Assembly: GCA_021296415.1 (NCBI GenBank)
Contig: JAGWAL010000002.1
Location: 7,816-51,456 of the forward strand
Direction: 5' to 3'
DNA length: 43,641 nt
Source of the DNA: Acidimicrobiia bacterium
GTDB taxonomy: Bacteria; Actinomycetota; Acidimicrobiia; Acidimicrobiales; CATQHL01
In this document: piece after piece, positions 1 to 43,641 of the stretch
Layout: each line of letters starts with the position of its first letter
Numbering within the stretch: position 1 is the stretch's first letter
The notes under the pieces: generated by a model
What the model saw: only the letters and a program-made list of their open reading frames with translations
What the model was told of the DNA's origin: nothing
Database searches by the model: none
Program-made: the position numbers and the translations under genes

Positions 1-704
1 GGAGCAGCCAGGTAGTTGAAGGTCTCGCGCCCGGTGGAGCCGGTGAGGACGCCGGAGTTGTAGACGCCTCCCGCCACGAGGTGCACGCCCCGGGCCTTAG
101 CGGCACCGAACAACCCCTCGTCGGCCTCGCGGTCCAGCAGCGTGTAGCGGCCCGCGATCAGCACGGCGTCGATATCGGTCTCGGTCACGAAGCGGGTCGG
201 CAACCCGGGCCGGTTCATGCCCACGCCGATGGCGCCGACCGCGCCCTCGGCGCGCAGCTGCTCCAGCGCCGGGTAGGCCTCGGCGAGCGCCTGGCGGGGG
301 TGGTCGTCGGGGTCGTGGATGAACGCCACGTCCACGTAGCTGCAGTCCATCCGCTCGAAGCTGGCCTCGAGTGAGCGCCGCACGCCGTCGGCGGAGAAGT
401 CGAAGGTCGCCGTGCCGCAGTCGCCGGCGAACAGGTCGCCCGGAGGGCGCGGCGCCTCGGGGTCGATGATTCGGCCCACCTTCGTGGAGACCTTGACGTC
501 GGCGTCGCAGCCCTTCAATGCCCGGCCCAGCCGCCGCTCCGCCAAGCCGTAGCCGTACAGGGGGGCCGTGTCGAAGTACCGGTAGCCGACCTCGAGAGCG
601 GCCTCGATGGCGGCAGCGGCGGCGTCCTCGCTCACCGGCGTCCGGAAGCCGCCGAGGGGCGCCGTACCGAACCCGATGGCCGGCAGCAAACCCTCCCTGT
701 ACAC
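1..704 (-). CDS. Aldo/keto reductase, probable L-fucose (aldose) dehydrogenase, 3' part cut off by window
   Basis: The reading frame runs from GTG at 704 off the left edge, giving about 234 residues of an NADP-dependent (beta/alpha)8 aldo/keto reductase. The N-terminal strand GFGTAPLGG is followed by the catalytic-type Asp45 and Tyr50 (FDTAPLYGYG), Lys75 (STKVGR) and His130 (FIHDPD). The segment TFDFSADGVRRSLEAS is typical of the D-threo-aldose/L-fucose dehydrogenase branch. It is divergent from the L-fuconate dehydratase at 1033, so oxidation of L-fucose to the lactone is the likely role; the substrate is inferred. A TAGGAT hexamer lies 8 bases before the GTG and there is no clear ribosome binding site. 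Confidence 0.85.
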   Translation of the reverse strand, partial: MYREGLLPAIGFGTAPLGGFRTPVSEDAAAAAIEAALEVGYRYFDTAPLYGYGLAERRLGRALKGCDADVKVSTKVGRIIDPEAPRPPGDLFAGDCGTATFDFSADGVRRSLEASFERMDCSYVDVAFIHDPDDHPRQALAEAYPALEQLRAEGAVGAIGVGMNRPGLPTRFVTETDIDAVLIAGRYTLLDREADEGLFGAAKARGVHLVAGGVYNSGVLTGSTGRETFNYLAA

Positions 705-712
705 GCTGGCCG

Positions 713-718
713 ATCCTA
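713..718 (-). promoter_or_regulatory. Candidate -10 box (TAGGAT) of a leaderless promoter for the aldo/keto reductase
   Basis: TAGGAT on the minus strand ends 8 bases before the GTG at 704, so transcription would begin at or next to the start codon. No good -35 element is visible, which is common in high-GC actinobacteria. Confidence 0.35.
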
Positions 719-762
719 CGAGGCGCCGGCGGCGGTGACCGGGTGCCGCCGTGACGACCACC

Positions 763-972
763 CGGCGGATCCTTGAGCTGCCCGGTCGCGGCGTGGCGGG
801 GCGTTCCGTACACCCCGGCGAATGCCGCGGATCCTCCGGGCTGCCCAGTCGCGGCGCGCGCGGCGCAGGCCCGCCGCACTCCCCGGCACGCCGGTTGAAT
901 GCCGCGGGTCTTCCGAACTGCTCGGTCGTGGCATGGCCGGGCCCTCCGCACTCTCCGGCGCGACCGTTGAAT
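763..972. repeat. Three imperfect tandem copies of a unit of about 63-77 bp between the divergent fucose genes
   Basis: Copies start near 763, 826 and 903. Each begins with CGGATCCT- or CGGGTCTT-like sequence, continues with CTGCCCGGTCGCGGC or a close variant, then (T/C)CCGCACTCCCCGGC or similar, and ends in GAATGC or GAATACC. Copies 2 and 3 also share GTTGAAT. This fills most of the 328-base gap 705-1032, in which no gene is seen. The unit may be a regulatory array or an intergenic repeat family. Confidence 0.7.
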
Positions 973-1032
973 ACCATCGCCCCGGGTTCCACCGAGTAGG
1001 GATCCGCCGGCGCAAGACTGCGAGGACACTCC

Positions 1033-2316
1033 ATGCCAACTGTCACCGACGCCACCGTCATCGACCTGCGCTTCCCGACCAGCAGGAACCTCGACGGGTC
1101 CGACGCCATGAACCCCGACCCCGACTACTCGGCGGCCTACCTGCACCTGGGCACCTCGGAGCCGGAGTTCGCCGGTCACGGCTTCGTGTTCACGATCGGG
1201 CGCGGCAACGACATCCAGGCGGCGGCCGTCGAGGCCGTGGCCCAGCGCCTCGTCGGGCGCGACGTCGACGGGCTCGTCGAGGACCCGGCCGCCCTCAACC
1301 GGGAACTCGCCTGGGACAGCCAACTGCGCTGGCTGGGGCCCGACAAGGGCGTGATGCACATGGCCATCGGCGCAGTGATGAGCGCCACCTGGGACTTGCG
1401 GGCACGCCGGGAGGATCGGCCACTGTGGTCCACCCTGGCGGCGCTGGAGCCCTCTGAGCTCGTGGCGCTCGTGGACTGGACCTACATCGCCGACTTCTTG
1501 GACCCCGGCCGGGCGCGGGAGATCCTGGAGGAGCGCCGGCCCCTCCGGGACGGCCGGATCGCCGAGTTGCGGCGCGGCGGCCTGGCCGCCTACACCACCA
1601 GCCCCGGCTGGCTGGGCTACAGCGTGCGGCTGTGCCGGGAAGCGGTCGCGGACGGGTTCACGACCATCAAGCTGAAGGTGGGCGCCGACACCGCCGACGA
1701 CCGCCGGCGCCTCGGGCTGGCACGGGAGGCGGTGGGGCCGGACGTGGCACTGGCCGTCGACGCCAACCAGCACTGGAGCGTGCCGGAGGCCATCGCCGCC
1801 ATCGGTGAACTGCGTGACTTCGACCTGCGCTGGGTGGAGGAGCCCACGCACCCCGACGACGTCGTCGGTCACGCCACCATCGCCACCGCCGTGCGGCCGG
1901 TTCCCATCGCCACCGGCGAGATGCTGGCCAGCCCCACCCTCGCTAAGCAGCTGCTGCAGCTCGGCGGGGTGCAGATCCTGCAGATCGACGCCACCCGCAT
2001 GGGCGGGCCACACGACCTGCTGGCCTCGATCCTCATGGCCGCGGGAGCCGGAGTGGAAGTGATCCCCCACGCCGGCGGTGTGGGCCTGTGCGAGGCGGTC
2101 CAGCACTACGCATTCTTCAACGCGGTCTGCGTGGCCGCCGACACCCGAGACCTGTCCCTGGAGTACGTCGCCCACCTGCACGAGCACCTCACCGACCCCG
2201 TGGAGGTCACGAACGGCCGCTACCGGCTGCCTGGCCGGCCCGGCGCCAGCACGCAGTTCCAGCCCGGCACCGAGCTGACCTTCGGCTACCCCGACGGCAG
2301 CGAGTGGCGGGAGTAA
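1033..2316 (+). CDS. L-fuconate dehydratase (enolase superfamily)
   Basis: This 427-residue protein has the mandelate racemase/muconate lactonizing fold and should dehydrate L-fuconate to 2-keto-3-deoxy-L-fuconate. The opening segment (FPTSRNLDGSDAMNPDPDYS, residues 14-33), IGRGND (55-60) and DSQLRWLGPDKGVMHMAIGA (95-114) are hallmarks of the FucD/ENOSF1 subgroup. The acid/base and metal residues are in place: Lys213 and Lys215 in KLKVG, Asp243 in VDAN, Glu269 in WVEEP, Glu296 in TGEM, Asp319 and His346 in PHAGG. The full length matches the family. ATG at 1033 is chosen because it gives the family N-terminus. It is divergent from the aldo/keto reductase at 1-704. Confidence 0.93.
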   Translation: MPTVTDATVIDLRFPTSRNLDGSDAMNPDPDYSAAYLHLGTSEPEFAGHGFVFTIGRGNDIQAAAVEAVAQRLVGRDVDGLVEDPAALNRELAWDSQLRWLGPDKGVMHMAIGAVMSATWDLRARREDRPLWSTLAALEPSELVALVDWTYIADFLDPGRAREILEERRPLRDGRIAELRRGGLAAYTTSPGWLGYSVRLCREAVADGFTTIKLKVGADTADDRRRLGLAREAVGPDVALAVDANQHWSVPEAIAAIGELRDFDLRWVEEPTHPDDVVGHATIATAVRPVPIATGEMLASPTLAKQLLQLGGVQILQIDATRMGGPHDLLASILMAAGAGVEVIPHAGGVGLCEAVQHYAFFNAVCVAADTRDLSLEYVAHLHEHLTDPVEVTNGRYRLPGRPGASTQFQPGTELTFGYPDGSEWRE

Positions 2317-2433
2317 GTCGCGGAAGCCGGCCTGTGAGGGCTCGACCGGATCGCCACGCGAACGAACAGCGGCTCTCCGGGGCGACCTGATTCGCCGAGC
2401 CCTGATGCTCCTATTGGTGTCACACCCCCCACC

Positions 2434-2439
2434 TAGGCT
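2434..2439 (+). promoter_or_regulatory. Candidate -10 box (TAGGCT) upstream of rmuC
   Basis: TAGGCT lies 18 bases before the rmuC start. The same hexamer precedes several other genes in the window. No matching -35 at good spacing is seen; TTGGTG at 2414 would give only a 14-base spacer. Confidence 0.25.
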
Positions 2440-2457
2440 CCCCCGCAGGAGGTGCCG

Positions 2458-3711
2458 ATGGAAATCGCACTCATCGTCGTCGCACTCGTGGCACTCGCCA
2501 TGGCCCTCGTCCTGGTGCGTGTCAGCCGCCAACGGGACGCGGTCGCCCGCCAAAGGGACGAAGCAGCCCGCGAGCGGGACGAGGCCAACCGCCAGCTCGG
2601 TGACCTCCGAGTCGAGCACGAAGCCCGCGCCGCGGAGATCGCGAAGGCCCGACAGAATCTCGACACGTACTTCAAGGGCATGGCCGCCGAGGTGCTCCAG
2701 GCCAACAGCCAGGCCTTCCTGCAGCAGGCGAAGGAGCAACTCGCCGGTCAGTCCAAGCTGAGCGAAGCGGACCTCGAGAAGCGCCAGCAGGCGATCGACT
2801 CGCTGATCATGGCCAAGTTCGATCAACAGATCCGGGAGATCGAGAAGGAGCGAGTGGGCGCCTACAAGGGTCTCAGGACCGAAGTGGGCCTGTTGCGAGA
2901 GGTCACGGGAAACCTCGGCCAAGCCCTCCGGTCCTCGCAGATGCGCGGCCACTGGGGCGAGCAGCAACTCCGAAACGTGCTCGAACTGGCCGGCATGAGC
3001 GAGCGCATCGACTTCTTCGAGCAACTCACCGTCGGCAGCGGCGACAACACCGGTCGACCCGATGCGGTCGTCCGGGTCCCCGGCGGCGCCCAGGTCGTCA
3101 TCGACGCCAAGACCCCCCTGGACTCCTATCTCGAAGCCCATAACACCAGCGACGATCAGCGCCGGCAGCAAGAACTGCTGCAGGCGCACGCAGGTTCACT
3201 CCTCGGTCATGCCCGGACGCTGGGCGGCCGCAACTACGACGCTGCCGTCGACGGCTCCCCGGACTTCGTGGTCATGTTCGTGCCAGCGGATCCGATCCTC
3301 GACTCTGCGATGGACGTGCAGCCCACGCTCTGGCAGGACGCGTGGGAGAAACACCAGGTCCTCATCGCCACCCCCGGGCTGCTGCTGGCCTTCCTGAAGA
3401 CGGTGGCACTGGCCTGGAAGGACGCACGGCAGATCGCCGACGCGAGCAAGGAACTGTACGACCGACTGCGTATCTTCCTCGACCATGTCGCCAAGATGGG
3501 CCGCGGCTTGGAGCAGGCCGTGAACTCCTACAACGCCGGCATCGGCTCCCTGGACAGCCGCGTCCTGCCTCAGGCCCGCCGGCTGGAGGAGTTGGATGCG
3601 GCAACCGCCAAGAAAATCGCCGCTCCGATCCCCGTGGAGGGAGTCGTCCGGCACCTCTCAGCGCCCGAACTGACCGAGGCGGCTGGAGATCCCGACGGGC
3701 AGAACACCTAG
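2458..3711 (+). CDS. rmuC: DNA recombination protein RmuC family
   Basis: This 417-residue protein has an N-terminal membrane helix (residues 3-20), a charged coiled coil to about residue 135 rich in RQRDE and RERDE units, and the RmuC nuclease-like core. Core motifs are MRGHWGEQQL, GRPDAVVRVPGG, VVIDAKTPLD and the Pro-Ala-Asp-Pro segment MFVPADPILD. RmuC limits inversion at short inverted repeats and is thought to be a membrane-tethered nuclease. AGGAGG at 2447-2452 lies 5 bases before ATG 2458. The in-frame GTG at 2452 overlaps that site, so ATG 2458 is the preferred start. Confidence 0.92.
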   Translation: MEIALIVVALVALAMALVLVRVSRQRDAVARQRDEAARERDEANRQLGDLRVEHEARAAEIAKARQNLDTYFKGMAAEVLQANSQAFLQQAKEQLAGQSKLSEADLEKRQQAIDSLIMAKFDQQIREIEKERVGAYKGLRTEVGLLREVTGNLGQALRSSQMRGHWGEQQLRNVLELAGMSERIDFFEQLTVGSGDNTGRPDAVVRVPGGAQVVIDAKTPLDSYLEAHNTSDDQRRQQELLQAHAGSLLGHARTLGGRNYDAAVDGSPDFVVMFVPADPILDSAMDVQPTLWQDAWEKHQVLIATPGLLLAFLKTVALAWKDARQIADASKELYDRLRIFLDHVAKMGRGLEQAVNSYNAGIGSLDSRVLPQARRLEELDAATAKKIAAPIPVEGVVRHLSAPELTEAAGDPDGQNT

Positions 3712-4054
3712 GCGCCGGTTGGTCCAGCTCACAGGTTGCTCGCCAACCGAACTGTCAACGTGCCGCAAGACCGATCCGGCGGCAACCGCATCACCCGGCG
3801 GACAAATCCGACACCAGACGCTGGACGATTGCTGCATCAGCGGACACATGGCTTCGGCATCATCGCCGCCACCGCACACCTCTGCTGCGATCGCCGGCGC
3901 TCGATGTGTCGACACGCGCAGAGGCCCCGGGACTGCGATCCGCAGCCGATCCGGGGCGCACTTCCGATGGGGGCCTCGCGGCCAGGTCACCGTCCTCCCG
4001 CAGAATCGGTGCTCGAGCCGGACGATGCAATCGCCGACGGCCGGTCCCGCCCGC
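3712..4054. other. Non-coding gap between convergent rmuC and the F420 oxidoreductase
   Basis: This 343-base stretch has no supported gene. It holds a small hairpin (GGTTG 3734-3738, CAACC 3744-3748, 5-base loop) just after rmuC without a T-run, and a GTGTCGACAC palindrome at 3906-3915 that also occurs upstream of coxG. Confidence 0.5.
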
Positions 4055-5050
4055 TCAGTCCCCCGCGGCGCCGGCGGCTGCCGCCGGGCTGAGGAGGCGG
4101 TAGCCCTCGTGGGCGTCCAGACCCGCGAACGGGAGCACGTGCAGCGCCGGCGTTGTGACGCCGTTGGCGACGTAGTGGGCGATCTGGGCGCGGCACTCAG
4201 CGGGTGTTCCGTTGATCATGATGTCGTCCACCAACTCGTCGGGGATCTGCTGCAGAGAGCCCGCCCGGTCCCTGCTGTCCCAGCGCTCCCAGAAGGGCGT
4301 GAGCATCGCCTCGCGCCCCAGCCACACGTGGAAGGCCCGGTAGACGGCCACCGAGAGGTAGCCGGCCAGCATCCGCTTCGCCTCGGGCAGGACCGCGGCA
4401 CGATCGGGGTTCGGGCACACGAACAGGCGGGCCACGATCTCCGCATCAGCCGCGACCTCGCGCACGATCCCGGTGACCCGCGCCGCGTCGGTCGCCGAGA
4501 GCCAGTTGATGATGACGCCATCAGCTTCCCGGGCTGCCAGGCGCAGCATCTGCGGGCGGAGAGCAGCCAGCAGCAATGGAACCGGCGGGTCGGGCGGCTC
4601 TCCGACGGTGAGGCGGAATCCCTTCACCTCGAAGGTCTCGTAACTGGCAGTGACCTTCTCCCCCGCCAGCGCGGCCCGCAGGAAGCGCAACGTGTCACGA
4701 GCCCGGCGGTAGGGCTCGACGAACGGGACGCCGTTCCAGCGCTCCACGATGACGTCAGAGGAAGTCCCGATTCCCAGCGCGAACCGACCCGGCGCGGCCT
4801 GAGCCAGTGCCGCGGCGGACTGCGCCAGCGTGGCCGGACCCCGCGTGTAGATCGGAATGATGGCCGTACCGAGCCGGACATTGGGCTCCCAGGCCGCCGC
4901 CAGAGCCAGCGGGGTGAACCCGTCGACACCCGACGACTCGGCCGACCACAGGTCGGTGTAGCCCCACGACACCAGATCGCGGACCCGATCGCGCTGGTCA
5001 CCCAGCGGTCCTCCCAGCGGCACCGAGACACCGAGGGGCTGCGCCGTCAC
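4055..5050 (-). CDS. LLM-class (luciferase-like) F420-dependent oxidoreductase
   Basis: This 331-residue protein is of the bacterial luciferase-like (beta/alpha)8 family. Typical segments are SWGYTDLWSAES near the N-terminus, the central RLGTAIIPIYTRGPATLAQS and RFALGIGTSSD, and PVPLLLAALRPQMLRLAAREADG. The family reduces or oxidises diverse substrates, often with F420; neither cofactor nor substrate can be read from the sequence. GTG at 5050 is preceded by GGGAG at short spacing. The frame stays open upstream, but that extension has no family resemblance. The start lies 19 bases after the GNAT gene, so the two are probably cotranscribed. Confidence 0.85.
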   Translation of the reverse strand: MTAQPLGVSVPLGGPLGDQRDRVRDLVSWGYTDLWSAESSGVDGFTPLALAAAWEPNVRLGTAIIPIYTRGPATLAQSAAALAQAAPGRFALGIGTSSDVIVERWNGVPFVEPYRRARDTLRFLRAALAGEKVTASYETFEVKGFRLTVGEPPDPPVPLLLAALRPQMLRLAAREADGVIINWLSATDAARVTGIVREVAADAEIVARLFVCPNPDRAAVLPEAKRMLAGYLSVAVYRAFHVWLGREAMLTPFWERWDSRDRAGSLQQIPDELVDDIMINGTPAECRAQIAHYVANGVTTPALHVLPFAGLDAHEGYRLLSPAAAAGAAGD

Positions 5051-5069
5051 GCAATCTCCCGCATCGGAT

Positions 5070-5711
5070 TCACAGCCACTTGAAGACGAGGCCGTCGCAC
5101 CGCTGGGCCCACTCCTCGGCGGTGATGGCGAAGCGCTCGTGGTCCTCCCAGCAGCCGTTGATCTCCAGGAAGCGCAGCGCCACACCCTCCGAGCGGAGGG
5201 CGAGCTTCTCCACCACGCGCCGGCTGCGCTCGTTCCGCGGCACGATGGCGATCTCCACCCGGTGCATCGCCAGTTCCTCGAAGGCGAATCTCAGGCCGGC
5301 GACCACCGCCTCGGGGATGTAGCCGTTGCCGGCATGACGCTTGTCGATCCAGTAGCCGATGTTGCACGACTGGAACGGACCCCTGGTGACGCCGGCGATG
5401 TTCATCTCGCCGACGAGTGCGCTGTCCACGAACACGCCGAAGCCGTAGCCGGTTCCGAGTTGACGCTCCCTATCGCGGGCGCCGCACCGCGCCGCGAACG
5501 CGGCTCGGGTCACGTCGGGGTCGGGCTGGCCGGCGGGCTTGGCAGGCTCCCAGCGCGTCAACCAGGCGCCGTTGTGTCCTCGCACCTCGCGCCACTGAGC
5601 GAAGTCGCTCGTAACCAGGGGTCGGAGACGCACTCGCCGGCCGGTCAGCACCGGCGGGGAATCGACTGAAGCGAGGACCCTGCGCATTCGTTCGGGCACC
5701 CTAGCCAGCAT
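5070..5711 (-). CDS. GNAT family N-acetyltransferase, RimJ/RimL type
   Basis: This 213-residue protein has LTGRRVRLRPL and SDFAQWREVR at the start of the domain, followed by VGEMNIAGV, NIGYWIDKRHAGNGYIPEAV with the acetyl-CoA loop, and RVEIAIVPRNERSRRVVEKL. This is the layout of RimJ-like enzymes that acetylate protein N-termini such as uS5; the target here is unknown. ATG 5711 has GAGAGG 6 bases upstream and overlaps the end of ppx by 11 bases, implying coupled translation. Confidence 0.88.
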   Translation of the reverse strand: MLARVPERMRRVLASVDSPPVLTGRRVRLRPLVTSDFAQWREVRGHNGAWLTRWEPAKPAGQPDPDVTRAAFAARCGARDRERQLGTGYGFGVFVDSALVGEMNIAGVTRGPFQSCNIGYWIDKRHAGNGYIPEAVVAGLRFAFEELAMHRVEIAIVPRNERSRRVVEKLALRSEGVALRFLEINGCWEDHERFAITAEEWAQRCDGLVFKWL

Positions 5712-6657
5712 CGGCTTCCTCTCGCTGACCCGCAGGCGCCAGGAGGCTCCGCGCCAGGCCGTCCAGCAGATCGGTTTCGGAGACTAGGCAGCTGTCGAAG
5801 GAGAAGAAGCGCATGATCTTCACCAGGATGCACATGCCGGCGACGATCACGTCGGCCCGGTCGGGGTGCAGGCCCGGGTTGGCGATGCGCTGAGCACGAT
5901 CCTCGGTGGCCAGCGTCCGGAACACGTCCTCGGCGGCGGCTCGGGTCAACTCGAAGTGATGCACCCGATCAGCGTCGTAGGGATCGAGACCCATCTCGAC
6001 GGCCGCGGCACTCGTCACGGTTCCGGCCACACCGATCAGGCACTCGGTTCGATGGACCTCGGGAATGGCGATGAGCACGTCGTCGAGGTGCGACTCGGTG
6101 ACCGAGAGGCAGGCGTGCAGCTCCTCGGGTCGCGCCGGGTCGTGGTGGATGAACTGCTCGGTGAGGCGCACGCAACCCACGTCGACCGAGAGAGCCCCCT
6201 CGCAGCGGTCGGCGCCGAACCCGAACTCGGTGGAACCGCCGCCGATGTCGACGACGAGGAACGGGCCCCGGCTCGGGTCAAGCCCGGCGGTGGCACCGTC
6301 GAAACCCAGGCGAGCCTCGGTGTCGCCGTCGAGCAGTTCGGGACTGACGCCCAGCACGGTGGCAGCGGCGTCGAAGAACTCCTCGGCGTTGCGCGCATCT
6401 CGGGCCGCTGAGGTGGCCGTGGCCCGCACGGCCTCGACGCCGAGCCGATCCATGATCCGGCGGTAGTCCTCCAGCACGGCCAGCGTGCGCCCGATGGCTT
6501 CGCTGTTGAGACGCGCCGAGGCGTCCACACCCTGGCCGAGGCAGGTGACGATGGTTTGCCGATCGAGCGTCTCGATGCCGTCACGGCTCACGAGGAGGCG
6601 CGTGGAGTTCGTCCCGCAGTCCACTGCGGCCACGACGCGCCCGCCGCGCCCGCTCAC
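5701..6657 (-). CDS. Ppx/GppA phosphatase family (exopolyphosphatase/pppGpp phosphohydrolase)
   Basis: This 318-residue protein has the ASKHA fold. The phosphate-1 loop is AAVDCGTNSTRLLV near residue 10, the second glycine loop is VVDIGGGSTEF near 140, and the adenosine-type loop is IGVAGTVTSAAA. It lacks the C-terminal HD extension of long enterobacterial forms, as is normal for actinobacterial Ppx. It should release phosphate from polyphosphate or pppGpp. GTG at 6657 overlaps the DUF501 stop as GTGA. DUF501-ppx is a standard actinobacterial pair that normally follows ftsB, but here the Cox cluster intervenes. Confidence 0.9.
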   Translation of the reverse strand: MSGRGGRVVAAVDCGTNSTRLLVSRDGIETLDRQTIVTCLGQGVDASARLNSEAIGRTLAVLEDYRRIMDRLGVEAVRATATSAARDARNAEEFFDAAATVLGVSPELLDGDTEARLGFDGATAGLDPSRGPFLVVDIGGGSTEFGFGADRCEGALSVDVGCVRLTEQFIHHDPARPEELHACLSVTESHLDDVLIAIPEVHRTECLIGVAGTVTSAAAVEMGLDPYDADRVHHFELTRAAAEDVFRTLATEDRAQRIANPGLHPDRADVIVAGMCILVKIMRFFSFDSCLVSETDLLDGLARSLLAPAGQREEADAG

Positions 6658-7349
6658 GATGCCGGTGGCGCTGAGCCCGCTCCCGCGGCGAGAGCGGCGG
6701 CGCCGCCCCCTCCGGGTGAGTTGCCGCCGGAGGACTCGGCTGCGAGCTCCGCCGCCACCCAGGCTCCCACGGGGTCGGCCCCGCCGGCCAGGTACCAGGC
6801 ATAGTGGGCGTGCAGGCACTTGACGCCCTGGCGGGTGCCGCCGACACCGCCGGTGGGGCGAGGCCCCTCGTGATCGTCGGGCACCGCGGCCTCCCGCTCG
6901 GCGGCATAGCGCGAGTGGGCGCTCTCCAAGGCGGCGGCATCGACGGCGGTCTCCGCCTCGCCGACACCCCCCTGTGATTCCAGCCGGCTGACGGCGAGCC
7001 GATCGGAAGCCGAGACGAGCCAGTAACGCGTCGGCATGGGGGTGCCGTCGACCAGCAGGGGATCGTTGCGGATCACCCGAGGACTCCCGTCGGCATGCCG
7101 CACCCACACCCGGAACCCACCCTGCGGCAGGCGTCCGAGGAGCTCGGCCACATCGGCCCAGTCCCGGAGTGAGATGCCATCCCCCCCGGCGGCCCACGGC
7201 TCCGCACCGAGTCGCGCGGCGGAGGGCGCCCGCTCGACGCCGCGGTCCTGGCGGCCGCCGCCGGCCAGGCCACCGGGGTCGCCCGTGGGCCCGGCTTCGT
7301 CCGCCCAGTCCCGCAGTGACGTTCCCCGGCTGCCTCCCGGCGCGGTCAC
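6654..7349 (-). CDS. DUF501 family protein with duplicated N-terminal motif
   Basis: The DUF501 core spans roughly residues 60-200, with VAELLGRLPQGGFRVWVRHADGSP, PTRYWLVS, a conserved GGVGGTRQGVKCLHAHYAWYLAGG and a Gly/Ala-rich tail. DUF501 proteins occur beside ppx in actinobacteria and have no assigned reaction. The first 55 residues are unusual: SLRDWADEAG near residue 11 reappears as SLRDWADVAE near residue 60, with a low-complexity spacer between. GTG 7349 is the assigned start. A later start could remove the extension, so the exact N-terminus is uncertain. Confidence 0.8.
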   Translation of the reverse strand: MTAPGGSRGTSLRDWADEAGPTGDPGGLAGGGRQDRGVERAPSAARLGAEPWAAGGDGISLRDWADVAELLGRLPQGGFRVWVRHADGSPRVIRNDPLLVDGTPMPTRYWLVSASDRLAVSRLESQGGVGEAETAVDAAALESAHSRYAAEREAAVPDDHEGPRPTGGVGGTRQGVKCLHAHYAWYLAGGADPVGAWVAAELAAESSGGNSPGGGGAAALAAGAGSAPPAS

Positions 7350-7417
7350 CGAAGCGCCCCTCGTCGTGTCGCCGGCACTCGGAGCCGCTCAGCCGGCGGA
7401 ATCGGCGTCGCCTGCTC

Positions 7418-8107
7418 CTACGCCGCGCCGCGCCGCCCGAACGACAACACCTTGACGATGCCGTCCACCAGCCGCTTAGCGAGGAGCCCGAGGGCCAGAA
7501 TCGGAGCGATGATCGGAGCGAGGATGCGGAGCCTCGACGGCACGGCCTCAAGAAGGTCCACCGCCTCCGGCTCGGCAGGCTCCACCGCGGGAGCGGCCGC
7601 CTCGGCCTCGCCGGCCGAGTCACTATCGTCGCCGGCCTCGTCACCCTGGTCGTCCTCTGCAGACTCGCTGAGCATCTCCTCCAGGTTGTCGACGAACTTC
7701 CCCATCAGCTTGGCGCTCACGTCGCCGAGCACGCCCCGCCCGAACTGGGCGACCTTGCCGCTGATCTTGAGATCGATCGTGACCTCCACCTTGGTGCTGT
7801 TCTCGGAGGCGGCCTCCATGAGCGCCGTGATGTCGGCGGCGGCGTTCCCGGCGCCACGGGTGTCCCGCCCCTCGGCGCGGATCACGATCCGCAGGTCGTC
7901 CCGGTTCAACTCCACCATCGTGGCCTTGCCCCGGTACTCCGCCGAGATGGGACCCACCTTCACCTTCACCGCGCCGCGGAACTCGTCGCCCTCGACTTCG
8001 TCGAGGCGGGCGCCCGGCAGGCACGGGGCGATCAGCTCCGGGTTGGTGAGGACCTCCCACGCCCGGTCGACGCCAACACCCACTTCGAAATCGCTCTTCA
8101 GTTCCAT
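7418..8107 (-). CDS. coxG: CoxG-like SRPBCC family protein with C-terminal membrane helix
   Basis: This 229-residue protein has an SRPBCC fold over residues 1-150 (MELKSDFEVGVGVDRAW, NPELIAPCLPGA, VKVKVGPISAEYRGKA). An acidic Ala/Glu linker follows, then a hydrophobic C-terminal helix (RILAPIIAPILALGLL) ending in basic residues. CoxG of CO dehydrogenase clusters recruits the enzyme to the membrane, and the C-terminal helix here fits such an anchor. ATG 8107 has AGGAGG 7 bases upstream. The gene is split from the rest of the Cox set by the pseudogene region at 8276-8672. Confidence 0.88.
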   Translation of the reverse strand: MELKSDFEVGVGVDRAWEVLTNPELIAPCLPGARLDEVEGDEFRGAVKVKVGPISAEYRGKATMVELNRDDLRIVIRAEGRDTRGAGNAAADITALMEAASENSTKVEVTIDLKISGKVAQFGRGVLGDVSAKLMGKFVDNLEEMLSESAEDDQGDEAGDDSDSAGEAEAAAPAVEPAEPEAVDLLEAVPSRLRILAPIIAPILALGLLAKRLVDGIVKVLSFGRRGAA

Positions 8108-8186
8108 CGGTAGGCCTCCTGTGACGTCGTGCTGCGTCTGTTCCGGGTCGTCGCGGCTCGATGACAATCGCTGCAACCGACCGAAT

Positions 8187-8224
8187 CGTTGCGCAACGTT
8201 ACCGCCGTTAGGTGTGTCGACACA
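8187..8224. promoter_or_regulatory. Two perfect 12-bp palindromes upstream of coxG
   Basis: CGTTGCGCAACG (8187-8198) and TGTGTCGACACA (8213-8224) are both perfect palindromes separated by 14 bases, 80-117 bases before the coxG start. They could be operators for dimeric regulators. The core of the second also occurs at 3906-3915. Confidence 0.4.
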
Positions 8225-8275
8225 GCCGGTCGGCCGGGGTCCAGCCGCCGTCGCCGGTGCGGGTCGGCAGCCGGC

Positions 8276-8418
8276 GACCGCTGGGCCGACCGCTTCGGAG
8301 CCGACGTGTGGATCCACGAGGCTGACGCCGACGCCGCGCCGTACGCCACGGTCATCCTCGATGGCGCCGAGCCCGTCGTCGTGGCGCCGGACGTGGAGGA
8401 GGCGAGGGTTGTGGCGGG
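8276..8418 (+). pseudogene. Probable remnant of an MBL-fold hydrolase
   Basis: The segment DRWADRFGADVWIHEAD followed by ADAAPYATVILDGAEPV resembles the middle of metallo-beta-lactamase-fold hydrolases after the metal site. There is no HxHxDH motif upstream and the frame leads straight into the methylase fragment. Assignment rests on remembered family resemblance only. Confidence 0.35.
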
Positions 8419-8422
8419 CCGG

Positions 8423-8672
8423 GGGGCACTGGATCTCTCCGGTCAGGACGACTGGGTGCTGCAGGCCGACAACTCGGACCTGCTACCGCGGCTCCCGGAT
8501 GCCGCGTTCCGGCTCATCTACGTCGATCCGCCGTTCAACAGCGGCAGGGGCCGGCGCCGTGGCGCAGCAACTGAACCGGCGCTTCGTCATGATCGACAAC
8601 AATGACGAGGCCATCGCCGTCATGGCGCGCCGCCTCGGCACCACGGGTGTCCGCTCGCCGATGCCGAGCTGA
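8423..8672 (+). pseudogene. Remnant of a site-specific DNA methyltransferase, internally deleted and frameshifted
   Basis: The first half (to about 8548) reads GALDLSGQDDWVLQADNSDL, then LPDAAFRLIYVDPPFNSG, the N-terminus and catalytic DPPF motif of a beta-class adenine methylase. The second half (8550-8672, one base out of frame) reads AGAVAQQLNRRFVMIDNNDE and ends in MARRLG, the conserved C-terminal end that normally follows the SAM-binding FxGSGTTGAV. Everything between, about 200 residues in intact members, is missing. The join lies at an AGCGGC that would encode Ser-Gly in both halves. The gene cannot make a working enzyme. Confidence 0.75.
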
Positions 8673-8707
8673 GGCCGCTGCCCTCCAGCCGTCGGCAACG
8701 CCGATGC

Positions 8708-9283
8708 TCAGCGGTTGTGGCGGCGGAGATCCTCGAACGTGTCGATGTCGGCCGGGTCGCCCGGGCAGGCCACCTCCCGGACCATCTCCGGATGGCGGCG
8801 CATGAGTTGCCGGGCGCCCTCGTCGCCGTCGAGTGGGAGCAGCGGCCAGACGGTGGCGTCGAGTTTCACCGGCGGGCGCCTGCGAGCGCCGTAGACGGCG
8901 GTGACGATCGATCCCGGCGCCTCGGCGACGCGCCGCCAGGCCTCGGCTCCGGCAAAGGGCTGATCGGCAACGCCCACGACGATCGCCGCGTGACCGTCGA
9001 TTTCGGCGGTGCGCACGCCGGCCTGCAGGGACCAGGCCTGCCCGCGGTCCCAGTCGTGGTTCATGACGATCGTGACGTCCGGCGGGAGCAGGTCGCTCAG
9101 GTCTTCCGCTCCGAGCACGACGTAGACGGCCTCCAGAGGTGCCTGGAGAGCGGCATCCACGGCCCATCGGACAAGGGGCCGGCCACGGACCTCGGTGCGC
9201 AGCTTGTGGACCGGCCCGGCGAACCGCGATCCCTCACCGGCGGCCAGCACGAGGCCGGCAGTCCCCCGGCCGGTCTCAGCCAC
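8708..9283 (-). CDS. MocA-type molybdenum cofactor cytidylyltransferase (NTP transferase)
   Basis: This 191-residue protein is of the MobA-like NTP transferase fold. LVLAAGEGSRFAGPVHKL is the nucleotide-binding signature, NHDWDRGQAWSLQAG and VVGVADQPF (the metal-binding loop) follow, and YGARRRPPVKL precedes the C-terminal helices. This family attaches CMP to molybdopterin to give the dinucleotide cofactor used by CO dehydrogenase-type enzymes, which fits its neighbours. GTG 9283 starts 24 bases after xdhC. Specificity for CTP over GTP is inferred from context. Confidence 0.85.
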   Translation of the reverse strand: MAETGRGTAGLVLAAGEGSRFAGPVHKLRTEVRGRPLVRWAVDAALQAPLEAVYVVLGAEDLSDLLPPDVTIVMNHDWDRGQAWSLQAGVRTAEIDGHAAIVVGVADQPFAGAEAWRRVAEAPGSIVTAVYGARRRPPVKLDATVWPLLPLDGDEGARQLMRRHPEMVREVACPGDPADIDTFEDLRRHNR

Positions 9284-9307
9284 GCGATCTGCTTCCGGGA
9301 GCGCGTC

Positions 9308-10105
9308 TCAGCGATGGATGGGGCCCGCGCTGTCGCGGAGCGACGGCGCCGCCCGGCCGGCGCGCACCGCGATGATCTCCGCCACGATGGACACCGCCGT
9401 CTCCTCGGGGGTGCGCCCACCGATGTCGAGGCCGATCGGCGCCATCAGCCGGGCCAGGCCCTCCTCGTCGACGCCGACCTCCCGCAGCCGCTCGACCCGC
9501 TTGGCGTGCGTGCGGCGGCTGCCCATGACCCCGATGTACCCCACGTCGGTGGCCAGGGAGCGCACGACGGCCGGAACGTCGAACTTCGTGTCGTGGGTGA
9601 GGATGCAGACGGCGTCCACGGGCCGGAGCCTCTCGCCGTAGGCGTCGAAGACCGCGTCGGGCCATTCCACCCTGATCTCGTCGGCCATCGGGAATCGCTT
9701 GGGGGTGGCGAACACCTTCCGGGCGTCGCACACCACCACCTTGTAGCCCAACACCTTCGCCACCCCCGCCAGGGACGCCGTGAAGTCCACGGCCCCGAAG
9801 ATCAGCATCCGGGGCTGCGGTGCGAACGACTCCACGAACAGAGTGAGATCCTCCCTCCGCTGCTCGCCGCCGGCGCCGTAGTGGCGGACGCACGTCTGGC
9901 CGAGCTCCAACTCGCCGAGCACGTCGCGGGTCGCCACATCGTCGAGTTCAGGGCCGCCGAGGCTCCCGAGCGCCCCCCGGCCGGGGCGCACCAGCAGGCG
10001 GGCGCCCTTGCCGACACCGTCGATGACCGTGGCGAGCGCCACCGGCTCGTCGGCCCGCAGCGCCGCGGCCAGTGCCTCGTAGAGTGGCGCCGGATCAGCA
10101 GGCAC
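9308..10105 (-). CDS. XdhC/CoxI family protein with Rossmann domain
   Basis: This 265-residue protein has an N-terminal XdhC_CoxI-type region (EPVALATVIDGVGKGARLLV) and a C-terminal XdhC Rossmann domain from about residue 95 (MLIFGAVDFTASLAGVAKVLGYKV, then VCILTHDTKFDVPAV, GYIGVMGSRRTHAKRVERL and APIGLDIGGRTPEETAVSI). XdhC proteins carry molybdenum cofactor and help its sulfuration and insertion into molybdenum hydroxylases. It sits 8 bases after a separate small CoxI-domain gene and before the cytidylyltransferase, so it belongs to the cofactor maturation arm of the Cox set. Confidence 0.88.
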   Translation of the reverse strand: MPADPAPLYEALAAALRADEPVALATVIDGVGKGARLLVRPGRGALGSLGGPELDDVATRDVLGELELGQTCVRHYGAGGEQRREDLTLFVESFAPQPRMLIFGAVDFTASLAGVAKVLGYKVVVCDARKVFATPKRFPMADEIRVEWPDAVFDAYGERLRPVDAVCILTHDTKFDVPAVVRSLATDVGYIGVMGSRRTHAKRVERLREVGVDEEGLARLMAPIGLDIGGRTPEETAVSIVAEIIAVRAGRAAPSLRDSAGPIHR

Positions 10106-10113
10106 GAGACCCC

Positions 10114-10428
10114 CTACCAGTCCAGCGGCTCGACGAAGAGGTGAATCGTGCCGCCGCAGGTCAGCCCGACGGCGAAGGCCTCGTCATCGCTGTAGCCGAA
10201 GCTCACCATGCGCCGATCGCCGGCTTCCAGCACGTCCAGCGCCTCGGCCACGACCGCCCCCTCGACACAGCCGCCCGACACCGAACCGGACACCTCGCCC
10301 GCCTCGTTGACCGCCATGGCCGCTCCCGGATCACGGGGACCCGATCCGTCCAGGTCGGTCACGCGCGCCACGGCGACCCGCAGACCCGCCGCCCGCCACC
10401 GGTCGATGTCGTCCAGCAACTCCTGCAT
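10114..10428 (-). CDS. Small XdhC/CoxI N-terminal domain protein
   Basis: This 104-residue protein consists only of the XdhC_CoxI domain: VAVARVTDLDGSGPRDPGA, then SVSGGCVEGAVVAEA with the conserved Gly-Gly-Cys-Val-Glu, and the end VGLTCGGTIHLFVEPL with a second conserved Cys. ATG 10428 has AGGAGG about 5 bases upstream. It is followed 8 bases later by the longer XdhC protein, so together they act as a split two-gene form of the family. The role in molybdenum cofactor handling is inferred from the family and neighbours. Confidence 0.87.
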   Translation of the reverse strand: MQELLDDIDRWRAAGLRVAVARVTDLDGSGPRDPGAAMAVNEAGEVSGSVSGGCVEGAVVAEALDVLEAGDRRMVSFGYSDDEAFAVGLTCGGTIHLFVEPLDW

Positions 10429-10550
10429 CGATACCTCCTCGGGGTAACGGGTGCAGCGTAGGCCCGTCCGGCGCCGCGGCGACAGCCCGGGCGGATCACC
10501 GCAGGGAGCGCCGGAGCCGCCGAGCGGCACGCACGCGGCCCGGGAGCCCT

Positions 10551-11690
10551 TCAGGCGGCGACCCGGTCGGCGAGTTCCTCCAGTGACGCCAGCGAGTGGC
10601 CCTCCACGAACTCGTCCACGAACGGCAGCGCGGCCGCCATCCCCTGCGCCAGCGGGGCGTACCCGGGCGTGGCCTTGAGTGGGTTGACCCAGATCACCTT
10701 GTGCGCCACCCGGCTGAGCCGGCCCATGCTCTCGGTCATGGTCGTGGGTTCGCCCCGGTCCCAGCCGTCGGAGAGGATGACCACCACCGCGCCCCTGGCC
10801 ATGCCGCGCACGCCCCAGAGGTCGCAGAACACGCCGATCGACTCGCCGAGGCGGGTGCCGCCCGACCAGTCCTGCACGACTCCGGCGGCGCGGTCGAAGG
10901 CGGAGTCGGGGTCGCGGGTGGAGAGCTCCCGGGTGAGCCTGGTCAGCCGCGTCCCCAGGGCGAACGCCTCGACCCGGCGCCGGGCCACGACGGCGGCATG
11001 CACGAAGCGCAGCAGCGCCCGGGCGTACGACTCCATCGAGCCACTCACGTCCAGCAGCAGGACCAACCGCCGGGGTTGCTCACCGGGTTGGCGGAACGAT
11101 CGTGTGATCGGCTCGCCACCCGCCTGCAGCGCCCGCCGGACGGTGCGGCGCAGATCGGGGCGCCCCCGGGGCACGCGCACGGGTTGCAGGCGCCGCGAGC
11201 GCCGCATCACGCCCCCGAGCCGCAGCCGGCTCATCAACTCGGCCAGTTCGGCCAGCTCCTTCGCGGTGCAGTCGGCGAAGTCCTTGTCCCGCAGCAACTC
11301 GTACGGGCTGTAGCGGACCGCGATCATGTCCGAGTCGTCGTCGGTCTCGCCGTCGCCGCCACCGCCCTCGAGGTCGTCGAAGGCCAGTGTCAGCTCCACC
11401 GTCGGCGGTGGCGGAAGGAGGCTCTGCGGGTCGATTCCCTCCCAGAAGCGCGTGAAGACCACGTCGTAGGTGTCGAAGTCCTCGGGTCGGTGGACGAGCG
11501 TGGCGCGACCCGACCAGTAGACCTTGGCGCGGCTGTCCACCCCCACGGAACCCAGTGCCGCCATGAAGGTGATCATGGAGCCCACCGGCACGGCCAACCC
11601 GGCGTCGCGCAGCGCCACGCCGAAGCGCGCCGTGAGAGCGCAGATGTTCTCGGGTCGGGCCGCGGCGACGAGGGGCCGGCTCTCCGTCAT
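10551..11690 (-). CDS. coxE: CoxE-like von Willebrand factor A domain protein
   Basis: This 379-residue protein has an N-terminal helical region, an acidic Gly/Asp-rich linker (about 109-121), basic RRTVRRAL, then a VWA domain. The MIDAS motif is LLLDVSGSME with Asp214, Ser216 and Ser218; later elements are WSGGTRLGES (Thr near 285) and VVILSDGWDRGEP. CoxE works with the AAA+ ATPase CoxD in building the copper-sulfur-molybdenum site of CO dehydrogenase. CoxD is the next gene upstream in the transcript, 60 bases away. The MoxR/VWA pairing is also found in other metal-insertion systems. Confidence 0.88.
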   Translation of the reverse strand: MTESRPLVAAARPENICALTARFGVALRDAGLAVPVGSMITFMAALGSVGVDSRAKVYWSGRATLVHRPEDFDTYDVVFTRFWEGIDPQSLLPPPPTVELTLAFDDLEGGGGDGETDDDSDMIAVRYSPYELLRDKDFADCTAKELAELAELMSRLRLGGVMRRSRRLQPVRVPRGRPDLRRTVRRALQAGGEPITRSFRQPGEQPRRLVLLLDVSGSMESYARALLRFVHAAVVARRRVEAFALGTRLTRLTRELSTRDPDSAFDRAAGVVQDWSGGTRLGESIGVFCDLWGVRGMARGAVVVILSDGWDRGEPTTMTESMGRLSRVAHKVIWVNPLKATPGYAPLAQGMAAALPFVDEFVEGHSLASLEELADRVAA

Positions 11691-11750
11691 GGTCGAAGCA
11701 CCGCCGGCGCGGTCGCGGCGAGCGGGCCACAGGTCAACCGGCCGCCCCCG

Positions 11751-12659
11751 CTACCGGCTCGTGGCCTCGGCGATGATCTTCTCGATGCCGTAGTCCCGCA
11801 CGCGCCCCTGGTCCTCCCGGTATTTCAACACGGCACCCAGGGTGACCTCGGCGCCCTCCGGCCCCAGTCCCTCCACGCCGAGGCGCACCAGCGCCATCGA
11901 CCAGTCGATGCTCTCCGCCACTCCGGGCGGCTTGTAGAGGCCGATGTCGCGGAACCGGGCGACCGCCGCGGCCACCTGGCGCGCCAGCGCGGGCGCCACG
12001 CCGTCGGTCCGCAGCGAGATGATCGATACCTCGCGGTCGAAGTCCGGATGCTCCACCCAGTGGTAGAGGCAGCGGCGCTTCAGGGCGTCGTGAACGTCGC
12101 GGGTGCGGTTCGACGTGACGACCACCACCGGCGGCGTCGACGCCCGGAAGGTGCCCAATTCGGGAACCGTGATGGACCAGTCCGACAGGACCTCCAGCAG
12201 GAAGGCCTCGAACTCGTCATCGGCGCGATCCACCTCGTCGATGAGTAGCACCGGGGGTGCCGGAGCGTCGTGCGAGATGGCCTCCAGCAGCGGGCGCTTC
12301 ACCAGGAAGCGCTCGGAGTAGAGGGAGTCCTCCAGCGCCGTGGCGTCCGCTCCCGACGCCCCGCCGGTCGCCTCGGCGGTGCGGAGGTGCAGCAGCTGGC
12401 GCGAGTAGTCCCACTCGTAGACGGCCTGGGAGACATCGATGCCTTCGTAGCACTGCAGGCGGATGAGGCGGGTGTCCAGCCAGGTTGCCAGCGTCTTGGC
12501 GACCTCCGTCTTTCCGACCCCCGCCTCTCCCTCCAGCAGCAGGGGTCGCTGCAGGCTCAGCGCCAGGAAGATCGCCGTGGCGAGGCCTTCGGACGGCAGG
12601 TAGTCGTTGGCGCGGAGGCCGTCGGCGACCTCCGCCGGTGACCCGGGAGCGAGACCCAC
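11751..12659 (-). CDS. coxD: CoxD-like MoxR family AAA+ ATPase
   Basis: This 302-residue protein has Walker A GEAGVGKTE (44-52), the segment LQCYEGIDVSQAVYEWDYSRQ typical of CoxD, Walker B VLLIDEVDRADDEFEAFLLE, sensor 1 VVVTSNRTRDVHDALKRRC, and a lid domain. CoxD is the chaperone-like ATPase needed to finish the CO dehydrogenase active site. GTG 12659 lies only 6 bases after the coxM stop, which ties it to the structural genes. Confidence 0.9.
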   Translation of the reverse strand: MGLAPGSPAEVADGLRANDYLPSEGLATAIFLALSLQRPLLLEGEAGVGKTEVAKTLATWLDTRLIRLQCYEGIDVSQAVYEWDYSRQLLHLRTAEATGGASGADATALEDSLYSERFLVKRPLLEAISHDAPAPPVLLIDEVDRADDEFEAFLLEVLSDWSITVPELGTFRASTPPVVVVTSNRTRDVHDALKRRCLYHWVEHPDFDREVSIISLRTDGVAPALARQVAAAVARFRDIGLYKPPGVAESIDWSMALVRLGVEGLGPEGAEVTLGAVLKYREDQGRVRDYGIEKIIAEATSR

Positions 12660-12665
12660 GGGCCG

Positions 12666-13489
12666 CTACAGTCCGGCGGTTTCGAGTGCGCGGCGCGTCA
12701 GGACCCGGGCCAGGTGCTGGCGGTATTCGACGCTGGCATTCAGATCCTCGGTGGGATCGCAGCCTACGGCAGCCAGTTCGGCGGCCTCGGCGGCCGATGC
12801 CCCGCCCGCCACGGCGCTCTCGACGGCCGCGGCCCGCACGGGCCTCGAGTCCATGTTCACGAGGCCCACACCGGCCTCGCCGCCGGCACGCACCACGACG
12901 GAGACCCCCACGATCGCCCAGTCCTGGGCGCGCCGGTTGAACTTCTCGAACCCCCAACGGGCACCGTCGGTGGCGGGGATGCGCACCTCGGTCAGCAGCT
13001 CGTCGTCGCCGAGGGCGGTCTCCAGGAACCCCGTGAAGAAATCGTCCACCGAGATCTCCCGGGTACCCTGCGGCCCGGCCGCCACCAGGGTGGCGCCCAG
13101 CGCGATGAGCGCCGAGGGGATGTCCGAAGCCGGGTCGCCGTGGGCGACAGCCCCGCCGATCGTGCCACGGTGGCGCACCTGCGGATCGCCCACGTGCGAG
13201 GTGACCTCGCCGAGGAGTCCGGCGCGGTTCGCCACCAGCTCGCTGGTCTCGACGTCGCGGTGGCGCGTCAGCGCCCCGATCGCCACGTGATCTCCCGCGT
13301 CCCGGATGTACTTCAGGTCGTCGAGCCGCCCGATGTCCACCACCACGGCCGGGCGGGCCAGGCGGAATCGCATGAGGGGGATCAGCGAGTGTCCCCCGGC
13401 CAGGAGCTTGGCCTCGTCACCGTGCTCGGCGAGGGCGGCGATGGCCTCGGAAGCCGAGCCGGCCCGGACGTAGTCGAACGCTGCAGGAA

Positions 13490-13493
<4 letters not shown>
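12666..13493 (-). CDS. coxM: CoxM-like FAD-binding medium subunit of a molybdenum hydroxylase
   Basis: This 275-residue protein is of the FAD-binding domain in molybdopterin dehydrogenase family. The two flavin loops are [12 protein letters not shown] (30-41) and [18 protein letters not shown] (near 108-125), and [14 protein letters not shown] plus the C-terminal CO dehydrogenase flavoprotein domain follow. It passes electrons from the iron-sulfur subunit to FAD and on to the quinone or other acceptor. It overlaps coxS by 4 bases (ATGA). No large molybdenum subunit lies next to it. Confidence 0.92.
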
Positions 13494-13954
<461 letters not shown>

Positions 13955-14015
13955 GTGCGCCTCCCTGTGACCGGTCCTTCGCCGGACCCGAACTATCGAA
14001 CGGTCCTCTCGCCGC

Positions 14016-14050
14016 CTACCGGGCGAACACAGTAGCGCACGCTACCGGGC
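14016..14050. promoter_or_regulatory. Repeat elements upstream of the cox genes
   Basis: CTACCGGGC occurs twice in direct orientation (14016-14024 and 14042-14050). Overlapping the second copy is an inverted repeat GTAGCG-CA-CGCTAC (14032-14045). They lie 62-96 bases before the coxS start in a 197-base gap with no gene, and might be an operator for the cox transcript. Confidence 0.3.
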
Positions 14051-14151
14051 ACTCACAGCGGCCGGATGCCGGGGTCGCCCGGCAGCGCGATCGCCCACCG
14101 GAGCCGCTCGAGAGTCCGTGCCGGATCGGTGCGGCGGGCGGCGAACCGATC

Positions 14152-14463
14152 TCAGCCGGAGCCGGCGACCGGTCGGGGCAGGATGGCGTACGCCTCCTCG
14201 CCGGGATACACGAGGCCGAAGTCCCGTCGGGCGATCCGTTCGATCTCGGCGTCGGTCTGCAACAAACGGATCTCCGCCTCGAGAGCCACGTTGGACACCT
14301 CGACCTCGGCCAGTTGGGCCTCCAGACGGGTGATCTCGTTCCGCTGAGCGACCCAGTTCCGCACCGGCACCACGCCCCAGGTCCACGTGGCGACCGCGGC
14401 GAGGGCGATGAGGCCGGCGATGACCAGCACCGTCAGGACACGGCGAGCGTTCGGCGGCGTCAC
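14152..14463 (-). CDS. ftsB: Septum formation initiator FtsB/DivIC
   Basis: This 103-residue protein has one membrane helix (about residues 10-30, [19 protein letters not shown]), then a coiled coil with Leu/Ala heptads ([20 protein letters not shown]) and the FtsB tail [15 protein letters not shown]. It is part of the FtsQLB division complex. GTG 14463 overlaps the eno stop as GTGA, matching the eno-ftsB order of actinobacteria. The usual downstream partners DUF501-ppx are 7 kb away, after the Cox cluster. Confidence 0.92.
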
Positions 14464-15758
14464 GACGACGCTCCCGGTCCCGGTGGGGCGCCGGCCGCGG
14501 TGGGTTGCCCGTAGCGCGCGGCCGGGCCCAGCTCGGCCTCGATGCGCAGCAGCCGGTTGTACTTTGCGGTGCGGTCGCTGCGGGCGGGCGCACCGGCCTT
14601 GATCCGTCCCGTGCCGGCGCCCACCGCGATGTCGGCGATCACGGTGTCCTCGGTCTCCCCGGAGCGATGGGAGACGACAGCGCCGTAGCCCGCGGACTGT
14701 GCCGCAGCGATGGCGTCGAGGGTCTCGCTCAGCGTGCCAACCTGGTTGACCTTGACGAGGATGGAGTTGGCCACGCCGGAGTGGACGCCCCGCTGGAGCA
14801 GGTCGACCCGGGTCACGAAGAGGTCGTCGCCCACCAGAGCCACGCGGTCGCCCAGCGCCTCGGTGAGCATCCGCCAGCCCTCCCAGTCGTCCTCCGCCAT
14901 GCCGTCCTCGATGGAGCAGACCGGATAGTTGCCGGCCAGGTGCACCAGGTAGTCGACCATCTGTGACCGATCCAGGCTGCGTCCCTCGCCCGCCAGCCGG
15001 TAGCCGCCCGCGGTGGCGAACTCGGTGGCCGCCACGTCGAGGGCGAGCGCCACATCGCTGGCCGGTCGCAGCCCGGCGGCCTCGACCGCCTCCAGCAGAA
15101 AGCCCAGTGCGGTCTCGTTGCTCGCCACGTCCGGGGCGAAGCCCCCCTCGTCGCCCACGGCCGTGGAGAGGCCGGCGGCGCCGAGCCGGCGGCGCAGTGT
15201 GTGGTAGATCTCCGCGCCCCACTGCAGCGCCTCGGAGAACGATCCTGCACCGAGCGGCACCACCATGAACTCCTGCAGGTCGAGGTTGTTGTCGGCGTGG
15301 GCTCCGCCGTTGAGGAGGTTCAGGAGCGGCACGGGGAGCGCGGTGGCGTCGTCACCTCCGAGGCGCCGGTAGAGGGGGATCCCCTCAGAGGCCGCGCCGG
15401 CCACCGCCGTCGCCAGGGAAACGGCGAGGATGGCGTTGGCTCCCAGGCGGGACTTCGCCGGCGTCCCGTCCAGTTCGATCAGTGTCCGATCCACGAGTCG
15501 CTGGTCGCCGGCGTCGAGCCCGCGTACCGCCGCGGCGATCTCGCCGTCCACGGCCGCCACCGCACCGCGGACGCCCTTGCCGCCGTACCTCGTCCCGCCA
15601 TCGCGGCGCTCGACGGCCTCGAGGCTGCCGGTGGAGGCGCCCGACGGGACCGCCGCCCGACCCCACGCCCCGCACGCCAGGACCACGTCGGCCTCCACGG
15701 TGGGATTGCCCCGCGAGTCCAGGATCTCTCGTCCTGCGACGGAAACTATTGCGCTCAT
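14460..15758 (-). CDS. eno: Enolase (phosphopyruvate hydratase)
   Basis: This 432-residue protein is full length. Motifs in order: [109 protein letters not shown] and [11 protein letters not shown]. It converts 2-phosphoglycerate to phosphoenolpyruvate. ATG 15758 gives the standard family start. Unlike most of its neighbours it follows a 127-base AT-richer gap, suggesting its own promoter. Confidence 0.97.
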
Positions 15759-15798
15759 GCGGATGCGCCTTCGTGCACTCGGCCGGCTCCCCGACTGC

Positions 15799-15861
15799 GT
15801 TGCTCGTGTTGAGCATGGGGAACAGGTTGAAAAAGTTACTCGTGTTGGAAGACGATGAAAA
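15799..15861 (-). promoter_or_regulatory. Candidate eno promoter with a direct repeat
   Basis: On the minus strand TTTTCA (15856-15861) and TAACTT (15833-15838) sit 17 bases apart as -35 and -10 like boxes. A 13-base direct repeat, read on the plus strand as GTT(G/A)CTCGTGTTG, occurs at 15799-15811 and 15835-15847, exactly 36 bases apart. One copy overlaps the -10 and spacer, as a repressor site would. Confidence 0.4.
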
Positions 15862-15885
15862 GAGGTTCGACCCAGTTTTTTTGTG

Positions 15886-17264
15886 TCAGGCCTGCTCGGC
15901 GCGGCGGAATTGCTCCTGGGCGGCGCGCGAGGCGACCCGGAGCGCCGACTCCGGATCCAGCGAGTTGTGGCGCGCCAGCTCCACGGCTTCGAACAGCAAC
16001 GAGCCCAGCCACTGCTCGTCGCGTTGCGCCGCGGGCGCGGCGAGCGCATCCCGCAGGCGCGACAGCGCCTCGGCCTCGCCGCCGCGGTCGAGGCCGACCG
16101 CTTCCGCCCGTTTCTGCACCTTCAGCGCACCCAGGAGCGCCGGGAGCGCCTCGGGGATGCCGTCCATGGCCGAGCCGCGGCCCTTCTCGGTGCGCTTGAT
16201 CTGCTCCCAACCGGCGGCGAGCGACTCCTCGTCAATTCCGCCATCGGCGGTCGGGCCGAACACGTGGGGGTGGCGCCGGCGGAGCTTGGCGTCCACGTGC
16301 CGCACGACGTCGCCGATCGTGAACTGCCCCTGCTCGGCGGCGAGGGTGGCGTGGAAGAAGACGTGGAAGAGCAGGTCCCCCAGTTCCTCCTCCAGGTCCT
16401 CGTAGCCCTGCCCCGCCTCGATGCCGGTGCTGTCGCCCGGCAGCGGCGCCTCCGGCAATCTGTCGATGGCCTCGAGCACCTCGTAGGTCTCTTCGAGGAG
16501 GTGGCGGCGGAGACTGCGGTGGGTCTGGCGGCGGTCCCACGGACATTCGGCGCGCAGCGTGGCGACCAACTCGCCGAACCGAACCAACTCCGCGGCCGGT
16601 GCATCGGCCATCGCCGGCACGTAGAGCGACGTGAGATGGTCGACCGGTCGCCAGCGCGGCAGTTCGGCGGCAGAGATCCGTTCGACGCGCTCGGAGTCGA
16701 GGCCCAGGTGGTGCAGGACCCACACCGGCGCCGAGGGTGCCGGCAGCACCAGCCCCACGGCGGCCAGAACGTCGGCGCTGTCGCATTGCGCCACGAGCAG
16801 TGGACCCCTGTCGCCGGCGGACTCGGTGGCGAACCGGTGGCCGTCGGTCATGCGCACCCCGGCGGCGAGGGGGTCGATCCCCAGCCGAGACCACGCCAGG
16901 TCGGCGAAGGACAGAGCCGGATGCACCTCGGTGCGCACACGTTCGTCGGCCACCAGGAGTTGCACCGACCGCTCGGCAATCCTGGGCGAGCCGGGGACGG
17001 CGTACAGCACCGTCCCGTGACGGGCCGCCGCGGTCACGAGGCGCTCGACGATGGCTTCGTACACCTGCTCGATGCGCCGGGCCGAACCGTAGAGGTCATC
17101 ACAACTCTCGGCCGGCGCCGCGGCTCCGGCCGAGGGGTGACGCCGCGTGCGCACGAAGCGCCGCGACGGCGGTGTGGCCGCGATCAGCGCCCGGGTGCCC
17201 CCGGTGATCAACTCCGGGCCGGCCGGGCCGAGCCCGACGACGACCACGCGCGGCAACGAGGCCC

Positions 17265-17268
<4 letters not shown>
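15886..17268 (-). CDS. mazG: Fusion of a tetrapyrrole methylase-like domain and MazG nucleotide pyrophosphohydrolase
   Basis: This 460-residue protein has an N-terminal SAM-binding TP-methylase domain ([45 protein letters not shown]) and a single C-terminal MazG domain ([45 protein letters not shown] with EExxE and ExxD metal ligands). MazG hydrolyses NTPs to NMPs and cleans damaged nucleotides. The same fusion is known in Bacillus YabN. GTG 17268 overlaps the mfd stop as GTGA. Confidence 0.92.
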
Positions 17269-20742
<3,474 letters not shown>

Positions 20743-20753
<11 letters not shown>

Positions 20754-21366
20754 TGAAGGTGTTCATGGCCGCCTCGATGCCGTCCGTGGCGATCGCCGCG
20801 GCCGCCTCGGCGGCCCGGCCGGCCGCCGATGCCAGTGCATCGCGCTGGCGCGCCGGAGGCCGGCTCAGCACGTAGTCGGCGCCGGCCTCGGCGCTGGGCG
20901 GCCGACCGATGCCGATGCGAACCCGCACGAACGACGTGGCCCGCAGGTGATCGCGGATCGACCGGAGGCCGTTGTGTCCTGCCAGACCTCCACCCACACG
21001 GACCTGGACGCGGCCGGTCGCCAGGTCCAGCTCATCGTGAATCACCACCAGCCGGGCCAGGTCGTCGATGCCGTGGCGCCTCAGCAGCTTCTGCACGGCC
21101 TCGCCGGAGCCGTTCATGTAGGTCTGCGGGAAGGCCAGCGCCACGCGCCGCCCCTCGATGCGCACCTCATCGCTCAGCGCCGGAATCCGGGGCCGGCGCC
21201 GCAGGCGGCCGCCGCAACGGTCGGCGAGGAGCTCCACCGCCGCCGCGCCCACGTTGTGGCGGGTTGCGGCGTACTTCGGTCCCGGGTTGCCGAGTCCGAC
21301 GATCAGGAGATCCGCCGGGGTCCCCGTGCGCTGCGTCCCGGTCGACCGCCGCCGGCGCAGGGACAT
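20743..21366 (-). CDS. pth: Peptidyl-tRNA hydrolase
   Basis: This 207-residue protein carries all family motifs: LLIVGLGNPGPKYAATRHNVG with catalytic His37, FPQTYMNGSG with Asn85, VIHDELDLATG with Asp111 and GGLAGHNGLRSI with Asn132. It recycles peptidyl-tRNA released from stalled ribosomes. It follows rplY by 8 bases and overlaps mfd, the same order as in mycobacteria apart from the genes between. The first 17 residues are a basic extension. Confidence 0.95.
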
Positions 21367-21374
21367 CGCCGCTC

Positions 21375-22025
21375 TCAGTCGCTGTCGCCGGCGTCGTCCT
21401 CCGCGGCCTCGTCACCCTCGGCGTCCGTCTCCTCGTCCTCTTCCTCGGACGTCGCCTCCTCGAGAGCCATGCGCGTGATGATCCCGGAGACCACCGGCGC
21501 CGTCTCGGGAACCAGGCACACCACACCGGGAGGCAGTTCGACGTCTCGCACGGTGAGCGCGGTCCCGACGGTCAGGTCGGTGATGTCGATCGTCAACGAG
21601 TTGGGAATCGAGCGAGGCTTGGCGAGGACACGCAGAGCGGCCAGCGACTGGTCGACGATGCCGTTCATGTCCAGCACCGCGGAGGCCTCCCCCGTCAGCC
21701 GGATCGGCACGTCCACAGCCACGTCGGCATCCGGATCGACGCGGACGAAGTCCACGTGCGTCACGTCGCCGCGCACGGGGTGGCGCTGCAGTTCCTTCAC
21801 GAGCGCGAGCTGCAGTTGCTCGCCGAACTCGAGGTTCAGCACCACGTTCAGCCCGGCCTCGGTGGACAGGGCACCGCGCAGGTCGCGGTAGTCCACCGTC
21901 ACGCTCACGGCGTCGTGGCCGAGGCCGTACACCACCGCAGGCACCTTGCCTTGCTGGCGGAGGCGGCGGGACGGCGCGCTACCCGTGGGACGGCCTAGTT
22001 CGAGGGGGAGAACGACTTCCTGCAT
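21375..22025 (-). CDS. rplY: 50S ribosomal protein bL25, long (Ctc) form
   Basis: This 216-residue protein has the N-terminal 5S rRNA-binding domain (RRLRQQGKVPAVVYGLG, VKELQRHPVRGDVTHVDFVRV), the C-terminal Ctc/TL5 beta domain (VDVPIRLTGEA, IPNSLTIDITDLTVG, VCLVPE) and an acidic Glu/Asp tail of about 30 residues. It is the general stress form of L25. ATG 22025 lies about 40 bases after a TAGGCT hexamer. Confidence 0.95.
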   Translation of the reverse strand: MQEVVLPLELGRPTGSAPSRRLRQQGKVPAVVYGLGHDAVSVTVDYRDLRGALSTEAGLNVVLNLEFGEQLQLALVKELQRHPVRGDVTHVDFVRVDPDADVAVDVPIRLTGEASAVLDMNGIVDQSLAALRVLAKPRSIPNSLTIDITDLTVGTALTVRDVELPPGVVCLVPETAPVVSGIITRMALEEATSEEEDEETDAEGDEAAEDDAGDSD

Positions 22026-22064
22026 GACATCCAGCGGCGAAGAATCGGCGGGCGAACCGGCGCG

Positions 22065-22070
22065 AGCCTA
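22065..22070 (-). promoter_or_regulatory. Candidate -10 box (TAGGCT) upstream of rplY
   Basis: TAGGCT on the minus strand lies 39 bases before the rplY start in the 73-base gap after prs, so rplY-pth-mfd may have a promoter of its own. Confidence 0.3.
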
Positions 22071-22098
22071 CCGGGGAGCGCTCCCGACCCGGCGCCAG

Positions 22099-23085
22099 TC
22101 AGGACAAGTTGTTGCCGCCGAAGATCTCACTCACCGAGGTGTCCTCGAACACGGCCCGGATGGCACTGGCGATGGTCGGCGCCACCGAGACGATCTCCAG
22201 CTTGTCGATGGTCTTCTCCGGGGGCATCGGCAGCGTGTCGGTGACGATGACCTCCTGAATCACCGAGTTCTTCAGGCGATCCACGGCCGGTCCCGAGAAC
22301 AGGCCGTGCGTCGTGGCGGCGTACACCTCGTCGGCACCCCGAGCCATCAACTGCTCGGCTGCGGCCACGATCGTCCCGCCCGTGTCGATCATGTCGTCGA
22401 TCAGGACGCAGACGCGCCCGGCGACCTCGCCCACGACCTCAAGGGCCTGCACGGTGCTCTTCTCTCCCCGGATCCGGCGCTTGTGAACGATCGCCAGGTC
22501 GGCCCCCAGGGCGATGGAGTAGCGCTCGGCGACCTTCACGCGACCCGCGTCGGGTGACACCACCACGAGGTCGTCGCCTAGGTCGGCAATGCGGTCGCAG
22601 AGCACGGGCATGGCCGTGAGGTGGTCCCAGGGTCCGTCGAAGAAGCCCTGGATCTGGCCGGAGTGCAGGTCCACACTGATGAGACGGCCGGCCCCGGCGA
22701 CGTCCAGCAGGTTGGCCATCAGCTTGGCCGAGATGGGTTCGCGCCCCTCGGCCTTGCGGTCCTGGCGGGCGTAGGGAAAGAACGGGCAGACGGCGGTGAC
22801 GCGTTTGGCCGAGGCGCGGTTCGCCGCGTCGACCATCACGAGCTGCTCGATGACGGCGTCGTTGACCGACCGGCCGTCGATCGCCGCGTGGGACTGGATG
22901 ATGAAGACGTCGGCGCCGCGGATGGACTGCCCGAACCGGCAGTGGATCTCGCCGTTGGCGAACTCCGACAGGTTCGTCTCGCACAGCCCGACCCCGAGAT
23001 GCTCGGCGATCGACTCCGCCAACTCCAGGTTTGCCCGGCCCGACAGGAGTTGCAGGCGCTTGGTTGTCACGAGGTGCACGGTCAT
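22099..23085 (-). CDS. prs: Ribose-phosphate pyrophosphokinase (PRPP synthetase)
   Basis: This 328-residue class I enzyme makes PRPP from ribose 5-phosphate and ATP. Motifs: NGEIHCRFGQSIRGADVF, FFPYARQDRKAEGREPISAK, the metal-binding DLHSGQIQGFF, VVVSPDAGRVKVAERYS, flexible-loop KRR, and the PRPP loop VCVLIDDMIDTGGT. ATG 23085 overlaps the glmU stop as ATGA, so it is translationally coupled to glmU, an order common to many bacteria. Confidence 0.96.
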   Translation of the reverse strand: MTVHLVTTKRLQLLSGRANLELAESIAEHLGVGLCETNLSEFANGEIHCRFGQSIRGADVFIIQSHAAIDGRSVNDAVIEQLVMVDAANRASAKRVTAVCPFFPYARQDRKAEGREPISAKLMANLLDVAGAGRLISVDLHSGQIQGFFDGPWDHLTAMPVLCDRIADLGDDLVVVSPDAGRVKVAERYSIALGADLAIVHKRRIRGEKSTVQALEVVGEVAGRVCVLIDDMIDTGGTIVAAAEQLMARGADEVYAATTHGLFSGPAVDRLKNSVIQEVIVTDTLPMPPEKTIDKLEIVSVAPTIASAIRAVFEDTSVSEIFGGNNLS

Positions 23086-24170
23086 CCTCCCTCGTCGGGT
23101 TGCGGCTCCGGTGGGACCGCCGTGGGCCCGAGTATCGCGAACGGTCCCACGTGCTGCCGGGGACTGATCTCGGCGTCGGTGCCGTGGCTCATCTCGACGA
23201 CCGCCTCGGCGCCCACCGCACAGTCGACGAGCCGCGTGTGCGGACCGATGACGGCCCCCTTGCCGACGACGGTGTGACCCTCCAGAACGGTGCCGGGAAG
23301 CAGCACCACCCCCGCGGCGAGGCGGACGGTCACGTCCAGGTAGGTGTTGGCTGGATCCATGATGGCCACACCCGCCCGCAGCCATCCGTCGATCACACGC
23401 CGCCCGACCTCGGCGCGGGCACGGGCCAGCTGTTCCTGGTTGTTCACGCCCTGGGCCTCGGTGGGATCACCGAGGGTGGAGGCCTCCACCCTGTGGCCCA
23501 TCTGGGCGAGGACCTTGACGACGTCGGTCAGGTAGAACTCGCCGGCGGCGTTGTCGGGGCGAATGCGGCGCAGCGCCGGGCCGAGGAAGCTGCGGCGGAC
23601 CACGTAGACCGAGGTGCCGATCTCGTCGATGGCCGCCTCGACCGCCGAGGCATCGGCCTGTTCGACGATGCGACGCACCGCGCCGTCGCCGCTTCGCACG
23701 ACGCGCCCGTAGCCCGAGGGGTCGCCGACGCGCGCCGTCAGCAGCGTGCAGGCGGCGCCGCTGTCGAGATGGCTCTCGACGAGCGATCGGAGCGTCGCTG
23801 GGCGCAACAGGGGCGCGTCGCCGGGAACGATGATCAACTCGCCCGCCTCGGGATCGCCCGCCGGATCGGGCAGAGCCGCCAAGCCGCAGGCGGCGGCGTC
23901 GCCGGTGCCGCGTGGGACGGGCTGCTCGGCGAAGTCGAGGGGCAGATGTCCCGTGCGGGACTGCATCTCCTTCGCCACGATCTCGTCGTCCGGTCCCAGG
24001 ACGACCACGATGCGGTCCGGGCGGCAGGCGCTGAGCGCGTCGACCACGTGGGCCAGCATCGGTGCCCCGCCGATCCGGTGGAGAGGCTTGCGCACGCTCG
24101 ACCGCATCCGGGCGCCGCGACCGGCTGCCAGCACGATCGCCGAGACGTCGACTCCGCCGAACGCGCTCAC
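23082..24170 (-). CDS. glmU: GlmU-type N-acetylglucosamine-1-phosphate uridylyltransferase lacking the acetyltransferase half
   Basis: This 362-residue protein has a complete uridylyltransferase domain: VLAAGRGARMRSSVRKPLH, EQPVPRGTGDAA, VPGDAPLL, SGYGRVVR, YLTDVV and EAQGVNNQEQLA. It then has only the first turns of the left-handed beta helix (LPGTVLEGHTVVGKGAVIG) and ends after HVGPFAIL. Full GlmU is about 460 residues and its acetyltransferase Arg, Lys, His and Tyr residues all lie beyond this point. The stop overlaps prs, so there is no downstream remnant. It should make UDP-GlcNAc only from ready GlcNAc-1-P. GTG 24170 is the start. Confidence 0.88.
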   Translation of the reverse strand: MSAFGGVDVSAIVLAAGRGARMRSSVRKPLHRIGGAPMLAHVVDALSACRPDRIVVVLGPDDEIVAKEMQSRTGHLPLDFAEQPVPRGTGDAAACGLAALPDPAGDPEAGELIIVPGDAPLLRPATLRSLVESHLDSGAACTLLTARVGDPSGYGRVVRSGDGAVRRIVEQADASAVEAAIDEIGTSVYVVRRSFLGPALRRIRPDNAAGEFYLTDVVKVLAQMGHRVEASTLGDPTEAQGVNNQEQLARARAEVGRRVIDGWLRAGVAIMDPANTYLDVTVRLAAGVVLLPGTVLEGHTVVGKGAVIGPHTRLVDCAVGAEAVVEMSHGTDAEISPRQHVGPFAILGPTAVPPEPQPDEGG

Positions 24171-24211
24171 GGGGCGATCAGTCTGCTTGCCGGGTGGGTC
24201 GGGGCATCATG

Positions 24212-24283
24212 CTGGCCGGGCAGGGCTCGAACCTGCAACCTCCTGATCCAAAGTCAGGCGTTCTACCGTTGAACTACCGGCCA
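24212..24283 (-). tRNA. tRNA-Gln (UUG)
   Basis: The 72-base cloverleaf has a 7-bp acceptor stem (TGGCCGG with CCGGCCA), a GTTC/GAAC D-arm, an anticodon stem CCTGA/TCAGG with loop CTTTGGA (anticodon TTG, plus-strand 24249-24251), variable loop AGGTT and T-arm GCAGG/CCTGC with TTCGAGC. U1-A72 and discriminator G73 are tRNA-Gln identity features. The 3' CCA is not encoded (GCAT follows). It lies 41 bases before glmU in the same direction. Confidence 0.96.
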
Positions 24284-24372
24284 CCGTACCGCCACGCTAG
24301 CGGGCGCCTCGCAGCCGGTGGCGGCCCGGACCACCGATCCGCCGGCAGCGGTGCTTCGCGCCGCCGACCCGC

Positions 24373-24378
24373 TAGGCT
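24373..24378 (+). promoter_or_regulatory. Candidate -10 box (TAGGCT) of a leaderless bS22 promoter
   Basis: TAGGCT ends 9 bases before the ATG at 24388, with no ribosome binding site between, so the transcript would begin at or just before the start codon. Confidence 0.4.
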
Positions 24379-24387
24379 CGCGCACCC

Positions 24388-24486
24388 ATGGGTTCGCTCA
24401 TCAAGAAGCGCCGCAAGCGCATGCGGAAGAAGAAGTACCGCAAGATGCGCCGGCGCACCCGTTTCCAGCGCCGCAGGGGCCGCTGA
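24388..24486 (+). CDS. Small ribosomal protein bS22 (AURKAIP1/COX24 domain)
   Basis: This 32-residue, extremely basic protein starts MGSLIKKRRKRMRKKKYRKM and ends RTRFQRRRGR. It matches the actinobacterial AURKAIP1/COX24-domain protein seen as bS22 in Mycobacterium smegmatis 30S subunits, which starts MGSVIKKRRKRM. It is the only plus-strand gene in the long minus-strand run between 4055 and 31000, apart from the pseudogene. It is easy to miss because of its size. Confidence 0.9.
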   Translation: MGSLIKKRRKRMRKKKYRKMRRRTRFQRRRGR

Positions 24487-24502
24487 GCCGTCGACCGGCT
24501 GC

Positions 24503-25255
24503 TCAGTTGGCCGGTATCGTCCGCACCACCCTCCGCCCCGGAGCCGGGTAGGACCCTTCCACGAACCACGTCGAACCGCTGCCGGCGAGCCGAGGACGCT
24601 GCCCGGTGGCTTCCGCCAACTCGTCACGCACGTGGGCCAGGCGCGGCTCGACGGCAACCGCCGCCTGCTCGAGGTCGTTGCCGGCAGCTCCGGCGGGCCC
24701 CCCGAGTTCGTCCCAGGCGCGGTAGACCGCAGCCGTCGAACACCCGAAGGGCGGCGTGCACAGGGTGAACGTGCGCGGTTCGAAGGCGAGGGCCTCGATG
24801 ATTTCGCCGATGCCGCGCACGTCGGCGCGCCCACCGCGCAGGCAGAAGGCCACGTCGGCGCCGAGTTGCGAGGCGCGCTCGGCGTCGTCGAAGCCCGCCC
24901 AGCGAAGGATCGCCGCCGCATCGGCGGAACCTCCACCCAGTCCCGCACCGGCCGGGATGGCCTTGTACAAGGTCACACGGGCCCGGCGGCCCACCAGAGC
25001 CAGCGCCCGCGTCACCAGATTCTCCGCGCCGACCGGCACGTCCGGGTGGGTCGCGGGCACCTCCGCCGACCCCGGCGTCCCGACAGCGCCGGCGTCCATC
25101 ACGATCAGCCCGTCGCCCGGCTCGACGACGAGGCGATCCGCCAGGTCGAGCGTCACCATCTCCGCTTCGATGAGGTGGTACCCGTCGGGGCGCCGCCCGA
25201 TGATCCGCAGGGCGAGGGTGAGCTTGGCCGGCGCCACCAGCACCGCCGCGGTCAC
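24503..25255 (-). CDS. ispE: 4-diphosphocytidyl-2-C-methyl-D-erythritol kinase
   Basis: This 250-residue GHMP kinase phosphorylates CDP-methylerythritol in the MEP isoprenoid pathway. Motifs: APAKLTLALRIIGRRPDGYH at the N-terminus, the ATP loop IPAGAGLGGGSADAAAIL, LGADVAFCLRGG and the C-terminal RLAGSGSTWF. It is slightly short at the C-terminus against typical members of about 280-300. GTG 25255 overlaps the rsmA stop as GTGA, following the rpf-rsmA-ispE order of mycobacteria. Confidence 0.92.
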   Translation of the reverse strand: MTAAVLVAPAKLTLALRIIGRRPDGYHLIEAEMVTLDLADRLVVEPGDGLIVMDAGAVGTPGSAEVPATHPDVPVGAENLVTRALALVGRRARVTLYKAIPAGAGLGGGSADAAAILRWAGFDDAERASQLGADVAFCLRGGRADVRGIGEIIEALAFEPRTFTLCTPPFGCSTAAVYRAWDELGGPAGAAGNDLEQAAVAVEPRLAHVRDELAEATGQRPRLAGSGSTWFVEGSYPAPGRRVVRTIPAN

Positions 25256-26133
25256 GGTTCGCTCCCGCGCCTCTCGGCGGCCCCGGCCGGGGCGGCGGCC
25301 GCCGTCACGGCGAACGCCAGGCGCGACCAGTCACCAACCGTCAACTCACCGGGACGGGCGGCCGGATCCACTCCCGCCGCAGCGAACGCCGCCGGCTCGA
25401 CGGCACCGCGCAGCGACGACCGCAGCATCTTGCGTCTCTGACCGAACGCGCGGCGCGCCAGCCCGAAGAGCTCCTCGACGTTGGCCGCAGCGGGCTCGGG
25501 AAGCCGGCGGATCGCCAGCAGGGCCGAGGAGACCCGGGGACGGGGCCAGAACACCGTCGGCGGCACACCCCCGAGCACATCGGCCCGCGCCCAGCAGGCG
25601 ACCTTGAGGGACGGCAGGCCGTAGGCCCGGTGGCCGGGCGCCGCGGCCAGACGCTCCGCGACCTCGCGCTGCACCATGACCACGATGTCGGTGATCTGTG
25701 GCAGATGGTCCAGCACGTCCAGCAGGAGCGGGGTTCCCACGTTGTAGGGCAGGTTGGCGACCAGCCTCCAGCGGTCGCTGTCGCTCTCCGTCGAGTTGGC
25801 GGCATCCAGCCGCGGCGCCCAGGCCGCCAGATCGGTGGCATCGGCGTGCAGCACCTCCACGTCGCGACCGACGGTCACCTCCGCGAGGGCGCCCAGGAGA
25901 CGCTCGTCGATCTCCACGGCGAGCACTCCGGCGCCGGCATCGGCGAGGGCGACGGTCAGCGCCCCGCAGCCCGCGCCGATCTCCACCACCCGCTGGCCGG
26001 GCGCGACGCCCGCCAGGCGCACGACCCGTTCCACGGTGTTGGGGTCGATGACGAAGTGCTGTCCCAGCGAGCGGCGCGGCCGCACGTCGTGGCGGCGGAG
26101 CAGGTCGGCCACCGCGGCGGCCCCGAGTGTCAC
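25252..26133 (-). CDS. rsmA: 16S rRNA (adenine1518/1519-N6)-dimethyltransferase (KsgA)
   Basis: This 293-residue protein has RPRRSLGQHFVIDPNTVERVV, the SAM-binding VVEIGAGCGALTVAL, AVEIDERL, the catalytic LVANLPYNVGTPLL, VMVQREVAERL, VFWPRPRVSSALL and the C-terminal RRAFGQRRKMLRSSL. It dimethylates two adjacent adenines near the 3' end of 16S rRNA. GTG 26133 is chosen since it lies just after a GGGGG stretch and gives the family N-terminus. It starts 14 bases after the Rpf lipoprotein gene. Confidence 0.95.
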   Translation of the reverse strand: MTLGAAAVADLLRRHDVRPRRSLGQHFVIDPNTVERVVRLAGVAPGQRVVEIGAGCGALTVALADAGAGVLAVEIDERLLGALAEVTVGRDVEVLHADATDLAAWAPRLDAANSTESDSDRWRLVANLPYNVGTPLLLDVLDHLPQITDIVVMVQREVAERLAAAPGHRAYGLPSLKVACWARADVLGGVPPTVFWPRPRVSSALLAIRRLPEPAAANVEELFGLARRAFGQRRKMLRSSLRGAVEPAAFAAAGVDPAARPGELTVGDWSRLAFAVTAAAAPAGAAERRGSEP

Positions 26134-26147
26134 CGTGGCGCCCCCAT

Positions 26148-27395
26148 TCAGGCGCCGGGCCGGAGGTAGCGTCCGCACACCGGCCACGGCTGGTCGCCGC
26201 GCTCCTCCCAGAGCCTGTAGGCCATGCGGTCCTGGTCGTGGGTCGTGGCCGCAGACGGGAGGATGCCCACGAGCCGCGGGTAGTTGCGGCTGGCCACGAA
26301 GTCCCAGGTGTCGGGCCAGAACTGGTAGGCGCCGTAGTAGCGGTCGTCGGGACTGACGGCGCGGTAGTTGCCACTGGACTCGCAGTGCCGCAGGTCCGCC
26401 CACTGCTCAGGCGTCGGGAAGCCCGGCACGTCCGGGGGGATCGCCGGCTGCAGCGACGGATCGACCTCCGGTTCCGGCGTCTCTTGGGGTTGTGTGGTGT
26501 CCGGCGCACCGTCCGGTTGCTCGCCGGCGTCCCCGGTCGGGGGAGGCCCGCTCGCATCCTCGCCGTCCGGGTCGGCGCCGGCCGTCTCCTCCGAGCTGGG
26601 GGCCGGTGCCGGATTCTCTCCCCCGTCGCCCTCGTCGGGGGGAGGGTCCGGCGGCGAGGCGGGGGCCGTCGCCGGTGCGGCCGTCCCGTCCGCCGGCGGT
26701 TCCCCGCTGAAGACGTGCCGGCAGGCCGGCCACGGAGCGGAGCCCGACTCGATCCACAGGTAGTACGCCATCCGGTCCTGGTCCGCGGGGGCCGCCTCGG
26801 CCGGGAGGACACCCAGGAGCTCGGTGTAGCGCTGCCCGGCCAGGCGATCCCACGTCGCGACCGTGAACTGGTAGGCCCCGAAGTACTGCCCGGAGGGATG
26901 CACGAACCCGTAGTCGCCCTGCGACTCGCACTGCCGCAGCGCCTCCCACACCGCTCCCGAGGGGAACGTGCGCCCCTCTGACGTTTCGACCTGCTGCGGT
27001 GCTTGCGGCGAGCCGGCCGGAGCTTGCGGCGAACTAGCCGGAGTCGACTGCGGCACAGCACCCGGCGGCGACGGGGCCGGAGGTTGCGGCGCGGCATCGC
27101 CCGGAGCCGGAGCGGGAGCCGAACCCGGCGTTGCGGCGGCGGGCGGCTCACCGGAGCCCGACGGCGCGGCGGCTGAGCCGTCGGCGGCCACCGACGGCGT
27201 CGAGGTACCCGGTTCCGGCGGCTGCTCGCCGGAACCGGTTGTCTCCGACCCGCAGGCGGCGGCAAGCGACACAACCACCGCGATCGTCACGCGCGCGCCG
27301 AAGGCCGGGGCTCGGCGGCACGGAGCAGTCACCCGAGCGCGCCCGATCATTCCCGCCGCCCACGCTCGCCGAATGCAGTGAACCCTGATAAGCAC
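26148..27395 (-). CDS. Lipoprotein with two resuscitation-promoting-factor-like transglycosylase domains
   Basis: This protein of up to 415 residues has a lipoprotein signal (VTIAVVVSLAAAC, lipid Cys48), a Pro/Ala/Ser-rich linker, Rpf-like domain 1 (about 144-225, WEALRQCESQGDYGFV, Glu157), a second Pro-rich linker, and Rpf-like domain 2 (about 327-407, WADLRHCESSGNYRAV, Glu339). Both repeat GAYQF, TWD, DQDRMAY and PWP-x-C. Rpf proteins cleave peptidoglycan and wake dormant cells. The place between tatD and rsmA is that of mycobacterial rpfB, but the DUF348/G5 domains of RpfB are absent. The start may be GTG 27395 or ATG 27350. Confidence 0.87.
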   Translation of the reverse strand: MLIRVHCIRRAWAAGMIGRARVTAPCRRAPAFGARVTIAVVVSLAAACGSETTGSGEQPPEPGTSTPSVAADGSAAAPSGSGEPPAAATPGSAPAPAPGDAAPQPPAPSPPGAVPQSTPASSPQAPAGSPQAPQQVETSEGRTFPSGAVWEALRQCESQGDYGFVHPSGQYFGAYQFTVATWDRLAGQRYTELLGVLPAEAAPADQDRMAYYLWIESGSAPWPACRHVFSGEPPADGTAAPATAPASPPDPPPDEGDGGENPAPAPSSEETAGADPDGEDASGPPPTGDAGEQPDGAPDTTQPQETPEPEVDPSLQPAIPPDVPGFPTPEQWADLRHCESSGNYRAVSPDDRYYGAYQFWPDTWDFVASRNYPRLVGILPSAATTHDQDRMAYRLWEERGDQPWPVCGRYLRPGA

Positions 27396-27448
27396 AAAAG
27401 GCTACGACCGATGCTCCCGGGGGGACGAATCGCCGCCGGCCGGGGGCC

Positions 27449-28240
27449 TCAGCTCGCGATGAGCCCGTCCAGTCCGAAGACCCGAACGGCGTTGGCCGTC
27501 GTGATCGCCGCCACCTCGTGCGGTGGCACGCCTCGTGCCTGCGCCACCGCAGCGCCGACCAGCGGCACGTTGGCGGGGCTGTTGGGTCGGCCGCGCAGGG
27601 GCACCGGTGCCAGGAGCGGTGCGTCGGTCTCCACCAGCAGCCGGTCGGCGGGGCAGCGGGCCGCCGCCTCACGCACTTCCGGCGCCTTGGGGAAGGACAC
27701 GATGCCGCTGAACGAGAGGTAGGCCCCGATCGCGAGCGCCCGCTCGGCCTCGCGCACGCCGCCGGTGAAGCAGTGCATGACCGTGCGCTCCGGCACACCC
27801 TCGGCAGCCAGGATGGCAAACGTGTCGTCCCACGCCGAACGGCTGTGCACGACGAGCGCGAGTCCCGCCTCCTGCGCCAGCGCGATCTGGTGAGCGAAGA
27901 CCCGCCGCTGGTCGGGACGCGGCGAGTGGTCGTAGTGGTAGTCCAATCCGCACTCCCCGACGGCCACGACGTTCTCGAGAGCCAGCAGCTCGGTGAGCCC
28001 CTCGGTTCCGGTGCTCGCCTCGTGCGGATGGACCCCGACGGAGGCGCGGACCTCCCGATGGCGGCCTGCCACGGCGATCGCCTCGCGGGAATCGGCCACG
28101 TCGGTGCCGATGGCGACGAGGGCGGCCACACCCGCGGCGCGGGCCGCAGCCACCTCGCCGTCGCAGGACTCGAGCTTCAGATGGCAGTGCGTGTCGATCC
28201 ACGTCCCGCCGGGAGCACCGGCGGGACGCACCCCGGCCAC
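27449..28240 (-). CDS. tatD: TatD family metal-dependent hydrolase (DNase)
   Basis: This 263-residue amidohydrolase-fold protein shows the metal ligands: DTHCHL near residue 16, VGECGLDYHYDHSP (Glu), VVHSRSAWDD (His), MHCFTGG (His) and VETDAPLLAPVPLRGRPN (Asp). TatD enzymes are 3'-5' exonucleases or deoxyribonucleases linked to DNA damage. GTG 28240 lies 9 bases after metG, the metG-tatD-rpf order of actinobacteria. Confidence 0.93.
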   Translation of the reverse strand: MAGVRPAGAPGGTWIDTHCHLKLESCDGEVAAARAAGVAALVAIGTDVADSREAIAVAGRHREVRASVGVHPHEASTGTEGLTELLALENVVAVGECGLDYHYDHSPRPDQRRVFAHQIALAQEAGLALVVHSRSAWDDTFAILAAEGVPERTVMHCFTGGVREAERALAIGAYLSFSGIVSFPKAPEVREAAARCPADRLLVETDAPLLAPVPLRGRPNSPANVPLVGAAVAQARGVPPHEVAAITTANAVRVFGLDGLIAS

Positions 28241-28249
28241 GACCGCCGC

Positions 28250-29758
28250 TCAGTCGGCCGACAGGCGCGGGAACAGCGGGGCGCCGGCGGTGACCGTCAG
28301 GCCACCGGGATACTGCCCCCAGATCGCCGCGCCGGGCAGGCGCGCTTGCGACGGGTCGCCGGCGAGGCCGATGCGCCGCCACACCTCGGCGCACGACCGC
28401 GGAATCGCCGGATGCGCCAGCACCGCCACGATCCGCAGGGCCTCCAGGGCGTCGCCGAGCACGGCATCCCGCGCGGGCCCGGGGTCGAGCTTCCAGGGTT
28501 GATGCGCCTGCAGGTACTCGTTGGTCTCCCGGACGATGCGCCAGGTCGCCTCCAGCGCGACCGAAGGTTGCACCCGGTCCCATGCCTCGGCGGCGGACGC
28601 GTACGCCTGCTCGGTGACGACCCCCAGCGGGCTTTCGGGTACCGGCGCGCTGCCGAGCGACCCGGCGGAGCGCGCCACGATGCTGGTGACGCGCTGCAGC
28701 AGGTTGCCGAGCCCGTTGGCCAGGTCGCTGTTGCAGCGCTGGACCAGCGCCTCGTAGCTGAAATCGCTGTCGGGCCCGAAGGGGTTGTCCCGCAGCACCG
28801 AGTAGCGCAGACCGTCCACGCCGAGGTCGGCGGCCAGATCGGCCGGCGCGATCTGAACCACGCTGGACTTGGCCATCTTGGCGCCGCTCACGAGCAGCCA
28901 GCCGTGCACGTGGAACCGCGGCAGGGGTTCCACTCCCGCCGCCATCAGCATCGCCGGCCAGTACACACAGTGGAAGCGGATGATGTCCTTGCCGAGCAGG
29001 TGGCGGCACGCCGGCCACCAGGTGGCGAAACGCTCGTCGTCGGTGCCGTAGCCGGCGGCGGTGGCGTAGTTGGTGAGGGCGTCGTACCACACGTAGAAGA
29101 CGTGCTTGCGATCCCACGGCACGGGGATCCCCCACTGCAGGGAGGTGCGTGTGATCGAGAGGTCCTCCAGGCCGCCCCGGACGAGCGCCCGGGCCTCGTT
29201 CCGGTAGCGCTCGGGGGTGATGTTGTCGGGCACGGCCTCGAACCACGCCAGGAGCCGGTCGCGGAACGCCGACAGCCGGAAGAAGTAGTTGTCCTCCGCC
29301 ATCTCCTCGACCGGGCTCTCGTGGATCGGGCAGTTGCCGTCGGTCAGATCGGCCTCGGCGTAGTACGCCTCACACGACACGCAGTACACACCCTGGTAGG
29401 TGTCCTTGTAGACGTAGCCGTTCTCGTAGCAGCGCTCCAGCAGGGTCTGCACGGCCGTGTGGTGGCGCGCCTCGGTGGTGCGGATGAAGTCGTCGTAGGC
29501 GATGTCGAGCAGGTCCCACGCCTCGCGGAAGCGCCTGCTGGTGCGGTCGGCCTGCTCCTGGGGGGTGAGGCCGTTCTCCTCGGCGGCGCGCTGCACCTTC
29601 AGCCCGTGCTCGTCGGTGCCGGTGAGGTAGAACACCTCGTCGCCGTGCAGTCGCCGCCAGCGGCACAGGGCATCGCCGTTCAGCGTCGTGTAGGCGTGGC
29701 CCATGTGCGGCACGTCGTTGACGTAATAGATGGGGGTCGTTGCGAAGTACCGGGCCAC
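28250..29758 (-). CDS. metG: Methionyl-tRNA synthetase
   Basis: This 502-residue class I synthetase has the HIGH motif as HMGH (18-21), a zinc knuckle (CVSCEAYYAE then CPIHESP), the segment FYVWYDALTNY, and the KMSKS loop as KMAKS at 294-298, where Ala replaces the first Ser. The anticodon-binding domain follows (EATWRIVRETNEYLQAHQPW). The Ala change is conservative but off consensus. GTG 29758 lies directly after a TATCGT hexamer, pointing to leaderless transcription. Confidence 0.95.
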   Translation of the reverse strand: MARYFATTPIYYVNDVPHMGHAYTTLNGDALCRWRRLHGDEVFYLTGTDEHGLKVQRAAEENGLTPQEQADRTSRRFREAWDLLDIAYDDFIRTTEARHHTAVQTLLERCYENGYVYKDTYQGVYCVSCEAYYAEADLTDGNCPIHESPVEEMAEDNYFFRLSAFRDRLLAWFEAVPDNITPERYRNEARALVRGGLEDLSITRTSLQWGIPVPWDRKHVFYVWYDALTNYATAAGYGTDDERFATWWPACRHLLGKDIIRFHCVYWPAMLMAAGVEPLPRFHVHGWLLVSGAKMAKSSVVQIAPADLAADLGVDGLRYSVLRDNPFGPDSDFSYEALVQRCNSDLANGLGNLLQRVTSIVARSAGSLGSAPVPESPLGVVTEQAYASAAEAWDRVQPSVALEATWRIVRETNEYLQAHQPWKLDPGPARDAVLGDALEALRIVAVLAHPAIPRSCAEVWRRIGLAGDPSQARLPGAAIWGQYPGGLTVTAGAPLFPRLSAD

Positions 29759-29764
29759 CCCGCC

Positions 29765-29770
29765 ACGATA
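29765..29770 (-). promoter_or_regulatory. Candidate -10 box (TATCGT) of a leaderless metG promoter
   Basis: TATCGT on the minus strand ends 6 bases before the metG GTG, in the 61-base gap after rsmI. It would start transcription at the initiation codon of the metG-tatD-rpf-rsmA-ispE run. Confidence 0.3.
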
Positions 29771-29819
29771 CCGGCGCCTGCTCGCGGGCTGTCCGGGGCG
29801 CTTCCGGCGGCTCCGGTGT

Positions 29820-30665
29820 TCAGGGACGTTCCGGTCCGCGGGCGACCGCGTAGACCCGGCGCCGGCTCACACCGAGGGCCGCGGCGACGGCGGAGGTGAG
29901 ATCGCGCACCGAGGCCTCGGGTGAGGCGGCCCGCTCCGCCGCCAGCGCCTCGGCGATGTCGGCATCGGTGGGTGGAGCCGGCGGCGGCGCCCCTTCGATG
30001 ACGAGGACGAGCTCGCCCCGGATGCCCGAGGCGGCCCAGTCGGACAACTCGGCGAGTGTGCCCCGCCAGATCTCCTCGTGCAGCTTGGTGAGTTCGCGCA
30101 CCGCCACGGCCCGTCGCTGCGGGCCGAACGACCCGGCGAGGTCGACGGCGGTGCGCTCGCAGCGGTGCGGGGCCTCCAGCAGCACCACCGCCCGCTCGGA
30201 AGCGGCCAGCTCCGCCAGGCGCGCGCTGCGGGCGGCGCCACGGCGTGGCAGGAACCCCTCGTAGACGAACCTGCCCGATGTCAGACCGCTGACCGCCGCC
30301 GCCGCCAGGGGCGCCGACGGCCCCGGCACGATCGTCACGGCGCAGCCGGCATCGGCTGCGGCCCGGACGAGGCGCTCACCGGGATCGGCGACGCCCGGCG
30401 TCCCGGCGTCGGTCACGTACGCCACCCGCGCGCCGGACCGGATGCGCGCCACGAGCGACGGTGCCGCCTCCGCCTCGGTGTGCTCGTTGATCGCAAGCAG
30501 TTCCCTGCCGGAGATCCCGGCGAGCGCCAGCAGGCGGCTCGTCCGCCGGGTGTCCTCGCAGGCGATCACGTCGGCGGTCGACAGCTCCTCGACGGCACGC
30601 GGCGCCAGATCGCCCATGTTGCCGATGGGCGTCGCCACCAGCACCAGCGCCGGGTCACCGGGCAC
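29820..30665 (-). CDS. rsmI: 16S rRNA (cytidine1402-2'-O)-methyltransferase
   Basis: This 281-residue tetrapyrrole-methylase-fold protein has LVLVATPIGNMGDLAPRAVE, ACEDTRRTSRLL, VAYVTDAGTPGVADPG, IVPGPSAPLAAAAVSGL, FEGFLP-like YEGFLPRRG, LLEAPHRCERT and AVRELTKLHEEIWRG, all RsmI signatures. It methylates the ribose of C1402 in the decoding centre. GTG 30665 follows the DUF192 gene by 5 bases. The C-terminal helical region ends SRRRVYAVA. Confidence 0.94.
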   Translation of the reverse strand: MPGDPALVLVATPIGNMGDLAPRAVEELSTADVIACEDTRRTSRLLALAGISGRELLAINEHTEAEAAPSLVARIRSGARVAYVTDAGTPGVADPGERLVRAAADAGCAVTIVPGPSAPLAAAAVSGLTSGRFVYEGFLPRRGAARSARLAELAASERAVVLLEAPHRCERTAVDLAGSFGPQRRAVAVRELTKLHEEIWRGTLAELSDWAASGIRGELVLVIEGAPPPAPPTDADIAEALAAERAASPEASVRDLTSAVAAALGVSRRRVYAVARGPERP

Positions 30666-30670
30666 TGCGC

Positions 30671-31000
30671 CTACTCCCTGATCTCGAGGACCGTGCCCAC
30701 GCCGACTCCCCAGCGCTGCAGGCACCCCGCCTCGGTCTCCACCGCGCTGCAGGCCCGCAGGCGCGGCCGGCCCAGCCGCCACGGTCGCATCGTGACGATC
30801 TCCAGCACCCTCCCCTCGGCGTCGCAGTAGGCCACGTCGATGGTGAAACGCATCCCCAGGGTGTGCACCGCCCGCGTCCGCGGCAACCACAGCGCCCCCT
30901 CGAAGCGGTCGCGGGCCAGCAGCCCGCGGGCACGTCGGCGGGCGCCGCGCGCCACCTCCAGGCTCGCAAAGACCCTGTCCCCTGCCACGAGCCACGGCAT
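30671..31000 (-). CDS. DUF192 domain protein
   Basis: This 109-residue protein matches DUF192: RARGLLARDRFEGALWLP, the core AVHTLGMRFTIDVAYCD, RPWRLGRPRLRACSAVE and the end GCLQRWGVGVGTVLEI. ATG 31000 (MPWLVAGDRV) fits the family start; a longer frame to GTG 31078 would add a basic low-complexity segment without family support. The function of DUF192 proteins is not known. It sits 5 bases before rsmI, so the two are cotranscribed. Confidence 0.85.
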   Translation of the reverse strand: MPWLVAGDRVFASLEVARGARRRARGLLARDRFEGALWLPRTRAVHTLGMRFTIDVAYCDAEGRVLEIVTMRPWRLGRPRLRACSAVETEAGCLQRWGVGVGTVLEIRE

Positions 31001-31101
31001 CTGTCCAGTCTGCCCGCCGCGGCCCCGGCCGCGGTTGCACCGCGCCCCCGTGCCGGACGGAAGTCGGACCCGTGTCACAGCCAGGTGGTAGAACTACATG
31101 C

Positions 31102-32046
31102 ATGGAATCAACGGACGCCGACCTCGGCGCGGACCCCGGTCAATCCCTCCTGTCCACTGCCGGCCTGGAAGCTGACGCCGGGGCGCCACCGGCGTCCGGT
31201 GAGACGGACAGCGTGGTGCACATACCCGTACCCCCCAAGCACCTCTCCCCCTCCAGCGCCTCCGTGTTCCGGCAATGCCCCCAGCGCTGGAAGTTCCGCT
31301 ACATCGACAGGCTGCCCGATCCGCCCGGGGAAGCGGCCCTGGCGGGCACGTTCGCCCATCGCGTGCTCGAGGACCTGCTGAGCCTCGAGCCTCAGGACCG
31401 AACGATGGACCGCGCCCGAGCGCTTGCGACGGAAGTCTGGTCGGACATGCAGGACGACAGGGACTTCAGGGCGCTCGAGCTGGATCCCGACGGCGTCCGG
31501 AACTTCAAGTGGGCGGCCTGGCGAGCCATCGAGGGGCTGTGGGACCTCGAGGATCCCAAGACGGTGGAACTCATCGACACCGAGACGGAGGTGTCGGTCG
31601 AGATCGGCGGCGTCCCCTTCATCGGATACATCGACCGTGTCGAGAGCACCGCCGACGGGCTGGTCATCAGCGACTACAAGTCGGGACGGGCGCCGGGCCG
31701 GCGGTTCTCCAGCGACCGGCTCGAGCAGGTGCTCCTGTACGCCGCCGCCTTCGCCGAGTTGCAGGGCACGCTCCCGGCGCGGGCGCGTCTCCTGTACCTC
31801 GGCCAGAGGATCGACGAGGCCGAGGTCACGGCCGAGAACATCGGTGAGGTCACCGAGCGTCTGGCCGACACGTGGGAGGAGTTGCTCCGGCGTTCGGAGA
31901 CGGGCGAGTTCCCGCCGGATCCCGGTCCGCTGTGCGGCTGGTGCGCCTTCGTCCGGCACTGCCCCGAGGGACTCGCCGAAGTCGAGCGCCGCCACCAGGC
32001 CGGCTCGCTCCGACCCGACGCCCCCGCCCTCGCCGAGGCCGTCTGA
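31102..32046 (+). CDS. RecB-like PD-(D/E)XK nuclease with probable [4Fe-4S] cluster
   Basis: This 314-residue protein has HLSPSSASVFRQCPQRWKFR near the N-terminus, GTFAHRVLEDLL, the nuclease core GYIDRVESTADG followed by VISDYKSGRAPG (Asp and Asp-x-Lys), LEQVLLYAAAF, and a C-terminal CGWCAFVRHCPEG. The early Cys with the three late Cys is the iron-sulfur pattern of AddB and Cas4-type nucleases. No CRISPR genes or helicase lie nearby, so it is a stand-alone repair-type exonuclease. ATG 31102 is preferred over the upstream GTG 31072; TAGAAC just upstream may be a -10 box. Confidence 0.85.
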   Translation: MESTDADLGADPGQSLLSTAGLEADAGAPPASGETDSVVHIPVPPKHLSPSSASVFRQCPQRWKFRYIDRLPDPPGEAALAGTFAHRVLEDLLSLEPQDRTMDRARALATEVWSDMQDDRDFRALELDPDGVRNFKWAAWRAIEGLWDLEDPKTVELIDTETEVSVEIGGVPFIGYIDRVESTADGLVISDYKSGRAPGRRFSSDRLEQVLLYAAAFAELQGTLPARARLLYLGQRIDEAEVTAENIGEVTERLADTWEELLRRSETGEFPPDPGPLCGWCAFVRHCPEGLAEVERRHQAGSLRPDAPALAEAV

Positions 32047-32184
32047 CTGTCGGCGTGGCCCGCGCCCCGCAGCTCGAGCCGACAACGCCGCACGAGAGTG
32101 TGACCACCCGGCCCGCCGGGGACGCGGCCGGCAGGTGCCGGCGCGGCTCGGGCTGCGCGATCGCGCATACGGGCGGATCCCGCG

Positions 32185-32985
32185 GTGCCTGAACTGCCCG
32201 AGGTGGAGACCATCCGTGGCCAGCTGGAGCCGCGGCTTGTGGGGCGCCGCATCACCGAGGCCGGAAGCCTCGCCTCGGAGAAGTTCCTCCCCGCTCGGGA
32301 TGCTGCCGGCCGGACGGTTGCGCGCCTGTCGCGCCGGGGCAAGTACCTCATCGTCGCACTAAGCGGCGGACAGGATCTGGTCGTGCATCTGGGCATGACG
32401 GGGCGCCTACAGTTCACCGCCGCCGCGCCGCCCAGTGACGGTTACGTGCGGGCGTGGTGGAGTCTCGACGACGGCGCCGTCCTGGAGTTGCACGACGTGC
32501 GTCGCTTCGGGAGAGTGCGGCTGGTCCCCGCAGGGTGCTACGACACCATCCCGACGCTGGCGCAGCTGGGTCCCGAGCCGCTGGGCGCCGAGTTCGACGC
32601 CGCCCGATTGTGGGCGGCGCTGCGGCAGAGCCGGCGACGGGTCAAGACCCAGTTGCTCAGCCAGCGCCCGGTTGCGGGGCTGGGCAACATCTACGCCGAC
32701 GAGGCTCTCTGGCGGGCCGGCATCAACCCGGCCAAGCGCCGGATCACCCGGGCCGAGGCCGCCGCCCTGCACGCGGCGATCCCCGAGGTGTTGCGGCAGG
32801 CCATCGCCCACCGCGGCACCACGTTCCGCGACTACCGCACCCTGCTGGGCCCGGGGGGCGACAACTACGCCCATCTGGACTGCTACGGCCGCGGCGGCGA
32901 ACCCTGCCGCCGCTGTGGTGCGGAACTGCGGAGTCGCGTCCTCGACGCCCGCAACACCACCTACTGCCCCAGTTGCCAACGCTGA
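32185..32985 (+). CDS. mutM: Formamidopyrimidine-DNA glycosylase
   Basis: This 266-residue enzyme removes 8-oxoguanine and formamidopyrimidines. The N-terminal PELPEVETI holds the catalytic Pro and Glu; Lys53 lies in RRGKYL, HLGMTGRL and RFGRV follow, the H2TH region includes VAGLGNIYADEALW, and the C-terminal zinc finger is CRRCG then CPSC. GTG 32185 must be the start because the proline after it becomes the nucleophile. It follows the RecB-like nuclease by 138 bases; both are DNA repair genes. Confidence 0.96.
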   Translation: MPELPEVETIRGQLEPRLVGRRITEAGSLASEKFLPARDAAGRTVARLSRRGKYLIVALSGGQDLVVHLGMTGRLQFTAAAPPSDGYVRAWWSLDDGAVLELHDVRRFGRVRLVPAGCYDTIPTLAQLGPEPLGAEFDAARLWAALRQSRRRVKTQLLSQRPVAGLGNIYADEALWRAGINPAKRRITRAEAAALHAAIPEVLRQAIAHRGTTFRDYRTLLGPGGDNYAHLDCYGRGGEPCRRCGAELRSRVLDARNTTYCPSCQR

Positions 32986-33094
32986 ACGAACGCCGACGCC
33001 GGATGCCTTGTCCATGGTGGCGGGGAAGGGGCGCCGCGGTTGGCACATGGGCCGGTACGGCCGCGCCGGGTGACGAGAACTAGCGTTGACGGCA

Positions 33095-33108
33095 GCGGGG
33101 CATCCCGC
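33095..33108. other. Short perfect hairpin upstream of selD
   Basis: GCGGG-GCAT-CCCGC forms a 5-bp stem and 4-base loop, 36-49 bases before the selD ATG and just after a TTGACG (33086-33091). It could affect selD translation or be an operator. Confidence 0.25.
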
Positions 33109-33144
33109 CATGACCCGATACGAGACACGACACGGGACTTCCCC

Positions 33145-34209
33145 ATGACGTACCGCCTGACGCAGTACAGCCACGGCGCGGGTTGAGCCGGCAAGCTCGG
33201 TCCCGACGACCTGGCGCAGGTTCTGCGCTCCCTCACCCACGAGATCCACCCCGATCTGCTGATCGGCACCGGCGACGACGCCGCCGTTTGGCGCCGGCCG
33301 GACGGCCGCGCCCTCGTGGCGACGGTCGACTTCTTCCCGCCGGTCACCGACGACGCGCACACCTGGGGACGCATCGCCGCCGCCAATGCCGCCAGCGACG
33401 TCTACGCCATGGGCGGCCGACCCCTGTTCGCGTTGAACGTGGTGGTCTGGCCGCGTGAACGCCTTCCCCTCGATCTGCTCGCCGAGGTGCTGCGCGGCGG
33501 CGCCCGCACCGCAGCCGAGGGCGGCTGGAGTGTGGTCGGCGGTCACACGACCGACGGGCCCGAACCGGTCTACGGCCAGGTCGTCACCGGCGAGGTGGAT
33601 CCCGACCGGCTGCTGCGCTCCGGTGGCGCCGAGCCGGGCCAGCTCCTGGTGCTCACCAAGCCGCTGGGCACCGGCATCGTCACCACGGCGCACAAGCGAC
33701 TGGCACCGGGCGACTCCGGCCTGCCGGAGAGCGCTCTCGAGGCCGCGGTGGCCCAGATGTGCCGGCTGAACGACACGGCCGCGGGGCTGGCACTGGAGGC
33801 GGGAGTCACGGGCGCCACCGACGTCACGGGATTCGGCCTCCTCGGCCACCTGCGGGAGATGTGCGCGGCCAGCAACCTCGGGGCGCGCCTCGACGCCGCC
33901 ACCGTGCCATTGCTTCCGGAGGTCGAGACCCTCGCCGCCGCCGGTCACGTCCCCGGCGGGACGGGACGCAACATCGCCGCCGTGCAGGCGCACCTACGCT
34001 TCGAGCCCGCCGACGCCGACCGCGGCGCCGTGCTGCTGAACATCCTGGCCGACCCCCAGACCTCAGGCGGGTTGCTCCTGGCGTGCCCGCCGGGAGCGGT
34101 CGACGACCTCCTGGGCGACCTGGCGGCAGCAGGACACACGCCCGCCATCGTGGGAGAGACCAGCGGCTCGATCCCGACCGGGGCGATCGAGTTGATCGCG
34201 GGCATGTGA
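33145..34209 (+). CDS. selD: Selenide, water dikinase, selenocysteine-containing
   Basis: This 354-residue protein makes selenophosphate from selenide and ATP. ATG 33145 leads in frame through TGA at 33184-33186, read as selenocysteine 14 in the segment SHGAG-Sec-AGKLGP. This aligns with GAGCGCK of E. coli SelD, where the first Cys is catalytic and Lys20 essential; both Sec and Lys are kept, while the second Cys is Gly. After the TGA the frame holds the full family: LIGTGDDAAVW, AAANAASDVYAMGG, VVGGHTTDGPEPVYG, GVTGATDVTGFGLLGHL and ADPQTSGGLL. A candidate SECIS follows the TGA. The stop overlaps the next gene. Confidence 0.93.
33213..33229 (+). promoter_or_regulatory. Candidate bacterial SECIS element in selD
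   Basis: GCGCAG (33214-33219) pairs perfectly with CTGCGC (33223-33228) around the loop GTT, with a G-U pair closing the base. The loop begins 34 bases after the TGA and starts with G-U. This meets the known bacterial rules of a G in the first two loop positions and a spacing of about 16-37 bases for SelB recognition. Confidence 0.7.
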
Positions 34210-34964
34210 GACGCCCCGTCGGGAAGGACCGCCCGCCGCCACGCGTGACGCGGGTCCGGCGCGCTCGCACCGCCGCCGTGCGCCTCCTCCTCGTGGCGGC
34301 GGGCCTGGCAGCGGCGCTGTCGGTGGGTTCGCTCCTCGTGGCGCAGGACGACCTGGTCGCCCCGGGTGTCCGCATCGTGATCGTGGCGTTCGTCGTCGGT
34401 GCGATCCCCTTCTCGAACCTGCTGGCACAGTCGATGGCGGCCACCGACCTGCGCACCGTCGGCAGCGGCACCGTCTCCGGCACAGCCCTGTACCGCGTCG
34501 CCGGCTTCGCCCCGCTGGCCTTCGGGGGGATCATGGACATCGCCAAGGGAGCGCCGGGGGTCCTGGCAGCCGGCTCGGCTCCCGTCGTGAGCGCCCTCGC
34601 CGCCGGCGCCGCCGTGGCCGGGCACAACTGGTCACCCTTCCTCCGGGGAGCCGGGGGGCGCGGCGTCTCGCCCGCCATGGGTGCACTGGCCGTGGTGTTC
34701 TGGCCGGGCGCCGTACTCCTGCTGGCGGGCCTGGCGGTCGGCCGGGTGCTGCGCCAGACCGCGTTCGTATCGTTCCTGGCGATTCTGGCGGTTCCGTTCC
34801 TGGCGCTGTCCTGGGGCGGGCGCGACGCCACACTGGCGGGCTCACTCGTCGCCGCGGCGATGCTGCTCAAGCGGCTGACCGGCAACAACGCCCTGCCCCC
34901 GGCCGGGCGGCGGCCGCGAGTCCTCCTGCAACGCCTGCTCTGCGACAACGACGGTCCGCCATGA
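34206..34964 (+). CDS. Divergent PlsY-like glycerol-3-phosphate acyltransferase family membrane protein
   Basis: This 252-residue protein has several membrane helices and the PlsY layout: VGAIPFSNLLAQ, DLRTVGSGTVSGTALYRVAG (motif 1 region), MDIAKGAPGVLAA (motif 2 region) and GHNWSPFLRGAGGRGVSPAMG (motif 3 region). Motif 1 of PlsY is normally GSGNxGATNVxR and motif 3 GGKGVAT; here Thr replaces the Asn and GGRGVSP replaces GGKGVAT. It may be a true acyltransferase or a specialised paralogue. GTG 34206 overlaps the selD stop as GTGA; a later GTG at 34245 is possible. Confidence 0.75.
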   Translation: MRRPVGKDRPPPRVTRVRRARTAAVRLLLVAAGLAAALSVGSLLVAQDDLVAPGVRIVIVAFVVGAIPFSNLLAQSMAATDLRTVGSGTVSGTALYRVAGFAPLAFGGIMDIAKGAPGVLAAGSAPVVSALAAGAAVAGHNWSPFLRGAGGRGVSPAMGALAVVFWPGAVLLLAGLAVGRVLRQTAFVSFLAILAVPFLALSWGGRDATLAGSLVAAAMLLKRLTGNNALPPAGRRPRVLLQRLLCDNDGPP

Positions 34965-36214
34965 GTTCGCTGCGCCGTGTGCTGAGCGGCCACGACTTCC
35001 GCCGCCTGCTCATCGGGCAGGGCATCTCGGGACTGGGCGACTGGATGGCCACGTTCGCGCTGATGGCCCTGGCCTGGGAGGTGACCTCCTCCACGAGCGC
35101 CGTGGGGGGGATCCTGACGCTGCGCCTGCTGCCGGCGGCACTCGGCGGGACCGTGGCCGCCAGAGTCTCGCTGCGCTGGGATCGCCGCCGCACCATGCTG
35201 GCGACCGACCTGATGCGCATGGGAATCGTGGCGATCATCCCGCTCATCGCCCGGCTGTGGTGGATCTACCTGTGGGCGTTCGTCCTGGAAGCGGCAAGCG
35301 TCATCTTCCTGTCCGCTCGCGACGCCGCCGTCCCGGATCTCGCCGACACCGACGACCTGCCGACGGCCAACAGCCTGATGCTGGGCTCGTCGTTCGGCAG
35401 CATCCCCGTCGGCGCGGGCGCGTTCGCCGTCCTGACCCTGCTGCCGTTCGCCGACGAGGGCTGGTTGGCGTCGCGCCCGCACGCCACCGTGTTCTGGATC
35501 GACGCCGTGACCTACCTCGCCTCGGCTCTCCTCATCGCCCGGATGGCGCCCCTGAAGCAACCCACCGGCGCCGTGGCGGCGGGCACCAGCACGGGACGTC
35601 TGCGAGACGCCGCGCACATTCCCCTCGTCCGGTCGGTCATGCCGGCGGCCGCTGCGGTGGCGCTCGGGCTCGGAGCGCTGTTCTCCCTGGGTCTGAGCCT
35701 GGTGCTCGTGGAATTGGCGGCATCGAACCTGGAATTCGGAGTGTTGATCGCCATCTTCGGTGTGGGGGCGGGAGCCGGCCTGATCATCGCCACCCAGCTG
35801 GCGCTCCCGCTGATGGAGATGACCCGCTACGGCACCCTGACCATGGGCGCCCTTGTGGCCTGTATGAGCCTCAGCCCCGTTCTCTGGCTGACCTACCTGG
35901 GCGCGTTCGGCTTCGGCCTGGCGGCGACGGTCGCCCTCACGTCGGGCATGACGGCCCTGCAGTCCGGCACCACCGAGATAGAACGCGGCCTTGCGTTCGC
36001 CGCCTTCCACATGGTCATCCGGATGGCGTTGGGGCTCGCCGCGGTGGTGGCCGGCGCGATCCGCGACGCCCTCGACGAGGTGAGGATCTTCGACGTCTTG
36101 ACGCTCAGCGGGACCCGGCTCGTGCTCCTGGCCTCGGGGATCCTCGTGCTGGGCAGCGCCGCCGCCGTACGCACCGGCTCTGGCGCCGATCCGCGAAGCC
36201 CGCAGGAGCCATGA
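34961..36214 (+). CDS. MFS transporter
   Basis: This 417-residue protein has about 12 hydrophobic segments. The N-terminus FRRLLIGQGISGLGDWMATFALMALAW is typical of MFS_3-type exporters, with RWDRRRTMLATDLMRMG as the loop 2-3 element and RDAAVPDLADTDDLPTANSL after helix 4. The substrate cannot be read. ATG 34961 overlaps the end of the PlsY-like gene as ATGA, so selD, the acyltransferase-like gene and this transporter are coupled. Confidence 0.88.
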   Translation: MSSLRRVLSGHDFRRLLIGQGISGLGDWMATFALMALAWEVTSSTSAVGGILTLRLLPAALGGTVAARVSLRWDRRRTMLATDLMRMGIVAIIPLIARLWWIYLWAFVLEAASVIFLSARDAAVPDLADTDDLPTANSLMLGSSFGSIPVGAGAFAVLTLLPFADEGWLASRPHATVFWIDAVTYLASALLIARMAPLKQPTGAVAAGTSTGRLRDAAHIPLVRSVMPAAAAVALGLGALFSLGLSLVLVELAASNLEFGVLIAIFGVGAGAGLIIATQLALPLMEMTRYGTLTMGALVACMSLSPVLWLTYLGAFGFGLAATVALTSGMTALQSGTTEIERGLAFAAFHMVIRMALGLAAVVAGAIRDALDEVRIFDVLTLSGTRLVLLASGILVLGSAAAVRTGSGADPRSPQEP

Positions 36215-36275
36215 CCGTCGCGCGGGCGATCGCACGCGGCGCGCACCTGTCCGCCGCTTCCGCAGAGGCGGGCTC

Positions 36276-37118
36276 GTGACCGTCGCCATCGTGACCGACA
36301 GCGCCGCGGCACTCCCCGAGGAATTGGAGCGCCGACTCGACATCACCGTCGTCCCGATCCTCCTCACCATCGACGGCGAACAGGTCGCCGACAACGCCCT
36401 CCCCCCTCGAGACCTCCTCGCCGCCGGGAGGCTGAGCACTGCCGCGCCGGGACCGGGCGCCTTCGCTCGGGCCGTGCGCGAGCGGCAAAGCCCCGATGGC
36501 GTGCTCGTGCTCACCGTGTCGGCGAGGTTGTCGGGCTGCCACCAAGCGGCCGTACTCGGAGCGAGGGAGGCCGGCGGGCGCACGATCGTGGTGGACACCG
36601 CCAACGCCGCCGGCGGCCAGGCCCTCGCCGTCCACGCTGCCGCCGTGGCGGCCCGCGGGGGCGCGGACCTCGAGCAGGCTGCCGGAGCGGCCCGCCACGT
36701 CGCCGCCCGCGTCCACCTGATAGGCGTCCTCGGTGGCCTCGAGCAGCTCGTACGCAGCGGGCGGCTCCCCGCCATGGCGGGACGGGCCGGTGACCGCCTC
36801 GGTGTGCGGCCACTGTTCGACGTGCACGACGGGCGAATCCGCCGGCTGCTACCGAGTCGCAGCACGGCCGGCGCCCACCGCCGGATCCTGGAGCAGGTGC
36901 ACCAGAGCCGCCCGGCCGAGGTCCGTGACCTGCACGTCGCCGCCGTCCACGCCGATGCCGCTGATGACGCCGAGTCACTCCTGGCGGCGGTCACGGCGGT
37001 GCGCGAGCCGGCCACAAGCTTCATCGGCGGCTTCGGCGGGGCGCTCGTGGCCACGGCCGGCGTCGGCGTCTCCGGCCTCGCCTGGTGGTGGGAGTCCCCG
37101 CAGGACGGTCTCCGGTAG
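36276..37118 (+). CDS. DegV family fatty-acid-binding protein
   Basis: This 280-residue protein has VAIVTDSAAALPEEL, VVPILLTIDGE, LSTAAPGPGAFARAV and TVSARLSGCHQAAVLGA, the usual DegV motifs that bind the fatty acid carboxylate, and the later GGLEQLVRSGRLPAMAG. DegV/FakB proteins bind fatty acids and in Firmicutes present them to the kinase FakA; no FakA-like gene is in the window. GTG 36276 starts 61 bases after the MFS gene. The C-terminus is shorter than some members but complete. Confidence 0.9.
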   Translation: MTVAIVTDSAAALPEELERRLDITVVPILLTIDGEQVADNALPPRDLLAAGRLSTAAPGPGAFARAVRERQSPDGVLVLTVSARLSGCHQAAVLGAREAGGRTIVVDTANAAGGQALAVHAAAVAARGGADLEQAAGAARHVAARVHLIGVLGGLEQLVRSGRLPAMAGRAGDRLGVRPLFDVHDGRIRRLLPSRSTAGAHRRILEQVHQSRPAEVRDLHVAAVHADAADDAESLLAAVTAVREPATSFIGGFGGALVATAGVGVSGLAWWWESPQDGLR

Positions 37119-37120
37119 TT

Positions 37121-37152
37121 CCGGCGTGCGTCCCCGGGCCGGGGCGCGCCGG
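37121..37152. terminator. Strong GC hairpin between convergent degV and map
   Basis: CCCCG (37132-37136) pairs with CGGGG (37140-37144) around a 3-base loop. Further pairs outside (GCG with CGC across a bulge, and CCGGCG at 37121 against CGCCGG at 37147) extend it. It fills the 40-base gap between convergent stops, so it could end transcription both ways. There is no T-run. Confidence 0.4.
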
Positions 37153-37158
37153 AGGTGG

Positions 37159-38106
37159 TCAGCCGGTGTGCGCGCCAGGTGCGGACGCCACGGACAACTC
37201 GTGGGCACAGCGGCCGTCGGATGCGACGGTCAGGATCTCCGCACCGCCCGAGTTCACCACGAGCGTGTGCTCGAACTGCGCCGAGCGGGAGCGGTCGGCG
37301 GTCACCGCCGTCCAGCCGTCGTTCCACAGCTCCACCTGCGGGCTCCCGAGCGTCAGCATCGGTTCGATCGTGAACGTCATGCCCTCGGCCAGCGGTGTGG
37401 AGTTCCGCGGATCGTGGTAATGGGGGATCTGCAGGTTGCCGTGGAAGTCCGGCCCGACGCCGTGGCCGACGAACTCGCGCACCACGCCGAGGCGTCCGGG
37501 GCGTGCCACTCCCTCGATGGCCTTGCCGATTGCGCTCACGGGAACACCCGGAGCGACGGCCTCGATCGCCGCCTCGAGAGCTCGGAGGGTCCCGCGCACG
37601 AGCCGCCGGCTCTCGTCATCCACCTCGCCCACACCAAACATGGCCGACGTGTCGCCGTGTACGCCGTCGAGATACACCGTCACGTCGATGTTCACGATGT
37701 CGCCGGCTGCGAGCGGGCGACTGTCGGGAATCCCGTGACAGATGACCTCGTTCACCGACGTGCACACGGACTTCGGGAAGTTGCGGTAGCCGAGAGGGCT
37801 GGGGTAGGCGCCCCGCTCGAGCACCTCCGCGTGGACGATCGCGTCGATGGCATCCGTGGTGATCCCCGGCGCGACGTGTCTCCCGGCGATCATCAGCACC
37901 TCGGCAGCGGCCGCACCCGCCCGACGCATGGCATCGATCTCCGCCGGAGAGCGCACCGGCGCCATCCGCGCAGGCCCCGGTTCTCCATGGGCGTTCCGGA
38001 CATAGGGCGGGCGGGCGATCCGGCGGGGCACCGGCCGCGGCGGACCCACGATGCCCGGCTGCACCGACGCGGCATGCGTCTGCGGGCGACGCTTGCGCTT
38101 GGCCAC
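37159..38106 (-). CDS. map: Type I methionine aminopeptidase, MetAP1c-like
   Basis: This 315-residue enzyme removes initiator Met. The five metal ligands are visible: Asp141 and Asp152 (NIDVTVYLDGVHGDT), His215 (FVGHGVG), Glu248 (TIEPML) and Glu279 (QFEHT); His124 is in VICHGIP. The 50-residue N-terminal extension with RPVPRRIARPPYVRNA matches the proline-rich linker of mycobacterial MetAP1c. GTG 38106 follows the hydratase gene by 4 bases. Confidence 0.94.
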   Translation of the reverse strand: MAKRKRRPQTHAASVQPGIVGPPRPVPRRIARPPYVRNAHGEPGPARMAPVRSPAEIDAMRRAGAAAAEVLMIAGRHVAPGITTDAIDAIVHAEVLERGAYPSPLGYRNFPKSVCTSVNEVICHGIPDSRPLAAGDIVNIDVTVYLDGVHGDTSAMFGVGEVDDESRRLVRGTLRALEAAIEAVAPGVPVSAIGKAIEGVARPGRLGVVREFVGHGVGPDFHGNLQIPHYHDPRNSTPLAEGMTFTIEPMLTLGSPQVELWNDGWTAVTADRSRSAQFEHTLVVNSGGAEILTVASDGRCAHELSVASAPGAHTG

Positions 38107-38110
38107 TCCC

Positions 38111-38938
38111 CTACACCGCTGCCGGGTCGTCGGTATGCGGCACCGGCGCGGGCCAGACCGGCGGGCGCTTCTGCAGGAAGGCCCCGATGCCCTCCTGCGC
38201 GTCGTCCATGGCGGCGTTGGCCGCCATCACCTTCCGGGTGTAGCCGTACGCCTCGGGCTCGGCGCGATCGAGCTGGTCGTAGAAGGCGCGCTTGCCGATC
38301 GCCAGGACACCCGCGCTGTAGCGACCGATCCGCTCGGCGAGGTCGGACACCGCCTCGCGCAGTTCGCCGGCCGGCACGACCCGGTTCACCAGCCCCCAAT
38401 CGGCGGCGGTGGCAGCGTCGATGGGGTCGCCGGTGAGCAGCATCTCCATCGCCCGCTTGCGTCCGATGGCTCGCGACAGCGGCACCATCGGTACCGAACA
38501 GAACAGGCCGATCCGGACCCCGGGCGTGGCGAAGCGGCTTCCCTCGGTCGCCACGACGAGATCGCAGGCGGCCACGACCTGGCAGCCGGCAGCCGTGGCG
38601 ATCCCGTCGACGGCGGCAACCACCGGCTGCGGCACGTCGCGGATCGTCGCCATGAGTTCGCTGCAGACGTCGAAGAGCAAGTCGTAGAAGTCGTCCGGGC
38701 GATCCACCATCTCGGCCAGGTCGTGGCCGGCACTGAAGGCGGGTGGCGTGCCCGAGATGACGATGACCCGCACCGAGGGATCGGTCCCGAACCGGGTGAT
38801 GCAGGCGATGAGCTCGCGCATGACCGCCAGGCTGAGCGGGTTGCGGCGCGCCGGGTTGTCCAGAACGACCTCGCCGAGGTGACCGTCGCGACCGACCCGA
38901 ACGTGCCCCGTGGCCTGCGAGCCGTTGCCGTCGACCAT
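38111..38938 (-). CDS. Enoyl-CoA hydratase/isomerase family protein
   Basis: This 275-residue crotonase has VVLDNPARRNPLSLAVM, the oxyanion-hole segments FSAGHDLAEM and AVDGIATAAGCQVVAACDL, SRFATPGVRIGLFCSVPMVPL, and DAATAADWGLVNRVVP. The segment after the second oxyanion loop lacks the usual catalytic Glu pair of classic hydratases, so isomerase or other crotonase chemistry is possible; the resemblance is to the ECHDC3 group. ATG 38938 is 6 bases after a TAGGCT hexamer. It is transcribed with map. Confidence 0.85.
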   Translation of the reverse strand: MVDGNGSQATGHVRVGRDGHLGEVVLDNPARRNPLSLAVMRELIACITRFGTDPSVRVIVISGTPPAFSAGHDLAEMVDRPDDFYDLLFDVCSELMATIRDVPQPVVAAVDGIATAAGCQVVAACDLVVATEGSRFATPGVRIGLFCSVPMVPLSRAIGRKRAMEMLLTGDPIDAATAADWGLVNRVVPAGELREAVSDLAERIGRYSAGVLAIGKRAFYDQLDRAEPEAYGYTRKVMAANAAMDDAQEGIGAFLQKRPPVWPAPVPHTDDPAAV

Positions 38939-38944
38939 GCCGCC

Positions 38945-38950
38945 AGCCTA
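38945..38950 (-). promoter_or_regulatory. Candidate -10 box (TAGGCT) of a leaderless promoter for the hydratase-map pair
   Basis: TAGGCT on the minus strand ends 6 bases before the ATG at 38938, leaving no room for a ribosome binding site. Confidence 0.4.
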
Positions 38951-39042
38951 ACGGCGCACCGGATAGCCCGCCCCGCCGGCGCCGCGTGTGCTACGGATGG
39001 GGCGTGCGTCGTTCCTGTCCCCACCTCCGGCGCGGCTGAGCC

Positions 39043-39966
39043 ATGGCCGCCGAGGTCGGGACGAAGTCGGTCGTTGCCGCACTGCTGGCCAACTCCGGCA
39101 TCGCCGCGGCGAAATTCGTGGGATTCTTCTTCACACGGTCCTCGTCGATGCTGGCCGAGGCGGTCCACTCCGTGGCCGACGCCGGGAACCAGGCGCTGCT
39201 GCTGCTCGGCGTCCGCAGAGCCACCAAGAGGCCGTCGACCGAGCACCCGTTCGGCTATGGGCGGGAGCGCTACTTCTGGTCGTTCATCGTCGCCGTCGTG
39301 ATCTTCACGCTGGGCGCGGGATTCGCCGTCTACGAGGGCATCGAGAAGGTGCGTCACCCCCACGAAATCAAGGGTCTGTGGTGGGCGGTCGCCATCCTCG
39401 GCACCGGGATCGTGCTGGAGAGTCTGTCGTTCCGTACCGCCATACGCGAGGCACGACCTCTGCGCGGCCAGAAGACATGGTGGCAATTCATCCGTCGTAG
39501 CCGCAGCCCGGAGCTCCCCGTCGTCCTGCTCGAGGACTTCGGCGCCCTGGCGGGCCTCGTGATCGCGCTCGTCGCCGTCGTGCTGGCGCACGTCACCGGA
39601 AACGCCGTCTGGGACGGGATAGGAACGTTGTGTATCGGCGCGCTGCTGGGGACGATCGCCGTCCTGCTGGCCATCGAGTTGAAGAGCCTCCTGATCGGCG
39701 AAGGGGCGCTCCCCGAGCACCGGCAGCAGCTCCTCGCGGCCGCGTCGACCGCACCGGGAGTGCGCAGGGTGATTCACCTGCGAACCCAGCACCTCGGACC
39801 GCAGGAACTCCTGGTCGGCGTCAAGGCCGAGTTCGACGCCGAACTCGACATGCAAGGGCTGGCAAGTGCCGTCGATGCGACCGAGGCGCGCCTCCGGGCG
39901 GCGGTGCCCATCGCCCAGGTGATCTACGTCGAACCCGACCTGCTGCGAGGAGAGAGTTCGAAATAA
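39043..39966 (+). CDS. Cation diffusion facilitator family transporter
   Basis: This 307-residue protein has about six membrane helices. Helix 2 has MLAEAVHSVADAGNQALLL with His42 and Asp46 as metal ligands, HPFGYGRERYFWSF follows, and helix 5 has VVLLEDFGALAGLVIAL, where Glu-Asp stands in place of the His-x3-Asp of ZnT-type members, as in the SLC30A9-like group. The cytoplasmic C-terminal domain ends AQVIYVEPD. It probably moves a divalent metal such as zinc; the metal is uncertain. No ribosome binding site is clear before ATG 39043. Confidence 0.9.
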   Translation: MAAEVGTKSVVAALLANSGIAAAKFVGFFFTRSSSMLAEAVHSVADAGNQALLLLGVRRATKRPSTEHPFGYGRERYFWSFIVAVVIFTLGAGFAVYEGIEKVRHPHEIKGLWWAVAILGTGIVLESLSFRTAIREARPLRGQKTWWQFIRRSRSPELPVVLLEDFGALAGLVIALVAVVLAHVTGNAVWDGIGTLCIGALLGTIAVLLAIELKSLLIGEGALPEHRQQLLAAASTAPGVRRVIHLRTQHLGPQELLVGVKAEFDAELDMQGLASAVDATEARLRAAVPIAQVIYVEPDLLRGESSK

Positions 39967-39979
39967 TCTTTTGATCTAT

Positions 39980-40009
39980 TTGATGATCTTCTGATATTTC
40001 CTGTAGTCT
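39980..40009 (+). promoter_or_regulatory. AT-rich promoter of the lipoprotein/secreted protein pair, probably leaderless
   Basis: TTGATG (39980-39985) and TAGTCT (40004-40009, preceded by TG) are 18 bases apart. The ATG at 40016 lies 6 bases after the -10, so the transcript should begin at the start codon. The 49-base gap is about two thirds A/T in a 70% GC region. Confidence 0.55.
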
Positions 40010-40015
40010 CCTACT

Positions 40016-41026
40016 ATGAGACTGCATGGAACGACCCCCGGCGGGCGCCCCGACAGGAGTCTCGACGCCATCCGCCGCGGCGCCGCAGTCGGGTTGTCGG
40101 TGGCGATCCTGTCCACCGCCGGCTGCGCCGGAGCCCGAGGGCGAGATCCACTGCCGGAGGGCCGGTGGATCAGCGAACTGGTTCCCGCCACGTCACCGGC
40201 CGGCACAGGGGCACACGAGGCGGCATCCATGTCGCCCGGGATTCCCGACGTGGCCGCCGCGCCGGCCGACACCGCTCCGGGAACCGGCAACCCCGCCGGG
40301 ACCGCTCGGACCGGCGCCGGGACCGGCGAGGTCCTCGGCGGCGCTGGCGAGATCCTCGGCGGCGCTCCGGAAGCACATCCAGCCGGCGCGGCGCCGCAGG
40401 CAGGCCCACCCCCGGACGCCGCGGGCGCCGGCGATGACGGTGCCCCGGGCACACCGATCCCTCTTCGCTCCTCCCTCGACGGCGACGAGCCGCCGCCCGA
40501 ACTGGCCGCGGCGATCCTCAGCGCCTACGAGGCCTTCTGGGACAGCTACTGGGACGCCGCCAGTCACCCGGTGAACCCGGCGCACCCCGGGATCGAGCTC
40601 TACAGCACCGAACCGCTGCGCAGCCGAGCGGTCGGCGTCCTGCTGGGGCGGGCGACCGAGGGCATAGCCCTGCGCCTTCCCCCCGACCACGGCGCAGGTC
40701 GCATCGTCCGCATCGAGGGCTGGGACCGCCATGGCGCCGAACTCCTGGACTGCTTCGTCGACACCGCGGTCCTCTACGAGGTGTCCACCGGTCGCGTGCG
40801 CAACGACGAGCAGGCCACTGTCGTGCATCTGGCCCTGATGCGCCGCGCGGGCGACGGCTGGCGTGTGGCGGAGATCTTCGAGCAAGCCATTCACACAGGA
40901 AGGACAGACGGATGCACCATGCAGGCGAACACCAGAGAGGCCCCCGGCCCCAGCGGAACGGCGCCCGCGCCACCACCGGACGGAGACGCCGGCGGCGCCG
41001 CGCGCGGGCAGGAATCGCCCTGGTGA
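40016..41026 (+). CDS. Lipoprotein with C-terminal NTF2-like domain, function unknown
   Basis: This 336-residue protein has a signal peptide with lipobox (AVGLSVAILSTAGC, lipid Cys about residue 37). An Ala/Gly/Pro-rich low-complexity stretch follows (about 55-150, with the repeat GEVLGGAGEILGGA). The folded part is about 160-300: LAAAILSAYEAFWDSYWDAA, RIVRIEGWDRHGAELLDCFVD, VVHLALMRRAGDGWRVAEIF. This resembles cone-shaped NTF2/SnoaL-type domains with a final DGWRV strand. The last 35 residues overlap the next gene out of frame. No ribosome binding site is seen. Confidence 0.7.
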   Translation: MRLHGTTPGGRPDRSLDAIRRGAAVGLSVAILSTAGCAGARGRDPLPEGRWISELVPATSPAGTGAHEAASMSPGIPDVAAAPADTAPGTGNPAGTARTGAGTGEVLGGAGEILGGAPEAHPAGAAPQAGPPPDAAGAGDDGAPGTPIPLRSSLDGDEPPPELAAAILSAYEAFWDSYWDAASHPVNPAHPGIELYSTEPLRSRAVGVLLGRATEGIALRLPPDHGAGRIVRIEGWDRHGAELLDCFVDTAVLYEVSTGRVRNDEQATVVHLALMRRAGDGWRVAEIFEQAIHTGRTDGCTMQANTREAPGPSGTAPAPPPDGDAGGAARGQESPW

Positions 41027-41784
41027 CGGCGGTCGGCGTTCTCGCCGCCGCCACGGGCAGCGTCGCCGCCGCCGACACGACCGAGGTGGAGGACTGCAGC
41101 GACGCACAGACCCTCTGCACGAAGCTGACGGTGAAGCGCCCGACGACCGTGGAGCCCCCGCCCAAGAACTCCGGCCGCGGCCCCAACTACTGCGGATCCT
41201 TCTACCTCCAATCCGACGGCAGCTACACGGTGGACGTCTGCGACGACGACGGCAACTACCTGAGGACGCTCACCCTGACGGCCAGAAAGCCACGACCTCG
41301 CCCCGCCCAATCCAGCGTCATCTCTTCGGCCATGGGAGCTCTCAACCCACCCCGACCGACCATCCACACCTCGCCGAGCTACCGGCGCGGGCTGCTCGTG
41401 CAGACCCCGACGTGGCTCTGGCTGCCGCCCTCGTACTGGCGCACCTACAGCACCACCATCATGGTCTGGGGCTATGTGGTCACGATCTTCGCCACACCCA
41501 CGATGGTGCGCTGGAACATGGGCAACGGCGACTCGGTCACCTGCATCGGGCCCGGGACACCCTGGGTCCCCGGCTTCGCCGATGTGCTCAGCACGTGCAA
41601 CTACACCTACCGCCACTCCTCCGACGGCGCCTCGCGCGACCGCTACCGGATCACCGCCACGGTCACATTCGTCGGCAGCTTCACGACGGTCGGCCTCGGC
41701 GGGATGCGTGGCCCGCTCGGCGCCGTCACCCGCAGTTCCTCGGTCCACGCCCCCGTGGCGGAAATCCAAGGGCTGGTGGTGTGA
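40912..41784 (+). CDS. Secreted protein with PKD-like beta domain, function unknown
   Basis: This 290-residue protein has a very basic N-terminus (Arg run at 24-31), then a signal peptide core GIALVTAVGVLAAATGSVAA with cleavage near residue 53. The mature part has six Cys. The C-terminal half reads LLVQTPTWLWLPPSYW, VRWNMGNGDSVTC, CNYTYRHSSDG and YRITATVTFVG, a PKD-like pattern (WDFGDG, HTY, YTVTL), and ends VAEIQGLVV. Related secreted proteins of unknown role occur in actinobacteria. ATG 40912 has AGGAAGGA about 7 bases upstream. It overlaps the lipoprotein gene by 115 bases. Confidence 0.75.
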   Translation: MHHAGEHQRGPRPQRNGARATTGRRRRRRRARAGIALVTAVGVLAAATGSVAAADTTEVEDCSDAQTLCTKLTVKRPTTVEPPPKNSGRGPNYCGSFYLQSDGSYTVDVCDDDGNYLRTLTLTARKPRPRPAQSSVISSAMGALNPPRPTIHTSPSYRRGLLVQTPTWLWLPPSYWRTYSTTIMVWGYVVTIFATPTMVRWNMGNGDSVTCIGPGTPWVPGFADVLSTCNYTYRHSSDGASRDRYRITATVTFVGSFTTVGLGGMRGPLGAVTRSSSVHAPVAEIQGLVV

Positions 41785-41852
41785 CGGCGCGGCGCAACGC
41801 TCAGGGGACCGCCGCCCCTCCGGCGGCGGTGGGCGGGTGGCGTTCCGGGCCA

Positions 41853-41858
41853 TAGGCT
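41853..41858 (+). promoter_or_regulatory. Candidate -10 box (TAGGCT) upstream of the AcuI-like gene
   Basis: TAGGCT lies 36 bases before ATG 41895 in the 110-base gap after the secreted protein gene. A GGGAGG ribosome binding site follows just before the start. Confidence 0.3.
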
Positions 41859-41894
41859 CGGGACGCAACCGCCCACGCGCTCCGGGAGGCTCAC

Positions 41895-42884
41895 ATGTTC
41901 ACCGCGCTGCTGCTCGAGAAGACCGACGAGGGATTCGGTCACGAGATCACCCGGCTCGCCGAGGAGCAACTCCCGGATCGCGAGGTGACCGTGGCCGTGG
42001 AGTACTCGACCGTCAACTACAAGGACGGCCTGGCAATCTGCAACGGCGCGCCGGTGGTGCGGACCTGGCCGCTGATACCCGGGATTGATCTGGCCGGCGT
42101 GGTGGAGGCCAGCGACCACGCCGACTGGCGCCCCGGCGACCGGGTCACGGTGAACGGCTGGGACCTCGGCGAGAAGCACTGGGGCGGCATGGCCCAGAAG
42201 GCCCGCGTGGAGGCCGGCTGGCTGACGCGCCTGCCCGCCGCAATCGACACCCGCGCCGCGGCCGCCATCGGCACAGCCGGCTACACCGCCATGCTCTGCG
42301 TGATGGCACTGGAGGATCAAGGTGTGGCACCCGGGGACGGGCCGGTCATCGTCACCGGCGCCGCCGGAGGTGTGGGCAGCGTGGCCATCGCTGTGCTGGC
42401 CAAGCTCGGCTACGAGGTGGTGGCCTCCACGGGCCGGGCCGGTACCGAGGGCGACTACCTGCGCTCGCTCGGCGCCACCGAGGTCATCGACCGCGCGGAA
42501 CTGAGCGAGCCCGGCGGCCGGCCGATGGCGAGACCGCGCTGGGCGGCCGGCGTCGACACCGTCGGCAGCCACACCCTCGTGAACCTCATCGCGGCCCTCG
42601 AACCCGAGGGATGCGTGGCCGCCTGTGGGCTGGCCGGAGGCTCCGACCTCTCCGGGACCGTGTTCCCGTTCATCCTCCGGGGCGTCAGCCTGCTGGGCGT
42701 CAACTGCGTGTACCAGCCGGCGGCCCGGCGGACCGAGGCCTGGAACCGGTTGGCCGCCGATCTGGACAGCGCCACCCTGGAATCCATCACCAGCGAGGTG
42801 CCCCTGGCGGAAGTTCCCCGGGTGGCCGCCGACATCCTCGCCGGGGCGGTGCGCGGCCGGGTCGTGGTGGACGTGAACGCCTGA
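41895..42884 (+). CDS. YhdH/AcuI-type acrylyl-CoA reductase (MDR superfamily)
   Basis: This 329-residue zinc-free medium-chain reductase has the subgroup signatures STVNYKDGLAICNGAPVV, PLIPGIDLAGVV, RPGDRVTVNGWDLGEKHWGG and the NADPH loop VTGAAGGVGSVAIAVLAKLG, and ends in PRVAADILAGAVRGRVVVD. AcuI reduces acryloyl-CoA to propionyl-CoA and protects from acrylate; YhdH orthologues do the same in bacteria without DMSP use. No DMSP genes lie nearby. ATG 41895 follows GGGAGG at 6 bases. Confidence 0.92.
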   Translation: MFTALLLEKTDEGFGHEITRLAEEQLPDREVTVAVEYSTVNYKDGLAICNGAPVVRTWPLIPGIDLAGVVEASDHADWRPGDRVTVNGWDLGEKHWGGMAQKARVEAGWLTRLPAAIDTRAAAAIGTAGYTAMLCVMALEDQGVAPGDGPVIVTGAAGGVGSVAIAVLAKLGYEVVASTGRAGTEGDYLRSLGATEVIDRAELSEPGGRPMARPRWAAGVDTVGSHTLVNLIAALEPEGCVAACGLAGGSDLSGTVFPFILRGVSLLGVNCVYQPAARRTEAWNRLAADLDSATLESITSEVPLAEVPRVAADILAGAVRGRVVVDVNA

Positions 42885-43001
42885 TTGTCGAGGCGCTCAG
42901 GCAGTACGCTGCGAATTGGCGGCCCGCCTCGCAGCAGTGACGACGCTCCGCGAGGACCGACCCGCATCGAGCACGGCACATCCAGCATGAGGAGGCACCC
43001 G

Positions 43002-43641
43002 ATGGGATACTTCGGAAGATCCTGGGAACTCGGCAAGACGTCTTGGCGCGTCCTCCGCAAGGACAAGGAGTTGCTGTGGCTACCGGTCCTCGGCGGCGTG
43101 GCGGCACTGATCATCGCCGGGATCGTCTTCGGCCTGATCGCGCTCACCGACGACGACCCGTCCACGGGCTGGGACGACTTCGAGGTCAGCGGCGGCGCGG
43201 TGTGGCTGGTCATCCTGGGCGCCATCGTCAGCGAGATCGCCGTGTACTTCTTCCAGGGCGCCCTGGTGCACGGGGCTCGCGAGCGGCTCACCGGCGGTGA
43301 CCCCACCGTCGCCAGCGCCATCCGCGGCGCCTGGAAGCGGATCGGCGCCATCGCTCCCTGGGCAATCGTGGCTCTCGTGGTGGGCCTCATCATCAACAGC
43401 ATCCAGGCGGCGGCGCGGGACCGCGCCGGAATCTTCGGGGCGATCATGGGCAGTCTCCTGGACCTGGCGTGGCGCGCCCTGACCTTCCTGGTCATGCCGG
43501 TCATCATCGCCGAGGGTACCGGCGCGTTCGGGGCCATCGGGCGCTCCAAGAACCTGCTGCGGCGGACCTGGGGCGAGAACCTCGTCGCCCAGGCGGGGCT
43601 CTCCATCGTGGGCTTCATCCTGATGCTGCCCGGGCTGCTCA
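43002..43641 (+). CDS. DUF6159 family membrane protein, 3' end cut off by window
   Basis: At least 213 residues are present. The start MGYFGRSWELGKTSWRVLRK followed by DKELLWLPVLGGVAAL is typical of DUF6159. Hydrophobic segments follow at about 28-48, 67-87, 108-128, 148-172 and from 195 to the edge, with a GARERLTGGDPTVASAI cytoplasmic loop. The function is unknown. ATG 43002 has AGGAGG at 42990-42995, 6 bases upstream. Confidence 0.83.
   Translation, partial: MGYFGRSWELGKTSWRVLRKDKELLWLPVLGGVAALIIAGIVFGLIALTDDDPSTGWDDFEVSGGAVWLVILGAIVSEIAVYFFQGALVHGARERLTGGDPTVASAIRGAWKRIGAIAPWAIVALVVGLIINSIQAAARDRAGIFGAIMGSLLDLAWRALTFLVMPVIIAEGTGAFGAIGRSKNLLRRTWGENLVAQAGLSIVGFILMLPGLL

Follow-up and report, generated by a model that had tools for sequence, protein, structure and literature searches.

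A probable selenocysteine-containing selenophosphate synthetase and its SECIS hairpin in a member of the Acidimicrobiia

The selD gene and its internal TGA

The window analysed here is a stretch of 43,641 nucleotides from an Acidimicrobiia bacterium, whose genome is a draft assembly of 63 contigs and 1.69 Mb that is 78% complete. It includes a gene for the selenophosphate synthetase SelD, flanked by genes for a DNA glycosylase and an acyltransferase. The features of this locus are:

32185-32985: formamidopyrimidine-DNA glycosylase gene, neighbour of selD
33145-34209, forward strand: selD (selenide, water dikinase), 354 codons, with predicted selenocysteine (Sec) as residue 14 and a TGA stop at 34207-34209
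33184-33186, forward strand: putative Sec codon TGA in place of the catalytic Cys codon, context GAG-U-AGK
33190-33192, forward strand: GGC codon for Gly, in the place taken by the second Cys of U/C-x-C-K in most SelDs
33213-33229, forward strand: predicted bacterial SECIS apical stem-loop, 7 bp, loop GUU at 33220-33222 (read as G-GUU-C)
34206-34964: PlsY-like acyltransferase gene, neighbour of selD

The frame starts at ATG 33145, codes through 33145-34206 and is open apart from a single internal TGA (33184-33186). With this TGA read as a residue the N-terminus is MTYRLTQYSHGAG-U-AGK, the catalytic-loop context of the Sec is YSHGAG-U-AGK, and the product matches the TIGR00476 selD family with 360.2 bits (cut-off 125) over profile positions 1-308 of 311. 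The AIR synthase-like N and C domains (PF00586 and PF02769) both score above their cut-offs, and the C/U-x-x-K pattern, a catalytic Cys or Sec followed by a conserved Lys, is present as GAG-U-AGK. The family match and the open frame confirm the preliminary description, in which a TGA lies in frame at the site of the catalytic Cys in an otherwise intact SelD. A standard gene caller would probably begin selD at GTG 33316 (33316-34209, forward strand), and the catalytic loop would be lost.

Relatives of selD were drawn from a genome collection and from a search across the phylum. The closest five share 76-79% protein identity with the SelD of the window; the start Met at 33145 is kept in relatives L019-L023, and L019-L024 show no essential difference from the protein described here. 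More widely, the Sec-SelDs of Acidimicrobiia and other Actinomycetota (L019-L098) have a nearly identical loop and SECIS. TGA is found at the identical codon in 86 compared SelDs (about 80 related actinobacterial SelDs), and the aligned position is occupied by Cys in homologues from Pseudonocardia (L057, L079, L083, L084) and others. A SelD-type match is present in 216 of 296 sampled genomes of the phylum, and roughly two thirds of the SelD matches listed from this sample contain exactly one internal TGA; the Sec-SelD arrangement is common in related bacteria.

Only one other prokaryotic selenoprotein is more widespread than SelD. Sec-containing SelD, or SPS2, is common and was described long ago, being known in Methanococcales, Pasteurellales and many bacteria (PMC4561486, PMC13188914). 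These proteins resemble the one in the window in having Sec at the catalytic loop, encoded by an in-frame UGA, with the SECIS just downstream in bacteria; their loops read UGCK or UACK, whereas the loop here reads UAGK. The E. coli SelD belongs to the same equivalog family and would share its reaction, but has a catalytic Cys (Cys17), which binds selenide (PMC3956282), where the protein here has the predicted Sec. A search of the literature on selenoproteins of Acidimicrobiia found nothing.

The hairpin downstream of the UGA

The stem of the candidate SECIS consists of a G-U closing pair and six further pairs, with 26 nt from the UGA to the stem and 33 nt from the UGA to the loop. The preliminary description had a 6-bp hairpin with a GTT loop 34 bases on; the hairpin is present and its GUU loop starts at the 34th base, but the stem, of 7 bp, already starts 26 nt past the UGA. 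The E. coli fdhF SECIS has a small apical loop beginning GGU and a G+C-rich stem, and the selD hairpin is of the same loop and stem type, although the spacing from the UGA (33 nt to the loop) is longer here. With its 7 bp, GUU loop and 33 nt spacing the hairpin lies within the published limits for bacterial SECIS elements (PMC13188914), as had been proposed, and the claim is further borne out by its conservation in Sec-SelDs, described below.

The 17-nt hairpin has a folding energy of -9.6 kcal/mol, with a z-score of -4.1 against dinucleotide shuffles. The whole 57-nt stretch downstream of the UGA folds no better than shuffled sequence (z -0.7), and the comparative evidence therefore bears the main weight in identifying the SECIS. 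The comparison set comprised 86 Sec-type genes, giving 75 distinct sequences in this stretch, and 19 distinct Cys-type sequences. All five core pairs are intact in 70 of the 75 Sec-SelDs, against one of the 19 Cys-SelDs. Synonymous recoding, with codons drawn from each gene's own usage, gave an expectation of 4.8 +/- 2.2 sequences with intact core pairs, and never more than 12 over 200 draws. Non-independence of the relatives means that this null overstates the significance, and the size of the excess is no probability. The contrast between Sec- and Cys-SelDs, the latter taken from the same phylum, is the better evidence.

Changes on both sides of the stem are seen in these alignments. The sixth pair (33219/33223) is G-C in 30 sequences and C-G in 18, and a core pair changes from G-C to C-G in L045 and L052. 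Among the five Sec-SelD exceptions is an A+T-rich marine group, that of L069, with one internal mismatch. The comparison indicates that the SECIS is retained together with the Sec codon, and that Cys homologues almost always lack it.

Two Sec-SelDs, L102 and L103, lack the common SECIS pairing downstream (TTGGGGTACGTCATGGGT), and may have a shifted or different hairpin.

Selenocysteine machinery and readings of the UGA

Elsewhere in the same genome (G000) the following features were identified:

contig C45, locus L017, 2328-2414, reverse strand: tRNA-Sec(TCA), 87 nt, Rfam match, ARAGORN anticodon TCA
contig C45, locus L017, 11850-13223 and 13223-15007, forward strand: adjoining selA and selB, curated cut-offs exceeded
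contig C39, locus L129, 74126-75991, reverse strand: formate dehydrogenase alpha subunit (FdhA), its canonical Sec site occupied by a single in-frame TGA

The tRNA-Sec scores 55.8 bits (Rfam gathering score 47), and is drawn by ARAGORN with two acceptor-stem mismatches. The selA and selB matches score 371 bits (cut-off 268) and 294 bits (cut-off 242), and the pair lies about 9 kb from the tRNA-Sec on contig C45. It had been predicted from the window that the organism has SelA, SelB and tRNA-Sec, and all three are indeed found together on this contig; the lack of selB and tRNA-Sec, set beforehand as the outcome that would speak against the Sec reading, is excluded for this genome. The TGA of FdhA lies in the context CNRT-U-HAPSVVGL; downstream of it is a hairpin with a GGUCU loop, which begins 18 nt after the UGA. 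By its sequence FdhA is a second selenoprotein of the genome, and the idea of SelD as the sole selenoprotein was rejected, FdhA also having a Sec TGA. A profile search of the genome gave one SelD match only, and a second, Cys-type back-up SelD was not found.

Directly observed are the frame, the position of the TGA, the conservation of the SECIS and the genes for SelA, SelB, tRNA-Sec and FdhA; these observations bear on three other readings of the locus. A Cys-type selD might have acquired the TGA by sequencing error or nonsense mutation, and in favour of this the window comes from a draft assembly; the same TGA is, however, present in about 80 independent assemblies, and it is accompanied by a conserved SECIS and by the full Sec machinery in the genome. 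Because about 80 related actinobacterial SelDs have TGA at the same codon, the comparison indicates that the Sec codon is not an error, and this conservation in relatives rules out the error or nonsense reading, to which we give a negligible probability. It is also very improbable that the UGA is suppressed or read as Trp, Arg or Cys by a near-cognate tRNA, since tRNA-Sec(UCA), SelA and SelB are all encoded in the genome, homologues have Cys at the position of the UGA, and the SECIS goes with UGA as opposed to Cys codons.

Translation of SelD could instead begin at the downstream GTG 33316 and leave the upstream part untranslated. A 297-aa ORF from this position does exist, as a standard gene caller would give, but its product would be without the catalytic loop, and the protein from ATG 33145 is conserved in relatives and matches TIGR00476 from position 1. 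The conserved N-terminal protein sequence rules out the GTG start, which we consider to have virtually no chance of being correct.

The product of the gene is almost certainly both a standard selenophosphate synthetase and a selenoprotein, with Sec inserted at UGA 33184-33186 through SelB and the hairpin at 33213-33229. SelB with Sec-tRNA-Sec would bind this hairpin when the ribosome reaches the UGA, and Sec would be inserted as residue 14 of SelD. The Sec would take the role of Cys17 of E. coli SelD in handling selenide within the mobile N-terminal loop, and SelD would use ATP to form selenophosphate. The selenophosphate would then pass by way of SelA into Sec-tRNA-Sec, which would serve the synthesis of SelD and of at least one more selenoprotein, formate dehydrogenase. 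We infer the insertion by SelB at codon 14, the selenophosphate catalysis and this self-feeding from known biochemistry.

A catalytic loop without the second Cys

The loop of the SelD reads U-A-G-K and not U-x-C-K, and the same Gly is found in 27 other Sec-SelDs compared. The preliminary description was correct in stating that Gly replaces the second Cys and that the loop then has no redox residue other than the Sec. When the motif is masked in building the tree, the UxG loop requires four changes, at least two of which are forced by well-supported branches; the UxG sequences fall in the clade of the window, in a second Acidimicrobiia clade and in a pair near Actinopolymorpha. This distribution points to an origin of UxG in at least two lineages.

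Loops with a lone redox residue occur in 27 of 83 Sec-SelDs and 2 of 41 Cys-SelDs (Fisher p 5e-4), a tally whose motif pattern missed 27 loci and in which one or two clades dominate the Sec excess, so that the p-value is not to be taken at face value. The greater frequency of such loops with Sec is only a lead, because the rows are clustered and there are two Cys counter-examples. The view that the second Cys is lost only together with Sec was not upheld, the Cys-SelDs L158 and L168 also being without it.

The partner Cys is placed differently in several other SelDs. L109, L110, L111, L116 and L126 have C-G-A-K with the partner Cys three residues upstream (CAG-C), and in the Sec forms L086 and L096 it is likewise three residues upstream of the Sec (CAG-U) and not two downstream. 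The Cys-SelDs L158 and L168, which are from the same phylum, have the loop STKSGCAAK with a single redox residue and no Sec.

In E. coli SelD Cys17 is required and a change at Cys19 is tolerated, and the Gly in UAGK would therefore be unremarkable. A lone redox residue is also seen in two Cys-SelDs from this phylum, so the Gly at the second loop position constitutes no new mechanism. We regard it as possible but rather doubtful that the presence of Sec has freed SelD in this actinobacterial lineage from the need for a second loop Cys. The resulting 'lone-selenol' enzyme (UxG) would have arisen at least twice and would work without an intramolecular selenenyl-sulfide partner in the loop.

The selD of the window adds an example to a well-known family and raises no new mechanism. 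It is a selenoprotein gene that appears here to be correctly read, of a kind that ordinary gene callers would shorten, and it brings a clean, comparatively supported candidate SECIS for actinobacterial SelD. The apparent repeated loss of the second Cys is a small, testable point concerning which residues of the loop SelD needs.
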